Origin: Paenibacillus protaetiae
GTDB taxonomy: Bacteria; Bacillota; Bacilli; Paenibacillales; Paenibacillaceae
NCBI RefSeq assembly: GCF_004135365.1
Contig: NZ_CP035492.1
Location: forward strand, 2,106,501 to 2,170,500
DNA length: 64,000 nucleotides
Direction of reading: 5' to 3'
Below, one piece after another: positions 1 to 64,000 of the stretch (position 1 is the stretch's first letter; each line of letters starts with the position of its first letter). Position numbers and translations under genes: made by a program. Below the pieces are notes generated by a model. That model searched no databases. It was not told the DNA's origin and saw nothing but the letters and a program-made list of their open reading frames with translations.

Positions 1-2305
1 CTTTTAAAGCAAACAGCTCCGATTCATAACCGGCTTTCAGCTGAGCGGTTTGCTGCTCCGCTGCCTCGGTCAGCTGCTGCTCGCGCCGTTTCGCCTCTGC
101 GGCAAGCTCAGCTATGTATGCCGCATGTTCTTCCTGCAGTGCCGCAAGCTTCGCTTCATGCGACTGCACGAGGTTGTCCATACGCGTCTCATATTCAAAA
201 GCCAGCTGCTCGGATGCCGCTTCCTGCGCTTCCTTCAGCTCGTCAACGGCCTGCTTATGTCCCGCCGTCAATGCAGCGATCGAGGCGCGGAGAGAATGCT
301 CCTGCTCCGCCGCTGCCGCCAGCTGCTCATCGGCCAAAGCAATCCGGCCTTCCAGCGCAAGCTTTTGCTGCTCAAACTGTTGATTCAGGTTCGCAAGCTC
401 CGCCTGATGCGTCTCGGCTTGCGAAGCGGCAAACCGGCTGTGCTCCGCTTTCACTCGTGCCAGCTGTTCTTCAAACTTGGCTTGCTGCAGCTTGCTGCGC
501 TCCAGCCATTTGAGCTGCTCGCTCTCCTGCTCCTGCATCAGAGCAAGCTGCTCCTCCTCATGTTTGCCGTTCAGCTCCGCTACCTGAGCGGCATGCTTCT
601 GCACAAGCTCCGCTTCCCGTTCCGCCTGATCAAGCCGCAGCCTGTCCAGCGCTTCGTTATGTTCCGTATCCAGCACCGCAAGATGCGCTTCCTGTTCGGC
701 TGCCAGCAGCTCCAGCTGCTCCTTATGCCGCTTGACGGCTTCTTCCAATTGGAGCTGCAGCTCCAGCAGCTGCTCTTCATATTGCTGAACCGTATCTGCC
801 AGCTTACGCCGGGCAGCTGCAAGCTGCTCCTTATTTTGTTGCGCGGCTTCGTCAAACGCTTGTTGAAGCGCAAGAAGCCGTACCTCGTATTGTTCGGCCG
901 ATTCATCAAGCTGAAGCTTCAGCGCTGCGAGCTGCGCTTCGTGCTCCCGGGCTACAACCGCAGCCTGTTCTTCATGCTCCAGCTTCATGAACGCAACCCG
1001 GTCTTCGTATTGCTGTGCAGCCGCAGCAAGCTTCGCTTCTTCCTCTTGAGCAATAGCGGCAAGCTTCGCTTCCTGTTCCTGCCGGGCAGCTGCAAGCTGC
1101 TCCTCATGCTCCCGCGTAAGCTTCGCCGTATGGGCATTATGCTCCAGCTCCAGCTGGCGCAGCCGCTCCTCGTAACCCGTGCGAAGCTTCGCTTTCTCTT
1201 CTTCCAAAATCCGGCGCTGTTCCTCTGCCGTATGCCCAAGCGCTTCCAGTTCAAGCTCTATCTCCAGCCGCTTCTCTTCAGCCGCTTCCATTGCCTGCTT
1301 CATCGCTTCTTCGAAACGTTCGCGTTCGCCCGACAGCTGCAGCTCCAGCAGCTCCACATGCCGCTTCGCCTCCGCGTTTGCTTCTTGCAGCCGGGCCAGT
1401 TCATCCCTGGCTTCCGCCAGCATGCCGGCATGCGCTTCGCCGTCCTGCTCCAACTGCGCAATGGCCGAACGCAGCGACTCTTCCTGTTCGGCCGCCGCAA
1501 TCAGCTGCTCGTCTGCCATGGCGATGCGGCCCTCAAGCGCAAGCTTCTCCTGCTCGAATTCGCTTTGCAGCTTGGCCAGCTTCACTTCAATATGGCGCTT
1601 CTCTTCCAGCCATTCGCTGCGCCGCTCATCAAATTCGGACAGCATGTGCTGTTCGACCTGCGCTTTCTCCGCCTGCCAGGCGAGTTCACGCTCCGCCGCC
1701 TGCTGCCGGAACGCCTGCTCGGCTGCTTCCGCTTGCGCCTGCCAAGCCTGCTCGCGCTGCTCCAGCTCGCTGTTCCAGGCGAGACGCTGCTCTTCCGCTT
1801 TCGCCGCATGTTCCTGCTCCGCTTGCGCCAGCAGCTCCGAATACGCTTCCTGCTCGGCAGACAACGCTTCCGCAGCCGCAGCCGCCTGTTCTGCCAGCTT
1901 GCGTTCGGCATCGGTCTGCGCGGCTTTCAGCTGTTCCTCCGCTTCCGCCTGCAGCCGCCTCAGTTCCTGAAGCGATTGCTCGCGCAGCTGCTCCAGCTCG
2001 TTCAGCAGCCGCTCATTGCTTTGTTTCTCATGATCCAGCTCATGAGACAACGCAATCCGCTTTGCTTCCTCTTCCTGCAGCGTATCGTTTTCCCGGCGCA
2101 GCCGGTACATCTCTTCCGCCAGCTGGACAGCGGCAAGCACCGCCAGCTTCGGCATATCAAGTCTCGGGTAGCTCTTTGCCAGCTTCTGCATGCTGTCGTC
2201 AACCGCCGAAGCAACCCGCTTCATATAATCTGCGTTATTATGGCCTTTTAACTTATATTGCCCGCCGTATATATCAACCGTAACAACAACTTGATCAGCA
2301 TCCAT
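1..2305 (-). CDS. zapA: ZapA-type cell division protein with giant coiled-coil extension (partial, runs off left edge)
   Basis: Reading the minus strand from the ATG at 2305 gives at least 768 codons with no stop; I checked this frame codon by codon to the window edge. A GGAGG site lies 9 bases upstream of the start. Residues 1 to about 90 look like ZapA: a beta-strand start (MDADQVVVTVDIYGGQYKLK), then the helical DYMKRVASAVDDSM and KLAVLAAVQLAEEMYRL segments. ZapA binds FtsZ and promotes Z-ring assembly. From about residue 75 onward the protein is one Glu/Ala/Gln/Leu-rich heptad-like coiled coil with almost no Pro or Gly. The position next to pheST agrees with the Bacillus order pheS-pheT-(rnhC)-zapA. 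ZapA is normally about 85-100 aa, so the extension is remarkable. The C-terminus is not visible. The long plus-strand ORF over this stretch is a codon-bias shadow. Confidence 0.85.
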   Translation of the reverse strand, partial: MDADQVVVTVDIYGGQYKLKGHNNADYMKRVASAVDDSMQKLAKSYPRLDMPKLAVLAAVQLAEEMYRLRRENDTLQEEEAKRIALSHELDHEKQSNERLLNELEQLREQSLQELRRLQAEAEEQLKAAQTDAERKLAEQAAAAAEALSAEQEAYSELLAQAEQEHAAKAEEQRLAWNSELEQREQAWQAQAEAAEQAFRQQAAERELAWQAEKAQVEQHMLSEFDERRSEWLEEKRHIEVKLAKLQSEFEQEKLALEGRIAMADEQLIAAAEQEESLRSAIAQLEQDGEAHAGMLAEARDELARLQEANAEAKRHVELLELQLSGERERFEEAMKQAMEAAEEKRLEIELELEALGHTAEEQRRILEEEKAKLRTGYEERLRQLELEHNAHTAKLTREHEEQLAAARQEQEAKLAAIAQEEEAKLAAAAQQYEDRVAFMKLEHEEQAAVVAREHEAQLAALKLQLDESAEQYEVRLLALQQAFDEAAQQNKEQLAAARRKLADTVQQYEEQLLELQLQLEEAVKRHKEQLELLAAEQEAHLAVLDTEHNEALDRLRLDQAEREAELVQKHAAQVAELNGKHEEEQLALMQEQESEQLKWLERSKLQQAKFEEQLARVKAEHSRFAASQAETHQAELANLNQQFEQQKLALEGRIALADEQLAAAAEQEHSLRASIAALTAGHKQAVDELKEAQEAASEQLAFEYETRMDNLVQSHEAKLAALQEEHAAYIAELAAEAKRREQQLTEAAEQQTAQLKAGYESELFALK

Positions 2306-2349
2306 AAAGGGCTATCCTCCTCTAATCTAGTCGCGTTTCTAAGGTGTAA

Positions 2350-2392
2350 AAAGCCGCATCGACGCTCACTGGGAACTATTCGATGCGGCTTT
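2350..2392 (-). terminator. Rho-independent terminator after pheT
   Basis: On the minus strand a perfect 13-bp stem (AAAGCCGCATCGA with its complement) encloses a 17-nt loop, and the stem runs straight into a short T tract. It lies between the pheT stop and the zapA ribosome site, so zapA probably has its own promoter or depends on read-through. Confidence 0.85.
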
Positions 2393-2405
2393 GGAGGTTT
2401 CCTGC

Positions 2406-4850
2406 CTATTTACGCAATTCGGCTGCAAAAGATTGTTCCAGTGCAGCAACGACCTTGCCGTGAAGCTCCGTTACTTCTTCGTCTGTCAATGTACGTTCCG
2501 CATGGCGGTATACAAGCGAAATCGCCACGCTTTTTTTGCCTGCACCAAGCTTCTCGCCGGTATAAACGTCGAACACCTGCGCCTGTTCCAGCAGCTCGCC
2601 TGCCACGTTCCAGGCGGTTTCCGTCAAGCTAGCTGCCGGAACGCCGTTATCCAATACAACGGCAATGTCGCGCTGGGACGCCGGGAAGCGTGGGAGCTCC
2701 TTGTACACGATCGTGGATTCCGCCGCTTCATATACGGCATCCAGCGTAATTTCAAACACATACGTATCGGCCAAATCCGCGCTGCGCTGCAGCTCCGGAT
2801 GCAGTTGTCCGATATAGCCGATGGTGCGCGGGCTTTCGCCATCCGCTAAAATAACTGCTGCCGTGCGGCCCGGATGGAATCCTTCCGGCTGTGCAGCTTC
2901 ATAGCTGATTTTGCCGCTTAGTCCAAGCGCCTCGAATACCGTTTCCAGCACGCCTTTGGCGTCGTAGAAATTGACAGGCGCCGCTTTGCGGTTCCACTGC
3001 GCTTCCACGCGGTTACCGGCCAGCAGGCCGGCGAGGCGGTGAAGCTCCTTCGGCTGGCGGGTCAGCTGCTCTTCGTCACTGTGGAACACGCTGCCGATTT
3101 CAAAAATCGACACCGATTCGATTTTACGGTTGCGGTTGTACGCCGCCGTCTCCAGCATTTGTGCCGCCAGGGATGTGCGGAGCACGCTGCGGTCTTCGCT
3201 CATCGGCATAGCGAGCTTGACCGGTTTGCTGCCTTCGCCAGCTAATACCGGGAACAAAGCCGCTTTATCCGGCGATGTAAACGAGTAACCAACAATCTCG
3301 TGCAAGCCTGCGTCCGTCAGCCGTTTGCGAAGCTCGCGGCGGATCGCCTGCGGTTTCGTAAGCGCTCCGGGAACGATGTCGCCGTGGATCGCCGTTGCCT
3401 TGATGTTGTCGTAGCCGTACAGGCGCGCAACCTCTTCGATCAGATCCACATCAAGCGTAATGTCGCCGCGGCGGGTTGGCACTTCAACCGTAAATTCGCC
3501 TTCCGCATTCGCTGCGCAATCAAAGCTTAACCGTTCAAAAATCGTACGGACTTCAAGAGCGGACAGCTCCGTGCCGAGGTAGCGGTTGATTTTGTCCAGC
3601 GTTACGCGCACTTGCTTCGCTTTGCCTTCTTCATATACGGCGCTGACGATGCCTTCCGTTACAAGGCCGCCGGCCAGCTCGGCGATAAGCGCCGCAGCGC
3701 GGTCGAGTGCCGGAATGACGCGGCCCGGGTCAACCTCTTTCTCGAAGCGGATGCTTGCTTCCGAACGAAGGCCCAGCTGGCGCGACGTTTTGCGGACAGT
3801 GCCGCCGTCGAACTTAGCCGATTCCAAAATAATATTAACGGTGCCGTCCGTCACTTCGGAGTTAGCTCCGCCCATAACGCCTGCAAGCGCAATCGGCTTG
3901 CTGCCGTCCGTAATGACCAGCATATGCGGCTCCAGCTTACGCTCCTGGCCGTCCAGCGTCTCCAGTATCTCGCCCGCTTCCGCAAGGCGAACTTCAATGC
4001 GGCCGTCCTTGATCAGATCGGCGTCAAAAGCATGCAGCGGCTGGCCGTATTCATGCAATACAAAGTTCGTCACGTCCACCACGTTGTTGATCGGACGGAT
4101 TCCTGCCGCGATCAGGCGGTTTTGCAGCCAAAGCGGCGAACGGCCGATTGTGACGTCCTTGATGTAGCGCGCGTGGTATTGCGGTGCAAGCTCCGGCACG
4201 CGGACTTTTACTGTAACATGGCTGTCTGCACGGTCGGACGCATGGTTAACCCCTGCTTCCGGCAAACGGACTTGACGGCCGATCAAGGCGCCAACCTCGT
4301 ACGCAACGCCAAGCATGCTAAGCGCATCGGAACGGTTTGGCGTCAGGTCCAGCTCCAGCACCTCGTCGTTCAGGCCAAGCACTTCAACGATCGGCGTGCC
4401 AAGCGGCAGCGTTTCCGGCAGCACGAGAATACCTTCCTGCTGCTCCTTCGGCAGCAGCTTGTCGTTAATGCCAAGCTCCTTCGCCGAGCAGATCATGCCT
4501 TGCGACTCCACGCCGCGCAGCTTGGCGCGTTTAATGTGCAGACCGCCCGGCAGCTTGGCGCCAACGGTAGCAACCGGCACCTTCTGGCCGGCATCGACGT
4601 TTTTGGCGCCGCAAACGATTTGCAGCTCCTCGCCTGTGCCGACGTCTACTTTGCAGACGTTCAGCTTGTCGGCGTCCGGATGTTTTTCGCGGGATTTGAC
4701 ATAACCGACTACAACGCCGGTAACCCCTTTGTCGCGGGGCTCTACGCCGTCAACCTCGATGCCTCCGCGCGTAATTTTTTCCGCCAGCTCTTCAGCCGCA
4801 AAACCGGACAAATCGATATATTCATTTAACCATTGATAGGATACTTTCAT
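2406..4850 (-). CDS. pheT: phenylalanine--tRNA ligase beta subunit
   Basis: An 814-aa protein of the usual bacterial PheT length. It forms the alpha2-beta2 phenylalanyl-tRNA synthetase with PheS and charges tRNA-Phe in the cytoplasm. Visible landmarks are the N-terminal start MKVSYQWLNEYIDLSG, the EMAP/OB-fold tRNA-binding domain at about residues 40-150 (KHPDADKLNVCKVDVG, IVCGAKNV), the B3/B4 editing region at about 210-400 (HAFDADLI, GVMGG), the B5 domain at about 405-480, and a C-terminal FDX-ACB anticodon-binding domain with FPASQRDIAVV and the ending RTLTDEEV. It starts 22 bases after pheS stops, so the two are co-transcribed behind the T-box leader. Confidence 0.98.
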   Translation of the reverse strand: MKVSYQWLNEYIDLSGFAAEELAEKITRGGIEVDGVEPRDKGVTGVVVGYVKSREKHPDADKLNVCKVDVGTGEELQIVCGAKNVDAGQKVPVATVGAKLPGGLHIKRAKLRGVESQGMICSAKELGINDKLLPKEQQEGILVLPETLPLGTPIVEVLGLNDEVLELDLTPNRSDALSMLGVAYEVGALIGRQVRLPEAGVNHASDRADSHVTVKVRVPELAPQYHARYIKDVTIGRSPLWLQNRLIAAGIRPINNVVDVTNFVLHEYGQPLHAFDADLIKDGRIEVRLAEAGEILETLDGQERKLEPHMLVITDGSKPIALAGVMGGANSEVTDGTVNIILESAKFDGGTVRKTSRQLGLRSEASIRFEKEVDPGRVIPALDRAAALIAELAGGLVTEGIVSAVYEEGKAKQVRVTLDKINRYLGTELSALEVRTIFERLSFDCAANAEGEFTVEVPTRRGDITLDVDLIEEVARLYGYDNIKATAIHGDIVPGALTKPQAIRRELRKRLTDAGLHEIVGYSFTSPDKAALFPVLAGEGSKPVKLAMPMSEDRSVLRTSLAAQMLETAAYNRNRKIESVSIFEIGSVFHSDEEQLTRQPKELHRLAGLLAGNRVEAQWNRKAAPVNFYDAKGVLETVFEALGLSGKISYEAAQPEGFHPGRTAAVILADGESPRTIGYIGQLHPELQRSADLADTYVFEITLDAVYEAAESTIVYKELPRFPASQRDIAVVLDNGVPAASLTETAWNVAGELLEQAQVFDVYTGEKLGAGKKSVAISLVYRHAERTLTDEEVTELHGKVVAALEQSFAAELRK

Positions 4851-4872
4851 GGAATTATGCTCCCCTTCCCCG

Positions 4873-5904
4873 TTACATTCTCGCGAATTGGTTCAAAAAC
4901 CGGATATCGTTCGTATAGAAATGGCGGATGTCGTCGATGCCGTATTTCAGCAAAGCGATCCGGTCAATCCCCATCCCAAACGCAAAGCCGCTCACTTCGT
5001 TTGGATCGTAGCCGCCCATCTCCAGCACGCGCGGATGCACCATGCCGCAGCCGAGAATTTCGAGCCAGCCGGTCTGCTTGCACATGCGGCAGCCGTGGCC
5101 GCTGCATTTTACGCAAGTAACGTCAACCTCGGCGCTAGGCTCCGTGAACGGGAAAAAGCTTGGGCGAAGGCGGATTTCCGTCTGTGCGCCAAACATTTGC
5201 TTCGCGAATTGGAGCAGCGTGCCTTTCAAATCGCTCATGCGGATGTTTTTATCAATGACAAGCCCTTCCACCTGCACGAATTGGAACGAGTGAGTCGCAT
5301 CGTCGTCGTCGCGGCGGTATACTTTGCCCGGGCAAATAACTTTGACCGGCTTGCCGTTCATTTGCTTCATCGTCCGGACCTGAACCGGGGACGTATGGGT
5401 ACGCATCAGAATGTCATCCGTTACGTAAAAGGAATCCTGCATGTCGCGGGCCGGATGGTTTTTCGGCAGATTAAGCGCTTCGAAGTTATAGAAGTCGGTT
5501 TCCACTTCCGGGCCTTCGGCAATCGTATAACCCATGCCTGTAAAAATGTCTTCAATCTCCTGCGCAACCTTGTTCAGCGGATGAATCGCCCCCGCCGTCT
5601 GGCGTACGCCCGGCAGCGTCACGTCAATCGTCTCCTCGCGCAGACGGCCTTCCGTCTCCGCTTGCTGGAACGCTTCCTGCTTGGCGTCGATAACGCCTTC
5701 GATTGCGGCACGCACATCGTTGGCCACTTGCCCGATAATCGGGCGTTCTTCGGCGCTTAAGCCGCCCATGCCGCGCAAAATTTCAGTTAATGCGCCTTTT
5801 TTACCCAAATATTTGACTCGCAAATCCCCAAGCTGCTGCGGGCTTTGCACGTTTTCCAGCTCCTGCAGCGCTTCCGTGCGCAAAGCTTCCAAACGTTCCT
5901 TCAT
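4873..5904 (-). CDS. pheS: phenylalanine--tRNA ligase alpha subunit
   Basis: The ATG at 5904 gives 343 aa, the standard PheS length, starting [16 protein letters not shown]. The catalytic core shows class II synthetase motifs, including TSPVQVRTM, the [19 protein letters not shown] stretch (motif 2) and the [18 protein letters not shown] motif 3. A longer in-frame reading back to 6192 is possible but runs through the T-box leader and is not coding. It is the first gene of pheS-pheT and supplies the active site of the phenylalanyl-tRNA synthetase. Expression should rise when uncharged tRNA-Phe binds the leader. Confidence 0.98.
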
Positions 5905-5941
5905 TGTTCTTCGCCTCCGGCAATTAATGTTGTAGACATAC

Positions 5942-6399
5942 AAAAAAGGCCTTTTCTCCCCGAAAGGGACGAAAAGACCGTGGTACCACCCTTGTTCGAA
6001 TTGCCTGTCCGGCATCAGCTGCATGCTGGACGATGCTTTGGCCATGCTGAGCAAGTGAATGCCACACACCATGGTCATGCTGGTCATGTGAATCCCAGAC
6101 CTACAATACCAGGCATGCGATGCTACACATGTAATGCCGGGCTTGCGAATGCTAGGCACATGGCCATGCCGTTCAAGGACGGCAAGCTGCAATTCCTCTA
6201 ATCCCGTTAACGGCGGGAAACCGGATCATCCCTACTGCCGGCCGCGAGGCTCGGTTCAGGCGTCTGCTCCGGAGTGAATTTCGGCAAGCGTTGTTCCCCG
6301 CGGACCCGCTCTCAATCAACGGCGGTTCCTCCCTGTGCGCAAGCGCTCCCTACTTGTCTCCATCTTCGCTTTATAAGCAGTATAACCAAACAAACACTA
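5942..6399 (-). promoter_or_regulatory. T-box leader (tRNA-Phe responsive) of pheST
   Basis: On the minus strand the hallmark AGGGTGGTACCACGG lies at 5978-5992. It is followed by a terminator hairpin (CTTTTC and GAAAAG arms around TCCC/GGGGA) and a T run at 5942-5947. Upstream are Stem I features and a specifier-loop pattern GAAATTCACTCCGGAGC, whose TTC at 6276-6278 is a phenylalanine codon. The CCGCCGTTAACGGG conserved stem lies near 6205-6218. Uncharged tRNA-Phe should stabilise the antiterminator and let pheST be transcribed. Unlike a compact T-box, the part between the upper stems and the antiterminator is swollen by a 184-nt repeat-rich insert. Confidence 0.93.
6005..6188 (-). repeat. 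degenerate short tandem repeat inserted in the pheS T-box leader
   Basis: About 184 nt lie between two complementary 7-mers (GGAATTGC side at 6189-6195, GCAATTC side at 5998-6004) directly before the T-box core. The insert is made of loose units of about 15 nt on the theme GGCATT-N9 or GCATGACC, for example GGCATTACATGTGTA, GGTATTGTAGGTCTG, GGGATTCACATGACC and GGCATTCACTTGCTC. It is rich in CATG and GCATGC. The flanking 7-mers would let it extrude as a long arm and leave the antiterminator intact. Confidence 0.7.
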
Positions 6400-6405
6400 T
6401 TGCTT

Positions 6406-6434
6406 ATTATATGCGTTTGCGCTTGCTGTTGCAA
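6406..6434 (-). promoter_or_regulatory. sigma-A promoter of the pheST T-box transcript
   Basis: On the minus strand TTGCAA (6429-6434) is followed after exactly 17 nt by TATAAT (6406-6411). Transcription would begin near 6399, just ahead of T-box Stem I. Confidence 0.7.
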
Positions 6435-6442
6435 CCGTAGGC

Positions 6443-6721
6443 TGGCGCGGGCTGCGCCGCAGGTGGCGCGGTGCGCTGGGCGCGGCGGCTGGGCCGCACG
6501 TAGCGCGGTGCGCTGGGCGCGGCGGCTGGGCCGCACGTAGCGCGGTGCGCTGGGCGCGGCGGCTGTGCCGCAGGTGGCGCGCGGTGCGCTGGGCGCGGCG
6601 GCTGTGCCGCAGGTGGTGCGCGGTGCGCTGGGCGCGGCGGCTGCGCCGCAGGTGGCGCGCGGTGCGCTGGGCGCGGCGGCTGTGCTGCACGTAGCGCGGT
6701 GCGCTGGGCGCGGCGGCTGTG
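6443..6721. repeat. GC-rich 37/39-bp minisatellite
   Basis: Six full units begin at 6471, 6508, 6545, 6584, 6623 and 6662, with partial units at each end (6443-6470 and 6699-6721). Each contains GTGCGCTGGGCGCGGCGGCT followed by either GGGCCGCACGTAGCGCG (37-bp form) or GTGCCGCAGGTGGCGCGCG (39-bp form). Mixed periods that are not all multiples of three argue against coding, and the Arg/Ala/Pro-rich ORFs here are by-products of the repeat. The array sits upstream of the pheST promoter. I see no gene in it. Confidence 0.9.
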
Positions 6722-6793
6722 CACGAACGAGCTGCTGCCCCGAGGGTGAGCAACTTTGTTGCTTTTTGCGTCACCAGACAGCCGCTGGCCCTC

Positions 6794-6975
6794 AACTGCA
6801 TATTTGCAGTTGTTTTTTTCAAAATGAGGGCATTAGCAGGCAACAAATGCATATTTGCAGTTAATTTCTCGAATATAGGCCAAATATGGCAAAAACGAGC
6901 CTAAACAAATGCATATTTGCAGTTAATCCTTAAAATCAGCCTTTTTCGCGCAAAATTAACTGCATATTTGCAGTT
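6794..6975. repeat. four dispersed palindromic elements, consensus AACTGCATATTTGCAGTT
   Basis: Copies lie at 6794-6811, 6845-6862, 6907-6924 and 6958-6975. The first and last are complete hairpins (AACTGCA, TATT loop, TGCAGTT). The middle two start AAATGCA and keep the rest. The first is followed by a T run and could end transcription on the plus strand. Spacing is 45-62 nt and the intervening sequence differs, so this is an interspersed palindrome and not a simple tandem repeat. No ORF with a ribosome site is present. Confidence 0.85.
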
Positions 6976-7052
6976 TGCGTTACAAAGTGCAACCGATCGA
7001 GCGCTCAGCAACTACTATAATCTAGTAAAAAATTAGAGCAGCTACGACTCCG

Positions 7053-7245
7053 CCTAGTGTTGCTGAACCAGATGTTTTCTCACTAGTTGTTACGATACCG
7101 AATGTTTAGCTATGAACTCACTTGTAGTTACTGTGTGAATGTTCAACTGCCAACCTTACTAGTTGTTTCTGTGCGTATGTTCAACTGCGAAGCTTACTAG
7201 TTATTTCTGTGCGAATGTTCTACTTCGAACCTTCCCTAGTTGTTA
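7053..7245. repeat. degenerate 38-bp tandem repeat, AT-rich
   Basis: Units begin near 7053, 7082, 7120, 7158, 7196 and 7235 on the theme ACTAGTTGTTTCTGTGCGAA followed by TGTTCAACTGCGAACCTT. The middle copies agree at most positions and the outer ones are decayed. It lies just downstream of the CopD-type gene. No coding or clear regulatory role can be read from it. Confidence 0.75.
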
Positions 7246-7276
7246 CTGAACCGTATTAGCAGCCCCCTAAAGGATT

Positions 7277-8884
7277 CTAATAGTTGCGGAATGGAATATC
7301 TTTCACCGTTACCTCGCCCGCCGGACTGGTAATTTCGATCTCCGCCACCCAGTTGCCGGGATCGGCTATCGAAAAGCGCTCCGACTCGTACGATGTCCGC
7401 GTAAAACCTTCAAACGACTCGTAGCTTTTGTCGTCGAACGGAGCCAGCGGTATATTCATCGTTTTGCCAGGCTTGCTGTCAGCCGAACGGATAATCAACT
7501 TGACGGACGCAGGAGCGCCCAGCGCTTCCGGAAGCCATACTTTTAATGTAGCTTTATTATCGCCCACCGTATTAGGCGTCAGGTTAAACGTATAATGCAT
7601 CGTTTCGCCCATCTGGTGAAACGCCACCGCTTCGCCGGTCGGAACCGGCGTCATATACGTAAACAAGCCTACAATAATAATAATTGCGCCCATCAGCGAC
7701 GTATCTGCCGCAAGAAGCGCCTTCCTCGGCATTTGCCGCTTGCGCGCTCTGCTGCGCAGCAAAGCCCCGACCACAAGCACCGCCAGCACCAGCACAGTTT
7801 TAGCCGTCAGCAGCCTGCCCCAATTCGTATAGAACAAAGAGGACCATCCAGGCAGCAAAATAATTGAAATGCCAACTCCCGTTACGACAAGCGCTGCCAT
7901 AGCGGCAGTCGCCGTACCGGTAAAGGTTTCGGCAAACCGCCCGGCTTCCTTTCGCTCCTTGGCCCACAAACCAGCAAGCAGCAGCAAGCCGCCTACCCAT
8001 AAAGCAGCGCAGATCAAATGGACAAAATCAAGCACGACGGCTAACGTCTGCGGCGATGCAGCAAGCGCGTGGCCGTTCCAGCTCTCGGCCCCTGTGAGCA
8101 GAAGCCCCCACACCGCCTTGACCGGGTCCGGCAGCTTAAACGCAGCAAAACCAAGCAGCGCCAGCACCAGTACTGCAAGCCAGGACTGGCCGACTTTCGT
8201 CTCCGTAAACAGCCGGAGCCATTCGGCCCCGCCGCCTTCCTGCCCTTCCATCAGCTTGGCCGAATTGATAAATACAAACATAAGCGCCGCCAGCACAAAG
8301 GACTGCAGGCTTGTATACGCCCATCTGCCCAGCACATCGCGCTGCACCTTATTATCCTTTTTGATGCCTGAAAACCAGAACATCAAACCGGCTGCCGTCA
8401 ATAAAGCGGCATAATATATAATCCGGATTGCATAAAACAGCAGATCGCCAAAGTTCCACTGGGCGGAGTCGGCCGCTTCGTGATGCTCATGGCCCACCTG
8501 CTTATGAGGATCATAATCTTCATTGTCTGCAAGCAGTACACCCTCTTGCGCCCGAACGGCCTCCTGTCCGCCAAGCAGCACGCCCTCTTGCGCTAGAGCG
8601 GTCTCCTGTCCGCCAAGCAGTACACCCTCTTGCGCCCGAACGGCCTCCTGTCCGCCAAGCAGTACACCCTCTTGCGCCCGAACGGCCTCCTGTCCGGCAA
8701 GACGGCTGCCGTCAGCCGTAGGCGCAGCCGGCACACCCGAAGAAGACACTGACAATACTGACGGTACGGATGATGCGGATGAATAAACCGGAAACATAAA
8801 GGCGCTGACGCCGAGTATTAACAATAAAACAAGCGCGGCAGCAGCTTTACCGCGTATAAACGATCGCTGCCCGTATAATTTCAT
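7277..8884 (-). CDS. CopD-domain membrane protein with N-terminal 14-residue repeats
   Basis: Using the ATG at 8884 (CAGGAAGTGAG 3-10 bases upstream; a GTG at 8893 in the same frame is too close to its site) the protein has 535 aa. In order it shows a signal/TM segment, an extracellular Ser-rich part, four copies of a 14-residue repeat ending in GVLL, a His-rich linker (DPHKQVGHEHHEAAD), about eight TM helices of the CopD family (residues about 150-410), and an extracytoplasmic beta-rich C-terminal domain of about 110 aa with YGHTF-like YTFNLTP and GNWVAEIEI features of YtkA/FixH-like domains. CopD proteins are linked to copper uptake or handling. The usual CopC domain is not present. Substrate is inferred, not shown. 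Confidence 0.8.
   Translation of the reverse strand: MKLYGQRSFIRGKAAAALVLLLILGVSAFMFPVYSSASSVPSVLSVSSSGVPAAPTADGSRLAGQEAVRAQEGVLLGGQEAVRAQEGVLLGGQETALAQEGVLLGGQEAVRAQEGVLLADNEDYDPHKQVGHEHHEAADSAQWNFGDLLFYAIRIIYYAALLTAAGLMFWFSGIKKDNKVQRDVLGRWAYTSLQSFVLAALMFVFINSAKLMEGQEGGGAEWLRLFTETKVGQSWLAVLVLALLGFAAFKLPDPVKAVWGLLLTGAESWNGHALAASPQTLAVVLDFVHLICAALWVGGLLLLAGLWAKERKEAGRFAETFTGTATAAMAALVVTGVGISIILLPGWSSLFYTNWGRLLTAKTVLVLAVLVVGALLRSRARKRQMPRKALLAADTSLMGAIIIIVGLFTYMTPVPTGEAVAFHQMGETMHYTFNLTPNTVGDNKATLKVWLPEALGAPASVKLIIRSADSKPGKTMNIPLAPFDDKSYESFEGFTRTSYESERFSIADPGNWVAEIEITSPAGEVTVKDIPFRNY
8531..8698 (-). repeat. in-frame 42-bp tandem repeat in the CopD-type gene (4 copies)
   Basis: Four 42-bp units (8531-8572, 8573-8614, 8615-8656, 8657-8698) encode a 14-residue repeat GGQEAVRAQEGVLL with one variant copy (QETALAQEGVLL). 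Copies 1 and 3 are identical in DNA. The near-perfect identity points to recent expansion or recombination. Confidence 0.95.
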
Positions 8885-9050
8885 TCCTCTCACTTCCTGT
8901 CTCTTGAAGTCCTATACAAGTGTACAAGAGTTGAAAGAAAAGGACAAACTAGCGGACGGACGGCCTGGGAGAGCGTATATCGGGTACCTTTCCTGCCGAA
9001 GCTGACAGTAGCCTGCTTTACATTTTTCCGAATACGAAGGAGAAGTAGCC

Positions 9051-9197
9051 ATGTTTAACGATCAGTATAAATTTGCGGAGCTCGAAAATGACCCGGAAGT
9101 GGTCGAATCCATTCGGGAGCTGGAGGATAAGTTGTCCGCCCGGCACGGAACCCCGATTACGCTCATTGCTTTCGAAAAAGATACCGGAACCGAATAA
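9051..9197 (+). CDS. small conserved-looking hypothetical protein (48 aa)
   Basis: The ATG at 9051 follows an AAGGAGAAG site with 6-7 bases spacing. It encodes 48 residues beginning MFNDQYKFAELENDPEVVES and ending FEKDTGTE, acidic (about 13 Asp/Glu), with a predicted helix followed by a short beta-like TPITLIAFEK. It ends just before a bidirectional terminator shared with the convergent cyclotransferase gene. I do not recognise the family. The strong ribosome site and clean stop/terminator layout support a real gene. Confidence 0.65.
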   Translation: MFNDQYKFAELENDPEVVESIRELEDKLSARHGTPITLIAFEKDTGTE

Positions 9198-9230
9198 AGC
9201 TTGCGGACCGGCGCCGGCCGGCAAAGAAAA

Positions 9231-9261
9231 GGAAAAAGCCGATAGTTAATCGGCTTTTTCC
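9231..9261. terminator. bidirectional terminator between the 48-aa gene and the cyclotransferase gene
   Basis: GGAAAAAGCCGAT and its complement ATCGGCTTTTTCC form a 13-bp stem with A/T ends on both sides. It overlaps the stop codon of the minus-strand gene and serves both convergent genes. Confidence 0.8.
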
Positions 9262-9644
9262 ATCTTGCGTTTATAGTGATCCGGCCAGTATCCGGTCCGG
9301 ATTGTCGGGCATCCCCGGTCGGATTCCCAAATGTACACCCATCCGCCGATATGCTTCCTGACGGCATCTCTTACCCATACGCGCAAATAATCGTTAGATT
9401 CCTCGTAGCCGTAAAACTCCTCCAGCTTATCCATTGCCGCAAGTCCTGCTCTGCCGACCTTGATCCACTGCCCTTTCACAAGCGTTGTTGTGCCGTCCCG
9501 CACAACTGCCGGATAGCCGCCAAAGTCGACAAGCCGGCCTTCAATTGCCCCGATTTCCGCTTCAATGACATGCGGTTTTACAATATGATGGTTGGATTGC
9601 CCCGGCAGCAGCGTGCCGTACAAAAACACCCTTGCTTCGTTCAC
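9246..9644 (-). CDS. gamma-glutamylcyclotransferase family protein
   Basis: A 132-aa protein of the AIG2/GGCT fold. Near the N-terminus VFLYGTLLPGQSNH matches the YGSL-type substrate-binding motif, and AMDKLEEFYG supplies the conserved acidic catalytic region. Proteins of this family release 5-oxoproline from gamma-glutamyl amines or amino acids. It begins 5 bases after pxpA stops, and the upstream genes encode the enzyme that opens 5-oxoproline to glutamate. A role in making the substrate of its operon partners is a reasonable inference. The exact gamma-glutamyl substrate cannot be read from sequence. Confidence 0.85.
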   Translation of the reverse strand: MNEARVFLYGTLLPGQSNHHIVKPHVIEAEIGAIEGRLVDFGGYPAVVRDGTTTLVKGQWIKVGRAGLAAMDKLEEFYGYEESNDYLRVWVRDAVRKHIGGWVYIWESDRGCPTIRTGYWPDHYKRKMEKAD

Positions 9645-9649
9645 GGCTT

Positions 9650-10450
9650 CTATTCCCCCTTCGATTGCAAAAATTGAGGCGGAGCTAACAGGATGCCTTC
9701 AGCTTCAAGCGCCAGTTTAATATGCCGGGCAAAAACCGCCGCATGCGGGCCGTCTCCGTGCAGGCAGATCGTATCGGCTTGCACCGCTGCACGCCCGCCG
9801 CCGGCCGTATACGCAAAACCGTCGGCGGCAAGCGATACAGCCTGTTTGGCAGCCTGCTCCGGATCTGTGAGCGTTGCCCCCGGCTTCGACCGCGGCGCCA
9901 GGCTGCCGTCCGCTTCGTACGCCCGGTCGGCAAACACCTCGGATACGGCCGCCATGCCAAGCCTGCTTGCTGCGTCAAGGAGCAGGCTGCCGGATTGCCC
10001 GTACATCATCAGCTGAGCGTCAATCGCGAGCGACGCTTTCACAACAGCCTCTGCAATGGCTTCATCGGCACCAGCCATATGATACAAAGCGCCATGCGGC
10101 TTTACATGCCGCAGCCGTCCTCCTTCCGCCTTCACAATAGCTTGCAGGGCGCCGAGCTGATAAAGCGTAAAGTCGTACACTTCCTGCGGCGTAACCGCCA
10201 TAGCCCGGCGGCCGAAGCCAAGCCGGTCCGGCAATCCCGGGTGAGCGCCGATCGCTGCGCCTGCGGCTGCCGCTTTGGCGGCTGTTTCCCGCATCGTATG
10301 AGGATCGCCGGCATGAAAACCGCAGGCGATATTGACGCTGGTCACCACAGCCAGCAGCTCATCTTCCTGCCCAAACCGGTACAAACTGTAGCCTTCTCCG
10401 AAATCGCAGTTCAAATCAACGGTTAACGCGTTTGATGGAATCTTCCTCAT
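9650..10450 (-). CDS. pxpA: 5-oxoprolinase subunit PxpA (LamB/YcsF family)
   Basis: A 266-aa protein beginning MRKIPSNALTVDLNCDFGEG. It has the family signatures VDLNCDFGE, NIACGFHAGDP, GAHPGLPDR, HVKPHGALYH, FADRAYEADGSL and CLHGDGPHA. With PxpB and PxpC it forms the ATP-dependent 5-oxoprolinase that hydrolyses 5-oxoproline to glutamate in the cytoplasm. It is the middle gene of a three-gene minus-strand operon between the PxpB-PxpC fusion (75 bases upstream) and the cyclotransferase. Confidence 0.95.
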   Translation of the reverse strand: MRKIPSNALTVDLNCDFGEGYSLYRFGQEDELLAVVTSVNIACGFHAGDPHTMRETAAKAAAAGAAIGAHPGLPDRLGFGRRAMAVTPQEVYDFTLYQLGALQAIVKAEGGRLRHVKPHGALYHMAGADEAIAEAVVKASLAIDAQLMMYGQSGSLLLDAASRLGMAAVSEVFADRAYEADGSLAPRSKPGATLTDPEQAAKQAVSLAADGFAYTAGGGRAAVQADTICLHGDGPHAAVFARHIKLALEAEGILLAPPQFLQSKGE

Positions 10451-10525
10451 CGTAATCGCAATCTCCTAAACAGCTTGTTTTAGTAAGCTTATTAATAAAT
10501 TCCATTCCTCATGCTATTTACGCCG

Positions 10526-12379
10526 TCAATACGCAGCAGTCGTCCGCAGAAGCTTGCTCCGCACCGCCAGCTCCAGCGCCCGCAGCTGCCGTTCATGCTG
10601 CAGGTCCAGCTGCTGCGCTTCCTCCGCCGAAATTTCTTTCAGCCGTACCGTATCCCCCGGTTTCACCTGAGCGAGCAGGGGCATATCGGCGGAAGCGATA
10701 TGCGCAATGACCGGATAGCCGCCGGTTGTTTGGCAGTCGGCGGCCAGCACAATCGGCCGGCCGCCGGGCGGAAGCTGCACGGCGCCGGGAATAACCCCGC
10801 GCGACAGCGGCTCCGCTCCCGGCGCGTCTGCTATCGGGAGGCCAGCGAGGCGGACCCCCATCCGGTCCGATGCGGGAGCGGCGATGTACCGCTCCCGGAA
10901 CAAGGCGGCGGCTTCGCTGAGCCGCCCCTCTGCCGGCATCGCGCGCAACTCGATGCCGTCTTCGCCGCTGCCGCCGGCATACGCTCCCGGCGGCGCATAC
11001 CAAGGCGCGGCCGCCCAGCCATGCGGGCGGCCGGCCGGTGTAGCGCTGGCGGCGCGCCGCTGCTCCAGCGCAGCCACCATGGCGGTTGCCCGGGACGACA
11101 GGGCAACCCCGCCTCCGGCGGCGCCGCAAGGCAAAACGTCGCCAGCCGCAAGCCGCCGGCCGGCCAAACCGCCGAAGCCGGCGCGCGTATCGGTGCTGCG
11201 GCTGCCCATAACCGCAGGCACGCCAAAACCGCCGGCTGCCGCAAGATATGCGCGGCAGCCGCTTACGGCGGAGCCGAAACGCAGCGTGACGCCGCGCTTT
11301 AGCAGCACAGGGCGCCACATCGGCAGCTCCTCGCCGTCTGCCTGCGGTTCCATATCCGCCCCGCATATCGCCACAAGCAAATCTTGCCGGACTGCCAGCT
11401 CAGGGCCAACAAGCTCCATCTCCAGCACGGCGGCTCCGCGGCTGTTGCCGACCAGACTGTTCGCTATGCGCATTGCATAGGAATCCATAGCCCCACCGCC
11501 TGTTACGCCGATATGCCGGAAGCCAGCCCTGCCCTGATCTTGTATAGCTGCGGACAATCCCGGCCTAATAACTTCAAGCCCGATCCGGCCGTCATGCTGA
11601 TCGGAATCCGCCGCAGAAGCAGCCAATCCGGCTGTGCGGCGCTGCAAAGCTTCCCGCTCCTCTTGCTGCAGCAAGAGGCCGTATTCCTGCCTGGAAACCG
11701 GCACGAACTTCACATGATCCCCTATCCGAATGAAGGCCGGTTCTTCACGGTTCGCATCAAACAGCTGAAGCGGCGTTCTTCCGATCAACTGCCAGCCGCC
11801 CGGCGATTGCAGCGGATAAATGCAGCTTTGCCCGGCCGCAACAGCGACGGAGCCTGCCGGCACCGCCATGCGAGGCTCCTGCTTGCGCGGCAGGTCCAGT
11901 TCCGCAGGAAGTCCGGCCAAATAAGGAAATCCCGGCATAAATCCGATCATAGCCGCTGTAAATTCAGCTTGTGCATGGGCTGCGGCATATTGCTGTTCGG
12001 TCAAGCCTGCCTGCTCGGCAGCAACCGCCAAATCCGGCCCGTATTCCCCGCCATAACAAACCGGGATATGGACTGTACGGTTTTCTGCGGCCTGATATTC
12101 GGCAGTATCCGAAGCAGCCAGACAGGCCAGCAGCTTCTCCGATACATAGCGGAAAGCAGACTGCCGGCTGCTGGCTTCCGCCGCTCCTCGCGCCAGCTCG
12201 GGCAGCATCGCAGGGCAGTAGACGGCGGTTATCGTCTCATAGGCAGGAATAATGTCCGTCAGCCACGGCTCGTTCAGCCGGCTCAGCAGCCGGGCAGCAG
12301 CCGCTATCGCCGTACGACTGTCCGTACCCGCTGCTGTTATCGTTACCGCCCTGTCCCCAAACGGCGTAATCCGATACAT
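10526..12379 (-). CDS. pxpBC: fused 5-oxoprolinase subunits PxpB and PxpC (KipI-KipA fusion)
   Basis: A 617-aa protein with a good AGGAGAG site before the ATG at 12379. Residues 1 to about 245 are PxpB/KipI-like (ITPFGDRAVTI, HIPVCYGGEYGPDL, IGFMPGFPYLAGL, QSPGGWQLIGRTP). Residues about 265-617 are PxpC/KipA-like (LEVIRPGLSAAIQDQGRAGF, GGAMDSYAMRIAN, RVGVRLAG-type DRMGVRLAGLPI). In most Bacilli these are two genes; here they are one polypeptide joined by a linker of about 20 residues. The fused family also resembles urea amidolyase-related domains. The neighbours pxpA and a cyclotransferase support 5-oxoproline hydrolysis. Confidence 0.92.
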   Translation of the reverse strand: MYRITPFGDRAVTITAAGTDSRTAIAAAARLLSRLNEPWLTDIIPAYETITAVYCPAMLPELARGAAEASSRQSAFRYVSEKLLACLAASDTAEYQAAENRTVHIPVCYGGEYGPDLAVAAEQAGLTEQQYAAAHAQAEFTAAMIGFMPGFPYLAGLPAELDLPRKQEPRMAVPAGSVAVAAGQSCIYPLQSPGGWQLIGRTPLQLFDANREEPAFIRIGDHVKFVPVSRQEYGLLLQQEEREALQRRTAGLAASAADSDQHDGRIGLEVIRPGLSAAIQDQGRAGFRHIGVTGGGAMDSYAMRIANSLVGNSRGAAVLEMELVGPELAVRQDLLVAICGADMEPQADGEELPMWRPVLLKRGVTLRFGSAVSGCRAYLAAAGGFGVPAVMGSRSTDTRAGFGGLAGRRLAAGDVLPCGAAGGGVALSSRATAMVAALEQRRAASATPAGRPHGWAAAPWYAPPGAYAGGSGEDGIELRAMPAEGRLSEAAALFRERYIAAPASDRMGVRLAGLPIADAPGAEPLSRGVIPGAVQLPPGGRPIVLAADCQTTGGYPVIAHIASADMPLLAQVKPGDTVRLKEISAEEAQQLDLQHERQLRALELAVRSKLLRTTAAY

Positions 12380-12544
12380 AAGCCGCTCTCCTTCCTTACA
12401 TTTTGTTCCAATAGCTTTATATTAGTAGATATTCGTTCCTCTTCCAAGGCAGCCGTCATTTTTGATACAATCGTACAATGATCCATCGTGTTAATCCGCT
12501 TATTGCGGCAAACATCGGAAGCAGGCAGGAGGCAGGCATAAACA

Positions 12545-12847
12545 ATGGAAACCTTCATCATTACAGCAATTGAAATTCAGTTTGCCGGCCAAACAAGGCG
12601 GCTCGCTTTTACATCAGCCGAGCTGGTTATCGTAACAGATTACGGATCGGCGTTATGGTATTTGGATGTAAATCATATAGAGGATACGGAGCTGCTTCAA
12701 TGGTTTGCCGACAGCGAGAACATTCTTGTTCATGTCACAGCAGGGTCCGGCAGCGGAGCTATATTTGAAGGAACGGGATATTTTCATCCCAACGTAAAGC
12801 ATCAAGGCGCAGCCATCCGCGGCGAAGGCGAGCTGTTAAGCCGCTAA
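12545..12847 (+). CDS. hypothetical protein (100 aa)
   Basis: The ATG at 12545 follows GCAGGAGGCAGG. The product begins METFIITAIEIQFAGQTRRL and alternates beta-like segments with an acidic middle (NHIEDTELLQWFADSENILV) and a Gly-rich end. No signal peptide, TM helix or known motif is visible. It is divergent from pxpBC and ends at a bidirectional terminator. Function unknown. Confidence 0.6.
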   Translation: METFIITAIEIQFAGQTRRLAFTSAELVIVTDYGSALWYLDVNHIEDTELLQWFADSENILVHVTAGSGSGAIFEGTGYFHPNVKHQGAAIRGEGELLSR

Positions 12848-12875
12848 TTTGTTCCCGCAGCAGCTTCAGCTGCCC

Positions 12876-12927
12876 AAAGCGAAACAAGGCATCCGTCCTT
12901 TCGGGAACGGCTGCCTTGTTTCGCTTT
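12876..12927. terminator. bidirectional terminator between the 100-aa gene and the binding-protein gene
   Basis: A 16-bp perfect stem AAAGCGAAACAAGGCA with its complement, loop of 20 nt, and T runs on both sides. Confidence 0.85.
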
Positions 12928-12930
12928 TTA

Positions 12931-14679
12931 TTATTGAATGTCTTTGCCTGTAAACAGCGACACTCTGTTTTTAACCAGCTGCGTATACTCCGCTTCCATC
13001 TTCGCCGCGCCGGCTTTATCCAGCTCGGCCAGGAAGCTGTCATACACTTTGTCGAAGTCGCCCGGTTTCGCAAGCACCGCTTCCGGAATACGTTTGCGGA
13101 CGATGTCCTGCGTTTTCTGATAAATTACTTGATAATCGCCGTCGGTTGGAACCTGCATGTTGTACAGCGCGCCCCACTCTTTGACCGGCAGATCGGTTTC
13201 GCTAGGGAACAAATCTTTCCACGTTGTCGCATTGTAGCCTTTCAGCGCTTCTTTCTCTGCATCCGAGTAGCTGGCTTGAATTTGCTCAGGGAAGTTCGTC
13301 GTGTAATAGTTGCCGCTTGGATCTTTGACACCGTCGCCGTAATGAGCGGTGAATACGCCGTACAGGCCGATGCCGGTCGACTTGGTGAAGTTGGCGTTGT
13401 CGTTTGTTTTTTTGTCTTGAATATCCGCCGGAATTACGCGTTTGCCGTCTTGTACGTTGTACTGTTTGCCTTCGATCCCCCAGTTGATGAGCACTTGGCC
13501 TTCGTCCGATGCAAGCCAGTCGAGGAATTTGATGGCGCGGACCGGATCTTTTGTGTTTTTCGTAATGCTGATGCCGTAGCCGTCTACGCCAACCGACTGC
13601 ATTTCATGGTCTTGGTACTGGTCATTAAGCGTCACCGGGAAATGGCCGTACGTGTAATCGTTTTTGCCGGCCGCTTTCAGCGCGTTCTCGGCATTGCCGT
13701 ATTCCCATTCCTGCGAGATCAAGCCAAGCACGCGGCCGCTGGCGATTTTCGCCTGGTATTGGTCATCCTTTTGCACGAACGTATCTTTGTCCAGCAGTCC
13801 TTCGTTGTACATTTTGTTCAGCCAGCGGAAATAATCCTTTTCTTCCGGGCGCTTGTAGTGCAGCTTCGCTTCGTAAGTAGACGGGTCTACATAATATTCG
13901 CCGTCGTCCGGCGCGCCTGTCGACAGAAACGCCGGGTTTGTCACCGTAATCATAATTTTCCAGTCATCCGCATTCAGCGTCAGCGGAATGGTCGGCTGGC
14001 CGTCTGTCGTCGGATGCTTGGCTACATATTCCTTCAGCACATTTTCGTAATCATCCAACGTTTTAATTTGCGGATACCCCAGTTCTTTCAATACGCGCAG
14101 TTGGACTTCAAAGCCGCCGCCCGCATCGAATACTTGCTGGTTAACGCCGACGTTGGTCGGAATGGAATAGATTGCCGGGTTATCTTTGCTGTATTTCAGG
14201 CGGTTCATATTGTCGCCGAAAATCTTTTTAATGTTTGGCGCGTATTTATCAATAAGATCGGTCAAATCAATAATGGCATCGGCATCGACCAGCTTGCCGA
14301 GCTCGCCTTTTGCATAAATCAGGTCCGGATATTGGCCGCTTGCCGCCATCAGCGCGATTTTGCTTTGACCGCCGCCGCTGCCTACGTCAAACTCGGCATT
14401 AAGCGTTACGCCGGTTTTTTCAGTAATCATTTTGCCTACTTCATCCTGCATATTGTTCCAGTTCGGGCTGGTGTCAGCGCCAAAAAACGAGAACGTAACC
14501 GGCGATGTATCGGCGGCGGTATTAGCCGGATCCGTGCTTGCGCTGCCTCCGTTATTGCTGGGAGCCGTATTGCTGCTGTTATTTTTATTCTCATTGTTAT
14601 TGCCGCCGCTGCATGCGCTGAGCAGCAGCATCCCGGTCAACGTGAGTACGGCAAACGGCTGGAATTTCCCCCATCTCAT
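12931..14679 (-). CDS. extracellular sugar-binding lipoprotein of an ABC importer (LplA/YtcQ type)
   Basis: A 582-aa secreted lipoprotein: signal peptide with lipobox LLLSAC (lipid-modified Cys23), then an Asn/Ser/Gly-rich flexible tether to about residue 60, then the family 1 solute-binding fold (VTFSFFGADTSPNW, EKTGVTLNAEF, ALMAASGQYPDLIYAKGEL, IKFLDWLASDEGQ). It would capture an oligosaccharide outside the membrane and pass it to the two permeases encoded just upstream. The neighbouring alpha-xylosidase suggests a xyloside or xyloglucan fragment as ligand, which is an inference. No ATPase gene is present; such systems often share an MsmK-type ATPase encoded elsewhere. Confidence 0.93.
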   Translation of the reverse strand: MRWGKFQPFAVLTLTGMLLLSACSGGNNNENKNNSSNTAPSNNGGSASTDPANTAADTSPVTFSFFGADTSPNWNNMQDEVGKMITEKTGVTLNAEFDVGSGGGQSKIALMAASGQYPDLIYAKGELGKLVDADAIIDLTDLIDKYAPNIKKIFGDNMNRLKYSKDNPAIYSIPTNVGVNQQVFDAGGGFEVQLRVLKELGYPQIKTLDDYENVLKEYVAKHPTTDGQPTIPLTLNADDWKIMITVTNPAFLSTGAPDDGEYYVDPSTYEAKLHYKRPEEKDYFRWLNKMYNEGLLDKDTFVQKDDQYQAKIASGRVLGLISQEWEYGNAENALKAAGKNDYTYGHFPVTLNDQYQDHEMQSVGVDGYGISITKNTKDPVRAIKFLDWLASDEGQVLINWGIEGKQYNVQDGKRVIPADIQDKKTNDNANFTKSTGIGLYGVFTAHYGDGVKDPSGNYYTTNFPEQIQASYSDAEKEALKGYNATTWKDLFPSETDLPVKEWGALYNMQVPTDGDYQVIYQKTQDIVRKRIPEAVLAKPGDFDKVYDSFLAELDKAGAAKMEAEYTQLVKNRVSLFTGKDIQ

Positions 14680-14766
14680 GTTCTCATCCCCTTTAACAAT
14701 ATATAAAAAGCTGTATTGTACAACAGGCAGTCTGCCTGGTTATACCAATGCTATCGTGCTGTACCA

Positions 14767-15666
14767 TTAAGCTTTAACGGCTCCGAGCGTCATGCCCCCT
14801 ACAAAATACCGCTGCAGAAACGGATAGACGACAAGGATCGGAACGGTAACGACGATCGTAATCGCCATCTTGATCGACTCCGGCGAAACTTGCGCCATCT
14901 GGTTGGCCAAATCGTTGGCGTTCGCCATGGCGCTGCCCTGCTGCGTGCTGTCCAATATTTTCATCAGCTCGTATTGGAGCGTCGTCAAATCGGGTTTATT
15001 GCCATTGTACAAATACGTATCAAACCAGGAGTTCCACTGCCCAACCGCCAGGAACAAGGCGATGGTCGCCAGCACCGGCTTGCAGAGCGGCAGGATAACG
15101 CGGTAATACACTTGAAAATCGTTGGCGCCGTCCAGCTTGGCCGATTCCTGCAGCGCGTACGGCAAGCCGTCGATAAATGAACGGATGACAAATACGTTAA
15201 AGGCGCTTACAATACCCGGCAGCACATAGATGCCAAACGTGCCGATCAGATGCAGGTCGCGCATCAGAATATAGACCGGAACCATGCCGCCGGAGAAATA
15301 CATCGTTAACGCCAGAAAAGTGGAAATAAATTTGCGGCTTCTAAAATCCGGGCGGCTTAACGTATACGCCAGCATCGAGGAGCTGATCAGACCAAGCACG
15401 GTGCCGATTAGCGTCCGGTAAACGGATATTTTAAACCCTTGAATCAAGGAGGTGTAACCAAATATCGTATTGTAGTTGTCCAGCGTAAACTGCCTTGGCC
15501 ATATATAAATGCCGCCGCGTACCGTATCCGTAGAATCGTTAAGCGATATGGCCAGCACGTTCAGAAACGGATAAAGCGTCACGACGAGCACAAGGCCGAG
15601 CAGCGTATAATTGACAATGTTGAAAACCCGCTCGCTTCTGGTAAGGTTAAAAGCTTTGCCTGCCAT
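14767..15666 (-). CDS. sugar ABC transporter permease (LplC/YtcP type)
   Basis: A 299-aa inner-membrane permease with six TM helices (first TM about 15-37) and the cytoplasmic EAA loop ALQESAKLDGANDFQVYYRV that docks the ATPase. The N-terminus and the ending FLQRYFVGGMTLGAVKA are typical of the CUT1 partner found second in LplB-LplC pairs. It begins 12 bases after the partner permease and precedes the binding-protein gene by 87 bases in one minus-strand operon. Confidence 0.95.
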   Translation of the reverse strand: MAGKAFNLTRSERVFNIVNYTLLGLVLVVTLYPFLNVLAISLNDSTDTVRGGIYIWPRQFTLDNYNTIFGYTSLIQGFKISVYRTLIGTVLGLISSSMLAYTLSRPDFRSRKFISTFLALTMYFSGGMVPVYILMRDLHLIGTFGIYVLPGIVSAFNVFVIRSFIDGLPYALQESAKLDGANDFQVYYRVILPLCKPVLATIALFLAVGQWNSWFDTYLYNGNKPDLTTLQYELMKILDSTQQGSAMANANDLANQMAQVSPESIKMAITIVVTVPILVVYPFLQRYFVGGMTLGAVKA

Positions 15667-15678
15667 ATGTCCTCCCCC

Positions 15679-16638
15679 TTACATGATGCTTTCTTTCGCG
15701 AATTTTTTGAACAAGCCGTTCGCTGTAAACAGCAGGATAATACTGATGACGGAGTTGAACATGCTGATAGCCGTCCCGTAAGAGAAATGGGCGATTTTAA
15801 TGCCGTAGTTTAAGGCGTATAGGTCAAGCACCTGCGAGTAGTCGGACACGAGGCTGTTGCCGAGCAGCATTTGCTTCTCGAACCCGATGCTGAGCAGATG
15901 GCCGATGGACATAATGAACAACACCATGATAGTGGAACGGATGCCCGGCATCGTAATGTTCCACATTTGCCGGAAACGCCCGGCGCCGTCTACCCGCGCC
16001 GCTTCATACAGCTCCTTGTCGATGCCGGTGATCGCCGCCAAATAGATGATGGCGTTCCAGCCGGTTTCCTTCCACACATCCGAGCCGGTGACAATTCCCC
16101 AGAACCATTTGCCTTTGGCCATAAACTGGACAGGCTCATCCAGAATGTGCAGCCAGACAAGCAGCTGATTGACGATTCCGTCCAACGAAAGCATGCTGCT
16201 AATAATGCCGGCTACAACAACCCACGATACGAAGTGGGGCAAATACGAAACCGTCTGGGTAATCCGTTTGAAGCCCATATTTTTTACTTCATTCAGCAAT
16301 ATCGCAAACACAATCGGAAACAAAAATCCGACAACCAGGCCCATCAGGCTCATCGCCAGCGTATTGCGCAATACAAGATAAAACTGGTCGTCCTGGAACA
16401 GCCTGCTGAATTGGTCAAGCCCTACCCATTCCTGCTCGCCAAACGATCTGGACGGCTTATAGTTCTGAAATGCCATCGTCCAGCCCCATAACGGCAAGTA
16501 GTTAAAAACAAACAGCCAAATGACAAAAGGAATGGACATCAAATACAAATATTTTTGCCGGATAACACTGCGCCAGAAGCCCGTTTTTTTACGCGGTTTA
16601 ACGGTAACGCTTTCATTATTCGTTGTCAGCGCTTCCAT
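15679..16638 (-). CDS. sugar ABC transporter permease (LplB/YteP type)
   Basis: A 319-aa CUT1 permease with six TM segments and an EAA loop LYEAARVDGAGRFRQMWNIT. Signatures LMSIPFVIWLFVFNYLPLWG, YLPHFVSWVVVAGI and LDLYALNYGIKI are those of the LplB/YteP group used for complex plant oligosaccharides. The start follows AAAGGGGGATCG. It heads the permease-permease-binding-protein operon, which lies downstream of the sensor kinase gene after a terminator. Confidence 0.95.
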   Translation of the reverse strand: MEALTTNNESVTVKPRKKTGFWRSVIRQKYLYLMSIPFVIWLFVFNYLPLWGWTMAFQNYKPSRSFGEQEWVGLDQFSRLFQDDQFYLVLRNTLAMSLMGLVVGFLFPIVFAILLNEVKNMGFKRITQTVSYLPHFVSWVVVAGIISSMLSLDGIVNQLLVWLHILDEPVQFMAKGKWFWGIVTGSDVWKETGWNAIIYLAAITGIDKELYEAARVDGAGRFRQMWNITMPGIRSTIMVLFIMSIGHLLSIGFEKQMLLGNSLVSDYSQVLDLYALNYGIKIAHFSYGTAISMFNSVISIILLFTANGLFKKFAKESIM

Positions 16639-16744
16639 AGGGACGATCCCCCTTTCTGCTATACCTTTATGATAGCTTGTCGTCCGCTCTGCGAACTACC
16701 CGACTTATTGGATATAAAACCATGTAAAAATTAGAGATGAACAG

Positions 16745-16796
16745 CAAAAAAAGCGCACTCCGGATGCCTCTTAAGCACCTGTTGTGCGCCTTTAGA
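16745..16796 (-). terminator. probable terminator after the sensor kinase gene
   Basis: On the minus strand AAAGGCGCAC pairs imperfectly with GTGCGCTTT around a 30-nt partly paired loop, and a run of seven T follows. It separates the kinase transcript from the permease operon. Confidence 0.6.
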
Positions 16797-16828
16797 CCTG
16801 ATTTCAAATTACGGTTCATGCCGCATGT

Positions 16829-18643
16829 TCAAATAGCCGTTAACAATTCCAGCGGAACATAGAACCGCATCGTTGTGCCTTCGCCGTACACACTTTCAAT
16901 CTGAAGCCCGCTGGCTTCGCCATACGTCAGCACAAGCCTTTGATGCACGTTGCGCAGCCCGATCCGGTTGTTGTCCTCTTCCGGGCCGGAAATGAACAAC
17001 AGCACTTCCTGCAGCTTCTCTTCGGACATGCCGGAGCCGTTATCCTCTACGCAGACATGCAGGCTGCCGTCCGCCACAATCAGCTTCACTTGAATCGTGA
17101 CAACGCCGTCTTTGTTTTCCAGCCCGTGAACGACGGCGTTCTCCACAAGCGGCTGAATAATGAGAGGCGGAATATGAAGGCTGCCCAGTCCCGGATCGAT
17201 CTGAAGTTCAAATTCCAGCCGGTCCTCATAACGGAAACGCTGGATTTCCAAATATGAAGAAACCATCTCCATCTCATTTTTAATGGTGACGTGTTCCCTG
17301 CCGATCTCCAAATTTTTGCGCATCAGCTTGCCGAGCAGCCGGACAATGTTGGCCAGCTCCTTCTCGCCTTTCAAATACGCATTCATCCGAATCGACTCCA
17401 GCGCATTAAACAAAAAATGCGGGTTAATTTGGCTTGCCATCATTTTCAGCTTAATTTCCCTTTGCGCGATTTCCATCCGGTTGTTTTGCTCCGTCGCTTC
17501 CACTACCTGCTTCATCAGCATGCTGATGCTTTCAACCATATAGTTGAACTGCCTGGACAGCTGGCCGATTTCATCGCTTCCGTCAATTTGGGAGACGACA
17601 TTCAAGTTGCCAAGCGCAAGCTTATTGAATTTGCGGCTGAGCAGCAGCAGCCGTTTGCTGGTCATAAAGGAGACGGTATAGACGAATATAAGCGCGATGA
17701 GCAGTACAAGCAGTATGATTCCCATCCCGAGCAGCCCGACCTTATTGGCATCGCTTACGATGCTTTTCGTATTAAACAAGGAAATGACGTTCAGCTCATC
17801 CAAACTTGACTCTGTCTGCACCGAATCCACAACGACGTAGGATTCCTTCCCGTTAATGACCTTTTTGTACGTCCCTTTCTCCAGCTTGCCGAAGCTGTTG
17901 CCCAGTCCAAGCTGCTGCATCGTTTGACCGACCATATCCGCGTTTTTGGCCGCTACTACATAACCGTTCTGATCCGTAATCATCGTTTCGAACGGCTCCT
18001 GTGTCAGCATCCGGTTCAGCTCGTCCTGATTCATCATAACGAGCAGCACTCCGCTTGTATGATAGTCACTGAATAAAACTTGCCGCACAAGCGACAGCCG
18101 CTTCACCGGCGCATCCGGCTCCCCTTCGACATACATCCATTTGACGCTCCGGGTGCCCATTGCCTCCTGATACCAAGAAGACGCTTTCACATCAGGCGTT
18201 GCCGGAATAATTTCCAAATTATTCACTAAGGTCGGGTTATCGAAATAAATGCGGACCCCGGAAATTTCTTTGTACTGCACCTTGTATGTCCGGAAATCGG
18301 TGAAGCTGAGGTAGGACTTCGTCAGCTCCAGCGCGTCCGGATACGACGTGTTGACAGTCTGCGCCATCTTCTCGTTCAGCAGCAGCGAATCGGATATTTT
18401 GAGCGGCACCTTCAGCATTGTCTCTGTCTGGATTCTCAGCTTCTCGACGTTATTGCTCGCCTGCTCGACCGCCCGCTCCAGCGTCTGCTGCCGAAAATAA
18501 TACGTAATGATGCTGCCTACGATCATAATAGGGATCAGAACAATCAATATATAAGATACAATCAGCTTATGCTTTAGCTTTAAATTGTTCGTTTTTTTCA
18601 GCAGTCTGTTCAGCAAGCGTTGACGCCCCTTTCGCCCGATCAA
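16829..18643 (-). CDS. YesM-type sensor histidine kinase
   Basis: Up to 604 aa. TM1 lies at about 27-50, an extracellular dCache-like sensing domain at about 50-300, TM2 at about 300-322, a HAMP region at about 325-380, the His_kinase motif with QINPHFLFNALESIR (phospho-accepting His) at about 405, and an HATPase end with VENAVVHGLENK and DNGSGM. The start is uncertain: TTG at 18643 has only a weak site (AGAAGAAAG), and a second TTG a few codons in follows AAAGGGGCG. It should sense extracellular sugars and phosphorylate a YesN-type regulator. The likely partner lies 3.6 kb away at 22284-23858. Confidence 0.92.
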   Translation of the reverse strand: MIGRKGRQRLLNRLLKKTNNLKLKHKLIVSYILIVLIPIMIVGSIITYYFRQQTLERAVEQASNNVEKLRIQTETMLKVPLKISDSLLLNEKMAQTVNTSYPDALELTKSYLSFTDFRTYKVQYKEISGVRIYFDNPTLVNNLEIIPATPDVKASSWYQEAMGTRSVKWMYVEGEPDAPVKRLSLVRQVLFSDYHTSGVLLVMMNQDELNRMLTQEPFETMITDQNGYVVAAKNADMVGQTMQQLGLGNSFGKLEKGTYKKVINGKESYVVVDSVQTESSLDELNVISLFNTKSIVSDANKVGLLGMGIILLVLLIALIFVYTVSFMTSKRLLLLSRKFNKLALGNLNVVSQIDGSDEIGQLSRQFNYMVESISMLMKQVVEATEQNNRMEIAQREIKLKMMASQINPHFLFNALESIRMNAYLKGEKELANIVRLLGKLMRKNLEIGREHVTIKNEMEMVSSYLEIQRFRYEDRLEFELQIDPGLGSLHIPPLIIQPLVENAVVHGLENKDGVVTIQVKLIVADGSLHVCVEDNGSGMSEEKLQEVLLFISGPEEDNNRIGLRNVHQRLVLTYGEASGLQIESVYGEGTTMRFYVPLELLTAI

Positions 18644-18714
18644 GCGCTTTCTTCTCTACTTATCTATCATACCTTATATTTGCGCTAGAGTGCTGAAACT
18701 TCTGCTCATGCCTA

Positions 18715-18753
18715 AAACCCTGATTTTCCCAAGCAAGCGGAAAATCAGGGTTT
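18715..18753 (-). terminator. terminator after the GH31 gene
   Basis: AAACCCTGATTTTCC and its perfect complement form a 15-bp stem around a 9-nt loop with a T-rich end on the minus strand. Confidence 0.85.
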
Positions 18754-18799
18754 GGGTTCATCATGGCGGAGCTGGGGCTGGAGCTGCAAAAGTTCACCG

Positions 18800-21118
18800 T
18801 TATTTCAGCTTGATTACAATGGTGCGCGTTCCTTCAAAAGCATCCGCCCGGATCGTTCCGCCGTCAAGCGCCGCGCCTTCGGCGGAGGCGATTTCGCCCA
18901 TGCTGTGCAGCGTAATGCTGAACGGCTTGCCTTCGCCGGCGGCGGTCACCACAATTACGGAACCTTCGCGGGACGCTTGAACCGTTAATGCGGTGCCGCC
19001 TTTCACAGTCGGCACAGAGCGTGCAGCCGAAGCGCCGTCCTCCAGCGCGTAAATGGCAAGCTGCACGCCGTCCGCGTAATCGTAGTCCGGACGGTTCTCA
19101 TTGGCGCCAAGCGGAACGATCGTATTGGGACGGACAAACAGCGGCAAGTTCAAATAACCGTACGTTTCTTTGCGCCATTTGCCGCCTTCCGCCGTTTCGC
19201 CGGTGAGCAGATGCGTCCAGCGGCCTTCCGGCAAGTAGTATGAGACTTCCCCGGACTCGCTGAATACCGGTGCGACAAGCAAGCCGTCGCCCAGCATATA
19301 TTGGCGGTCCAGCAGCTCGCAAGCCGGATCCTGCGGAAACTCCAGCAGCATGGCGCGCATAACCGGAACGCCAAGCCGTGCCGCCTCTACCGCCGCGCCA
19401 AACAGATACGGCATCAGGCGCGCCTTCAGCTTCGTAAATGTGCGTGTCACTTCGACAGACTCCTCGTCATACGCCCACGGAACGCGGTACGAAGTGCTGC
19501 CGTGCAGCCGGCTGTGGCTGGACAACAAGCCGAATTGCAGCCAGCGTTTAAAGACATGGGCCGGAGCCGTATTTTCGAACCCGCCGATATCGTGGCTCCA
19601 GAAGCCGAATCCGCCAAGGCCCAGCGACAAGCCGCCGCGCAAGCTTTCGGCCATCGAGCCGTAGTCCGCATAGCAGTCACCGCCCCAATGGACGGGGAAC
19701 TGCTGGCCGCCAGTTGTTGCGGAGCGAGCGAACACGGCCGCTTCGCCTTCGCCAAGCTTTTCTTTTAATGTATCAAACACAACCTTGTTATATAGGAAGG
19801 CGTAATAATTGTGCATTTTCGCCGGGTCGGAGCCGTCATGGTAAACGACATCGACCGGAATCCGCTCGCCGAAGTCGGTTTTGAAGCTGTCGACACCCAT
19901 ATCGACAAGCTCCTTCAAGTAACCGGCATACCATTCGCAGGCGGCCGGGTTCGTAAAGTCCACAAGCGCCATGCCCGGCTGCCACAAATTCCATTGCCAT
20001 ACGCCGCCGTCACGCTTCTTGACGAGGTATCCCCGCTCCTTGCCTTCCGCAAACAAACGGGAGCGCTGCCCGATATACGGGTTAATCCATACGCAAATTT
20101 TAAGCCCTTTCTCCTTCAGGCGTTTCAGCATGCCGACCGGGTCCGGGAAAACCCGCTCATCCCACTTGAAGTCGGTCCAATGAAATTCCTTCATCCAGAA
20201 ACAGTCAAAATGGAACACATGCAGCGGCAAATCCCGTTCCGCCATGCCGTCAACAAAGGAGTTCACCGTCGCCTCATCATAGTTGGTCGTAAACGATGTG
20301 GACAGCCACAAGCCAAACGACCATGCCGGCGGAAGGGCAGGCTTGCCGGTCAAATTCGTATATTTGTTCAGCACTTCTTTAGGTTCGGGGCCGTCGATGA
20401 CAAAATATTCGACAGATTGTCCCGGCACGCTGAACTGAATTTTTTTCACTTTCTCGGACGCGACTTCAAAGGATACGCCGCCCGGATCGTTAACGAATAC
20501 GCCGTACCCTTTGTTTGTTACATAAAACGGAATGTTTTTGTACGCCTGCTCCGAGCTTGTGCCGCCATCCTGATTCCAAATATCCACCACCTGACCGTTT
20601 TTGGCAAAAGCGGTGAACCGTTCGCCAAGCCCGTACACCCATTCGCCTACGCCAAGATCAAGCTCTTCCCGCATATAATCGCTGCCGCCCGTATCCGTAA
20701 TATGAGCCGGCGATCGAAAGCCGCTGCCCGTCAGGCGCTCATCGCCCCTGTAGAAAGCAAATGACCACGCGTTTCCTTTGCTAATGCGGACAGACAAGCT
20801 GCCGCTTGTCAGAACCGCTTCCTCCTCCGTCTCCGTTATGGAGACGTAACTTCCGTCACCCGCACGAAGCTCAAAACCCGGTCCGTTGTCCGTTAATCCG
20901 TCAAAATGTATCAGCTTGACGCCAATCACGCCGGGAGCCGGCGAATGAAACATAAACGTAAGCAGCGTTGTATTAATCATGGCACCGCGCCCCGGCAGCG
21001 GTGTCGTTGAGACGTAGGCGGTTAACGTATCATTTGCCCGCTTTATTTCATGCGCCTGGACCGCCGGATTTATCGTAAAACCTTCGCGGATAAGCCAATT
21101 GCCGTCCGTAAATTTCAT
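18800..21118 (-). CDS. yicI: GH31 alpha-xylosidase (YicI type)
   Basis: The ATG at 21118 follows AAGGGAGAG with 8 bases spacing and gives 772 aa, the length of E. coli YicI. The in-frame extension to 21202 has no ribosome site. The catalytic region shows VDSFKTDFGERIP with the nucleophile Asp and RSATTGGQQFPVHWGGDCYAD with the acid/base Asp. FGLWLSTSF and VFHFDCFWM are other GH31 YicI-group signatures. No signal peptide, so it acts in the cytoplasm on imported alpha-xylosides such as isoprimeverose released from xyloglucan. It lies divergent from an AraC regulator, and the sugar ABC genes and kinase are downstream. Confidence 0.93.
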   Translation of the reverse strand: MKFTDGNWLIREGFTINPAVQAHEIKRANDTLTAYVSTTPLPGRGAMINTTLLTFMFHSPAPGVIGVKLIHFDGLTDNGPGFELRAGDGSYVSITETEEEAVLTSGSLSVRISKGNAWSFAFYRGDERLTGSGFRSPAHITDTGGSDYMREELDLGVGEWVYGLGERFTAFAKNGQVVDIWNQDGGTSSEQAYKNIPFYVTNKGYGVFVNDPGGVSFEVASEKVKKIQFSVPGQSVEYFVIDGPEPKEVLNKYTNLTGKPALPPAWSFGLWLSTSFTTNYDEATVNSFVDGMAERDLPLHVFHFDCFWMKEFHWTDFKWDERVFPDPVGMLKRLKEKGLKICVWINPYIGQRSRLFAEGKERGYLVKKRDGGVWQWNLWQPGMALVDFTNPAACEWYAGYLKELVDMGVDSFKTDFGERIPVDVVYHDGSDPAKMHNYYAFLYNKVVFDTLKEKLGEGEAAVFARSATTGGQQFPVHWGGDCYADYGSMAESLRGGLSLGLGGFGFWSHDIGGFENTAPAHVFKRWLQFGLLSSHSRLHGSTSYRVPWAYDEESVEVTRTFTKLKARLMPYLFGAAVEAARLGVPVMRAMLLEFPQDPACELLDRQYMLGDGLLVAPVFSESGEVSYYLPEGRWTHLLTGETAEGGKWRKETYGYLNLPLFVRPNTIVPLGANENRPDYDYADGVQLAIYALEDGASAARSVPTVKGGTALTVQASREGSVIVVTAAGEGKPFSITLHSMGEIASAEGAALDGGTIRADAFEGTRTIVIKLK

Positions 21119-21153
21119 CGTGAGCACTCTCCCTTGTTCCGTATACTTCCATC

Positions 21154-21167
21154 TGTAAGCGGTTACC
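21154..21167 (-). promoter_or_regulatory. possible CcpA (cre) site in the GH31/AraC divergent region
   Basis: TGTAAGCGGTTACC matches the cre consensus (TGWAANCGNTNWCA) with one mismatch at the end. It lies 36 bases upstream of the alpha-xylosidase start, where catabolite repression would be expected. Confidence 0.5.
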
Positions 21168-21252
21168 GTTATAATGACATGATAATGACGTATAACATTC
21201 AAATCTAACAGAATCGAACAAATTTATAGCACAATATTGACGGAGGCATCCT

Positions 21253-22149
21253 ATGGATTCCATCTCTAAGCAAATGCTGAAGGAAAACCGCATTCATGGC
21301 GAGCAGCTGCAGCCCTTCGGCACCTACTGGTTCGATTACGGACCAGGCGAACATGTTGTCGACTGCCACTGGCATGAAGAAGCCGAATTTTTTTGTGTGC
21401 TCGATGGCAGCGTCCTGTTTCAGGTGGACGAGCAATTTTTTGAAGTGAAAGCCGGCGAAGCTGTCTTTATCGACGGCGGCGATATCCATGCCGGGCATGC
21501 CTTGGGCAGTGAAGGCTGCCGTTTTTTCGCGTTTGTATTTGGCACGCATCTGCTGGCCAGCGCCCATTACGATGCGATTCAGGAGCAGACTGTGCTGCCC
21601 TTTCAGGAACGGAAAGCGTCGTTCCCGAGGCTGATCCGTCCCGGCAGCGCTGCGGAAGACAGCCTGCTTGCCCATCTGCAGGCCATAATGGACAGCTGTG
21701 CCCGGCGGCAGCCGGGTTATGAAGCCGCAGCAAAAGGCCATCTGCTGCTGATGCTGCACGAGCTTGCCGCCAGCGGTCTTGCCCAGGACCGCCGTGTCAG
21801 CAGCGGCTCCGCCTCCCGCATGGAGCGGCTTAAAAAAGTGCTGCTGTATATTCAGCAGCATTACGACAAGCCCATCCGGCTGCACGAGCTGGCCGGGCAA
21901 ATCCCGATGAGCGAAGGGCAGTTTTGCCGCTTTTTCAAATCCATGACCGGCCAGACTCCCGTCGACTACATGAACAGCTACCGCATCCGCCAAGCGGCAA
22001 ACCTGCTGCTGCAGACCGACCGCAAAATATCCGACATCGCGTTAGAGGTTGGATTCGACAACATCAGCTATTTCATTCGCGTATTCCGCAAAATGATGAA
22101 ATGCCCGCCATCCGCTTTCCGGCGCGGAGCGGAGCCGGCCGCGGACTAG
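21253..22149 (+). CDS. AraC-family regulator with N-terminal cupin sensor
   Basis: A 298-aa protein. Residues about 20-110 form an AraC-type cupin (GEHVVDCHWHEEAEFFCVLDG, AVFIDGGDIHAGH), and residues about 195-292 form two HTH motifs, ending with the typical ISDIALEVGFDNISYFIRVFRKMM. It is transcribed away from the alpha-xylosidase gene and probably activates it in response to a sugar. Confidence 0.92.
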   Translation: MDSISKQMLKENRIHGEQLQPFGTYWFDYGPGEHVVDCHWHEEAEFFCVLDGSVLFQVDEQFFEVKAGEAVFIDGGDIHAGHALGSEGCRFFAFVFGTHLLASAHYDAIQEQTVLPFQERKASFPRLIRPGSAAEDSLLAHLQAIMDSCARRQPGYEAAAKGHLLLMLHELAASGLAQDRRVSSGSASRMERLKKVLLYIQQHYDKPIRLHELAGQIPMSEGQFCRFFKSMTGQTPVDYMNSYRIRQAANLLLQTDRKISDIALEVGFDNISYFIRVFRKMMKCPPSAFRRGAEPAAD

Positions 22150-22283
22150 AATGCCTGCTTCCGCAGCAGGCTGTTACAGGGCTGCAGCCTCCCGCTTTCC
22201 CCGTTATCGCCATCATACCTTGCCTGAACACGATGATATACCCAAACAATTAGCGCTTTTTTCATACATGAATTCGATGGCAG

Positions 22284-23858
22284 CTACTCATTTGATTTCG
22301 GCTGGCGCTGTTCTCCCTTCCGGTAGGAGGACGGCGAAATACCGACATATTTTTTAAACTTCCCGTGAAAATAGTCCACATGGGTATACCCGACTTTCTC
22401 CGCCACTTGATACACCTTCATGCCTTGCTGCAAATACTGCTTGGCATGCTCGATGCGGACTTTATCCAAATACGTATTGAAGTACTCGCCGGTCGTATTT
22501 TTAAACATTTTGCCAAGATAAGCCGGATTGTAGTTAAAAACAGCCGCCAGCGTTTCCAGCTTTACATTGTCGCTGAAATTGCGATGGATGATATCGAGAA
22601 TTGCTTTCATATCATGCTCCTGCGTACGTTCAGCCAGCGGCTCTGATACGGACGCCAGCAGGCCGATAACATGCCGGCACAAAAGGCGCATTGTCTGCTG
22701 CTGGTAAATAAGCGCAATCGAATCGGTGCTGCTCTTCAAGCAGCCGTTTAGTTCCCCATGATGTGCCGCCAGCCTGCTGAGCAGGCTGGCCGTCAGCTCG
22801 GCAAAAAAACGTTTTACATCCTGCTCCGGCGCCCTTGAGGCTGCAAAGAACTCTCCCGCCTGCAGAACCAGCTCTTCAAGCATCGGCCGGTTAGCCATCT
22901 CTAACGCATAATATAAACGATCCTCCATTCGTTCCGGGTGTTCTGCTATGCCTTGCTGCGCATATACGGCCTGCTTATCCGTCTCCTCGCTTAAAATGTC
23001 GTCCTCTCCGGCAAAAAACCGCTGCTGCAGCAGCTCGCCTGCTCGTTCCCCCGAACGCCAAATCGCAGACGGCTTGCGGACAAGCGGACCGGCCGCCGCC
23101 ATAAGGCTCAAGCCGGTTCCCGCAAGCAGCTTGTTAAGCTCCAGCCCAAGTTCCTTGCGCATTTGTTCGCCTACGACCGTTTTTTTCAGCAAAATGCCGG
23201 TGTCGCCCTGCTGATTAAAGCTAATCCCGAGCTCATTCCGCTCAACATAATGGTCGATCCGTTTGACGGCTTCCGTTATGTCAGTCGCTTCAGTCTTATA
23301 GCCGTCCGCCCGGTACAGCTCATAACGCAGCACCTGATATTCCTGCCAATCCAGCCCCAGCTGTTTGGCTTTTGCTGCAAGCTGTCCGGCTTCATCTTCA
23401 GTAGACTGCTCTAATAGGGATAACACAAGCTGATCCCGTGTCCATCTCCCGGCAACGGTGCTCCAACTGGCAATATCGCGTTCCTTCGCGCATTCTTTTT
23501 TTATATGTTTCAAATAGCCGATCATCTCATCTTCATCAACCGGTTTAAGCAAGTAGCCGTCTGCCCGGCTGGCAATCGCCTTTTTGGCATATTCAAAATC
23601 AGCGTAACCGCTAAGAATAAGAACATGAAGCCTCTCATCCAGCTGCCTCAGCTGTTGGATCAGCGTCAGCCCATCCATGCCGGGCATACGGATATCAGCC
23701 ACAACCAGGTCGGGTTTTACCTCGTGATACAGCTGGAGGGCTTCATAACCGTTTGAGGCCGTTGCCAAAACAGCGTACCCGCATTCTTCCCAGGGAATTA
23801 ACGCTTTTAATCCTTCACGTACTTTAGGCTCATCGTCAACAATCATCACGTTAATCAT
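22284..23858 (-). CDS. YesN-type response regulator with AraC DNA-binding domain
   Basis: The ATG at 23858 (AGGAGG with 10 bases spacing) gives 524 aa. The receiver domain occupies residues 1-120: acidic pocket DD at 8-9, phospho-acceptor Asp55 in VADIRMPG, and LLKPVDE with the conserved Lys. A long middle region follows, and the C-terminal about 100 aa is an AraC HTH (NPAYLGKMFKNTTGEYF, YQVAEKVGYTHVDYFHGKFKK). It is the natural partner for the YesM-type kinase at 16829-18643, though the two genes are not adjacent. Confidence 0.93.
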   Translation of the reverse strand: MINVMIVDDEPKVREGLKALIPWEECGYAVLATASNGYEALQLYHEVKPDLVVADIRMPGMDGLTLIQQLRQLDERLHVLILSGYADFEYAKKAIASRADGYLLKPVDEDEMIGYLKHIKKECAKERDIASWSTVAGRWTRDQLVLSLLEQSTEDEAGQLAAKAKQLGLDWQEYQVLRYELYRADGYKTEATDITEAVKRIDHYVERNELGISFNQQGDTGILLKKTVVGEQMRKELGLELNKLLAGTGLSLMAAAGPLVRKPSAIWRSGERAGELLQQRFFAGEDDILSEETDKQAVYAQQGIAEHPERMEDRLYYALEMANRPMLEELVLQAGEFFAASRAPEQDVKRFFAELTASLLSRLAAHHGELNGCLKSSTDSIALIYQQQTMRLLCRHVIGLLASVSEPLAERTQEHDMKAILDIIHRNFSDNVKLETLAAVFNYNPAYLGKMFKNTTGEYFNTYLDKVRIEHAKQYLQQGMKVYQVAEKVGYTHVDYFHGKFKKYVGISPSSYRKGEQRQPKSNE

Positions 23859-23880
23859 AGGTTGCACGCCTCCTCTGCGA

Positions 23881-23895
23881 ATGTAAGCGTTCTCT
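23881..23895 (+). promoter_or_regulatory. possible CcpA (cre) site upstream of the YesN-type gene
   Basis: ATGTAAGCGTTCTCT matches every fixed position of the WTGNAANCGNWNNCW consensus and sits just before the ribosome site of the response regulator gene. Confidence 0.55.
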
Positions 23896-24074
23896 TTTTT
23901 GAATATGCTGATTGGCCAGAATCCGCTTCGAACATCGCTTGCTTTATTCGAATTATACCGGATTGGGTCAGCAGAAGCTTATATAATCTCATTTCGATAT
24001 AACACGATTTTAACCTGCAAACCTTTATTAACCAAACCGATTACGCAGCTCCCTGCCAGCCGGTTCACGCAAAA

Positions 24075-24117
24075 AAAGCAAGCCGGAGCCAATAACCTGC
24101 CTGCGCCAGCTTGCTTT
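24075..24117 (-). terminator. terminator after the DRE-TIM aldolase gene
   Basis: On the minus strand AAAGCAAGCTGG pairs with CCGGCTTGCTTT and is followed by a run of T. Confidence 0.8.
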
Positions 24118-24149
24118 TGTTTAATATAAGGATATATCCGGCAAAAAAA

Positions 24150-25112
24150 TTATTTGCCGTGTGCAATTTCCGGCGTGGTCAGACGGTCGTAGAAGTCGAC
24201 CGCTTTATCTTTGTCCGGCGTATTGCGGAGCGCCATCGCCGAGCGCGGATGCTCGTCGAACATGCCCGTAATCATATAAGGAATAATGTAACCCCACTCT
24301 TCTTTTTCACGAAGCGGAATCATATAGTTTTCGATCATTTCGAGTACAGGGCGAACGCTGTATTTGCTGTTCGGCAGGTGTGCGACAAGCAGCTCCGTAT
24401 TGCAATTGCCTGCTGCGCGTCCCATGCCGTAAACAGAGGCATCAAGCAGTTCTACGCCTTTTTCCGCTGCAATGAGCGTGTTGGCGAATGCCAGCTGCAT
24501 GTTGTTATGCGTATGAACGCCAAGTCGTTTGTTCGGGAGATGTTCTTTGAACTTGTCCACCAAATAACTCATATCCGACGGCTTCAGGCTGCCGTAAGAG
24601 TCCACAATGTAGACTACATCCACAGCGCTTTCGCGAATCAGCTCAAAAGCTTCGATCAGCTGGTTTTCCATTACGTTGGACAAAGCCATAATATTCAATG
24701 TCGTTTCATAACCGCGGTCATGGAACAGCTGGATCAGCTCCAGCGCTTTATCTACGTCCTGAATATAGCAGGCAACGCGAATGAGATCCAGCATGCTTTC
24801 GCTGCGCGGCAAAATATCATTTTCGTCCACGCGGCCGATATCTACTAATGCGGAAAGTTTCGTTTTGCCTTTGTTTGGAATGATTTTGCGGAGAAAATCA
24901 TCGTTCAAGAAACGCCAAGGGCCGGCACTGTCGGCGCCTTTCAGCAATTTCGGAGAGTTTTTGTAGCCGATTTCCATATAATCAACGCCGGCTTCATTCA
25001 GTCTATCATACAAAGACTGTACAAATTCGACACTAAAGTCCCAATTATTCACAAGTCCGCCGTCACGGATCGTGCAGTCAACAATTTTGCAATGGCTCGT
25101 TTTTGAATTCAT
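24150..25112 (-). CDS. DRE-TIM (HMGL-like) aldolase-family protein
   Basis: A 320-aa protein from the ATG at 25112 (AAAGGAG with 7 bases spacing; a GTG codon directly before it is too close to the site). The HMGL-like TIM barrel is recognisable: IVDCTIRDGGLVNNWDFS near the N-terminus (metal-binding Asp and the catalytic RDG), YIVDSYGSLKPSDM, and the metal-binding HTHNN in GVHTHNNMQLAFANTL. This fold includes 4-hydroxy-2-oxovalerate aldolase, isopropylmalate synthase and HMG-CoA lyase. No acetaldehyde dehydrogenase or other pathway gene is nearby, so the reaction is unknown. It is transcribed alone. Confidence 0.8.
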   Translation of the reverse strand: MNSKTSHCKIVDCTIRDGGLVNNWDFSVEFVQSLYDRLNEAGVDYMEIGYKNSPKLLKGADSAGPWRFLNDDFLRKIIPNKGKTKLSALVDIGRVDENDILPRSESMLDLIRVACYIQDVDKALELIQLFHDRGYETTLNIMALSNVMENQLIEAFELIRESAVDVVYIVDSYGSLKPSDMSYLVDKFKEHLPNKRLGVHTHNNMQLAFANTLIAAEKGVELLDASVYGMGRAAGNCNTELLVAHLPNSKYSVRPVLEMIENYMIPLREKEEWGYIIPYMITGMFDEHPRSAMALRNTPDKDKAVDFYDRLTTPEIAHGK

Positions 25113-25192
25113 CACTCTGCTCCTTTAAATCGCGATAGTGTGCTCCTTCTATCATACTTGAAAAAAGAAAGGAACGCAAAGCCTTTTGAACC

Positions 25193-25236
25193 AAAAAAAA
25201 GCGCCGGCTCTTTTGCATAAAAAGAGCGGCGCCTTT
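25193..25236 (-). terminator. terminator after the lipoprotein gene
   Basis: AAAGGCGCC and GCTCTTTT arms pair with AAAAGAGC and GGCGCTTT on the minus strand around a short loop, followed by seven T. Confidence 0.8.
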
Positions 25237-25248
25237 GTTGCCGGCTAT

Positions 25249-26280
25249 TCAGAATGAAGGGAGCATCGAGTCGATTTCCGCCAAAAAACTGTCGCGAAAA
25301 CTTTTAACCTGCGGAATGTCCGTCTGCTCACCGTTCCTTTGATCGTATACTTTCCAGTCGGAAGACTCCAGCACTTTGACAAATTGCGATGCGATGTGCG
25401 CTGTCAACGTACCTTTGTACCGGCTTTCCGTCCGCTCATAACTTGCTTTCACTTCGCTGGTCAATTGGAAGGTATCGGGATTAAATACCGGTGTATTAGT
25501 TAAGCCTAAAATATACATAGACATGTCGTTTTTATACAGCTGCTGAACCGAAGCGCGCTCTGGCGACACCGGAAATTGTTTAATAAAATGCTCGGCTTCG
25601 ACCGCACGGTCCGCCAGCTCATCCCATGGAATCACAAGCCCGGCATCCATCGCAGCCGGCTCATTTGATTCCTGTGCCTGAATCGCGATAAAAGCGTTTA
25701 AATCATCGGACAGCTTTTTGCGGTACGTTTTTTGCATTTCATAATCGACAATCGGGTAGATCATGCCTTCCACCATTACAAGCCGGTAGCCTCCGGACAG
25801 CTTGGTCGCTACAAGCTGCTTCACCTTGTCATCCGGTATTGTTGCAATATTGGCTGAAGTAATCGGCCATTCCGCTTTCATGAGTACATCCTGTATTTTA
25901 TCGTTCAAAAAAGCTTCTTGGCTTTTTTGCAAATCCTTTTCATAATAAGCGTTTAGCTCGCGGAGCATCGTATCGGCCGTCTGCCGGTTTGCCTGAACCA
26001 TATTTTCGTTTAAAAAAGATACGATGCTGGCCGCTTCTTTCGCATTTTTTACGATCAGTTCATATTTAGCAAGCAGGTCCTGCTGCTGCTTTTGCGCCGG
26101 ATCCGCGCTCTCCAGCGCAGCTTTCGCATGGCGGCGCTCGCCGCTTTCTTTGCTGCAGCCTATCGTCAAAGCCAGCATGCATAAAACAAGCACTAACAAA
26201 GCTGCTTTCGTATGGCTTGTCAGTACTGACATTTGGTTCCGCATGTCCGAAGTGTTCACCGTCCTGCCCGAATGGTTCAT
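25249..26280 (-). CDS. hypothetical lipoprotein
   Basis: 343 aa from the first ATG. A shorter start at 26244 (MRNQMSVLTSHTK) would give a more normal signal peptide, and neither start has a convincing ribosome site. A hydrophobic stretch ends in the lipobox LTIGCSKE, so the mature protein is lipid-anchored outside the membrane. The rest is helical and charged (KYELIVKNAKEAASIVSFL, YYEKDLQKSQEAFLNDKI) with no domain I recognise. It is the last of three minus-strand genes after the DODA dioxygenase and ribA. Confidence 0.8.
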   Translation of the reverse strand: MNHSGRTVNTSDMRNQMSVLTSHTKAALLVLVLCMLALTIGCSKESGERRHAKAALESADPAQKQQQDLLAKYELIVKNAKEAASIVSFLNENMVQANRQTADTMLRELNAYYEKDLQKSQEAFLNDKIQDVLMKAEWPITSANIATIPDDKVKQLVATKLSGGYRLVMVEGMIYPIVDYEMQKTYRKKLSDDLNAFIAIQAQESNEPAAMDAGLVIPWDELADRAVEAEHFIKQFPVSPERASVQQLYKNDMSMYILGLTNTPVFNPDTFQLTSEVKASYERTESRYKGTLTAHIASQFVKVLESSDWKVYDQRNGEQTDIPQVKSFRDSFLAEIDSMLPSF

Positions 26281-26348
26281 CGTTCCAACGTCTTATTCCA
26301 TTAGACGCAGGCTCCATTTAATTAGTTGCGGGCTATTTGGATTAGCTT

Positions 26349-27104
26349 TTACTGCAGCGCGGTTTGATATTCCGATCTGAAGTGACCCGATTTGTTTACC
26401 TTTGTCGACAAATATTTTTCATTATGAACGGATGCTTCTCCCCAAAGCGGTATGCGCTTGTTGATGTCCATGCCCGCTTTTTTGAGAGCTTCGACTTTAC
26501 GCGGATTGTTCGTAATGATGGACACCGGCTTGCCGCGCAATTCCTTCAGCACAACAATCGCATCTGCATAGCTGCGGGTATCATCCTGGAACCCAAGCGC
26601 CAAATTAGCGTCAACGGTATCCATGCCGTCCTCCTGCAAAAGGTAAGCCATTGCTTTGCTGAACAAGCCGATCCCCCGGCCTTCATGGTTCGCCAAATAA
26701 AACAGCGCTCCCGTGCCGTTTGCTTTAATCATCCGCATCGACTGCTTCAGCTGAAATCCGCAGTCGCATCGTTTGCTGCCAAAAATATCGCCGGTATGGC
26801 ATATGCTGTGCATCCGGATCATCGCATCTTCCGCATGCTGAAAATCGCCGTAAACGAGCACACTCGACTGCTGCTGATCCGCATATTTTGATGCCGGCAA
26901 ATGGTTCAGCAGCTGCTCGACCGTTGGCGTTTCCTTCTTATCGGTCCGAATCCAGCTGTACCAGTTAAAAAATACCGTTTCTCCGTCCAAATCAACCGGG
27001 AGGCGGATTGGCCCTACAAGAAACAGATGGCTGCCGTCCTCTCCGCCTTCTTGTATAAGCTTGATCCGTTCGCCAAGCCGATTCATGATTTCATTATTTA
27101 TCAT
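26349..27104 (-). CDS. ribA: GTP cyclohydrolase II
   Basis: A 251-aa stand-alone GTP cyclohydrolase II, which opens GTP to the first riboflavin precursor. The zinc site is clear in MHSICHTGDIFGSKRCDC. NHEGRGIGLFSKAMAYLLQ, DTVDANLALGF and ITNNPRKVEALKKAG are the other family motifs. It lacks the DHBP-synthase half found in B. subtilis RibA. It follows a DODA-type dioxygenase by 27 bases and is not in a rib operon, which hints at a second, specialised copy. That would need the rest of the genome to confirm. Confidence 0.92.
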   Translation of the reverse strand: MINNEIMNRLGERIKLIQEGGEDGSHLFLVGPIRLPVDLDGETVFFNWYSWIRTDKKETPTVEQLLNHLPASKYADQQQSSVLVYGDFQHAEDAMIRMHSICHTGDIFGSKRCDCGFQLKQSMRMIKANGTGALFYLANHEGRGIGLFSKAMAYLLQEDGMDTVDANLALGFQDDTRSYADAIVVLKELRGKPVSIITNNPRKVEALKKAGMDINKRIPLWGEASVHNEKYLSTKVNKSGHFRSEYQTALQ

Positions 27105-27131
27105 ATCGCAAGCACCTTCTTCATTTGATGA

Positions 27132-27887
27132 TCAAAATCTGAGGCATAAATAGCTGAGAGAGCCAAACTGATACCCTCTGAAGATAACTTCCGGCTTCTG
27201 CCCGCTTCCAAGCGCCACATAAAGCGGCACAAAATGCTCTGCACGCGGGACGGCCCGTTGTGCATTTGGCGCCAAGCTATCGTATGCGAAAAGGGATTCG
27301 AGATCGCCTTGCTGCAGCTTTTCAATAAGCCAGTCGTCGAATTGGACAGCCCACGGCTCGGCTTCGGACGCGTTCCAGTTCACGGCGCGCAAGTTATGCA
27401 CCGTCACGCCGCTCCCGATAACAAGAACATTAAGGTCGGACAAGCTGCGAAGCGCTTTGCCGATTTCATAATGGTCTTTGGCGCTGCGGTACGGATTAAC
27501 GGAAACTTGAACGACAGGAATGTCCGCTTGAGGAAACAAATGCTTCAGCAGGGTCCATGACCCGTGGTCAAGTCCGCGATTCTCATCGAATTGATACGGA
27601 ATGCCTTGCTCTTTAAGCAGGCTTCCAACCTTTTCGGCATAGGATTTGGAACCTCGTGCCGGATATTTTACTTGAAACAGCTCATCCGGGAAACCATAGA
27701 AATCATAAATGGTTTCATATACTCCGTCGGTATGCGTAATGGTCACATCATCCGTTTCCCAATGCGCCGTAAAAATGACAATCGCATCGGGCTTCAGCGA
27801 AGCGCCCGTTTGCTGTAAAAAACGGCTGTAATCATTTTCTTCTATGGCAAGCATTGGCGATCCATGAGCTAAAAATAAAGGAGACAT
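27132..27887 (-). CDS. DODA-type extradiol ring-cleavage dioxygenase (LigB-like, YgiD type)
   Basis: 251 aa from the ATG at 27887 (AGAGGTGGAG upstream; an in-frame GTG lies three codons earlier). The class III extradiol dioxygenase fold shows the metal ligands in PLFLAHGSPM (His), FTAHWET (His), and LDHGSWTLLKHLFP (His), plus VLVIGSGVTVHNL near the C-terminal half. YgiD-type enzymes act on catechols such as L-DOPA. It is divergent from an HxlR regulator and has a strong promoter with an inverted repeat, so induction by a quinone or catechol is plausible. Confidence 0.9.
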   Translation of the reverse strand: MSPLFLAHGSPMLAIEENDYSRFLQQTGASLKPDAIVIFTAHWETDDVTITHTDGVYETIYDFYGFPDELFQVKYPARGSKSYAEKVGSLLKEQGIPYQFDENRGLDHGSWTLLKHLFPQADIPVVQVSVNPYRSAKDHYEIGKALRSLSDLNVLVIGSGVTVHNLRAVNWNASEAEPWAVQFDDWLIEKLQQGDLESLFAYDSLAPNAQRAVPRAEHFVPLYVALGSGQKPEVIFRGYQFGSLSYLCLRF

Positions 27888-27906
27888 CCGCTCCACCTCT
27901 CTATAC

Positions 27907-27919
27907 TTACTTTTAGTAA
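27907..27919. promoter_or_regulatory. candidate HxlR operator
   Basis: TTACTTTTAGTAA is a perfect inverted repeat (TTACT-TTT-AGTAA) just downstream of the -10 box of the dioxygenase promoter. It resembles TACT-N-AGTA sites bound by YodB/CatR-type regulators. Confidence 0.55.
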
Positions 27920-27922
27920 CTA

Positions 27923-27951
27923 ATTATAGTATCACAATATACATACGTCAA
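27923..27951 (-). promoter_or_regulatory. sigma-A promoter of the dioxygenase-ribA-lipoprotein genes
   Basis: On the minus strand TTGACG (27946-27951), 17 nt, TATAAT (27923-27928). Confidence 0.75.
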
Positions 27952-27976
27952 GTTACGACCATACATAAAGTGTGAT

Positions 27977-28005
27977 TGTATAATTTCGATATTATTTATA
28001 TAATA
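27977..28005 (+). promoter_or_regulatory. sigma-A promoter of the HxlR gene
   Basis: TTGTAT (27977-27982), 17 nt, TATAAT (28000-28005), followed by the GAGGTGAGGAG ribosome site. Confidence 0.7.
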
Positions 28006-28023
28006 CAGAAAGAGGTGAGGAGA

Positions 28024-28338
28024 ATGGATCAACTATGCCCGCGGTTTCAGAAAGGGATGGACCTTATTAGCAAACGTTGGACCGGACTGATCATTCACCA
28101 GCTGTTAAACGGCCCTCAACGTTTCTGCACAGTGCAATCGGCTTTGCCGATAAGCGGCAGATTGCTGTCGGAACGATTCAAGGAGCTTGAGCTGGAAGGG
28201 ATTGTCCACCGGCATGTTTACCCCGAGGTGCCCGTCCGCATCGAATATTCGCTGACAGAAAAAGGCCTCGCGCTGGAACCGGTCATTCGGGAGATCGAGC
28301 AATGGTCGAAAGATTGGATTTCTGCCGTACAAATATAA
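28024..28338 (+). CDS. HxlR-family transcriptional regulator
   Basis: 104 aa from the ATG at 28024 (AGAGGTGAGGAGA directly upstream). It shows the HxlR winged helix (LISKRWTGLIIHQLLNGPQRF, ISGRLLSERFKELELEGIVHR, VEYSLTEKG) and a Cys at position 5 (MDQLCPRF), the place where redox-sensing HxlR/YodB proteins carry their reactive Cys. It is divergent from the dioxygenase and likely its repressor. Confidence 0.92.
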   Translation: MDQLCPRFQKGMDLISKRWTGLIIHQLLNGPQRFCTVQSALPISGRLLSERFKELELEGIVHRHVYPEVPVRIEYSLTEKGLALEPVIREIEQWSKDWISAVQI

Positions 28339-28340
28339 CG

Positions 28341-28376
28341 AAACCGGGTTCTCTATCCAATGAGAAGCCCGGTTTT
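28341..28376 (+). terminator. terminator after the HxlR gene
   Basis: AAACCGGG and TTCTC arms with GAGAA and CCCGGTTT around an 8-nt loop, followed by TTTTATTTT. Confidence 0.85.
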
Positions 28377-28432
28377 TATTTTACCACATTGTTCCGTATA
28401 AAAACGGCAATGCGCCTTAACGCCGCAGCTAA

Positions 28433-30760
28433 TTATTTATCGCCGCAGCGGCTGCCGGGCACATCGGTCGTCCAAGCCGAGGCGATCAGCACATCCATAT
28501 GCCTTGCCAGCCGCAGCAGGTCTTGCGCAACATTCCGCTTCCAGGGCGGAAATTTTCCGCGTCCAGCAGCCGATCTTCCTACAATTAATTGTGTCGCCTG
28601 AACCTGATCGGCCACCCGGACAAGCTGCCCGGCAAGCGGAACAGCCGGACTTGCGGCTACCGTCTTGTATATGCCGCCTAAACGATGAGTGAGGCTTGCC
28701 ATAGACTTGGCGCGAATTCTCGCTTCCTCGCTCCGCAGATTATGATCTTCAATATGCACCACATGCCATTCCGCTTTTAACCGATGGGCGATACGAAATC
28801 CGCGCCGGATAAGTTTATCTCCGCCGGGATGCAGGCTGACGCCAACTACAATAACCTCCCGCCTCCTCAGCGGGCCGCGCAGCGAGCTGCTCCGGTCCCA
28901 CGCTTCCAGCCGCTCGTCGACCTCATCCGCCAGTTCACGCAGCGCCAATTCACGAAGTCCAATTAGATTCGTTGTTGTAAAAAAAGCGGATAACGCCTGT
29001 TCGATTTTGTCCTTTGCATAAACTTTTCCTTCTTTCAGCCGCTGACGCAGCATTTGCGGCGAGACATCAATCAGCTCTACCTCGTCTGCAAGCTCCAATA
29101 GAAAGTCAGGCACCGTCTCCCGCACACGTACGCCTGTCAGCCGCTCGACCGAATCGTTTAAGCTTTCCAAATGCTGCACGTTCATTGTTGCGACAACGGA
29201 AATTCCGTTATCGAGCAGTCTGATCACATCTTCGTACCGTTTGCGGAAACGGCTTCCCGGCACATTCGTATGGGCAAGCTCATCCACCAGCACTAGCTCG
29301 GGGCTGCGCGCAAGGATAGCGTCCGTATCCATTTCGGACAGCTCGATCCCCCGGTAAATATGCACCTTGCGCGGAATTGTTTCCAGCGCGCCGATTTGCG
29401 CTTCCGTCTCTTGACGCCCATGCGTCTCCAGCAGGCCGATGACCACCTCTTCCCCTTTGCGCAGCATCCCATTGCCTTCCCGCAGCATCGTATACGTTTT
29501 GCCGACGCCCGGCGCTGCGCCAATATACACTTTCAGGCTGCCGCGGTTTACCCGGCTCAGCCGCTCGGCCATCACTTCCGGCGTCGTCCGGCGAAACACT
29601 TCCTGCACCGGCTTATGCTGCTTCGCCGGCAGTATACGTTCCCCTTCCTGCTCCGCACGGTCCGCCATCAAAAACAAATCCATATCGGGCGCGCGGCTAA
29701 GCAAGCTGCCAGCCAAATCTCCTTTCAGGAGCTGCTTTATACGCGGCTCCTTGGAGTGGCCCATGACGATGCGGCTTATATGATGCGCCGCCGCATACCG
29801 GAGAAGCGCCGCCGGTATCGAACGTTTGCTGCGAACCGGCATCTCTTCGAATGCAGCGCCAACCTTTTCAGTCAGCTTTATAATAGAACGCTTGAAAGCA
29901 AGCTGCTCCTTGCGAAGCGGCTTGCGGGGATAAACGAAGGCAAGCACGGCCAAATCCCCGTTTAAGCGGCGGGCAATCTGCTGCCCTCTTCGAATATATA
30001 TGGAGCCGTTCCAATCATATTGGGCGCATACGGCAATTCGTTCCGCTGTGCCTGCTGACGGGGCAAGTCCAAGCTGTTCCCGATGTTTGGCCAGCTCCTC
30101 CGCGACTCCTTCCGCTACAAGCCTTAAAGCGAGCTCGCGCAGCACGTTCAGTCCGCCTGCAGATATCGCCGGAGGCTGGCTGCCTGTACCGCCTTCTTCC
30201 AGCCGCTTCAAAATCGTCTCCGGCGAAACATCTATAAGACGAACTTCATCCGCCAGCTCCAGCGTGCCCAAAGGCACCGTGACTTCCGGCCGGACTCCCG
30301 TCCGGTGAAAAGCAGCCTCCGCAACGCCTTCCAGCTCGTAGGCGTTTAAGGTTGTCATAATGCTGATCCCCTGCTGCAGAAGCGCTTCTACCTCTTCGAA
30401 CCGGGTGCGCTGCACCGCCCCCGGCCGATTGCGATGGGCCAGGCCGTCCACCAGCACAACCTCGGCATTACGATGCAGCAGCGCATCGACATCCATATCG
30501 CATTCGAGTTCCTCATTCGGCCATCGGATGCCGGGCACGATCTCCAGTCCTTCCAGTTGCTGCTGCAATTGCGGCTTGCTCAGCGCAGCTATGGAGCCAA
30601 CTACAACGTCAACACCTTGCTCCATCAGCTGCTTGCCTTCCAGCAGCAGATGGAACGTTTTGCCGGAGCCGCTGGCGGCGCCAACGATAATTTTCAGCCT
30701 TCCCCGCTGGAGCCGGGCAATGGAATCGAGTATTTGCTCGGGCGTTTTTCTCCGGTTCAT
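28433..30760 (-). CDS. double KdpD N-terminal protein: two KdpD-Usp units, no kinase domain
   Basis: The ATG at 30760 follows AAGGAGGCG and gives 775 aa. Residues about 1-375 and about 388-775 are two copies of the KdpD N-terminal domain plus universal-stress domain. Copy 2 keeps canonical motifs: Walker A GAAPGVGKT at 414-422, VLVDELAHTNVPGSR, ATMNVQHLESLND. Copy 1 is altered: GAASGSGKT at 27-35, VLVDGLAHRNRPGAV, TTLNAYELEG. Each Usp part is recognisable (MGHSKEPRIKQLLKGDLAGSL; VGRSAAGRGKFPPW). There are no TM helices, DHp or HATPase domains and no KdpE nearby. Short KdpDs without a kinase are known in some bacteria, but a tandem copy is unusual. It follows kdpC by 22 bases. Confidence 0.9.
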   Translation of the reverse strand: MNRRKTPEQILDSIARLQRGRLKIIVGAASGSGKTFHLLLEGKQLMEQGVDVVVGSIAALSKPQLQQQLEGLEIVPGIRWPNEELECDMDVDALLHRNAEVVLVDGLAHRNRPGAVQRTRFEEVEALLQQGISIMTTLNAYELEGVAEAAFHRTGVRPEVTVPLGTLELADEVRLIDVSPETILKRLEEGGTGSQPPAISAGGLNVLRELALRLVAEGVAEELAKHREQLGLAPSAGTAERIAVCAQYDWNGSIYIRRGQQIARRLNGDLAVLAFVYPRKPLRKEQLAFKRSIIKLTEKVGAAFEEMPVRSKRSIPAALLRYAAAHHISRIVMGHSKEPRIKQLLKGDLAGSLLSRAPDMDLFLMADRAEQEGERILPAKQHKPVQEVFRRTTPEVMAERLSRVNRGSLKVYIGAAPGVGKTYTMLREGNGMLRKGEEVVIGLLETHGRQETEAQIGALETIPRKVHIYRGIELSEMDTDAILARSPELVLVDELAHTNVPGSRFRKRYEDVIRLLDNGISVVATMNVQHLESLNDSVERLTGVRVRETVPDFLLELADEVELIDVSPQMLRQRLKEGKVYAKDKIEQALSAFFTTTNLIGLRELALRELADEVDERLEAWDRSSSLRGPLRRREVIVVGVSLHPGGDKLIRRGFRIAHRLKAEWHVVHIEDHNLRSEEARIRAKSMASLTHRLGGIYKTVAASPAVPLAGQLVRVADQVQATQLIVGRSAAGRGKFPPWKRNVAQDLLRLARHMDVLIASAWTTDVPGSRCGDK

Positions 30761-30782
30761 AGATTTGGCGCCTCCTTGTCCG

Positions 30783-31385
30783 TTACCCTCCCATACGTTC
30801 TTTAAGCGCAATATTAAGCTCCAACACGTTAACTCTCGGTTCGCCAAACAATCCCAAATCCCGGCCTTCGGTATGCGCGTCAACCATTGCGCCCAGCTCT
30901 CCTTCCGCGATACCGGTCTGTTTGCTGATCCGCGGAATTTGCACCATGGCCGCTTCCGGTGAAATATGCGGATCAAGCCCGGAGCCGGAGTTTGTTATAA
31001 GCAGCAGCGGCACTTCGGATACCGGTACTTCGGGGTTATTCTCCTTCCAATCCTCGATGGATGCTTTCAAACGGTCTGCCAGCGCCGGGTTGGACGGCCC
31101 GTAGTTGTTGGATCCGGACGCTTCCGCTTGATAGCCGATGCTGCTTACCCGGCCGTGGAAATACTGCTGCCCGGCGAAATTTTGCCCGATCAGCTCCGAA
31201 CCGATCGTCTCGCCGGCGCTGTTCTTAATAAGGCTGCCGTTTGCCTGGTGAGGGAACAGCAGCTGCGCCGCTCCCGTGCTTACAAGCGGATAAATGATTC
31301 CGCATAAGACTATGAAAACAAAGCTGATGCGTATGGTCACTTGGACCCAGCCCCAAACCGAATACCTTTCACTAGCAGATTTCAT
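30783..31385 (-). CDS. kdpC: potassium-transporting ATPase subunit C
   Basis: A 200-aa protein with one N-terminal TM (about residues 15-40) and an extracytoplasmic domain. Family signatures are [84 protein letters not shown]. It stabilises the KdpFABC complex for ATP-driven high-affinity potassium uptake. The gap of 118 bases after kdpB is longer than usual and holds no clear gene. Confidence 0.97.
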
Positions 31386-31503
31386 TGCTTAACGCTTCCT
31401 TTCCGCTTTCCGTATTTACAAATCCATCATCCAATCATCATCCCCGTAAGGATGCCGCCCTCAAACCGCTTGCGGCCCATTCGTCCGTCGTTCAATGCAT
31501 TCG

Positions 31504-33537
31504 TCATATCCATACATGAACAACCAAGTCGATCAGCTTAATTCCGATAAACGGAGCGGCCAGCCCGCCGAGGCCATAAATAAGCAGGTTGCGGCTGAGC
31601 AGCTTGTTGCCGCTCATCGGCTTGTAGGCAACACCTTTCATCGCCAGCGGAATCAGCAGCGGAATAATAATCGCATTAAACACAAGCGCCGATAAAACAG
31701 CCGACAGCGGCGAGCCGAGCTTCATGACGTTCAGCGTATCCATCTGCGGAATCGCGGCCATAAACATCGCCGGGATGATGGCAAAATATTTGGCCACATC
31801 GTTAGCAATGCTGAACGTCGTGAGCGCGCCGCGGGTCATTAGCAGCTGTTTGCCGATGGCGACAACTTCGATGATTTTGGACGGATCGGAGTCCAGATCA
31901 ATCATGTTGGCCGCTTCTTTGGCCGCCGCCGTGCCGCTGTTCATCGCAAGTCCCACGTCGGCTTGCGCCAGCGCCGGAGCGTCGTTTGTGCCGTCGCCGG
32001 TCATCGCGACCAGCTTGCCTGCCGCCTGTTCCCTGCGGATGACGGCGATTTTGTCCTCCGGCTTGCTTTCGGCGATATAATCGTCGACCCCCGCTTCTCT
32101 GGCAATGGTCGCCGCCGTAAGCGGATTGTCGCCCGTACACATGATTGTGCGGATACCCATCCGGCGAAGCTGATCGAACCGTTCCTTCATGCCCGGCTTA
32201 ACCGTATCCTTCAAATAAATGAGGCCATAAATTTTTTTGTCGACCGCCACGGCCAGCGGAGTTCCGCCTTCCGCCGCAATTGCGCTGGCATTCGCGTCCA
32301 AACCCTCAGGCACGTCCCCGCCTTGCGCCTGCACCCATTGGCGCACCGCATCGACGGCGCCTTTGCGCACCTTCCGCCCGTCCGTCAGATCAATGCCGCT
32401 CATTCGGGTTTCAGCTTGAAACGGAATAAACTCCCCGCCCTCTGCAATCGCCGCATCATAAGAAATGCCGTGTTTCTTCATGTAGTCCAGCACGGAACGC
32501 CCTTCCGGCGTATCGTCTTTCACCGAGCCGATTGCCGCCCAGACGGGCAGCAGCTCCCTGCTGCAAGAACCAACCGGAATAAAATCGCTTGCCATCCGGT
32601 TGCCAAACGTAATCGTGCCCGTTTTATCCAAAATCATCGTGTTAATGTCGCCGGCCGCTTCCACTGCTTTCCCCGACATCGCCAGTACGTTGAAACGGGT
32701 CACCCGATCCATGCCCGCAATGCCGATGGCGGACAGCAGCCCGCCGATGGTCGTCGGAATAAGGCAGACCAGAAGGGAGATCAATACGGGAATTTCCAGA
32801 TCAATGTCCAAATAACCGGCGATTGGTCCAAGCGTGACGACCACGATCAGGAAAATAAGCGTCAAGCTCGTCAGCAGCGTATTCAGCGCGATTTCGTTCG
32901 GGGTCTTCTGCCGTTTCGCCCCTTCCACCAGCGATATCATCCGGTCGATAAACGATTCGCCCGGATCCGCCGTTATCCGCACCTTGATCCGGTCGCTGAC
33001 AACTCGTGTTCCGCCGGTTACAGAGCTGAAATCGCCGCCCGCTTCTTTCATGACCGGAGCCGATTCCCCGGTAATCGCCGATTCGTCCACCGAAGCGACG
33101 CCTTCGACGACTTCGCCGTCGCCGGGGATCATCTCGCCTTGCTCTACGACAATCAAATCGCCTTTCCTCAGCTCGGTGGACAGGACTGTCTTGATGCCCG
33201 TCTCCGTCACTTTATTTGCCTTCATTTCGGTTTTCGTCCGTTTCAGCGTATCCGCCTGCGCTTTGCCCCTGCCTTCGGCCAGCGCTTCCGCGAAGTTCGC
33301 GAACAGCACGGTGAAGAGCAGGATGAAAAATACCGCTGCATTAAATCCCCTGCTTCCCGGCGCGTCAAACGCGGCCGGGAACAAAACCATCAGCAGCACC
33401 AGTACGGTGCCGATCTCTACGACAAACATGACGGGATTTTTCATCATCGCAACCGGGTTCAGCTTAATCAAGCTATCCTTTAAGGCTGCTCCGACCAGTT
33501 CGGGCGTAAGCAGCTTCTTTTTTCGTGAATCGTTCAT
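31504..33537 (-). CDS. kdpB: potassium-transporting ATPase ATP-binding subunit
   Basis: A 677-aa P-type ATPase. It shows the phosphorylation site [22 protein letters not shown] in the actuator domain, [18 protein letters not shown] in the hinge and about seven TM helices. KdpB couples ATP hydrolysis to potassium movement through KdpA. It begins 16 bases after kdpA. Confidence 0.98.
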
Positions 33538-33553
33538 CTTCTATCACCATCCG

Positions 33554-35233
33554 TTATCGCATTGTCAAATGTTCGGCAACAGGCCCAAGCGCAATCGCCG
33601 GCAAAAAGGTCAAAGCCCCAATCAGGATAACCGTGCCGGCCAGCAGTCCGGTAAACAGCGCGTTATTGGTCCGGAATGTCCCAAGCGTTTCCGGTACCGG
33701 CTGCTTGCGCACAAGCGAACCTGCGACGGCGAGCATCGCAATCATGGAAATGTATCTGCCGAACAGCATGACAAGGCCGGTGCTGACGTTCCAGAAGGCC
33801 GTATTGTCAGCCAACCCTTCGAAACCCGAGCCGTTGTTGGCGGCCGACGACGTATATTCGTACAGCACCTGGCTAATGCCGTGGAAGCCCGGGTTCGTAA
33901 TCGCCGAACTGCCGGCGTCTATCGCCATGGCTAGCGCCGTCGGCACCAGAATAATAAACGGATGCGCTAGTATCGCGACGGCGATCAGCTTCATTTCCTT
34001 TGGCTCGATTTTGCGCCCGAGAAATTCCGGCGTGCGCCCGACCATGAGGCCGCAAATAAATACGGCCAGTATGGCGTACATCAGCATGTTGACCAGGCCA
34101 ACCCCTTTGCCGCCAAACACGACGTTCAGCATCATTTCGGCCATCGGCACCATGCCGCCAAGCGGCGTCAGCGTATCGTGCATATTATCGACCGATCCGG
34201 TCGTCGCCGCCGTCGTCACAGCCGTAAACAAAGCGGACTGCGCAATGCCGAACCGCGTCTCCTTGCCTTCCATGCTACCTTGGGAGGCATCTGCGCCAAG
34301 CGAATGAATAAGCGGTGTTCCGGCTTTTTCCGAAGCATAGGCAGTTGCCAAGAACACTAAGAACAAGCACATCATCGCCGAGAAAATGACCCAGCCCTGC
34401 TTTTTGTTTTTGGCGAACAAGCCAAACGTATAAGGAAGAGCAGCCGGCAGCGCCCACATCGACACAATCTCGATGACATTCGTCAGCGGATTCGGGTTCT
34501 CGAACGGATGGGCGGAGTTCGCTCCCATAAAACCGCCGCCGTTTGTGCCTAGATGCTTGATCGATTCCAGCGAAGCGACCGGACCGATCGCGATATGCTG
34601 CACGGCGCCTTCCAGCGTCGTCACCGATAACGTCGGGTCAAGCGTCTGCGGCACTTGCAGCGCCACAAGCACAAGCGTAATGACGAACGCAAACGGCAGG
34701 AAAATGCGGGTGTGCGCTTTGACAAAATCCTCGAAAAAGTTGCCGATCGTTTGTCCTTTGCTCGTAAGGCCGCGCACGAAAGCGATCGCTACCGAAAAGC
34801 CGGTTGCGGCGGACGTAAACATCATCATCATGATGACCGCCATCTGCGAGAAATAGGTAAGCCCCGTTTCGCCGCTGTAATGCTGCAGGTTCGTATTCGT
34901 AATAAAGCTGATGACCGTATTAAACGCCAGCGACTGCTCCATATTGCCGATTCCGTTCGGATTAAACGGAAGCCCGGTCTGCACCCGCAGGATGATATAG
35001 CTGACCGCGACAAGCACCACGTTCGTGAGCAGGAAACTAAGCGTGTAGGTTTTCCAGGTCATGCCGTTCCTTTTTTTCAGCCCGATCCATTTATAGAGCA
35101 GCCTCTCTACAGGTCCGAATATCCGGTCCGTCCAGTTCGGCTCGTTCGAGAACACATGGTACACATAGGTGCCAAGCGGTTTAACGAGCAGGATCACAAC
35201 CGCCACAACAACCGCCATCTGCAAAATTTCCAT
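33554..35233 (-). CDS. kdpA: potassium-transporting ATPase potassium-binding subunit
   Basis: A 559-aa membrane protein with ten TM helices and the repeated selectivity-filter loops expected of KdpA, including TNGGGFMGANSAHPFENP and SAANNGSGFEGL. N-terminal VVVAVVILLVKPLGTYVYHVF is typical. It is the channel-like subunit of KdpFABC and lies between kdpF and kdpB in the operon. Confidence 0.98.
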   Translation of the reverse strand: MEILQMAVVVAVVILLVKPLGTYVYHVFSNEPNWTDRIFGPVERLLYKWIGLKKRNGMTWKTYTLSFLLTNVVLVAVSYIILRVQTGLPFNPNGIGNMEQSLAFNTVISFITNTNLQHYSGETGLTYFSQMAVIMMMMFTSAATGFSVAIAFVRGLTSKGQTIGNFFEDFVKAHTRIFLPFAFVITLVLVALQVPQTLDPTLSVTTLEGAVQHIAIGPVASLESIKHLGTNGGGFMGANSAHPFENPNPLTNVIEIVSMWALPAALPYTFGLFAKNKKQGWVIFSAMMCLFLVFLATAYASEKAGTPLIHSLGADASQGSMEGKETRFGIAQSALFTAVTTAATTGSVDNMHDTLTPLGGMVPMAEMMLNVVFGGKGVGLVNMLMYAILAVFICGLMVGRTPEFLGRKIEPKEMKLIAVAILAHPFIILVPTALAMAIDAGSSAITNPGFHGISQVLYEYTSSAANNGSGFEGLADNTAFWNVSTGLVMLFGRYISMIAMLAVAGSLVRKQPVPETLGTFRTNNALFTGLLAGTVILIGALTFLPAIALGPVAEHLTMR

Positions 35234-35265
35234 TCCATAACCCCCTAAGGAATAACTGCGCCCGA

Positions 35266-35343
35266 TCAGAATTTATCCGGATGGAGCAGCGCGTACACCA
35301 AATACAAAAATACAAATACCGTAACAACCGCTGCCAGAATCAC
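35266..35343 (-). CDS. kdpF: potassium-transporting ATPase small subunit KdpF
   Basis: A 25-aa single-TM peptide, (M)ILAAVVTVFVFLYLVYALLH followed by PDKF, which matches the KdpF form. The only possible start is the GTG at 35341-35343, and it overlaps the stop of the upstream small membrane ORF as GTGA, so the two should be translationally coupled. It is followed by kdpA. Confidence 0.85.
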   Translation of the reverse strand: MILAAVVTVFVFLYLVYALLHPDKF

Positions 35344-35453
35344 GTTTCATCCCCGCTTTCCTGATCGTCTATCGTCTTGCCGCACCAGACTGCAAACAAA
35401 ACGTACAGCCCAAAGCATAAGGCCAGCGTCAAAACCATACATAAGTCCGTCAT
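35340..35453 (-). CDS. small membrane protein upstream of and overlapping kdpF
   Basis: 37 aa from the ATG at 35453, which has GGAGG with 6 bases spacing. The product begins MTDLCMVLTLALCFGLYVLF, one TM helix, and continues with a short charged tail (CGKTIDDQESGDET). Its TGA overlaps the kdpF start. Position and coupling suggest a kdp accessory peptide, but no function is known to me. Confidence 0.7.
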   Translation of the reverse strand: MTDLCMVLTLALCFGLYVLFAVWCGKTIDDQESGDET

Positions 35454-35571
35454 GTTCAACCTCCAAATAAACCTGCGTAATGGCACAATAAACCGCGGTC
35501 CATTGCGCTGAATGGTAAATCCGTTCCAATAAAATGTGCTTATAAGCCCCATTTTCCTGAAAAAAGGCAAC

Positions 35572-35930
35572 AAAAAAGAAGCCTTAGGAGCAGAGAAGCA
35601 GCTCCCTCGGCTTCGGCTTTACGGCAGCGCAAGCGAAGCTTCGCCTATGCGGCAAAAGCTTGGCTGCGCCGCTATATCAAGCAGCAGCACGATATCGAGT
35701 GTCTCTCCCGGACACGCTTACGAGGTTAGCTGTCGGATTCGGGCGCGGAAGTCGCCCTACGCGCTGCTTCATTGAAGCCGCGCGACTCACCCCATGGGCG
35801 GATTGGCTGCGCCGGCTCTTGAATAGCCAGCCGGCAGCCTGTTCCCGCCCGTTTGGTTCCCCCGCTTTTGCCATTCCGGCAAAATTCAGCGACTGGGTAC
35901 TGCGAATAGCACCCATATGGTTTTAAACCG
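35572..35930 (-). promoter_or_regulatory. c-di-AMP (ydaO-yuaA) riboswitch, kdp-proximal copy, with terminator
   Basis: On the minus strand the conserved ydaO blocks appear in order: CGCTGAATTTTGCCGGAA, GGGGGAACCA, GGGGTGAGTCG, GTAGGGCGACTTCC, CCCGAATCCGACAGCTAACC, TCGTAAGCG (ending at 35715). About 100 nt further a strong terminator (GAAGCC and GGAGC arms at 35578-35614, six T) precedes the small membrane gene and kdpF. Ligand binding is expected to favour termination and switch kdp off, as known for c-di-AMP control of potassium uptake. Confidence 0.95.
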
Positions 35931-35962
35931 TCATGCACAATAGCATAGCGCCATGCCGGCGC

Positions 35963-36262
35963 AAAAAAGCCGCAGAGGCACAGTGACCTCTGCGGCCAAA
36001 ATAAGCCACAGCTCATCATCCCTCTCTCGAACAACGCTTACGAGGTTAGCTGTCGGATTCGGGCGGTGAGAGTCGCCCTACTTCAAGCATGCTCCATGGT
36101 GCCTGCTTGAAGATTCACCCCTTGCCGCGCGCCAAACCGACTCTCACATCGGATTGCCTGCACAGCGGACCGCAGCAGGGCAAATTGCGGCTTGCCCCGT
36201 CATGCGGATGGTTCCCCCGTTTTCCGTTTGCGACGGAAACTCAGCGATTGGAAATCATTTGA
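35963..36262 (-). promoter_or_regulatory. c-di-AMP (ydaO-yuaA) riboswitch, kdp-distal copy, with terminator
   Basis: A second complete ydaO aptamer on the same strand: TCGCTGAGTTTCCGTC, ACGGGGGAACCA, AAGGGGTGAATC, GTAGGGCGACTCTCACC, CCCGAATCCGACAGCTAACC, TCGTAAGCG (ending at 36035). Its own terminator follows (GCCGCAGAGG with its complement at 35969-35996, then six T). It lies about 30 nt upstream of the kdp-proximal copy with no evident promoter between them, so a kdp transcript must escape two c-di-AMP-controlled terminators. Confidence 0.95.
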
Positions 36263-36277
36263 ACTTGCATGAACTGA

Positions 36278-36306
36278 ATCTTACTCCCGGCACAAGCTGC
36301 TGTAAA
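36278..36306 (-). promoter_or_regulatory. candidate promoter of the kdp transcript
   Basis: On the minus strand TTTACA (36301-36306), 17 nt, TAAGAT (36278-36283), with a start about 8 nt before the first riboswitch. The stretch 36307-36587 between the two divergent promoters is AT-rich and holds no supported gene. Confidence 0.6.
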
Positions 36307-36587
36307 GAGAATAGAGAGGCGATTTAGGCAGAAATTGGTGAGGTTTGAGTATATGTAAACCGCTTTCTTTTTTAAAAATCTTTAAAATGCTCAAAATATC
36401 TCGCGGATACTTCATTTCCCGAAAATTGCACATAGATTCTTTTCGTTGCCGCAGCCCATTTTCCCCTATAACAGTCATAGCTGCGGGCAAAAACGAGTAT
36501 TTATAAAAGATAAAGGAAAATGCTGCGGCCATTCAGGGAAAAAGGACAAAATCGTGTAAAGGATATGCCGCATCGGCCAGCGAAATA

Positions 36588-36616
36588 TTTACAAAGCGGG
36601 TTTTCAGGTTTACTAT
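36588..36616 (+). promoter_or_regulatory. candidate promoter of the divergent riboswitch gene
   Basis: TTTACA (36588-36593), 17 nt, TACTAT (36611-36616). The -35 box is the same as in the divergent kdp promoter. Confidence 0.65.
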
Positions 36617-36647
36617 AAACCTCATACCCAGTTACGGTACATTTTTG

Positions 36648-36787
36648 CGCTGAATTTTTTGGAGACAAAAAAGCGGGGGACCCAATCGGCATGCGGAAAT
36701 GAAGTATGCCATCCGGGGTGAATCGTTGGCCGCGCGCCATCGTAGGGCTTCTCTCTAGCCCGAATCCGACAGCTAACCTCGTAAGCG
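36648..36787 (+). promoter_or_regulatory. c-di-AMP (ydaO-yuaA) riboswitch, divergent third copy
   Basis: On the plus strand: CGCTGAATTTTTTGGAGA, GCGGGGGACCCA, CCGGGGTGAATCG, CGTAGGGCTTCTCTC, CCCGAATCCGACAGCTAACC, TCGTAAGCG. No terminator hairpin follows. The AAGGAGAG ribosome site of the next gene begins 4 nt after the aptamer, which suggests control of translation start. Confidence 0.93.
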
Positions 36788-36807
36788 AACGAAGGAGAGA
36801 ATGCTCT

Positions 36808-37416
36808 ATGTTTCAATCTGCGGAAATGTTAACAGACCGCCTCGCCAATCATTTGGCGATCGAAGTCCCTCACGCGTCCGAAATCCAAATCAAGCGGATC
36901 GAACTGTTCGTCATCCCGGCCATCAGTATTGATGCGCCCGGATACCGCGTCTGTATGCGGATCACTGCCGCTTTGGGTTACGGATGGAGCGAAACGTTTA
37001 TCGAAAAGAAAGAAAAGCCATCCGATTGGGTGCATTGGAGCAGCTGCCTCGTCCACTATATTAACACGGGGAACGATTATAACCGTGAAGACAACACGCT
37101 CGACAGCCGCCTCCGGCATATGTTTGTTACTGCAGTAGATCAGATCAGCAGCCACCGGCTGCAGACAGCTGCTGCAGATAGCGCCGAAAGCGTAGAGAGG
37201 GCGGTCGGCGCCGGGAGCACAGCCAGCTTGGCGGAAGAGCAGCTAGAGCAGGGGCAAAATACCGGACAGGCGGCAGAGATAAGCTCCGCAGCCGCTGCGG
37301 AACGTGAAGCGGATGCGGAGAACCAGGCGGCTGCAGCCGTTGAAAGCGGAAGCGAGCCTTTTACGGAAGATGTGACGCTTTTAGCGCGCTCGGAATGCTA
37401 TATTTCGCTGTTTTAG
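36808..37416 (+). CDS. uncharacterised protein under c-di-AMP riboswitch control (202 aa)
   Basis: The ATG at 36808 lies 9 bases after GGAGAG. Residues 1 to about 120 look folded (EIQIKRIELFVIPAISID, VCMRITAALGYGWSETFIE, HWSSCLVHYINTGNDYN). About 120-190 is Ala/Glu/Ser-rich low complexity, and the end is LLARSECYISLF. No TM helix or signal peptide. A longer reading that starts inside the riboswitch is not credible. I recognise no family. The riboswitch suggests a part in potassium, osmotic or cell-wall control, but nothing in the protein proves it. Confidence 0.8.
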   Translation: MFQSAEMLTDRLANHLAIEVPHASEIQIKRIELFVIPAISIDAPGYRVCMRITAALGYGWSETFIEKKEKPSDWVHWSSCLVHYINTGNDYNREDNTLDSRLRHMFVTAVDQISSHRLQTAAADSAESVERAVGAGSTASLAEEQLEQGQNTGQAAEISSAAAAEREADAENQAAAAVESGSEPFTEDVTLLARSECYISLF

Positions 37417-37576
37417 ATGCGGGGCATCTGCTGCCCGGCAATCAATCGCTGTTTCATTGGCTTCATGCCTCTTAAACAGCGATTTTTGCATGCTCCGGCA
37501 CATAACTTTGGCATCCGGCGGGAAAAATGGATTCAGCATGACTATGCCGGATTCGAGGGAATGGAGGACATTCAAA

Positions 37577-37948
37577 GTGGCGGAAAAAAACATCCTCGCT
37601 TTTTTTAAAAGCCCCGAGCAAGCGGAACTTGCCCATGCCGAGCTTAAAAAACTGAAGCTGGTGGACAGCTCGATCGACCGGATCGACGGTTATTCCGGCG
37701 GAATCGACCGGATTGAAAATCCGTTAACCGGCGATTTTCCAGGCTTGGCGAATATTACGCTGGGCAATCAATACCCGCAAATCGACGCAGCCGTGCTGGA
37801 AGCTTCCGATGTGAGCGCAAGCGGGCTCAGCTCTTCTTCTCCGCTGGGCGATACGACAGGCCGGGATATTGTGCTGACCGCCGTTATAGAAGAGGAAGAT
37901 TTCGAGCAGGCGGTGCGAGTCGTAGAAGATTACGGGGCGCTGATTTAA
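37577..37948 (+). CDS. hypothetical protein, possibly related to general stress proteins
   Basis: 123 aa from a GTG at 37577 with GGAGG 9 bases upstream. The N-terminus ILAFFKSPEQAELAHAELKK has the strand-helix look of YflT/GSP17M-type stress proteins, in which a residue pair region detects or binds unknown ligands. The rest (VDSSIDRIDGYSGGIDRIEN, IVLTAVIEEEDFEQAVRVVE) resembles a second ferredoxin-like half. The family assignment is weak. Confidence 0.65.
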   Translation: MAEKNILAFFKSPEQAELAHAELKKLKLVDSSIDRIDGYSGGIDRIENPLTGDFPGLANITLGNQYPQIDAAVLEASDVSASGLSSSSPLGDTTGRDIVLTAVIEEEDFEQAVRVVEDYGALI

Positions 37949-37966
37949 TGCCTCCCGGCAGCCGCG

Positions 37967-38029
37967 CTGCAAAACCAAACAAGCCTCCTTTTGCCCTTAC
38001 GGGTGTAGGAGGCTTGTTTGGTTTTGCAG
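37967..38029. terminator. bidirectional terminator
   Basis: A 23-bp perfect stem (CTGCAAAACCAAACAAGCCT plus CCT, and its complement) around 17 nt, shared by the convergent stress-like gene and the DUF445 gene. Confidence 0.8.
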
Positions 38030-38037
38030 TTAACCCG

Positions 38038-39270
38038 TTAAATAAACGACAATACGATCCCGACCAAAAATCCGCAAATCGCTCCGTTCACCCGGATCCA
38101 CTGCAGATCGCCGCCGATTTTTTCCTCCAGCATATTCACCAGCGACTGATCGTCCAGCTTGTCGAGGTTTTCACGGACAAGCAGCCCAAGCCTGTAGTGG
38201 TTAACTTCAATCTGATGCGCGGCAAATTCAAGAATATGATGCTCCCAGCGGACGACTGCCTCGTGATGCGCCTTCGCAAGCTCTACGGCATAACGCAAGC
38301 CCTGCACAACAATACGCCCGCCATTGGACCGCTGCTCGTCCAGCTTGGCCAGCAGCATCGCTTTGCCATCCGCTGCCCGTTCCTCCAAAAAACGCAGCAT
38401 TGCCGGGCTTTCCGCTTTGCTGCGCAGCCATTCCTGCAGACGCACGATCAGTTCATCGTTACCGGCGAGCTTTTGCAGTTCACCGCGGACCGATGCCAGC
38501 AGCTTCGTACGCATCGCACTTCCTTCACGGCTTAAATCGCGTATCGTGGAGAGCAGGATGCCTTGCAGCATGGAGCCCAGCTTCTCTTCGCTCATAAAAC
38601 CGATAAAAGCCTGCAGGGCAAAACCCATGAAACCGCCGACGCGCAGCTCGTCCAGCTTTTGCATCGCCAGCTTGCCCATCATATCTTCCGTTTCGCGCTT
38701 TAACGCCCAAGCCTTCAGCCGGCCCAGCGCATGATCAAGAGCTTTTTCATCCCAGCCTTCGTCGGCTGCGGACTGCACCAGCTTCGCTGCCAAAGGCTGC
38801 AGCTCCATGCGCCCGGCGTAATGGGCGGCCGCCTGCTGCAGCCAGACAGCGGCTTTATCCTCGGGTATACGGCGGACCGCCTGCTCCGCAGCTTCAATGA
38901 CAGCAAGCCGAACGGAACGTTGTTTCGCGAAACGGACCGCCCCGGAACCAAGCCAGTCGGTCAGGCGAAGCTTTTTCAGCTTTTCGGTAATGCTTTTTTT
39001 GTTCAGCAGCTCGTTTTCCATTGCCGATATAAGCGAATTGACGATTTTGTTCCGGTTTTTAAGCAGCAGCGACGTATGCGGAATCGGGATGCCCATCGGA
39101 TGCCGGAACAGCGCCGTTACCGCAAACCAGTCTGCCAGTCCGCCGACAAGGCCGGCCTCAAAGCCGGTATGGAGCATATTCACCCACCAGCTGTCCGTCA
39201 GCCACCTTGTTGCGAGAAAACCGGCAGCCATCACGATGAGCGAAATTATCGCAATTTTTTTTGATTTCAA
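38038..39270 (-). CDS. DUF445 family membrane protein
   Basis: Chosen start is the TTG at 39270, because GGAGG lies 7 bases before it. The upstream ATG at 39315 has no ribosome site and falls inside a probable promoter. The product is 410 aa: an N-terminal TM (IAIISLIVMAAGFLATRWL), then GGLADWFAVTALFRHPMGIPIPHT (the DUF445 hallmark), a long helical body and a C-terminal TM ending GFLVGIVLSFI. Relatives such as YheB and YjiN have no firmly known role. Confidence 0.88.
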   Translation of the reverse strand: MKSKKIAIISLIVMAAGFLATRWLTDSWWVNMLHTGFEAGLVGGLADWFAVTALFRHPMGIPIPHTSLLLKNRNKIVNSLISAMENELLNKKSITEKLKKLRLTDWLGSGAVRFAKQRSVRLAVIEAAEQAVRRIPEDKAAVWLQQAAAHYAGRMELQPLAAKLVQSAADEGWDEKALDHALGRLKAWALKRETEDMMGKLAMQKLDELRVGGFMGFALQAFIGFMSEEKLGSMLQGILLSTIRDLSREGSAMRTKLLASVRGELQKLAGNDELIVRLQEWLRSKAESPAMLRFLEERAADGKAMLLAKLDEQRSNGGRIVVQGLRYAVELAKAHHEAVVRWEHHILEFAAHQIEVNHYRLGLLVRENLDKLDDQSLVNMLEEKIGGDLQWIRVNGAICGFLVGIVLSFI

Positions 39271-39316
39271 TGGTTTTCCTCCAAGCGATGCATTCGATTT
39301 CGGTTGATATGCCATA

Positions 39317-39325
39317 ATTATACCA
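39317..39325 (-). promoter_or_regulatory. extended -10 promoter of the DUF445 gene
   Basis: TGGTATAAT on the minus strand is an extended -10 element with only a weak -35. Transcription would begin near 39310, which rules out the ATG at 39315 as a normal start. Confidence 0.6.
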
Positions 39326-39510
39326 AAATTTTCAGCTGTAATTCGTAAATAACCGAAATCGGCAGCTTTTCCATGATAGGGGGCCAGCATTCCGGTGCAG
39401 AAGGCGGCTTCATTCCGTTATAATGGAAAAAAACGCTGCAAGCCGGGCGAGGGGCTAAACCGACGTCCGGTTCACTCGTAAATGAAACAAATGAGGTGGA
39501 AACAACAGTT

Positions 39511-40143
39511 ATGGCATTAATCGGAGTGAGGGAAAAGAAAAAAAATGCGCGGTACAAAAGCATCGTGCTGCAAGCCGAGCGGCTATTTCTCGAAAACGGG
39601 CTGGACCATGTCCAGATGCAGGATATCGCTGATGCCGAAAGAATCGGCATTGCCACCCTGTTCCGCTATTTTCCGAAAAAAGACAAGCTGATTGTAGCGG
39701 TAGCCGTTGCCAATCTGGAGCGGCATATCGGCAAATACAAGGAGCTTGCCGGCGCAAGCAAACCCGCCTATGAGCGGCTGGAGAACGTACTGGATTATTT
39801 GACGCGGGAAGACCATCTGCAAAGCGGGGTAAAATTCCGCGAAGCTTTCGAAAGCTACGCTTCTTTCGCCAAAAATCCGCTGACGGATATCCAGGATTAC
39901 ATCGAAACCCAAAAAGAAATTACGGGCATCTTCATGGAGATTGTGGAAGCCGGAATAACCGACGGCTCGATCCGGGCGGACATTCCGGTCAAAGAAACGG
40001 TCATTACGATCATTAATGCCTACGGCACCTTCTGCAACAACATCGCCCTCAAGTCGCCGATTTCCTATTTGGAAGAAGATATCGCAACCCCCAACCAACA
40101 GCGCATTTTGAAACAAATGCTGTTATCCTATATCCGGCCCTAA
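39511..40143 (+). CDS. TetR-family transcriptional regulator
   Basis: 210 aa from the ATG at 39511 (GAGGTGG about 11 bases upstream; an in-frame GTG lies at 39496). Residues about 12-58 form the TetR HTH (IVLQAERLFLENGLDHVQMQ, IGIATLFRYFPKKDKL). The ligand domain follows. It is divergent from the DUF445 gene and convergent with kduD; the target is unknown. Confidence 0.92.
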   Translation: MALIGVREKKKNARYKSIVLQAERLFLENGLDHVQMQDIADAERIGIATLFRYFPKKDKLIVAVAVANLERHIGKYKELAGASKPAYERLENVLDYLTREDHLQSGVKFREAFESYASFAKNPLTDIQDYIETQKEITGIFMEIVEAGITDGSIRADIPVKETVITIINAYGTFCNNIALKSPISYLEEDIATPNQQRILKQMLLSYIRP

Positions 40144-40268
40144 TCCAGATGTCGATTTTGACCGGTCCGTATAGCCGCTGCCGCTGCTTTTCTTAAACAA
40201 AGGATGACGAATTTCCAATTTCCGCAAGGCACGTGCAACATAAGGGTTCCAGCCTATGCAATGCAAAA

Positions 40269-40299
40269 AAAACACCTGCGTTTTGCACGCAGGTGTTTT
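40269..40299. terminator. bidirectional terminator between the TetR gene and kduD
   Basis: AAAACACCTGCGT and its complement form a 13-bp stem with A/T flanks on both sides. Confidence 0.85.
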
Positions 40300-40362
40300 A
40301 CACATATTCTCGCAGACGTTTCACGAATGCCTCTGCTCGAAAGTTTCACTAAGCCAAATCAT

Positions 40363-41118
40363 CTAACGGTTCATCCAGCCGCCGTCCACGCATAATACGT
40401 GGCCGCTCATGTAGTCGGATGCCGAAGAGGCAAGGAATACTGCCGCGCCCGCAAGGTCTTGGCCGGTTCCCCAGCGTCCCGCTGGGATACGGTCCAAAAT
40501 TTGCTGGCTGCGGACCGGATCGTCACGCAGCGCTTCCGTGTTGTCCGTCGCCATATAACCCGGAGCGATAGCGTTCACCTGGACGCCCTTGGACGCCCAT
40601 TCATTGCCCATTTCCTTGGTCAGGCCGGCTACCGCATGTTTGCTTGCCGTATAACCCGGCACATTAATGCCGCCCTGGAACGACAGCATGGAGGCGATGT
40701 TGATGATTTTGCCCGAGCCTTGAGCAATCATCCGTTTGCCTGCTTCCTGGCTCAATACAAAAACGGAATTGAGGTTGACGTTCAGCACATCCTCCCAATC
40801 CTTGTAGCTGTGCTCGGCAGCCGGCGTGCGGCGGATAATTCCCGCATTGTTCACAAGGATGTCGATGCGGCCAAAAGCCTCCACCGCCTGCTCAATAATG
40901 CCAGGCAGCTTGTTCAGCTCGGCTACGTTCGCTTGAATCGTAATCGCTTTCCGGCCTAACTCCCGCACTTTGGCGGCTGTCGAATCCGCCGGTGTACTGT
41001 TCGTTACGAGCACCAGGTCCGCCCCCGCTTCCGCCAGGCCAACTGCTATTGCTTCGCCAAGGCCCCGGCCTGCGCCGGTTACAACGGCTACTTTACCCGT
41101 CAAGTCAAAATACCCCAC
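40363..41118 (-). CDS. kduD: 2-dehydro-3-deoxy-D-gluconate 5-dehydrogenase (short-chain dehydrogenase)
   Basis: A 251-aa SDR. Cofactor motif VVTGAGRGLGEAI, NNAG motif VNNAGIIRRTP, catalytic Ser near INIASMLSFQGG and YTASKHAV with catalytic Tyr and Lys. Sequence style (FDLTGKVAVVTGAGRGLG, NPVAIIAPGYMATDNT-like NAIAPGYMATDNTEALR) matches KduD, which makes KDG from 3-deoxy-D-glycero-2,5-hexodiulosonate in pectin breakdown. It is the last of kduI-deoR-kduD. Confidence 0.92.
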   Translation of the reverse strand: MGYFDLTGKVAVVTGAGRGLGEAIAVGLAEAGADLVLVTNSTPADSTAAKVRELGRKAITIQANVAELNKLPGIIEQAVEAFGRIDILVNNAGIIRRTPAAEHSYKDWEDVLNVNLNSVFVLSQEAGKRMIAQGSGKIINIASMLSFQGGINVPGYTASKHAVAGLTKEMGNEWASKGVQVNAIAPGYMATDNTEALRDDPVRSQQILDRIPAGRWGTGQDLAGAAVFLASSASDYMSGHVLCVDGGWMNR

Positions 41119-41249
41119 TGCCGTTCCTCCCTTATCCTATTCAATCCTTCATCGCCGCTGCCGGTGTAAATGGATGCTAATCGCCGCTTCACGCGCCGAT
41201 TATCGCCAGCTGCCGCTTATTGCTCCCGTGATGGCGATCTGCCGCAACG

Positions 41250-41999
41250 CTAAGCCCGCAAAATACGAACGCCGGCGCTTTCATATTTGTCCACAACCGC
41301 CTGGTCGATCGCTTGGTCCGTAATAATGCAGTCTACATCTTCAAGGCTGGCGAACGTAATAAGCGCCCCGCGGTCAAACTTGCTGTGATCGGCAAGGCAA
41401 TAAACTTCCTTGGCGCATTCCAGGTAAACCCTTTTTAAAGCTGCCAGCTCTTCGGTAAAAATCGTCAGCCCGTATTCCGGGTGAATGCCGGTCGCCGACA
41501 AAAACAGCTTATGGACGTTCAGCTTCCGGATCCAGTCATGCGAATCCGTTCCGATCAGCAGATTATGATGGCGGTAACCGCCCGGCACAACAAGCCGGAT
41601 CTGCTCCTTCGCCGTCAGCTCCCGGATAATAAGCAAATCGTTCGTCAGCACGGTCAGCGGCATGTTGCGCAGCCGGCGGGCGATTTCGAGCGTCGTGCTG
41701 CCGGCATCAAGCGCAATAATATCGTTGGGCTCGATGTGGGCGAGCGCCATTTCGGCAATCGCCGCTTTCTCCTTCTGGTGCTTGACGTTGGGCAGCTGGA
41801 GCGGAAGCAGCTCGCCCTCCGACTCCAGAACCGCCCCGCCGTGTATACGGCGAAGCAGCCCTTTTTCCTCCAGCTTCTCCAGATCCTCGCGCACCGTCTT
41901 TTCCGTTACTTTAAACCGCTCGCTGAGCTCGGACACCTTCACGCTGCCCTTCCGCTCCAGCTCTTCTACAATATGGCGATGGCGATCCGCTGCAAGCAT
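41250..41999 (-). CDS. DeoR-family regulator between kduI and kduD
   Basis: A 249-aa DeoR protein. N-terminal HTH (RHRHIVEELERKGSVKVSEL, VTEKTVREDLEKLEEKGLLRRIHGGAVL) and C-terminal sugar-phosphate sensor with DAGSTTLEIARRL, VLTNDL and VYCLADHSKFDR. It starts 6 bases after kduI stops, so it is made with the genes it most likely controls. In many Firmicutes the kdu genes use a different (IclR/LacI-type KdgR) regulator. Confidence 0.92.
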   Translation of the reverse strand: MLAADRHRHIVEELERKGSVKVSELSERFKVTEKTVREDLEKLEEKGLLRRIHGGAVLESEGELLPLQLPNVKHQKEKAAIAEMALAHIEPNDIIALDAGSTTLEIARRLRNMPLTVLTNDLLIIRELTAKEQIRLVVPGGYRHHNLLIGTDSHDWIRKLNVHKLFLSATGIHPEYGLTIFTEELAALKRVYLECAKEVYCLADHSKFDRGALITFASLEDVDCIITDQAIDQAVVDKYESAGVRILRA

Positions 42000-42005
42000 T
42001 CGTCT

Positions 42006-42839
42006 TTATTTCACATCTTTCATCGGAATAAAGTCTTGATCGGCAAACGTATAGTTTTCGCCTGCCATCGCCCAGCAGAACGTATAGTTGCTTGTGCCCG
42101 CGCCCGAATGAATCGACCATGGCGGGGAAATAATCGCTTCCTCGTTAGCCACAACGAGATGGCGTGTTTCCGAAGGTTCGCCCATCATGTGGAACACGCG
42201 TGCGTCATCGTTCAAATCAAAATACAGATAAGCTTCCATGCGGCGGTCATGCACGTGGGTAGGCATTGTATTCCAGATGCTGCCCGGCTTCAGGCTTGTA
42301 ACGCCCAGCATCAGCTGGCAGCTTTGGATGCCGCCTTCATGGATATATTTGTTCAGGACGCGTTCGTTTGATGTTTCAAGCGAGCCAAGATGCGTCGGAT
42401 TGGCTTCCTGCTCCGTCATTTTGCGGGTCGGATATTCAGCGTGCGCCAGCGCGGAAACCAAATAAATTTTCGCAGGATTGTCGTTGTTTTTGCTGGCGAT
42501 TTGTACATTTTGCTTGCCTTTGCCGACATACAGCACTTCCAGTTTGCTCAGCTCGTACACTTCGCCGTCAACCGTAATGACCGCTTCTCCGCCGCCGATA
42601 TGCAGCAGGCCAACTTCACGGCGCTCCAGAAAATATTCCGTTTTGAGCGTATCTTTATCTTCCAGCGTAAGCGTCTCGCCAGCCGGGAAAGCGCCGCCGA
42701 TAACCAGCCGGTCGTAATGGGTGTATACCATATTGATCTGGTTAGGAACAAACAAATGTTGTACGAGAAACTCTTTGCGCAGGCGCGCCGTATCGTATTG
42801 CTTAATATCCGTTGGATTTGTCGTATGACGTACTTCCAT
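42006..42839 (-). CDS. kduI: 5-dehydro-4-deoxy-D-glucuronate isomerase
   Basis: A 277-aa KduI cupin isomerase, which converts the unsaturated uronate released from pectin oligomers. Metal-binding and family motifs: GLLHIGGGEAVITVDG, MPTHVHDRRMEAYLYFDL, HLVVANEEAIISPPWSIHSG, FCWAMAGENY. Ribosome site AAGGAGGC lies before the ATG. It is the first gene of kduI-deoR-kduD. Confidence 0.96.
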   Translation of the reverse strand: MEVRHTTNPTDIKQYDTARLRKEFLVQHLFVPNQINMVYTHYDRLVIGGAFPAGETLTLEDKDTLKTEYFLERREVGLLHIGGGEAVITVDGEVYELSKLEVLYVGKGKQNVQIASKNNDNPAKIYLVSALAHAEYPTRKMTEQEANPTHLGSLETSNERVLNKYIHEGGIQSCQLMLGVTSLKPGSIWNTMPTHVHDRRMEAYLYFDLNDDARVFHMMGEPSETRHLVVANEEAIISPPWSIHSGAGTSNYTFCWAMAGENYTFADQDFIPMKDVK

Positions 42840-42869
42840 GAAGAAAGCCTCCTTATAATCGCACCGTGA

Positions 42870-42925
42870 TTTTGTTTGTTTTTGTTCGTTTTCATAATAT
42901 CACACTTTTTCGAACATAAAAAGAG
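42870..42925 (-). promoter_or_regulatory. candidate DeoR operator and promoter region of kduI
   Basis: On the minus strand a TGTTCG/CGAACA inverted repeat (42910-42916 and 42879-42885 region) encloses TGTGATATTATG, a likely -10. Next to it runs a string of CAAA-type direct repeats (AACGAACAAAAACAAACAAA) like those bound by DeoR proteins. Confidence 0.5.
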
Positions 42926-42943
42926 TTTTTTTAAACAATAAAA

Positions 42944-42972
42944 AAGCTGGCCGGACACGATCGTCCGGCCAG
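42944..42972. terminator. hairpin terminator between kduI promoter region and the esterase gene
   Basis: GCTGGCCGGAC with its perfect complement, 6-nt loop, with a T run on the minus strand side (AAAAA upstream on plus). Confidence 0.75.
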
Positions 42973-43028
42973 CGTAACTGGCAGAGCAAAACAAACCAAA
43001 ATGAACGTTCTGCGCAGCAGTCGGCTAT

Positions 43029-43140
43029 GGGAGCGTTCATAGGCTTAAACGCTCCCCGTGCACGATGCGCCGCGTGCAGCCCCGGCGCGCATCGCACAGG
43101 CTAGTCCGCATGCAGCCCGTCGCACGGCGGGTTGCATGCA
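43029..43140. repeat. three successive GC-rich hairpins downstream of the esterase gene
   Basis: Inverted repeats at 43029-43057 (GGGAGCGTT and AACGCTCCC), 43066-43097 (CGATGCGCCGCG and CGGCGCGCATCG) and 43109-43140 (GCATGCAGCCCG and CGGGTTGCATGC). They lie between the esterase stop and its terminator. No gene is evident here. Confidence 0.7.
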
Positions 43141-43152
43141 GCCGCTCCCGCC

Positions 43153-43983
43153 TTAGGCGTTCGCCTGGAGCGGAAACACAAACCGCAGCATACGGCTGAT
43201 AAGCGGATGAATGACGGAAACATGCGTCTCCCCTTCAAACAGATGATAGTCCACTTCAAGCTCTCCGCCGGCTTCTCCGGCCAGCAGCTCATTCGCGCGG
43301 AACGCTCCTTCGAGTATCGCCGCCTTCTCCCCGGCGCCCGCTGCGATCATCAGCTTCGCCTGCAAGCCTTGTTCCCGCAAGCTTCGGCGCAAGTCCGGCA
43401 TCCGCTGCAGCAGCTCGTAATCGTTCCACCAGACGGAAGGGCTGCCCGCAACATAATGGCTGAACGACTGCGGCTTCTCCGCCAGTGCGTACAGCGTAAA
43501 CAAGCCGCCTAGCGAATGGCCGAACAAAGCCTGCCTGCGGAAGTCCATCGGGTAACGGCGCGCCAGCTCCGGCTTCAGCTCGCACTCGATAAAAGCCAGG
43601 AACGCTTCCGCTCCTCCCCCTTCCGGCCAAGGCGTGCCGTCCGGGCGCAGCCCGGCCTGCCGGCCTTTTAACGTATAGTCATAGAAACGCCGGTTCACGA
43701 CAAACGGCTCATCGGATTCATAACCGATTCCCACAATCATGCCGGGAACAAGCCCTTGCTGCGGATGGCGCGACTGCAGCCGCATCGCTTCGGCCAGCGA
43801 GCCGAAGCAGGAGTTGCCGTCCAATGCAAATAACGCCGGATACCCGGCTTCCGGCGCGGCCGTCTGCGGTTTATATACGAGAATGCGGTAGCTTAAGCCG
43901 GACTGCGCATGCAGCATAAACGTTTCGGTCAGCGGAACGCCGTACCGGCTGGAAACTTCAATGTCGCGTATTGGATGGTCCAT
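43153..43983 (-). CDS. alpha/beta hydrolase, BesA/Fes-like siderophore esterase
   Basis: A 276-aa member of the esterase D/enterochelin esterase group. Nucleophile elbow LFGHSLGGLF, N-terminal YRILVYKP and ALFALDGNSCFG, and a late acid/His region ending GETHVSVIHPLI. Such enzymes hydrolyse ferric trilactone siderophores (bacillibactin, enterobactin) in the cytoplasm to free iron. It lies directly after the siderophore permease genes in a Fur-box locus, which supports the role. Confidence 0.85.
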   Translation of the reverse strand: MDHPIRDIEVSSRYGVPLTETFMLHAQSGLSYRILVYKPQTAAPEAGYPALFALDGNSCFGSLAEAMRLQSRHPQQGLVPGMIVGIGYESDEPFVVNRRFYDYTLKGRQAGLRPDGTPWPEGGGAEAFLAFIECELKPELARRYPMDFRRQALFGHSLGGLFTLYALAEKPQSFSHYVAGSPSVWWNDYELLQRMPDLRRSLREQGLQAKLMIAAGAGEKAAILEGAFRANELLAGEAGGELEVDYHLFEGETHVSVIHPLISRMLRFVFPLQANA

Positions 43984-43998
43984 ACATGCCGCCTCCTG

Positions 43999-45035
43999 TT
44001 AACGTGATTTTCTGAGCAAAAAAATAAAATAAGGGACGCCGATAATCGAAACCACGATGCCCGCGGCAAGCTGTACCGGCGCAAATACCGTCTTGCCGAT
44101 AAAATCGCCGGATACTACCATTGCCGAGCCAATGATGCCGCTGACGGGAAGCACATGCCGGTGCTTGAACCCGGCCAGCCTTTTCGCCATATGCGGCGCT
44201 ATAAGCCCAACAAACCCCATGCTGCCGGCTACGGCTACACTGGCAGCAACCAGGCCGACGCTGCATACGAGCAGCACTTTCTTTTCCTTCTCAACCGCCG
44301 CGCCAAGGCTTTGCGCGCTGTCCTCCCCAGCTGCATCACATCGAGCACGGAGGAGCGCAGCCAAATCAGCACAGGCAGCACAACCACCCAGGGCAGCATC
44401 GAAGCGACAAACGCCCAGTTCGCGCCATAGATGCTGCCTGCCAGCCATACCGCCGCCGCTTCATAATCCTTTGGATTCATCTTCAGCGAAAGGTACAGCG
44501 TAAGCGCGCCGAAGCCCGAGGCCGTCGCAATTCCGACCAGAATAAGCCGCTGCGGGTCAAGCTTTCCTTGTTCGCGGGCAAAATAATAAATACACGCTAC
44601 GGCAACTATGCCGCCGGCGACGCCAAACATCGGCCTTGCCATCACAGCCGTAAAGCCGGTCCCTGCCAACTGATCCTGGAACAAAAACATAAACAGCACA
44701 ACGGCAAGGCCTGCTCCCGCATGGATGCCCAGAATGCCGGGATCGGCGAGCCCGTTGCGGGTAACGCCTTGCACAACCGCTCCGGCAATGCCAAGCGCAT
44801 AGCCGACCAGCAAGCCAAGCACGATTCGCGGCAGCCGGAAATCAAACACGACCAGATCATAATCCGGATTCGGATCGATCCGGAGAAGCGTCTTGGCGAT
44901 ATCCGCCACCGACATGTCGAACGCGCCGTTCGTCAGGCTGATGTAAAAGGCAGCCAGCAAAAATACGCCACCAGCCGCATAAATGACCCACAGCCTGCGC
45001 GGGGAACGGGTGGAATGCGAGGAATGGTCAGCCAT
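43999..45035 (-). pseudogene. FecCD-family siderophore permease, disrupted by one frameshift
   Basis: The ATG at 45035 follows GGAGGCGG. Frame one encodes the FecCD N-terminal two-thirds up to RSSVLDVMQLG. The remainder (EDSAQSLGAAVEKEKK, GFVGLIAPHMAKRLAGFKHR, GVPYFIFLLRKSR) continues in another frame to 43999. The switch falls at the run of four C on the plus strand at 44325-44328: one extra base would restore a normal permease of about 345 aa with about ten TM helices. The intact flanks and lack of decay suggest a sequencing error or a very recent mutation. The partner permease and binding protein are intact. Confidence 0.9.
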
Positions 45036-46035
45036 GTTTGCCGCCTCCTCTCGTCTTGATTAAATACAGGAAAAAAGGCACTCCAAACATAGCCGTTACG
45101 ACGCCGACCGGCGTTTCAAACGGGCTGTTAATGAACCGGGCGAGCAAATCGCATAAAGCAAGGAACAAGCCGCCCATGACGGCCGATAAAGGAATAATGA
45201 TACGATAATCGACTCCGGCCGCCATTCTGGCGATATGCGGAATAATAAGCCCGATAAACGCGATTTTGCCGGCAAGCGCCACCGATACCCCCGTCAAAAT
45301 GACAACTGCAAGCATAACCAGCGCTTTGACGACGGCTGTCCGCTGTCCAAGCCCGGACGAAATATCATCGCCCAGCGACAGCACCGTTACCGATTTGGAC
45401 AAATAAAAAGCGAGCCCGAGCCCTACGGCCGCAAACGGCAGCGACAGCTTCAGCAGCTCCGGATCCATCTGGTGCAGCCTGGCGTTATACCAGAAGCTGA
45501 TGGATTGCGACATCTGAAAATAAGCGGCGATGGCCGCCGATGTACCGCTCAGGAAGGTGCCGATCACCGTCCCCAAAATGGCTAGCTTAACAGGCGACAG
45601 CCCTTGCGGAATGAGGCTGGCAATGCCAAACACAAGCGCCGTCCCGATGGCAGAGCCGATCATGGATACGGCAATAAGACTGACGGAATGGGTGCCAGGG
45701 AATAAAGCGACTGCCGTCGTCACCGCAAACACCGATCCGTCGGACACTCCCATAATGGAAGGGGACGCCAAATAGTTCCGCGTCATGCCCTGCATCAGCG
45801 CTCCCGACACCGCCAGAAAAGCGCCGATCAGCATAGCTCCGACAACACGCGGCAGCCGCGAAGAGCGGATAATTTGATGATCCACGCTGCCGGGATCGAA
45901 ATGAAACACGGCGTCCCATACCGTCCCGGCTGTAATTGATTTTGCGCCGTACATGACGGACAGGATCACAAGCAATACAGCCAAAACCGGCGCCATCACG
46001 AAGATGACAGCCGGTATGAAACGTTTGCGGCGCAT
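45028..46035 (-). CDS. FecCD-family siderophore permease
   Basis: 335 aa from the ATG at 46035 (AAGGTGTTG upstream; an earlier in-frame start would overlap the binding-protein gene). It shows about ten TM helices and the family signatures RLPRVVGAMLIGAFLAVSGA, QGMTRNYLASPSIMGV, GKIAFIGLIIPHIARM and GVPFFLYLIKTR. With the second permease (overlap 8 bases) it forms the membrane channel of an ABC siderophore importer. No ATPase gene is in the locus; B. subtilis FeuBC likewise borrows YusV. Confidence 0.95.
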   Translation of the reverse strand: MRRKRFIPAVIFVMAPVLAVLLVILSVMYGAKSITAGTVWDAVFHFDPGSVDHQIIRSSRLPRVVGAMLIGAFLAVSGALMQGMTRNYLASPSIMGVSDGSVFAVTTAVALFPGTHSVSLIAVSMIGSAIGTALVFGIASLIPQGLSPVKLAILGTVIGTFLSGTSAAIAAYFQMSQSISFWYNARLHQMDPELLKLSLPFAAVGLGLAFYLSKSVTVLSLGDDISSGLGQRTAVVKALVMLAVVILTGVSVALAGKIAFIGLIIPHIARMAAGVDYRIIIPLSAVMGGLFLALCDLLARFINSPFETPVGVVTAMFGVPFFLYLIKTRGGGKHG

Positions 46036-46048
46036 AATCAACAACACC

Positions 46049-47056
46049 TTACTTGGCAATATGTTCGGCAAAAGCCTGCAGGAACGCTACTTTGCTGTAA
46101 GCCGTGCCGCCTTGTGCAAGCGGGTCGACCAGGTTAACCAGCATCTGTCCGTTTTTCACAGCATTCGTTGCTTTCAGAATCGGATTACGTTCCAGCTCCT
46201 TCTCCGCGTTAGGAGCATCCTTGTTCTCATCCGGCGAGAATTGGACAATAAGCACATCCGGGTTCAGCTCCGCCAGCTTCTCCACCGAAATGGCCTCTTG
46301 CGCTTTAGCCGCTTTCACCGGTTCCGGAACAGCCAGCCCCAAGTCCTGGTACAGGAGCGGGTTAAAGAAAGTGGATGCCGAATATACGAACACTTGGCCT
46401 TGGCGAATACGGACGGCGAGGACGGATTTTCCGCTCATATCGCCCAGCTGACCTTTGACTTCATCCAGCTTCGTTTTATAATCAGCAATTTGTTTAGCTG
46501 CTTCATCCTGCTTGCCGCTCAGCTCGCCAAGCAGCGTCAGATTGGCTTCCCAATCGGTCGATACGTGGGAATACGGAAGGGTTGGCGCGATTTTTTCCAG
46601 CTTCTCGAGCACTTCCGCCGGGAACTTCGTCGACGCTAAAATTACATCCGGCTTCAACTGCAAAATTTTCTCGAAATCCGGTTCGGTTTTTTCGCCAACC
46701 GATTCCGCTTTGTCCACGATGCTGCTGAACATAGCCGGGAATTCGCCGCCGACGGAAATTGCGCCAACCGGGTGGACATTAAGCAAAATGGAATCTTCCA
46801 TCGCTTCCAGCGCGCCGGTAATGACGATGCGGTCCGTTTGGGACGGTACTACATACGATTTGCCTAAGTATTGGATCGTTTTGGTTTCACCTTCGGTCTG
46901 CCCGGCCGCATCTGCGCTTGCTGTCGGCGTTGCTTCCGGGGCTGCCGTTTCAGCTGCCGCCGTTTGCTGCGGCGCTTCGTTTTGGTTATTGGATCCGCAT
47001 GCCGCCAGTACAAGCACTAGCAGCGCAAGCCCTAATCCTAAAGCGATTTTTTTCAT
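46049..47056 (-). CDS. iron-siderophore binding lipoprotein (FeuA-like)
   Basis: 335 aa from the ATG at 47056 (AAGGGGAG 11 bases upstream). Signal peptide with lipobox VLAAC (Cys20), an Ala/Thr-rich tether, and the class III binding-protein fold (KTIQYLGKSYVVPSQTDRIV, LKPDVILASTKFP, LAELNPDVLIVQFSP). It captures a ferric siderophore outside the membrane for the FecCD permeases encoded downstream. A Fur-box-like sequence precedes it. Confidence 0.95.
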   Translation of the reverse strand: MKKIALGLGLALLVLVLAACGSNNQNEAPQQTAAAETAAPEATPTASADAAGQTEGETKTIQYLGKSYVVPSQTDRIVITGALEAMEDSILLNVHPVGAISVGGEFPAMFSSIVDKAESVGEKTEPDFEKILQLKPDVILASTKFPAEVLEKLEKIAPTLPYSHVSTDWEANLTLLGELSGKQDEAAKQIADYKTKLDEVKGQLGDMSGKSVLAVRIRQGQVFVYSASTFFNPLLYQDLGLAVPEPVKAAKAQEAISVEKLAELNPDVLIVQFSPDENKDAPNAEKELERNPILKATNAVKNGQMLVNLVDPLAQGGTAYSKVAFLQAFAEHIAK

Positions 47057-47084
47057 AAACTGTGTTTCTCCCCTTGTTTTTATT

Positions 47085-47105
47085 TGATAACGATTCTCAT
47101 TATTG
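47085..47105. promoter_or_regulatory. Fur box before the FeuA-like gene
   Basis: TGATAACGATTCTCATTATT (47085-47104) plus one base fits the 7-1-7 inverted repeat of Bacillus Fur with a few mismatches. It lies about 30 bases upstream of the start codon. Confidence 0.7.
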
Positions 47106-47153
47106 ATGATAATCGTGAATCGAAAGCTTCGCCATAGATAAAAACCGGATCGT

Positions 47154-48809
47154 TCATGGACAATTTCCGGAAAAAAGCTGCACCGCTTCGCCAAGCATCC
47201 GCTCCAGGGCGATCGGGGAGTATTCCCGCCAAGGGCTGGATGACACCTGCATCAGCTTCCCGTTGCGCACAACATCCAGCGACAGCCAGCCGGGCGACAT
47301 GCGCAGCTTCCGCCAGTATTCAAGCGACTCCGTGTCCTGACGGACAAGCAAAATGATCCGGTCGGCGCCGGTCAGGGACAGCTGGTCGACGGTAAGCGGC
47401 GTATGGTATAAGCCGGAAAAAGCGGCGCCGCATGGCCTGCGGATGCCCAGGCCGTTATAGAGAATGTCCTCCACCCCCTGGCTGCAGGACGCGTACAATT
47501 GATCGCCGACAATACAAACAAACAACACGGACTCATCCTTCAGCTCGCCGGCCGTTTGGTCCTTGGCCAAAGCCAGTCCCCGTTCGAAAGCGGTGATCCA
47601 CCGTTCCGCTTCCGGCCGCTCATCCAGCCAGTCCGCCGCGGAGCGCAGCGTATTTTTCCAGCAGCCCCGGTGCACCTCCGGCAATTCAAAATAAGGCGCA
47701 ATCGCCTGCAGCCGCTCCTTCTCCCAATCTTCCAGTCCCGGCGGGCACATGATCAGCTCTGGTTTCGCTTCCTCCAGCATGTCCATATTGGCCGCTTTGC
47801 GGTAATTTTGGCGGAAGCCGTCAAGATGAAACGGAATGTCCGCAGCAAAATGATCGTAATAATAGTCGGCCCATTTCGGATGCAGAGGCGCGGCATAAGG
47901 GATAACATGCAGCGGCAGCAAGTAGCCGATCAGGACGGATGGGCCGTACACGGCGATTTTCCGCTTGCGCCTGTTCATGAATTGGGTAGGCGACAAGCCG
48001 TGTTCTTTTTTAAACTTGCGGCTGAAATAAAATTCATCCTCATACCCGACCTCATGCGCAATATCGCGCAGCTTCCGCCCGGAATGGAGCATCAGCCGTT
48101 TCGCTTTCGCCATCCGGATTTGCGCCATATGCTCATGGGCGCTGACACCGTACGTTTTTTTGAACAGCTCGGCAAAATATTTGGGGCTTACCGCCGCAAT
48201 CGCGGCCAGCCGTTCCATCGTCAGCGCTTCGGAACTGTGCTGCTCCATATACGCCTTCGCTTGCTCCAGCCCCTCCCGCGTATCCGCCGCTCCGCCGGAT
48301 GCGGCGAGCAGCTCAAGCAGCAGCTGCTGCAGCCCGATCTGCGCCTGCATCCGCTTCAGCGGCTGGCCGCTGCCCCAGCCGGCGTGCATGGAACGGCACG
48401 CGTCGGCCAGCCTGCTCCCGGAATCAAACGATTTAGCCCCTTCCTTGAGTAGTCCTTCCTGCCCGGAATCGCCATCCAGCTGAGTGAATGCGCCGGATTG
48501 CTCCCGGTACAAATCAAAGCGGATAATTGCAGCGGACATGTCTGCGGACACCACGCCAAACGTATGGCCGGGCCAGCAGATATATGCGGTTCCCGGCAGC
48601 ATCGGATAGTTTTTTTTGCCGATTTTCAGCTGCCCTTCCCCGCTTAACAGTGCAATAAGCGTAAAATGATAGGTCAGCTGCTGCCCTTGCTGCAAACTTC
48701 CGCCGCCTGCAGCCAGCATTTCGACATCGCGCAGCCGGACGATCCATTCCTCCGGCCGGCTTTTATATTCAATGCCGCTATTCGGCATGTATGGAGCATG
48801 GTCATCCAT
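47154..48809 (-). CDS. Btr-like AraC regulator fused to a siderophore-binding domain
   Basis: 551 aa from the ATG at 48809 (GGGAGGTG with 5 bases spacing). An N-terminal cupin-like part (YHFTLIALLSGEGQLKIGKK), AraC double HTH at about residues 185-285 (VSPKYFAELFKKTYGVSAHE, LRDIAHEVGYEDEFYFSRKF), then a periplasmic-binding-protein-like domain of about 260 aa without signal peptide (KPELIMCPPGLEDWEKERLQ, VLFVCIVGDQLYASC). This is the architecture of B. subtilis Btr (YbbB), which binds ferri-bacillibactin in the cytoplasm and activates feuABC. The binding-protein gene follows within 100 bases. Confidence 0.92.
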   Translation of the reverse strand: MDDHAPYMPNSGIEYKSRPEEWIVRLRDVEMLAAGGGSLQQGQQLTYHFTLIALLSGEGQLKIGKKNYPMLPGTAYICWPGHTFGVVSADMSAAIIRFDLYREQSGAFTQLDGDSGQEGLLKEGAKSFDSGSRLADACRSMHAGWGSGQPLKRMQAQIGLQQLLLELLAASGGAADTREGLEQAKAYMEQHSSEALTMERLAAIAAVSPKYFAELFKKTYGVSAHEHMAQIRMAKAKRLMLHSGRKLRDIAHEVGYEDEFYFSRKFKKEHGLSPTQFMNRRKRKIAVYGPSVLIGYLLPLHVIPYAAPLHPKWADYYYDHFAADIPFHLDGFRQNYRKAANMDMLEEAKPELIMCPPGLEDWEKERLQAIAPYFELPEVHRGCWKNTLRSAADWLDERPEAERWITAFERGLALAKDQTAGELKDESVLFVCIVGDQLYASCSQGVEDILYNGLGIRRPCGAAFSGLYHTPLTVDQLSLTGADRIILLVRQDTESLEYWRKLRMSPGWLSLDVVRNGKLMQVSSSPWREYSPIALERMLGEAVQLFSGNCP

Positions 48810-48827
48810 TATGGCACCTCCCAAATA

Positions 48828-48848
48828 TGATAATGGTTATCATTATCA
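48828..48848. promoter_or_regulatory. strong Fur box before the Btr-like regulator
   Basis: The 21-nt sequence is a near-perfect Fur inverted repeat; it differs from the consensus TGATAATGATTATCATTATC plus A at a single position. It sits directly downstream of an extended -10 element (TGGTATACT on the minus strand at 48854-48862) and ahead of the ribosome site. Confidence 0.88.
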
Positions 48849-49001
48849 TATTTAGTATACCAAAAATGAAGCAGCCCCGGAACCGGATTTTTTACGGCAT
48901 ATCTGTTTTTTGATGAGAAGCGGACGAATTGTAAAAAGGATGCCGCCTCTATATATCGAAGTTAATGAGGGAAGTCAATTTTTCTCAAAGGAGATCGTGG
49001 A

Positions 49002-49493
49002 ATGAACTTGGAGGCGCGCCCGTTGAATTTGCACATGGCAGATATATCAGGCTCTAAATGGCAGGATGTGAAAGCGGAGGAACTCGCTATTGATAATGTC
49101 AGCTTGGCCAATACCAAAGTCAATAACGTCAACATGAGCGGAATGGTTATGGATGATATTCATATGGGCGGTGTCAAAATCTCGAACGCCAATCTGTCGG
49201 GATTAAAGATTCAGCACGCCAATTTAAGCCATGCCGTCTTTGATCACATCCATCTGTTCGGAACAGCCTTTCATCATATCGTTCTTCCTAAAGAAGGAGA
49301 CGCCGGCTATAATCCGGAAGGGCAATACAAACCGGTCAGCTTCCAGAACAGCCATCTTTCCCATGCGCAGTTCAACCATTGTGATCTATCCCATGCTGAA
49401 ATAACGGATTGCGACATTACCGGTTTAAAAATAAACGGTTTCCTGGTTTCGGATCTAATCCAAATTGCTAAGAAGCGAGACGCCGTTGAATAA
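49002..49493 (+). CDS. pentapeptide-repeat-like protein
   Basis: 163 aa from the ATG at 49002 (AAAGGAGATCG). Residues about 25-95 and 105-150 follow an A(N/D)LSG-type five-residue rhythm: NVSLANTKVNNVNMSGMVMD, ISNANLSGLKIQHANLSHAV, NSHLSHAQFNHCDLSHAEI. This predicts a right-handed quadrilateral beta helix, interrupted by a loop of about 20 residues (LPKEGDAGYNPEGQYKP). No signal peptide. Role unknown. Confidence 0.85.
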   Translation: MNLEARPLNLHMADISGSKWQDVKAEELAIDNVSLANTKVNNVNMSGMVMDDIHMGGVKISNANLSGLKIQHANLSHAVFDHIHLFGTAFHHIVLPKEGDAGYNPEGQYKPVSFQNSHLSHAQFNHCDLSHAEITDCDITGLKINGFLVSDLIQIAKKRDAVE

Positions 49494-49509
49494 TGGAGCC
49501 GGGAAATTG

Positions 49510-49569
49510 GCATCGGCCAAAATGCCGATGATGAACAATCCCTCCGTCATGGATAATGGCGGAGGGATT
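49510..49569. terminator. hairpins between the pentapeptide-repeat gene and the GH127 gene
   Basis: Two successive hairpins (CATCGG with CCGATG; AATCCCTCCG with CGGAGGGATT at 49537-49569) follow the stop. No strong T run is present, so terminator function is only likely. The rest of the gap to 49738 holds no supported gene. Confidence 0.4.
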
Positions 49570-49738
49570 GCCGAATCGCCATGCGCACTCGCGGGCGCGA
49601 AGTCCCAGAGGACGTATTGTATTCCATCTCCCGCGCTTGTACAGCACGGCCAGCGCATATCCGCGCCTGCCGCTTTCAGGCAAGGCAGCCCTTTGCCTCG
49701 CCGTGAGGCGCAAAGGCCGCTAAGCCTAAACGGGCATG

Positions 49739-51688
49739 TTAGCTTTCCCGCACCCAAACTGCCATTTCTCCTTCTCCCCTGTTCGCCCATGCGAAATAAG
49801 GTATAAACAGGAGCGGCTGAAGTCTGGTTCCCGGAGCCGCTGAAGCGCTGTACAGCGCTGTGCCCCAATCCTCCGCCTTCAGCCTTTCGCCTTCGGCTTC
49901 GATGACCACTACACCGTCCAGCAGATCCTCCGCTTTACGCCACGACAGCTCCGCTTCCTTCGGCAGCGATAGTTCATGCAGATGCTCGCCGTTGTCGGCT
50001 TGCTCGAGACAGTACACAAGCGGTCCGCGCTGCAGCGCTGTTTTGCCCGCATTGCTCCGCACCAGCGGATGGCTGTGCATGCGCATCACCGGCATTTCCA
50101 GCGCCAGCTCTACCGTATCGCCGGCTTGCCATGTGCGCTCCAATACCGCGTAGCCGTTTACGGTTCCCGCCTTGTATGTCTGGCCGTTGACGGTAATCGA
50201 CGCAGACGGGCTCCATACCGGCAGCCTGAAGGCCAGCTTGAATACCGCTGTTTGCTCCGGCTGCACTTCAAACCGGACATACCCGCTCCACGGCAGCTCC
50301 GATTGCTGCTTCAGCACAACCGTTGTGCCGCCAAGCTCCACTTCCGCTTCGCCGCCGATGTACAGATGGGCGTACACCGTATCGTTGTCCGCCGTATACA
50401 AATAGCTGCCGAGCGAAGCAAGCAGCCTTGCCACATTAGGCGGGCAGCAGGCGCAGCCGAACCATTCCTGACGGACCGGCTTCACATGGCCGTAGTTTTT
50501 GTTGCCGCCGTTGCATGCTTTTGGATCTGCCTCAAGCGGATTAACATAAAAGAAATGTTTGCCGTCGCGGGCCATGCCGCCGACCACCGTGTTATATAAC
50601 GCCCGCTCCAGCACATCCGCGTATTTGGCATGAGGCTCCAGCCGCAGCATTCGCTGCGCGGCAAACACAAGGCCGATCGATGCGCAAGTTTCCGCATAGA
50701 CGGTATCGTTCGGCAAATCATAATCGAAGGAAAATGCTTCGCCATGCGCCATCGAGCCGATTCCGCCCGTTATGTACATTTGGCGTTCCGTCATGTTGTC
50801 CCACAGCCTGCGGCATGCCGCAAACAATCCGGTATCGCCGGTCTCGGCCGCAACGTCAATCATGCCCGACAGCATGTAGACGAAGCGGACCGCATGCCCG
50901 ATTGCATGCTCCTGCTCGCGGACCGGCTGATGCGCCTGGAAATAAGCCGTGTCGATTTTTTTCGGATGGACAAAACCCCAATGACTTTCATAGTTGCGGC
51001 TTTGCGTCTCCTGAACAAGGAAATTCGGCTCCGTCCCGCGTGCGTGAATAAAAAATTGGCTTAAATTCAAATAGTTCCGGCTGCCGGTCGTTTCGTACAG
51101 CTTCACCAGCGCCAGCTCGATTTCCTGATGTCCGTCATAACCTTGCAGCTTGCCCGGCTCATTACCAAATACCTCATTGATATAATCTGCAAAACGGATT
51201 ACAACGTCCAGCAGCTTCCGCTTGCCCGTAGCTTTATAATAAGCTACGCCGGCTTCAATCATATGCCCTGCACAATAAAGCTCGTGGCAGTCCATCAGGT
51301 TCGTCCACTGCTCGCCCGGTTTTTTTATTGTAAAATAGGTGTTCAAATAGCCGTTTGCATGCTGCGCCCGCGCGATAATATCAATCATTTCATCGGCAAC
51401 GGCTTCCAGCTCCGGATCGGGGCTGGTAGCAAGCAAATAGCCGGTTGCTTCCAGCCATTTGGCCAAATCGCTGTCCTGGAACACAAAGCCGTAAAATTCC
51501 CCTTGCTCGAGACCGGCGGCAATTTTAAAGTTGCGTACCGCTCCGCTTGGCTCCGCGCCTTCCACCCGGTCGTTAAGCGCCTCCCACTGATAAGGAACAA
51601 CGGTATGCCGCACCAGATTGCAATAATAATTCCAGAATGGATCGTTTACGTTTACTTTTGTCAAAGGAAGTATTCTTGACCGTTCCAT
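49739..51688 (-). CDS. GH127 beta-L-arabinofuranosidase
   Basis: 649 aa from the ATG at 51688 (GGAGG with 8 bases spacing; an ATG six codons upstream at 51706 also has a fair site). It is a DUF1680/GH127 protein: VNDPFWNYY near the start, GAVRNFKIAAGLEQGEFYGFVFQDSDLAKWLEA split over the N-terminal part, TGGIGS, the acid region DTVYAETCASIG and the zinc-cysteine motif WFGCACCPPNVARLLAS, which carries the proposed Cys nucleophile. No signal peptide, so it trims imported beta-arabino-oligosaccharides in the cytoplasm. It is divergent from an AraC regulator. Confidence 0.92.
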   Translation of the reverse strand: MERSRILPLTKVNVNDPFWNYYCNLVRHTVVPYQWEALNDRVEGAEPSGAVRNFKIAAGLEQGEFYGFVFQDSDLAKWLEATGYLLATSPDPELEAVADEMIDIIARAQHANGYLNTYFTIKKPGEQWTNLMDCHELYCAGHMIEAGVAYYKATGKRKLLDVVIRFADYINEVFGNEPGKLQGYDGHQEIELALVKLYETTGSRNYLNLSQFFIHARGTEPNFLVQETQSRNYESHWGFVHPKKIDTAYFQAHQPVREQEHAIGHAVRFVYMLSGMIDVAAETGDTGLFAACRRLWDNMTERQMYITGGIGSMAHGEAFSFDYDLPNDTVYAETCASIGLVFAAQRMLRLEPHAKYADVLERALYNTVVGGMARDGKHFFYVNPLEADPKACNGGNKNYGHVKPVRQEWFGCACCPPNVARLLASLGSYLYTADNDTVYAHLYIGGEAEVELGGTTVVLKQQSELPWSGYVRFEVQPEQTAVFKLAFRLPVWSPSASITVNGQTYKAGTVNGYAVLERTWQAGDTVELALEMPVMRMHSHPLVRSNAGKTALQRGPLVYCLEQADNGEHLHELSLPKEAELSWRKAEDLLDGVVVIEAEGERLKAEDWGTALYSASAAPGTRLQPLLFIPYFAWANRGEGEMAVWVRES

Positions 51689-51873
51689 CGATGCTGCCTC
51701 CGCCATTGCCAAACACCTCTTTAATTATTGGATTTCACCTTAGCTCCTTATTGTATGGTATATTTTTCTTATGAAAAATAAGTAAACCAAACCTAAAAAT
51801 TATAATATTTCACACTCCGAGTGATGATCGGATGCGTACTTCACTATCCGTTGGCAGGAGGTGTTAGTCCCGG

Positions 51874-52749
51874 GTGAACAAACCTGAAACGATTCTTGCT
51901 TTTGCCGCTCCGCCGGTCCCTTATTTTATCGAATGCGGCATAGCGGTCTACGATCCGGGCGATCAGCATCCAAGCCGGAAGCAGCTTGGCTTGTTTGATT
52001 TTATTGTGATCGAGCGCGGCTCCTTGCATATTGGGGAAGAAAATAAACAGTGGACGTTACAAGCCGGCCAGTCGCTTGTGCTTCGCCCCGATTTGTACCA
52101 TTATTCGGTGAAGCCGTGCGAAGAGGCATGCAGCTTTTATTGGGTGCATTTTCACACAGCCGGCAAGTGGCAGGAAGGGAGCGGCGAAAGCTTTTGCTGG
52201 AACCAGGACGAGCATCTGCGCAAGTTTATGTCGCCGCCGTATTATCTTCACCTGCCCAAATATTGGAGCATGCCTTATCCGAATGAAACGTACCGGCTGA
52301 TGGAACGACTGGTCAGAGCTTCCGGCGAACGGCAGTCCAGCGCCTTTTGGAGCCGTCAGCAGACGTTCGAGGAACTGCTCCGCATGATGGACCTGCGCCA
52401 GTTGGAGCAATACGCGCCTCCCGCCATCGTAGTGGCGGAAAAAACGGAAGCGTATTTAAGAAACCATTATCAATCCGGGGTGACAAGCCAGTCGTTATCG
52501 GAGGCGCTGCATTATCATTACAATTACATTACCCGATGCATGAAGCAGGTGTACGGCATGACGCCGGGCGAATATTTGACGCATTACCGGCTGGAGCAGG
52601 CGAAGCTGCTGCTGCTCAAAACCGAATGGCCGATTGCGGAGATCGGCCGGTTCGTAGGCTTCGAGAACATTCCTTATTTTACAAATAGCTTTACAGCCAA
52701 AAACGGCATGTCGCCCCGCCAGTTTCGCCAGTCTTACTCCATGCAATAA
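51874..52749 (+). CDS. AraC-family regulator, divergent from GH127
   Basis: 291 aa from a GTG at 51874 with AGGAGGTG 10 bases upstream. Cupin sensor at about residues 20-100 (GLFDFIVIERGSLHIGEENK, SLVLRPDLYHYSV) and AraC HTH at about 190-290 (YITRCMKQVYGMTPGEYL, IAEIGRFVGFENIPYF). It probably controls the arabinofuranosidase gene. Confidence 0.9.
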   Translation: MNKPETILAFAAPPVPYFIECGIAVYDPGDQHPSRKQLGLFDFIVIERGSLHIGEENKQWTLQAGQSLVLRPDLYHYSVKPCEEACSFYWVHFHTAGKWQEGSGESFCWNQDEHLRKFMSPPYYLHLPKYWSMPYPNETYRLMERLVRASGERQSSAFWSRQQTFEELLRMMDLRQLEQYAPPAIVVAEKTEAYLRNHYQSGVTSQSLSEALHYHYNYITRCMKQVYGMTPGEYLTHYRLEQAKLLLLKTEWPIAEIGRFVGFENIPYFTNSFTAKNGMSPRQFRQSYSMQ

Positions 52750-52756
52750 TAAAACA

Positions 52757-52790
52757 AGCCTCAGCCAAAATAAGCTGAGGTTTTTTATGC
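52757..52790 (+). terminator. terminator after the AraC gene
   Basis: CCTCAGC and AGCTGAGG arms around a short loop, followed by six T. Confidence 0.8.
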
Positions 52791-52872
52791 AAGGTATTGT
52801 ATTTTTATTTGTATTTATGTATATTTATTCACATGTACTTGAATCAATCCTTTTGAGGAGGCTGATGGGGCA

Positions 52873-54042
52873 TTGAACTCGATTTTATTTACGGCGAATC
52901 GTCCGGATATCGTGATGGAGCGGGGCGAAGGCATGTATCTATGGGATACGGAGGGCAAACGTTATCTGGATTTTGTCGGCGGGTGGGCCGTCAACAGCCT
53001 GGGGCACTCTCCCGCTGTGCTGCACGAAGCGCTTAGCCGCCAGTCCTCGCTGCTCGTTCATGCGAGTCCTTCATTTTATAATAAACCGATGCTGGAATTC
53101 AGCCGGCTGCTTACCGATATATCCTGCTTCGACAAAGTATTTTTTACCAGCACCGGCTCGGAAGCGAACGAAAGCGCCGTGAAGCTGGCGCGCAAATACG
53201 GCGCGCTGAAGCTGGACGGCGCTTACGAAATTATTACGATGACAGGCAGCTTTCACGGGCGCACGCTGGCGATGATGTCCGCAACGGGAAAGCCGCATTG
53301 GAAACAGCTGTTTGAGCCTAAGGTGCCCGGCTTCCGCCATGTGCCGCTTAACGACATTGATGCGCTGTTTGCAGCCATTCATTCCGGCACCTGCGCAATC
53401 ATGCTTGAACTGGTGCAAGGCGAAGGAGGCGTGCATGAAGCAAACGAAAGCTACCTGTACGCCATCCGCAAAGCATGCGATATGTACGGGTTGCTGCTCA
53501 TTGCCGACGAGGTGCAGACCGGCCTTGGCCGTACCGGCTCCATGTTTGCCTACGAGCGCTATGGGATCGAGCCGGATATTATGACACTGGGCAAAGGCAT
53601 CGGCGGCGGATTCCCATTATCCGCAATGCTGGCCAAACAAGAGCTGGATTTATTCGATGCCGGCGATCAAGGCGGCACCTATACCGGACAGCCGCTTGGC
53701 ATGGCAGCAGGCCTTGCCGTCGTGCAGGAGATCATCACACGCAACCTGCCTGAACATGCCGCCAAACAAGGCGAATACTTGACCGGACAGCTCCGTTCCC
53801 TTGCGGTGAAGCACCAGCTGCACCACATCCGGGGCAAGGGACTGCTCCTAGCATTCGACTTGCCTTCCGGGCTGAGCAGCGACAAGCTGGTTGCGTTATG
53901 CCGGGATAACGGCCTGCTTATTAATGCGCCGCAGCCGTCTTCGATCCGGCTAATGCCGCCGCTTGTCGTAACCGCAGCCGAAATCGACGAGATGATCGGT
54001 ATGCTGGATCATGCTTTAACCGCGTTAAGCGTACACGCCTGA
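52873..54042 (+). CDS. class III aminotransferase, acetylornithine aminotransferase-like
   Basis: 389 aa from a TTG at 52873 (GAGGAGG 11 bases upstream). PLP-enzyme features of subgroup II: FTSTGSEANESAVKLARKYG, SFHGRT, LLIADEVQTGLGRTG (Asp of the PLP pocket) and LGKGIGGGFPLSAML with the Schiff-base Lys. The closest relatives by style are ArgD and ornithine/acetylornithine transaminases. No other arginine genes are nearby, so the substrate is open. Confidence 0.88.
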   Translation: MNSILFTANRPDIVMERGEGMYLWDTEGKRYLDFVGGWAVNSLGHSPAVLHEALSRQSSLLVHASPSFYNKPMLEFSRLLTDISCFDKVFFTSTGSEANESAVKLARKYGALKLDGAYEIITMTGSFHGRTLAMMSATGKPHWKQLFEPKVPGFRHVPLNDIDALFAAIHSGTCAIMLELVQGEGGVHEANESYLYAIRKACDMYGLLLIADEVQTGLGRTGSMFAYERYGIEPDIMTLGKGIGGGFPLSAMLAKQELDLFDAGDQGGTYTGQPLGMAAGLAVVQEIITRNLPEHAAKQGEYLTGQLRSLAVKHQLHHIRGKGLLLAFDLPSGLSSDKLVALCRDNGLLINAPQPSSIRLMPPLVVTAAEIDEMIGMLDHALTALSVHA

Positions 54043-54078
54043 AAATTGGCCGCACTGCCATTTTACCGGAAACAAGCA

Positions 54079-54117
54079 AAAAAGCCGTGCCGGACATTTG
54101 AGTCCAAGCGCGGCTTT
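54079..54117. terminator. bidirectional terminator between the aminotransferase and Rrf2 genes
   Basis: AAAAGCCGTGC and GCGCGGCTTTT arms with A/T-rich sides. Confidence 0.75.
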
Positions 54118-54118
54118 T

Positions 54119-54571
54119 CTACTTTACAGATGCGTCAAAAACTAGCTTATTCATAATATCCGACAATTTAAATTGCTTAAGCAAGTCATAAGTACGCTGC
54201 TCGGTCAGAGCAATAATGGCTTCCAGCTGCTGATCAATCTGATGTGACGCCGATGCGCACTGAGCCGACTGCTCCGTGCCAGGGCATTCCTCGGTGCATT
54301 CCTGCCGGACTGCCATATAAATATCGGCAAGAGTAAGCCGGTCGGGATCAGCTTTCAAAAAATAGCCGCCATCTCTGCCTTCGCGTGCTTCAACGATCCC
54401 TTCTCCTGCAAGCTGCGCGAGTACTCTGCGCAAAAAGGTCGGGTGCGAATTCACCTGTTTGGCAATCGCGCCGCTCGTCATCAAGCAGCCGCAATGCGCA
54501 AGCAAAATAAGCGTATGCACGGCTATCGCAAAGCGAGGCGGGCCTATCGGATTATTGCGGTTCGAACCCAT
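54119..54571 (-). CDS. Rrf2-family transcriptional regulator
   Basis: A 150-aa Rrf2 protein: winged helix RFAIAVHTLILLAH, TSGAIAKQVNSHPTFLRRVLAQLAGEGIVEAREGRDGGYFL. Two Cys residues in QECTEECPG plus one in SAQCAS occupy the zone where IscR/NsrR-type members bind an Fe-S cluster, though spacing differs (YwnA-like). Target unknown. Confidence 0.9.
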   Translation of the reverse strand: MGSNRNNPIGPPRFAIAVHTLILLAHCGCLMTSGAIAKQVNSHPTFLRRVLAQLAGEGIVEAREGRDGGYFLKADPDRLTLADIYMAVRQECTEECPGTEQSAQCASASHQIDQQLEAIIALTEQRTYDLLKQFKLSDIMNKLVFDASVK

Positions 54572-54645
54572 ATGCTAATCCCTCCTGCCTAAAGTTTAGC
54601 CAAAATTGCTTATTGAAGCAAGGAGGGGAAGCTCTTTCCTTTTCA

Positions 54646-56052
<1,407 letters not shown>

Positions 56053-56120
56053 GAAAGGCACGCTCCTTCATCCGAAAAAAGCTGGCTGTGGGCGCTTGGA
56101 GCGGTCCGCAGCCGCGATAG

Positions 56121-57413
56121 TTAATGGAATCGGACCAGATCGGCGATTTGGACCTGCTGCCCGGTTCTGATCGAACGGTTAGCGGCAATGCCGGTCAGAA
56201 TGGATCTGGCGCCGTCGATATGATTCGCCGCCCGGTTAAACGGATCTTCCACAGGCGTGCCGAACAAATCGTTTAACAGCACGGGATCGCCGCCGCCATG
56301 GCCGCCTTCGCCTTCTTCTACTTCTGCTTCATACGGCTCGCCAAACATCGGGAATACTGTAATCGTTTTGGCTTTTAACGCCCCTTCTTCCGCTTTGCTG
56401 CCGCCGGAATTGACATAGGACTGCTCGATAATCGTCATTTCGATGCGGCCTTTTGTGCCGTTAAATGCAATCCGGTAGCCTTCCCATGGCAAATAGGCGT
56501 TTAACGAGTAGGTCAAAATCGCATTGTTTTTGTAGCGGACAAGCACGCCCATCGTATCTTCGATGCTGATGCCGTCGCCGAATACGCTTTGATCGCGGCG
56601 GTAACCGTCAGCCGGTTCCGCATCCAAGTACATCGCCTTCAGATGCGGGTTGCTGTCGAGCGGCAGCGCAAACGGGTCGCCTTCGGCATTCGGGTTGCCG
56701 GTCGCACGGTCGTAGAATGAAGTAATCCCGCGCTGTTCCGCATTCTCGCGGCCGTAAAACAGCAGATCGCCGTAAGCAAACACGGATTCCGGCTGAGACC
56801 CGATCCAGAAGTTGACCAGATCAAAATGATGCGTAGATTTATGGACGAGCAGACCGCCGCTGTTCCGCTTGTCACGATGCCATCGGCGGAAATAGTCGGC
56901 GCCGTGCTGCGTATTAAGCAGCCATTCAAAGTGAACCGAGGTCACTTTGCCGATGACGCCGCTTGCGATCAGCTCTCTTGCTTTCGTATGATGCGGCGCG
57001 TAGCGGTAGTTGAATGTGACGCGGACATTTTTGCCGGTGCGCTCTACAGTGTCGAGAATATCCTGGCATTTTTTCTCGTCGATCGTCATCGGTTTCTCGG
57101 TAATCACGTCGCAGCCAAGCTCCATGGCGCGGATGATATACGTATGATGCGTGCGGTCTACGCTGGTGACGATGACGACATCCGGCTTTTCCGTTTCGAT
57201 CATCGTGTCGAACTGGTCGGATTTATACGTGCGAACAGCAGGATAGTTGTATTTGTCCGTCAACAGCTTGTTGGCGTATTCCATCCGGATTTCGTTCATA
57301 TCGCAAAAGGCAAGAAGCTCGGACGTTTCTTTGAAATCGGTTGCAATTGCGGAATAAAAAAACTCCGCCCTCCCGCCTGTACCTACAAGAACATACTTTT
57401 TCTTAGCGCTCAT
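56121..57413 (-). CDS. Gfo/Idh/MocA-family oxidoreductase
   Basis: 430 aa from the ATG at 57413 (AAAGG 9-10 bases upstream; an in-frame ATG at 57422 overlaps that site). NAD(P)-binding Rossmann start KKYVLVGTGGRAEFFYSAIA, catalytic-pocket TEKPMTIDEKKCQDIL and the dimer-interface half with GGLLVHKSTHHFDLVNFWIG. It acts on a sugar or sugar acid, and pairing with uxaC suggests a uronate or unsaturated glucuronide. Substrate not determinable from sequence. Confidence 0.88.
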   Translation of the reverse strand: MSAKKKYVLVGTGGRAEFFYSAIATDFKETSELLAFCDMNEIRMEYANKLLTDKYNYPAVRTYKSDQFDTMIETEKPDVVIVTSVDRTHHTYIIRAMELGCDVITEKPMTIDEKKCQDILDTVERTGKNVRVTFNYRYAPHHTKARELIASGVIGKVTSVHFEWLLNTQHGADYFRRWHRDKRNSGGLLVHKSTHHFDLVNFWIGSQPESVFAYGDLLFYGRENAEQRGITSFYDRATGNPNAEGDPFALPLDSNPHLKAMYLDAEPADGYRRDQSVFGDGISIEDTMGVLVRYKNNAILTYSLNAYLPWEGYRIAFNGTKGRIEMTIIEQSYVNSGGSKAEEGALKAKTITVFPMFGEPYEAEVEEGEGGHGGGDPVLLNDLFGTPVEDPFNRAANHIDGARSILTGIAANRSIRTGQQVQIADLVRFH

Positions 57414-57560
57414 CGTATCCATCCTTTATCGTTTGCTAGATTGATCTTGGCTTCATCTTAACGCATTTTAATGCTATAATTCTCGTCAAATCATGCTTTT
57501 CTCGCCTGAAATGCCGCATATCTTGCGCAAATAAAGCAACTTGCAAAAGGGAGAAACGAT

Positions 57561-58408
57561 ATGGATAATCCACCTTGCTGTACCGGTTCGGCGATATTGA
57601 CAAGCTGTACGTCGAATATGTAAAAAGAGCTTCTCCGTATACGATGGAAGCCGATCATTACCATCCGTATTATGAGATGTATTACATGCTGTCGGGGCAG
57701 CGCATTTATTTTGTAGGCGACCGTTCATATCCGGTGGAGCAAGGAGATCTGGTGTTTATAGCGCCTGATGAGCTGCACCAGACGATGCATGCCGGCGAAC
57801 CGGAGCACGATCGGCTTATTATGCATTTCGGGCCGTGGTATTTAAGCCGGTTTGCTCCAGCCGAGCAGGAGCTCCTGCTCAGTCCGTTTCGGCAGGCCAG
57901 CAAAGTGATCCGGCTGCCGCGGCAGGAACATTGGCAGATCGACCAGCTGCTGCGCCGGCTGCTTGCGGAAATCCGCGACAAACCGCCGGGCTACGAGCTT
58001 ACGCCCGGACTGGCCGTTACCGAACTGCTTCTTGGGGTAGCGCGTTATTTGCAGCAGCACGAGCCGGTACCGATCTACCATGACACGCCGCTCCATGCCA
58101 AAATATCGGAAATCGTCCGGCATATTAACGCCCATTTTGCCGAGCCGATTACGCTGGCCGCCTTGTCGGAGCAGTTCTACATCAGCCCGTATTACTTAAG
58201 CCGCAAATTCAAAGAAATAACCGGCTTCCCGTTTACGGACTATATCCTATTGACGCGAGTCAAGGAGGCGCAGCGGCTGCTGCGGGAAACGGACCGTAAC
58301 ATTTCGGACATCGCTGCCGAAGTCGGCTTCGACAACTTTTCCCATTTCGGCAAAACCTTTAAGCGGATCGCCAAGCTGTCGCCGCGCGACTACCGCAAAC
58401 GGACGTAA
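57561..58408 (+). CDS. AraC-family regulator divergent from the uxaC operon (5' end uncertain)
   Basis: The long frame opens only at a TTG at 57575 and encodes 277 aa: cupin part YHPYYEMYYMLSGQRIYFVG, VFIAPDELHQTMH, and AraC HTH YISPYYLSRKFKEITGFPF, ISDIAAEVGFDNFSHFGKTF. The only good start signal, AAGGGAG with 7 bases to the ATG at 57561, reads a different frame that stops after 20 codons. One extra base between 57561 and 57577 would join them (MDNPP then LLYRFGDIDKLYVEYV). The regulator probably controls the oxidoreductase-uxaC operon. Confidence 0.85.
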
Positions 58409-58413
58409 AGGAA

Positions 58414-58455
58414 AGAGGCCGCACCTGCATGAAGACATGCGGGCGCGGCCTCTCG
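58414..58455 (+). terminator. terminator-like hairpin after the AraC gene
   Basis: AGAGGCCGC and GCGGCCTCT arms around a 24-nt partly paired loop. The T run is weak. The stretch to 58592 holds no supported gene. Confidence 0.55.
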
Positions 58456-58592
58456 TGGTGTTGTAAGCTGCTGGATGCACGCCGGCGCGGCCGCCTTAGC
58501 CGATTGAGCTGCCGTTGCGATGCGCGCCTCTGCCAGATGTGCTTGTGCTGACGCACGCAGACGGGGCCTCAATTCACTGCGGCTTGCAGCCG

Positions 58593-59198
58593 CTAGTTGT
58601 AGGTTTTGTCGAGCAGCGCCAGCAGGCGTTCCTTTACATCCGGCCATTCCTGATCCAGGATGCTGTAGATTACAACATCATGCACCGAGCCGTCCGGCTT
58701 GTTCCGCGCCCTGCGCAGGACGCCTTCCCGAACACCGCCAATCCGCTCAACCGCACGCATCGAACGTTCGTTGAAATGGCTGACCGAAAACTGTACGCGC
58801 TGTACACGAAGCTGTTCGAAGCAGTACTGCAGCAGCAGCCATTTGCATTCGGTATTCACAGAAGTACGCCATACCTTCGGAGACAGCCAGGAGTAACCGA
58901 TCTCCGCATGGTTATGATATAAATCGATAGCGGCAATGCGGGTTGTGCCCACAACTTGTCCGGTAGATTTGCTTACAACGGCAAACGGCAGCTGCGTACC
59001 GGCCGCCTGGCTTGCCAGCGCCTCGTCAACAAGCTTCGCCGCCTGCTCCTCGGACGTTATTTTGCGCCATGTATACTGCCATATCGCCTCATTGCGAAGC
59101 ACTTCCATCAAAGCCGGCTTATGTTCCGTCTCAAGCGGCACCAGGTCGATGGTCCTGCCGGATAATACTTGCTGTGCTGTTTCAATTGCGCCCATCAT
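58593..59198 (-). CDS. GNAT-family acetyltransferase (RimJ/RimL-like)
   Basis: 201 aa from the double ATG at 59198 (AAGGCGG 9 bases upstream). The N-terminal SGRTIDLVPLETEHKPALME and the acetyl-CoA region EIGYSWLSPKVWRTSVNTEC, ERSMRAVERIGGVREGVLRR match the RimJ/L-type group that acetylates protein N-termini or small amines. Substrate unknown. Confidence 0.88.
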   Translation of the reverse strand: MMGAIETAQQVLSGRTIDLVPLETEHKPALMEVLRNEAIWQYTWRKITSEEQAAKLVDEALASQAAGTQLPFAVVSKSTGQVVGTTRIAAIDLYHNHAEIGYSWLSPKVWRTSVNTECKWLLLQYCFEQLRVQRVQFSVSHFNERSMRAVERIGGVREGVLRRARNKPDGSVHDVVIYSILDQEWPDVKERLLALLDKTYN

Positions 59199-59303
59199 CC
59201 TATCACGCCGCCTTTTTATTAATAATGAATTCTCCTCTATCATAGCTGATTTCGGCGGCAGGAATCATAGATTTTGTGTAAACGAATTTGGATTATCCTC
59301 AGG

Positions 59304-60409
59304 TCAGATCCGGACAGACAGATAAAGCGGCTCCAGCGGCAGTTCCCGTATCCCCTCCGCAACCAGCTGGGCGATCCGGATCGCCCCAAGTTCCTGGAAA
59401 TGCGTATCGTCCTGAGCTCCTTCCGGAAAATGGACAAATTCGCCCGGATACGCCCACATGAACAGCGACTTGGATGTCTCATCCCCAGCTGTTCGTACAG
59501 TTCTGCACTTTTGCCTGCCAGATCAATGAGCGGCACGTCCTTCTCCAGCGCCAGCTCCTTCATCGCAATACTATAATCGCCATGCGTATCCATCACATGG
59601 CCTTGGTCGTTAAACTTGCGCCGCTGCACAGGCGTAAGGAGGACGGGGATTGCTCCTCTCGCCCGCGCTTCTTCGATATATCTATTTAGATGCTCCTTAT
59701 ATGTCGTAAATGGAAGCGTAGCGCGTTCTTCGTCCTTCTTTTCGTCGTTATGCCCAAACTGGATAAACAAATAGTCGCCGGGTTTCATCCGCTCCAGAAT
59801 CGGCTGCAGCCGGCCTTCGCCGATAAAGCTTTTGGAGCTGCGGCCGGATTTTGCCTCATTGGCGACAGCAACGTCGGCATTCAAGTAGAGCGGCAGCATT
59901 TGACCCCAGCCGGCATAAGGGAATACGTCCTGATCGCAGACGGTCGAATCGCCGGCCAAAAATAAGGTGGAAGCTTGCGGCGCTTCCTTTATTTCAATCG
60001 CATTTACACGGGGAGCCTTGCCGGAAAATGTTAACCGCAGCTTGCCGTCATTTACATGAACCGCAAAGCTGCGGACGATGTATTGTCCTGCCGGCGCTTC
60101 CGCTTCATAAACCGCCAACCGGCCCGGGCCGGTTCGAATCGTGGTGGAAGCCGGCGCGATCGCATCTCCCATCGTTACCGCCGCCGTATAGTTGCCATTA
60201 GGAACGTTAACGATAAACGATGCATGAACCGGAATGCAAAACGATCGGCGCAGCTTGTCCGCATGCTGGCGCTCACGGGCATTAACCGTCCCGCTGCCGT
60301 CAAAGCCGTATCCTGTCTGTTCCGTATAATAGGTATCCGGCTGTACCTTTACAAAGCCCTGTTCGGGTTCCCCTAATCCAAAATCAAATTTCAAAGGGCT
60401 GTTCATCAC
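59304..60409 (-). pseudogene. rhamnogalacturonan acetylesterase-like SGNH hydrolase, disrupted by one frameshift
   Basis: Starts at GTG 60409 or the adjacent ATG 60406 behind AAGGAGG. An N-terminal beta-sandwich part (FDFGLGEPEQGFVKV, YGFDGSG) precedes the SGNH domain: block I LFLAGDSTVCDQD with Ser nucleophile, Gly in NEAKSGRSSKSFI, Asn in FIQFGHNDEK. At the four-C run on plus (59483-59486) the frame breaks. The lost part in the next frame reads DETSKSLFMWAYPGEF and DDTHFQELGAIRIAQLV, and that restores the catalytic Asp-x-x-His block V before a TGA at 59304. The corrected length is about 368 aa. It would deacetylate pectin side-chain sugars. Confidence 0.88.
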
Positions 60410-60530
60410 AGCTTGCCGCCTCCTTCTGGACATCTGTTCGCGTTATATCCAAATGCTTATTCTCATTGTGAGACGCAATCAGCCGCCTGCCTATTCAAAA
60501 ATACGGGGATGTTGTTTAAAAAACAGACAA

Positions 60531-60570
60531 AAAAAGCTCCGCCGTTTGTTTTAAACGGCGGAGCTTTTAT
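60531..60570 (-). terminator. terminator after the azoreductase gene
   Basis: AAAGCTCCGCCGTTT and its complement form a 15-bp stem with a 4-nt loop, and T runs on the minus strand. Confidence 0.85.
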
Positions 60571-60586
60571 CAGTAGAAGAAATGGA

Positions 60587-61213
60587 TTAGAACTTGGAAG
60601 CAACTTCAGCAGCGCGTTTCAGGCCGTCTGCAATAATTTGTTGCGAACGGGATTGATCCGCGTTGTGTCCTTCAATAACAACTTCTTCGGTTTGGGTAAT
60701 GCCCCAGAAGCCGATTGTTGCTTGAACCAGTTTGAGGGCGTGTTCGATCGAATCCATAGGAGGAACCGAATATACGCCGCCGCGTGCAGTAAGCAATGCG
60801 ACTTTTTTGTTGCCGGCAAGACCAACTGGGCCTTCAGCCGTGTATTTGAACGTTTTGCCTGCTTGGGACAGATAAGACAAGTAAGTGATCAGCGGAGCAG
60901 GAACAGTGAAGTTCCAGAGCGGGAACGCCAGAACAACTTTTTCTGCTGCCAGGAATTGATCCAGGTACCCGTTCGCAAGATCAGCTGCTTGTTTCTCTTC
61001 CGCTGTCAGATCCCAGCCTTGGCTTTGTTTGTACAAAGCTGTAATCGTTGTGTTGCCGTAGTAAGGAAGGTTCAGTGCGAACAAATCCAATTCCGTTACT
61101 TCGTCTTGAGGATGAGCTTCTTTGTACGTTTTCAGGAACTCTTCGTACAATTTTACGCTGACCGCTTGATCAGCAGGACGGTCGTTTGCTTTAACGAATA
61201 ATACTTTTGCCAC
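60587..61213 (-). CDS. azoR: FMN-dependent NADH:quinone/azo reductase
   Basis: 208 aa from a GTG at 61213 with GGAGGG 7 bases upstream. Flavodoxin-like AzoR/AcpD family: N-terminal KVLFVKANDRPADQAVSVKL, FPLWNFTVPAPLITYL (FMN loop) and LLTARGGVYS (second phosphate/flavin loop). It reduces quinones and azo dyes with NADH and protects against thiol-reactive stress. The long leader with inverted repeats suggests induction by a redox regulator. Confidence 0.93.
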   Translation of the reverse strand: MAKVLFVKANDRPADQAVSVKLYEEFLKTYKEAHPQDEVTELDLFALNLPYYGNTTITALYKQSQGWDLTAEEKQAADLANGYLDQFLAAEKVVLAFPLWNFTVPAPLITYLSYLSQAGKTFKYTAEGPVGLAGNKKVALLTARGGVYSVPPMDSIEHALKLVQATIGFWGITQTEEVVIEGHNADQSRSQQIIADGLKRAAEVASKF

Positions 61214-61325
61214 AATTATTCCCTCCGCTAACTATATGATGGTTTGAGCTGAATTTAACTGAGTAACATAATTCACAGTTAATCCCAAAAAAAGTTACAG
61301 TGTTAACTGCAATTGCTCTTGTCAC

Positions 61326-61355
61326 ATTATAGACTGGCATTCGCCTAAAATGCAA
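61326..61355 (-). promoter_or_regulatory. promoter of azoR, with possible operator repeats in the leader
   Basis: On the minus strand TTGCAT (61350-61355), 18 nt, TATAAT (61326-61331). The 100-nt leader holds GTTAACACTGTAAC and a related TTAACTGTGAATTATGTTAC, which could bind a repressor. Confidence 0.65.
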
Positions 61356-61622
61356 GTCTATTTTTTCAAATGACAACATACGTTTTGGCGGCTGGACGAT
61401 GAAACAGGGCGGGATACCGGTTATCATTGTTGCTCATACCAATGCGCACAATTATCCTCGAGCTTATTGTGCGACCTTGCCGGGGACATTAAACAGCAGG
61501 AGTGTCGTTAAATGTTGTTAGATAAGCTGCTATTGCCCGGGCAATGAAAATGATGAGAAAAACACGAAAACGATTGGCCATGCGATGAAGCGCCGGCCTA
61601 GTTCATAACAACGTTCAGATGT

Positions 61623-61628
61623 TATAAT
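61623..61628 (+). promoter_or_regulatory. extended -10 promoter of the lipL-like gene
   Basis: TGTTATAAT is an extended -10 with a weak -35 (AGTTCA) 17 nt upstream, and lies 53 bases before the start codon. The stretch 61356-61620 between this promoter and that of azoR holds no gene I can support. Confidence 0.6.
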
Positions 61629-61680
61629 GGGAAAGATAACCGTATGTTAACACGGCCACAAGGAAAGGATATATCCGAAT

Positions 61681-62510
61681 ATGAACAGGAATGAATCGGC
61701 GGCAGCTGTTTATTTTCCCGAAATGCTGCTCCTTGACCGGACCGAATCGCCTTACCAGGGAGATCCGCTTGAGCCGTTTGCGCTTGACGAGCTGTTATGC
61801 CGTGAAACCGGCCAAGGCGGCCCGGCTATATGCCATTTATGGCGACATCCCGCTGCATTTATTATGGGGCTTCGCGACAGCAGGCTTCCTTTTGCGGCAG
61901 AAAGCGCGCAGCGGCTTGAAGCTGCAGGCTGGCATACAGCTGTTCGCAATTCGGGGGAGCGGCGGTGCCGCTGGACCCGGGAGTCGTCAATATTTCACTT
62001 ATTATGCCCAAACAGGATAAAACCGATTACCGCAACGATTTTGAGCGGATGTACCAGTTAATCAACGAATCGCTGGCACAGACGAAGAAAACCGTTCTGA
62101 AAGGTGAAGTAACCGGATCTTATTGTCCCGGTGATTATGATTTAAGCATAAGCGGATATAAGTTTTGCGGCATCGCGCAAAGAAGGCAAACCAATGCTTT
62201 CATCATTCAAGCATTTATTATTGCAGAAGGCTCCGGCAGCCAGCGCGCCAAGCTTGTCCGTTCTTTCTATGATGAAGCGGCCGTTGGAGCCGAAAGCGGC
62301 GCTTACCCGCTTGTGGAGACGGACAGCATGGCCAGTCTGGAGGAGCTTGCAGGAATAGGCTGGCCTGATTTGGTCCAAGCCGTTCGGGAAACAGTACGCG
62401 CAGGGCAGACGCCGGAAGGGATGGCGCAGGCGGCAAGCCGGCTTGTTATGCCCGATGAACAAGCTGTACGGCAAATGATTGCGGAGTTGCGTAAAAGATA
62501 TACATTTTGA
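61681..62510 (+). pseudogene. lipL: octanoyl-[GcvH]:protein N-octanoyltransferase (LipL-like), disrupted by one frameshift
   Basis: Frame one from the ATG at 61681 encodes FALDELLCRETGQGGPAICH, LWRHPAAFIMGLRDSRLP and WHTAVRNSG. It then breaks at a run of five G (61953-61957). The next frame continues AAVPLDPGVVNISLIMPKQD, GSYCPGDYDLSISGYKFCGI and AQRRQTNAFIIQAFIIAEGSG to a TGA at 62510. One extra G gives a 276-aa protein close to B. subtilis LipL (YwfL). LipL moves octanoyl from GcvH to E2 enzymes by a Cys thioester, and the Cys in SYCPGD is the likely nucleophile. LplA-like ligase is the alternative. Confidence 0.85.
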
Positions 62511-62533
62511 CTATAATAGAGCTGGAGAACCAG

Positions 62534-62562
62534 TTGACACCGTTAACTGTATCCATTAATAT
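62534..62562 (+). promoter_or_regulatory. sigma-A promoter of the IDEAL-domain gene
   Basis: TTGACA (62534-62539), 17 nt, TAATAT (62557-62562). Confidence 0.75.
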
Positions 62563-62681
62563 TACAGTACATAACGAATGACCCCATTCGTTCTTCTTTT
62601 CAATCAAATGTATAGATTTTTGTTACAGTTCAACTGCACTGTGGAATAATCGATACGAATACAGTAAGGCGGTGGATGAAT

Positions 62682-63059
62682 ATGAACAGCTACGAAATCG
62701 GCGATTGGGTACATGGAAGATCGGCAGAAGGAGAATGGATATCCGGTTTTTTGGAAGCATCGGATGCCGGGCAGCATATCGCTAAAGTGCGGGTCGTGCA
62801 ATCGGATAATGAACGAGCGGTCGGCAAGCTGGCTGCTGTACGCTACAACTGGATTAAAGCGTTGCCTGTGTATGAGGATTTAAACGCAGTTCAGCTGCAC
62901 AGCCTGATTGACATCGCTTTGGCTGCCAAAGACGAAGCTTGGTTTTATGAGCTGGCGGGCCGTTTAGAAAACACGTCCGGCCAGTCCGGCGAACGCCGCA
63001 GCACAGAACCTGCCCCTTTTATCCTTAACCGGCTTGGCACTTATCGCAGCCAGATGTAA
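62682..63059 (+). CDS. IDEAL-domain protein
   Basis: 125 aa from the ATG at 62682 (GGCGGTGG upstream; an ATG two codons earlier is too close). N-terminal SH3-like beta part (YEIGDWVHGRSAEGEWISGF, AKVRVVQSDNE) and a C-terminal IDEAL motif LIDIALAAKDEAWFYELAGRL at about residues 76-96, written here in two halves: LIDIALAAKD and EAWFYELAGRL. The IDEAL motif is a short helix seen in Bacilli proteins such as YpiB and YozD. Function unknown. Confidence 0.82.
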   Translation: MNSYEIGDWVHGRSAEGEWISGFLEASDAGQHIAKVRVVQSDNERAVGKLAAVRYNWIKALPVYEDLNAVQLHSLIDIALAAKDEAWFYELAGRLENTSGQSGERRSTEPAPFILNRLGTYRSQM

Positions 63060-63166
63060 GCCTCACAACTCCGATTTTATATTTCTATAATGTTGTACTA
63101 AGCTTCCATTAAGGTTTGGCCCCTATAATCAGATTCAACCCCAATGTTATATATAGCAATGCCTTG

Positions 63167-63195
63167 GACCCGCAGAGATGCGGGTCACTTTTTTT
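63167..63195 (+). terminator. terminator after the IDEAL-domain gene
   Basis: GACCCGC, 6-nt loop, GCGGGTC, then a run of seven T. Confidence 0.85.
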
Positions 63196-63201
63196 ATGGC
63201 A

Positions 63202-64000
63202 TTATAAATCGCCCGTCTCCCCGCTGCTGCGGCTGAATTTCTGCTCAATAAATGCAATCCAAGCCCGCGAAGCATGCGACAAATAACCTTCTTTGCGCCA
63301 AGCCATTGCCGGCTGCCACGGAATAACCGGCCTTGCAAGCGGCACGGCCTTCACCTTCCCCGGATCAAAAGAACGGCATATCGTCTCCGGCAGCATTGTA
63401 ATGCCCAGATTAGCCGCAGCCATCTCGCGTAGAAAATCCCACTGCGAGCTTTCATAAACAATACGCGGCATAAAACCTGCTTGCTCACAAGCAGCAATAA
63501 TCCGGTCATGCAGCGCAAATCCGCTTGCAAACAGCAGAAATGGCTCCTCTGCAAGCTCCTCCAATGCAAGTTGTTCTTTGGCAGCCAGCCGATGGCCGGG
63601 GTGCATAGCCACCATCACTTGTTCCTGCACAAGCGGAATAACATGATAACTGTCCGGGTCAACCGGAAGAAGCACCACGCCAACATCAAGGCTTCCTTCA
63701 CCAAGCCATTCCTCAATTTTTTTGGCGCCTTCCTCCACCATTTGAACGGCAATGCCGGGATAACGTTCCTGGAACTGCTTCATGACGACGGGAAAAAAGT
63801 TCGCTCCGGTCATCGGCGGCAAGCCGATGCGAATGCTTCCTTTGCGCAAAGAGCTTAAATCATGCAGCTCTGTCATCAGATCGTCAAACAGCTGTAAAAT
63901 CGGCTGGGCATACCGGACAATCGTTTCGCCGGTATCCGTAAGTTTGACTTGTTTGCTGTCGCGGTTGAATACTTCCAGGCTCAGTTCGTTTTCAAGCCCT
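63202..64000 (-). CDS. LysR-family transcriptional regulator (partial, runs off right edge)
   Basis: The minus-strand frame stays open to the window end. It begins mid-protein with LENELSLEVFNRDSKQVKLT and TDTGETIVRYAQPIL, the second half of a LysR HTH and linker helix. The substrate-binding domain follows (GSIRIGLPPMTGANFFPVVM, LDVGVVLLPVD, MAAANLGITMLPETIC). The true start lies outside the window; the ATG at 63876 is internal. Style resembles CidR/YwbI-type LysR regulators. Confidence 0.9.
   Translation of the reverse strand, partial: GLENELSLEVFNRDSKQVKLTDTGETIVRYAQPILQLFDDLMTELHDLSSLRKGSIRIGLPPMTGANFFPVVMKQFQERYPGIAVQMVEEGAKKIEEWLGEGSLDVGVVLLPVDPDSYHVIPLVQEQVMVAMHPGHRLAAKEQLALEELAEEPFLLFASGFALHDRIIAACEQAGFMPRIVYESSQWDFLREMAAANLGITMLPETICRSFDPGKVKAVPLARPVIPWQPAMAWRKEGYLSHASRAWIAFIEQKFSRSSGETGDL

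Follow-up and report, generated by a model that had tools for sequence, protein, structure and literature searches.

Three c-di-AMP riboswitch elements in a kdp intergenic region of Paenibacillus protaetiae: a tandem pair before kdpFABC and a divergent copy before the gene of a predicted capping-domain protein

The window analysed here is a 64,000-nucleotide stretch of the Paenibacillus protaetiae chromosome. It carries a kdp operon on the minus strand and a divergent gene on the plus strand, separated by an intergenic region that contains three riboswitch elements (Table 1). Downstream of the two serial aptamers, the genes follow in the order kdpF, kdpA, kdpB, kdpC and a KdpD-like gene. A small membrane-protein ORF precedes kdpF, and a similar ORF of 36 aa occupies the same place in L067, a Paenibacillus relative. 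In that relative, kdpF is separated from the second kdp riboswitch by a TrkA_N ORF of 132 aa (PF02254; L067:9652-10050, minus strand) that is absent from the window. The KdpD N-terminal domain occurs twice in the single chain of the KdpD-like protein, whose relatives share this duplicated length (55-58% identity); Pfam gave no histidine kinase match in it. Since the Usp domain of Staphylococcus aureus KdpD binds c-di-AMP (cited in PMC6488665), the KdpD-like protein may, by analogy, provide a further c-di-AMP input to kdp.

Table 1. Features of the kdp intergenic region and of the flanking genes, in window coordinates
Feature	Position	Strand	Basis or comment
KdpD-like protein	28433..30976	-	PF02702 in two stretches + PF00582 (Usp)
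kdpC	30783..31385	-	PF02669, E 2.2e-71
kdpB	31504..33537	-	PF00122 + PF00702; between kdpA and kdpC
kdpA	33554..35233	-	PF03814, E 3.8e-241
kdpF, 25 aa	35266..35343	-	position and size
Small membrane-protein ORF, ~37 aa	35340..35453	-	ahead of kdpF; similar ORF in L067
Intrinsic terminator 2, hairpin + T6	35572..35614	-	after TX2; by folding
TX2, second aptamer of kdp leader	35700..35901	-	RF00379, 83.0 bits, E 8.1e-18
Intrinsic terminator 1, 12-pair hairpin (35997-35968) + T6	35962..35997	-	after TX1
TX1, first, promoter-proximal aptamer of kdp leader	36019..36256	-	RF00379, 86.0 bits, E 1.2e-18
Predicted kdp leader promoter, TTTACA-17-TAAGAT	36278..36306	-	consensus scan; upstream of TX1
Predicted divergent-unit promoter, TTTACA-17-TACTAT	36588..36616	+	consensus scan; upstream of TL
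TL, divergent aptamer, translational type	36638..36802	+	RF00379, 87.5 bits, E 4.5e-19
Aptamer loop TTCTCTCT, putative 5' pseudoknot partner	36749..36756	+	complementary to 36792-36801
AAGGAGAGAA, putative 3' pseudoknot strand and Shine-Dalgarno of divergent gene	36792..36801	+	complementarity, conservation
Divergent gene, 202 aa	36808..37416	+	stand-alone MR/MLE capping-domain protein by predicted structure

The whole window was scanned with cmscan against Rfam at the gathering threshold. This gave three matches to RF00379, each full length (model 1-134), and no other Rfam family in the 64 kb. An initial annotation, made from the sequence, had placed three such elements at kdp, two serial and one divergent. 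With 83.0-87.5 bits against a gathering score of 38, this observation is confirmed; its interpretation is partly supported, as detailed below. The other three RF00379 riboswitches of the genome stand before a KtrA-like gene, an NlpC/P60 gene and a G5/3D-domain gene, which are typical c-di-AMP regulon members.

On the kdp side, consensus scanning yielded the promoter listed in Table 1 and a second promoter-like site, also upstream of TX1 (36376-36348, minus strand). In relatives carrying the tandem pair, TTTACA-17/18-TANNAT precedes TX1 at 13 of 14 loci, and the promoter score upstream of TX1 averages 8.9 of 12 (6.8 in shuffled sequences); upstream of TX2 it is 4.3 (6.2 shuffled). A promoter between TX1 and TX2, which would uncouple the two elements, was looked for and was found by consensus scan neither in the window nor in relatives. 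A 7/12 match between them in the window was rejected, being unconserved and at a site that scores below shuffles across relatives. Each serial aptamer has its own terminator, as had been proposed. A hairpin and T-run resembling terminator 1 occur in most relatives with the tandem pair, a hairpin similar to terminator 2 is also found in relatives, and both terminators recur in a related genus. As judged from sequence, the leader has the composition of a tandem riboswitch: two aptamers with their own expression platforms on one transcript, with neither promoter nor ORF between them. The sole conserved kdp-side promoter lies upstream of TX1 and the pair appears coupled; with a terminator for each aptamer and no internal promoter, two gates in series is the natural reading. 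A steeper response from two such gates would be expected from theory. We also considered an antiterminator shared by TX1 and TX2, and dropped it because folds made without the terminator 3' arm gave no consistent partner.

Serial c-di-AMP riboswitches have precedents. Excerpts of PMC9481103 (Breaker laboratory, 2022) count 77 doublets of c-di-AMP riboswitches, termed pseudo-cooperative, and in most of them a terminator separates the two members. The kdp leader resembles these in its two complete, serial ydaO riboswitches and in the terminator that separates them; the third divergent copy, its gene and the setting at a kdp locus of Paenibacillaceae do not come up in those excerpts. The same layout, two switches on kdp and at least one divergent, was detected by motif at 18 surveyed loci in several genera and a second family (f6) of the order, and Rfam confirms eight of these, window included. 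The view that the arrangement is unusual therefore did not hold: given the published doublets and these loci, the kdp side is of a known kind and the arrangement is common in the group.

In a tree of TX1, TX2 and TL aptamers from two genera, with few well-supported branches, sequences group by position and not by genome (4 label changes against a shuffled mean of 17.8). This clustering by type suggests that the three-switch arrangement is probably old, and the locus appears to be a conserved variant across many Paenibacillus-like bacteria. It also bears on the idea that one tandem copy is a decaying duplicate and that only the other senses c-di-AMP. One functional switch can evidently suffice, since L071, L100 and L101 have a single kdp-side aptamer and the pair of L052, 24 nt apart, has no terminator between its members. 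Both window copies, however, score far above the gathering cut-off and keep their terminators, and each of the two types, TX1 as well as TX2, is conserved across both genera. We consider decay of one copy very unlikely and retain two gates in series.

Spacing within the tandem pair varies between relatives. The closely set TX1 and TX2 of L052 (G350) might bind four ligands in a truly cooperative manner, the tandem aptamers of L074 (G332) lie 45 nt apart, and the inter-aptamer gap of 277 nt in L042 holds no recognisable terminator.

Termination of kdpFABC transcription by c-di-AMP through a single riboswitch has been proven in Bacillus thuringiensis BMB171, and c-di-AMP drops under potassium limitation in B. 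thuringiensis (PMC6488665). The kdp side studied here is comparable in its putative c-di-AMP OFF switch with a terminator, in the truncated KdpD nearby and in having no KdpE. It differs in that the earlier system has one aptamer, with 12 species carrying riboswitch-regulated kdp, whereas here two aptamers and a divergent translational-type one occur in many Paenibacillaceae. The same study described kdp riboswitches as largely confined to the B. cereus group and as mutually exclusive with KdpDE. This statement is qualified by four or five loci of our survey (L103, L105, L109, L110, L113), where a riboswitch on kdp coexists with an adjacent kinase/response-regulator pair; L103, L110 and L113 show a readable H-box as well as a readable G1-box, and the L105 kinase looks frameshifted.

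The less expected part of the locus is the divergent side, whose gene the initial annotation did not identify. A TTTACA promoter lies upstream of 24 of 29 homologous TL aptamers, and the promoter score upstream of TL in relatives averages 9.4, against 7.0 in shuffles. TL ends at AAGGAGAGAAT, 5 nt before the ATG at 36808, and has AAGGAGAG within its last bases. In published ydaO structures, a loop of the aptamer and its tail pair in a pseudoknot, and the loop and tail of TL were so assigned. The two are complementary, and the tail strand contains a correctly spaced Shine-Dalgarno. In all 29 aligned leaders AGGAGAG is invariant, as is the CTC core of the loop, and the start codon lies 5-11 nt downstream. 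Because the Shine-Dalgarno coincides with the 3' pseudoknot strand, the ligand-bound fold should hide it. Covariation barely tests the loop-tail pairing, because the pairing is nearly invariant: a variable subset scored 6.0 and its shuffles 5.66, which is not significant (154 of the 2000 shuffles reached the observed value), the full set gave no excess over shuffles, and compensated variants exist. The proposal of a divergent copy with a translational-type layout abutting a ribosome site is borne out, and the layout is conserved in many species. A similar junction of aptamer and start codon occurs at other RF00379 loci of the family, before unrelated genes (annotated by eye as alpha/beta-hydrolase-like and secreted protein), so the translational platform is not unique to the divergent gene.

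Alternatively, TL might affect transcription or the stability of the mRNA, and its overlap with the Shine-Dalgarno would then be a by-product of the conserved ydaO purine tail. GAGAG is widespread among ydaO aptamers, also among those with a terminator downstream, and in several remote homologues the aptamer lies 100-300 nt upstream of the gene, in L227 with a terminator-like hairpin between. The window and all 29 leaders argue otherwise: the start codon follows the AGGAGAG tail so closely that no room is left for a terminator before the gene. This alternative appears unlikely, and from the complementarity and its conservation we infer that the pseudoknot gates translation from TL.

The product of the divergent gene matched no Pfam or NCBIfam family above cut-off, including PF02746 (MR_MLE_N), and no PDB entry by sequence. 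A similarity to 5-FTHF cyclo-ligase (E 0.006-0.09) covered only about 25-40 residues and was discounted. Structures were approached through AlphaFold2 models built from 31 sequences, with a core pLDDT above 90 for the window protein and a mean of 80.7 for its P. harenae homologue. VIA-align matched these to the capping domain of mandelate-racemase/muconate-lactonizing (MR/MLE) enzymes with Z 9.9 for the window protein and Z 11.9 for the homologue, the latter with 111 of 141 residues aligned at an rmsd of 2.7 A. All structural matches listed, 50 per search, seem to belong to the MR/MLE superfamily. Most of the listed alignments run from the enzyme N-terminus to its C-terminal strand and cover about 110 residues of chains of 350-390, so the TIM barrel is skipped. 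Foldseek gave a best E of 0.018. Profile comparison with MR/MLE by hhalign reproduced the structural register (P ~0.008, probability 5%), and the reversed control gave nothing; by itself this sequence match is weak and not significant.

Homologues of the divergent protein are mostly 136-202 aa long and their models have no TIM barrel. The predicted models thus show the capping-domain fold of the enolase superfamily and none of the barrel with its metal ligands. As the catalytic machinery of that superfamily resides in what is missing, we do not file the protein there as an enzyme. Compared with MR/MLE enzymes, it shares the predicted N-terminal capping-domain fold and C-terminal strand and differs in having neither barrel nor catalytic residues. 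The prediction is thus of a barrel-less capping domain of the enolase superfamily, for which a non-enzymatic binding or regulatory role in potassium/osmotic homeostasis seems the most plausible. We found no description, in the literature searched, of such a predicted barrel-less enolase-cap protein under putative translational c-di-AMP control.

A search with the divergent protein alone found homologues in 55 of 396 family genomes. A profile search extended this to 92 of 386 family genomes in 11 of 19 genera, many of the matches being remote; the genus richest in homologues is made up of Paenibacillus species, among them P. harenae, P. castaneae and P. alkaliterrae. Rfam, applied to 29 of the loci from the protein search, placed an RF00379 aptamer against the start codon in 33 of 40 copies of the gene, window included. 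In a wider set, found by protein alone, the aptamer motif stands directly upstream of the gene at 44 of 49 loci, and for 16 of 20 remote homologues it is no more than about 1.2 kb away. Permissive cmscan found no aptamer upstream of the gene in L067, L105, L109 and L113; L105 and L113 have an aptamer-like 3' remnant, and all four keep a GGAGAGA Shine-Dalgarno. The neighbours of stand-alone copies were examined as a clue to function and set aside: the gene looks monocistronic, and the recurring neighbours seem to reflect general synteny.

The position of the gene beside kdp raises the question of whether its product is an accessory protein of the Kdp pump itself. The two are divergent neighbours in many genomes, and at five loci of genus g2 a gene pair for a histidine kinase and an OmpR-type regulator stands beside kdp, and immediately downstream of the pair lies the divergent gene, its aptamer lost or reduced to a remnant and its Shine-Dalgarno kept where examined. 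However, comparison of the two lists showed that about 16 of the 92 gene-bearing genomes have no clear kdpA, which is present in about 300 of the 386 family genomes; their kdpA matches are weak (E ~1e-6 at best) and probably represent other potassium transporters. Many copies of the gene, moreover, stand alone with an aptamer of their own, and kdp is absent from about 8 kb around them. Carriers without kdpA and copies far from kdp indicate that the gene tracks c-di-AMP control and potassium regulation more than the pump. A pump accessory is rather unlikely, and we favour a broader role, which would add to the c-di-AMP/potassium regulon a widely conserved protein that has no name so far.

We consider it likely that the intergenic region works as a single divergent control region for c-di-AMP that has two outputs. 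To the left, one promoter would give a leader in which two complete c-di-AMP OFF riboswitches follow each other; each ligand-bound aptamer would let its own terminator form, so that polymerase would have to pass two c-di-AMP-sensitive terminators before kdpFABC. To the right, a second promoter would give an mRNA with a single aptamer as its leader, and the end of that aptamer would be the ribosome-binding site; here the AAGGAGAG Shine-Dalgarno would form the 3' strand of the loop-tail pseudoknot, be hidden in the ligand-bound fold, and translation would stop. Both sides would be on when c-di-AMP falls, as under potassium limitation, and the right-hand product would be a small barrel-less enolase-cap protein with a binding or regulatory part in potassium/osmotic homeostasis. 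More tentatively, the undescribed Paenibacillales family of barrel-free capping-domain proteins could be a dedicated c-di-AMP effector that adjusts this homeostasis at low c-di-AMP, with almost all close homologues under a c-di-AMP riboswitch of their own that hides the Shine-Dalgarno in the aptamer pseudoknot.

One ligand acting through transcriptional and translational platforms is also a feature of bi-mechanism systems such as the SAM-II arrays described in PMC9481103; there both platforms reside in one mRNA, whereas here they would be on two divergent transcripts. The locus would thus be a compact natural system in which one aptamer class is used serially on transcription and alone on translation within a single intergenic region. 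Three loci (L068, L069, L074) hold four c-di-AMP riboswitches in about 1.7 kb: kdp has two of them, and the divergent gene, present there as two adjacent copies, has one per copy.
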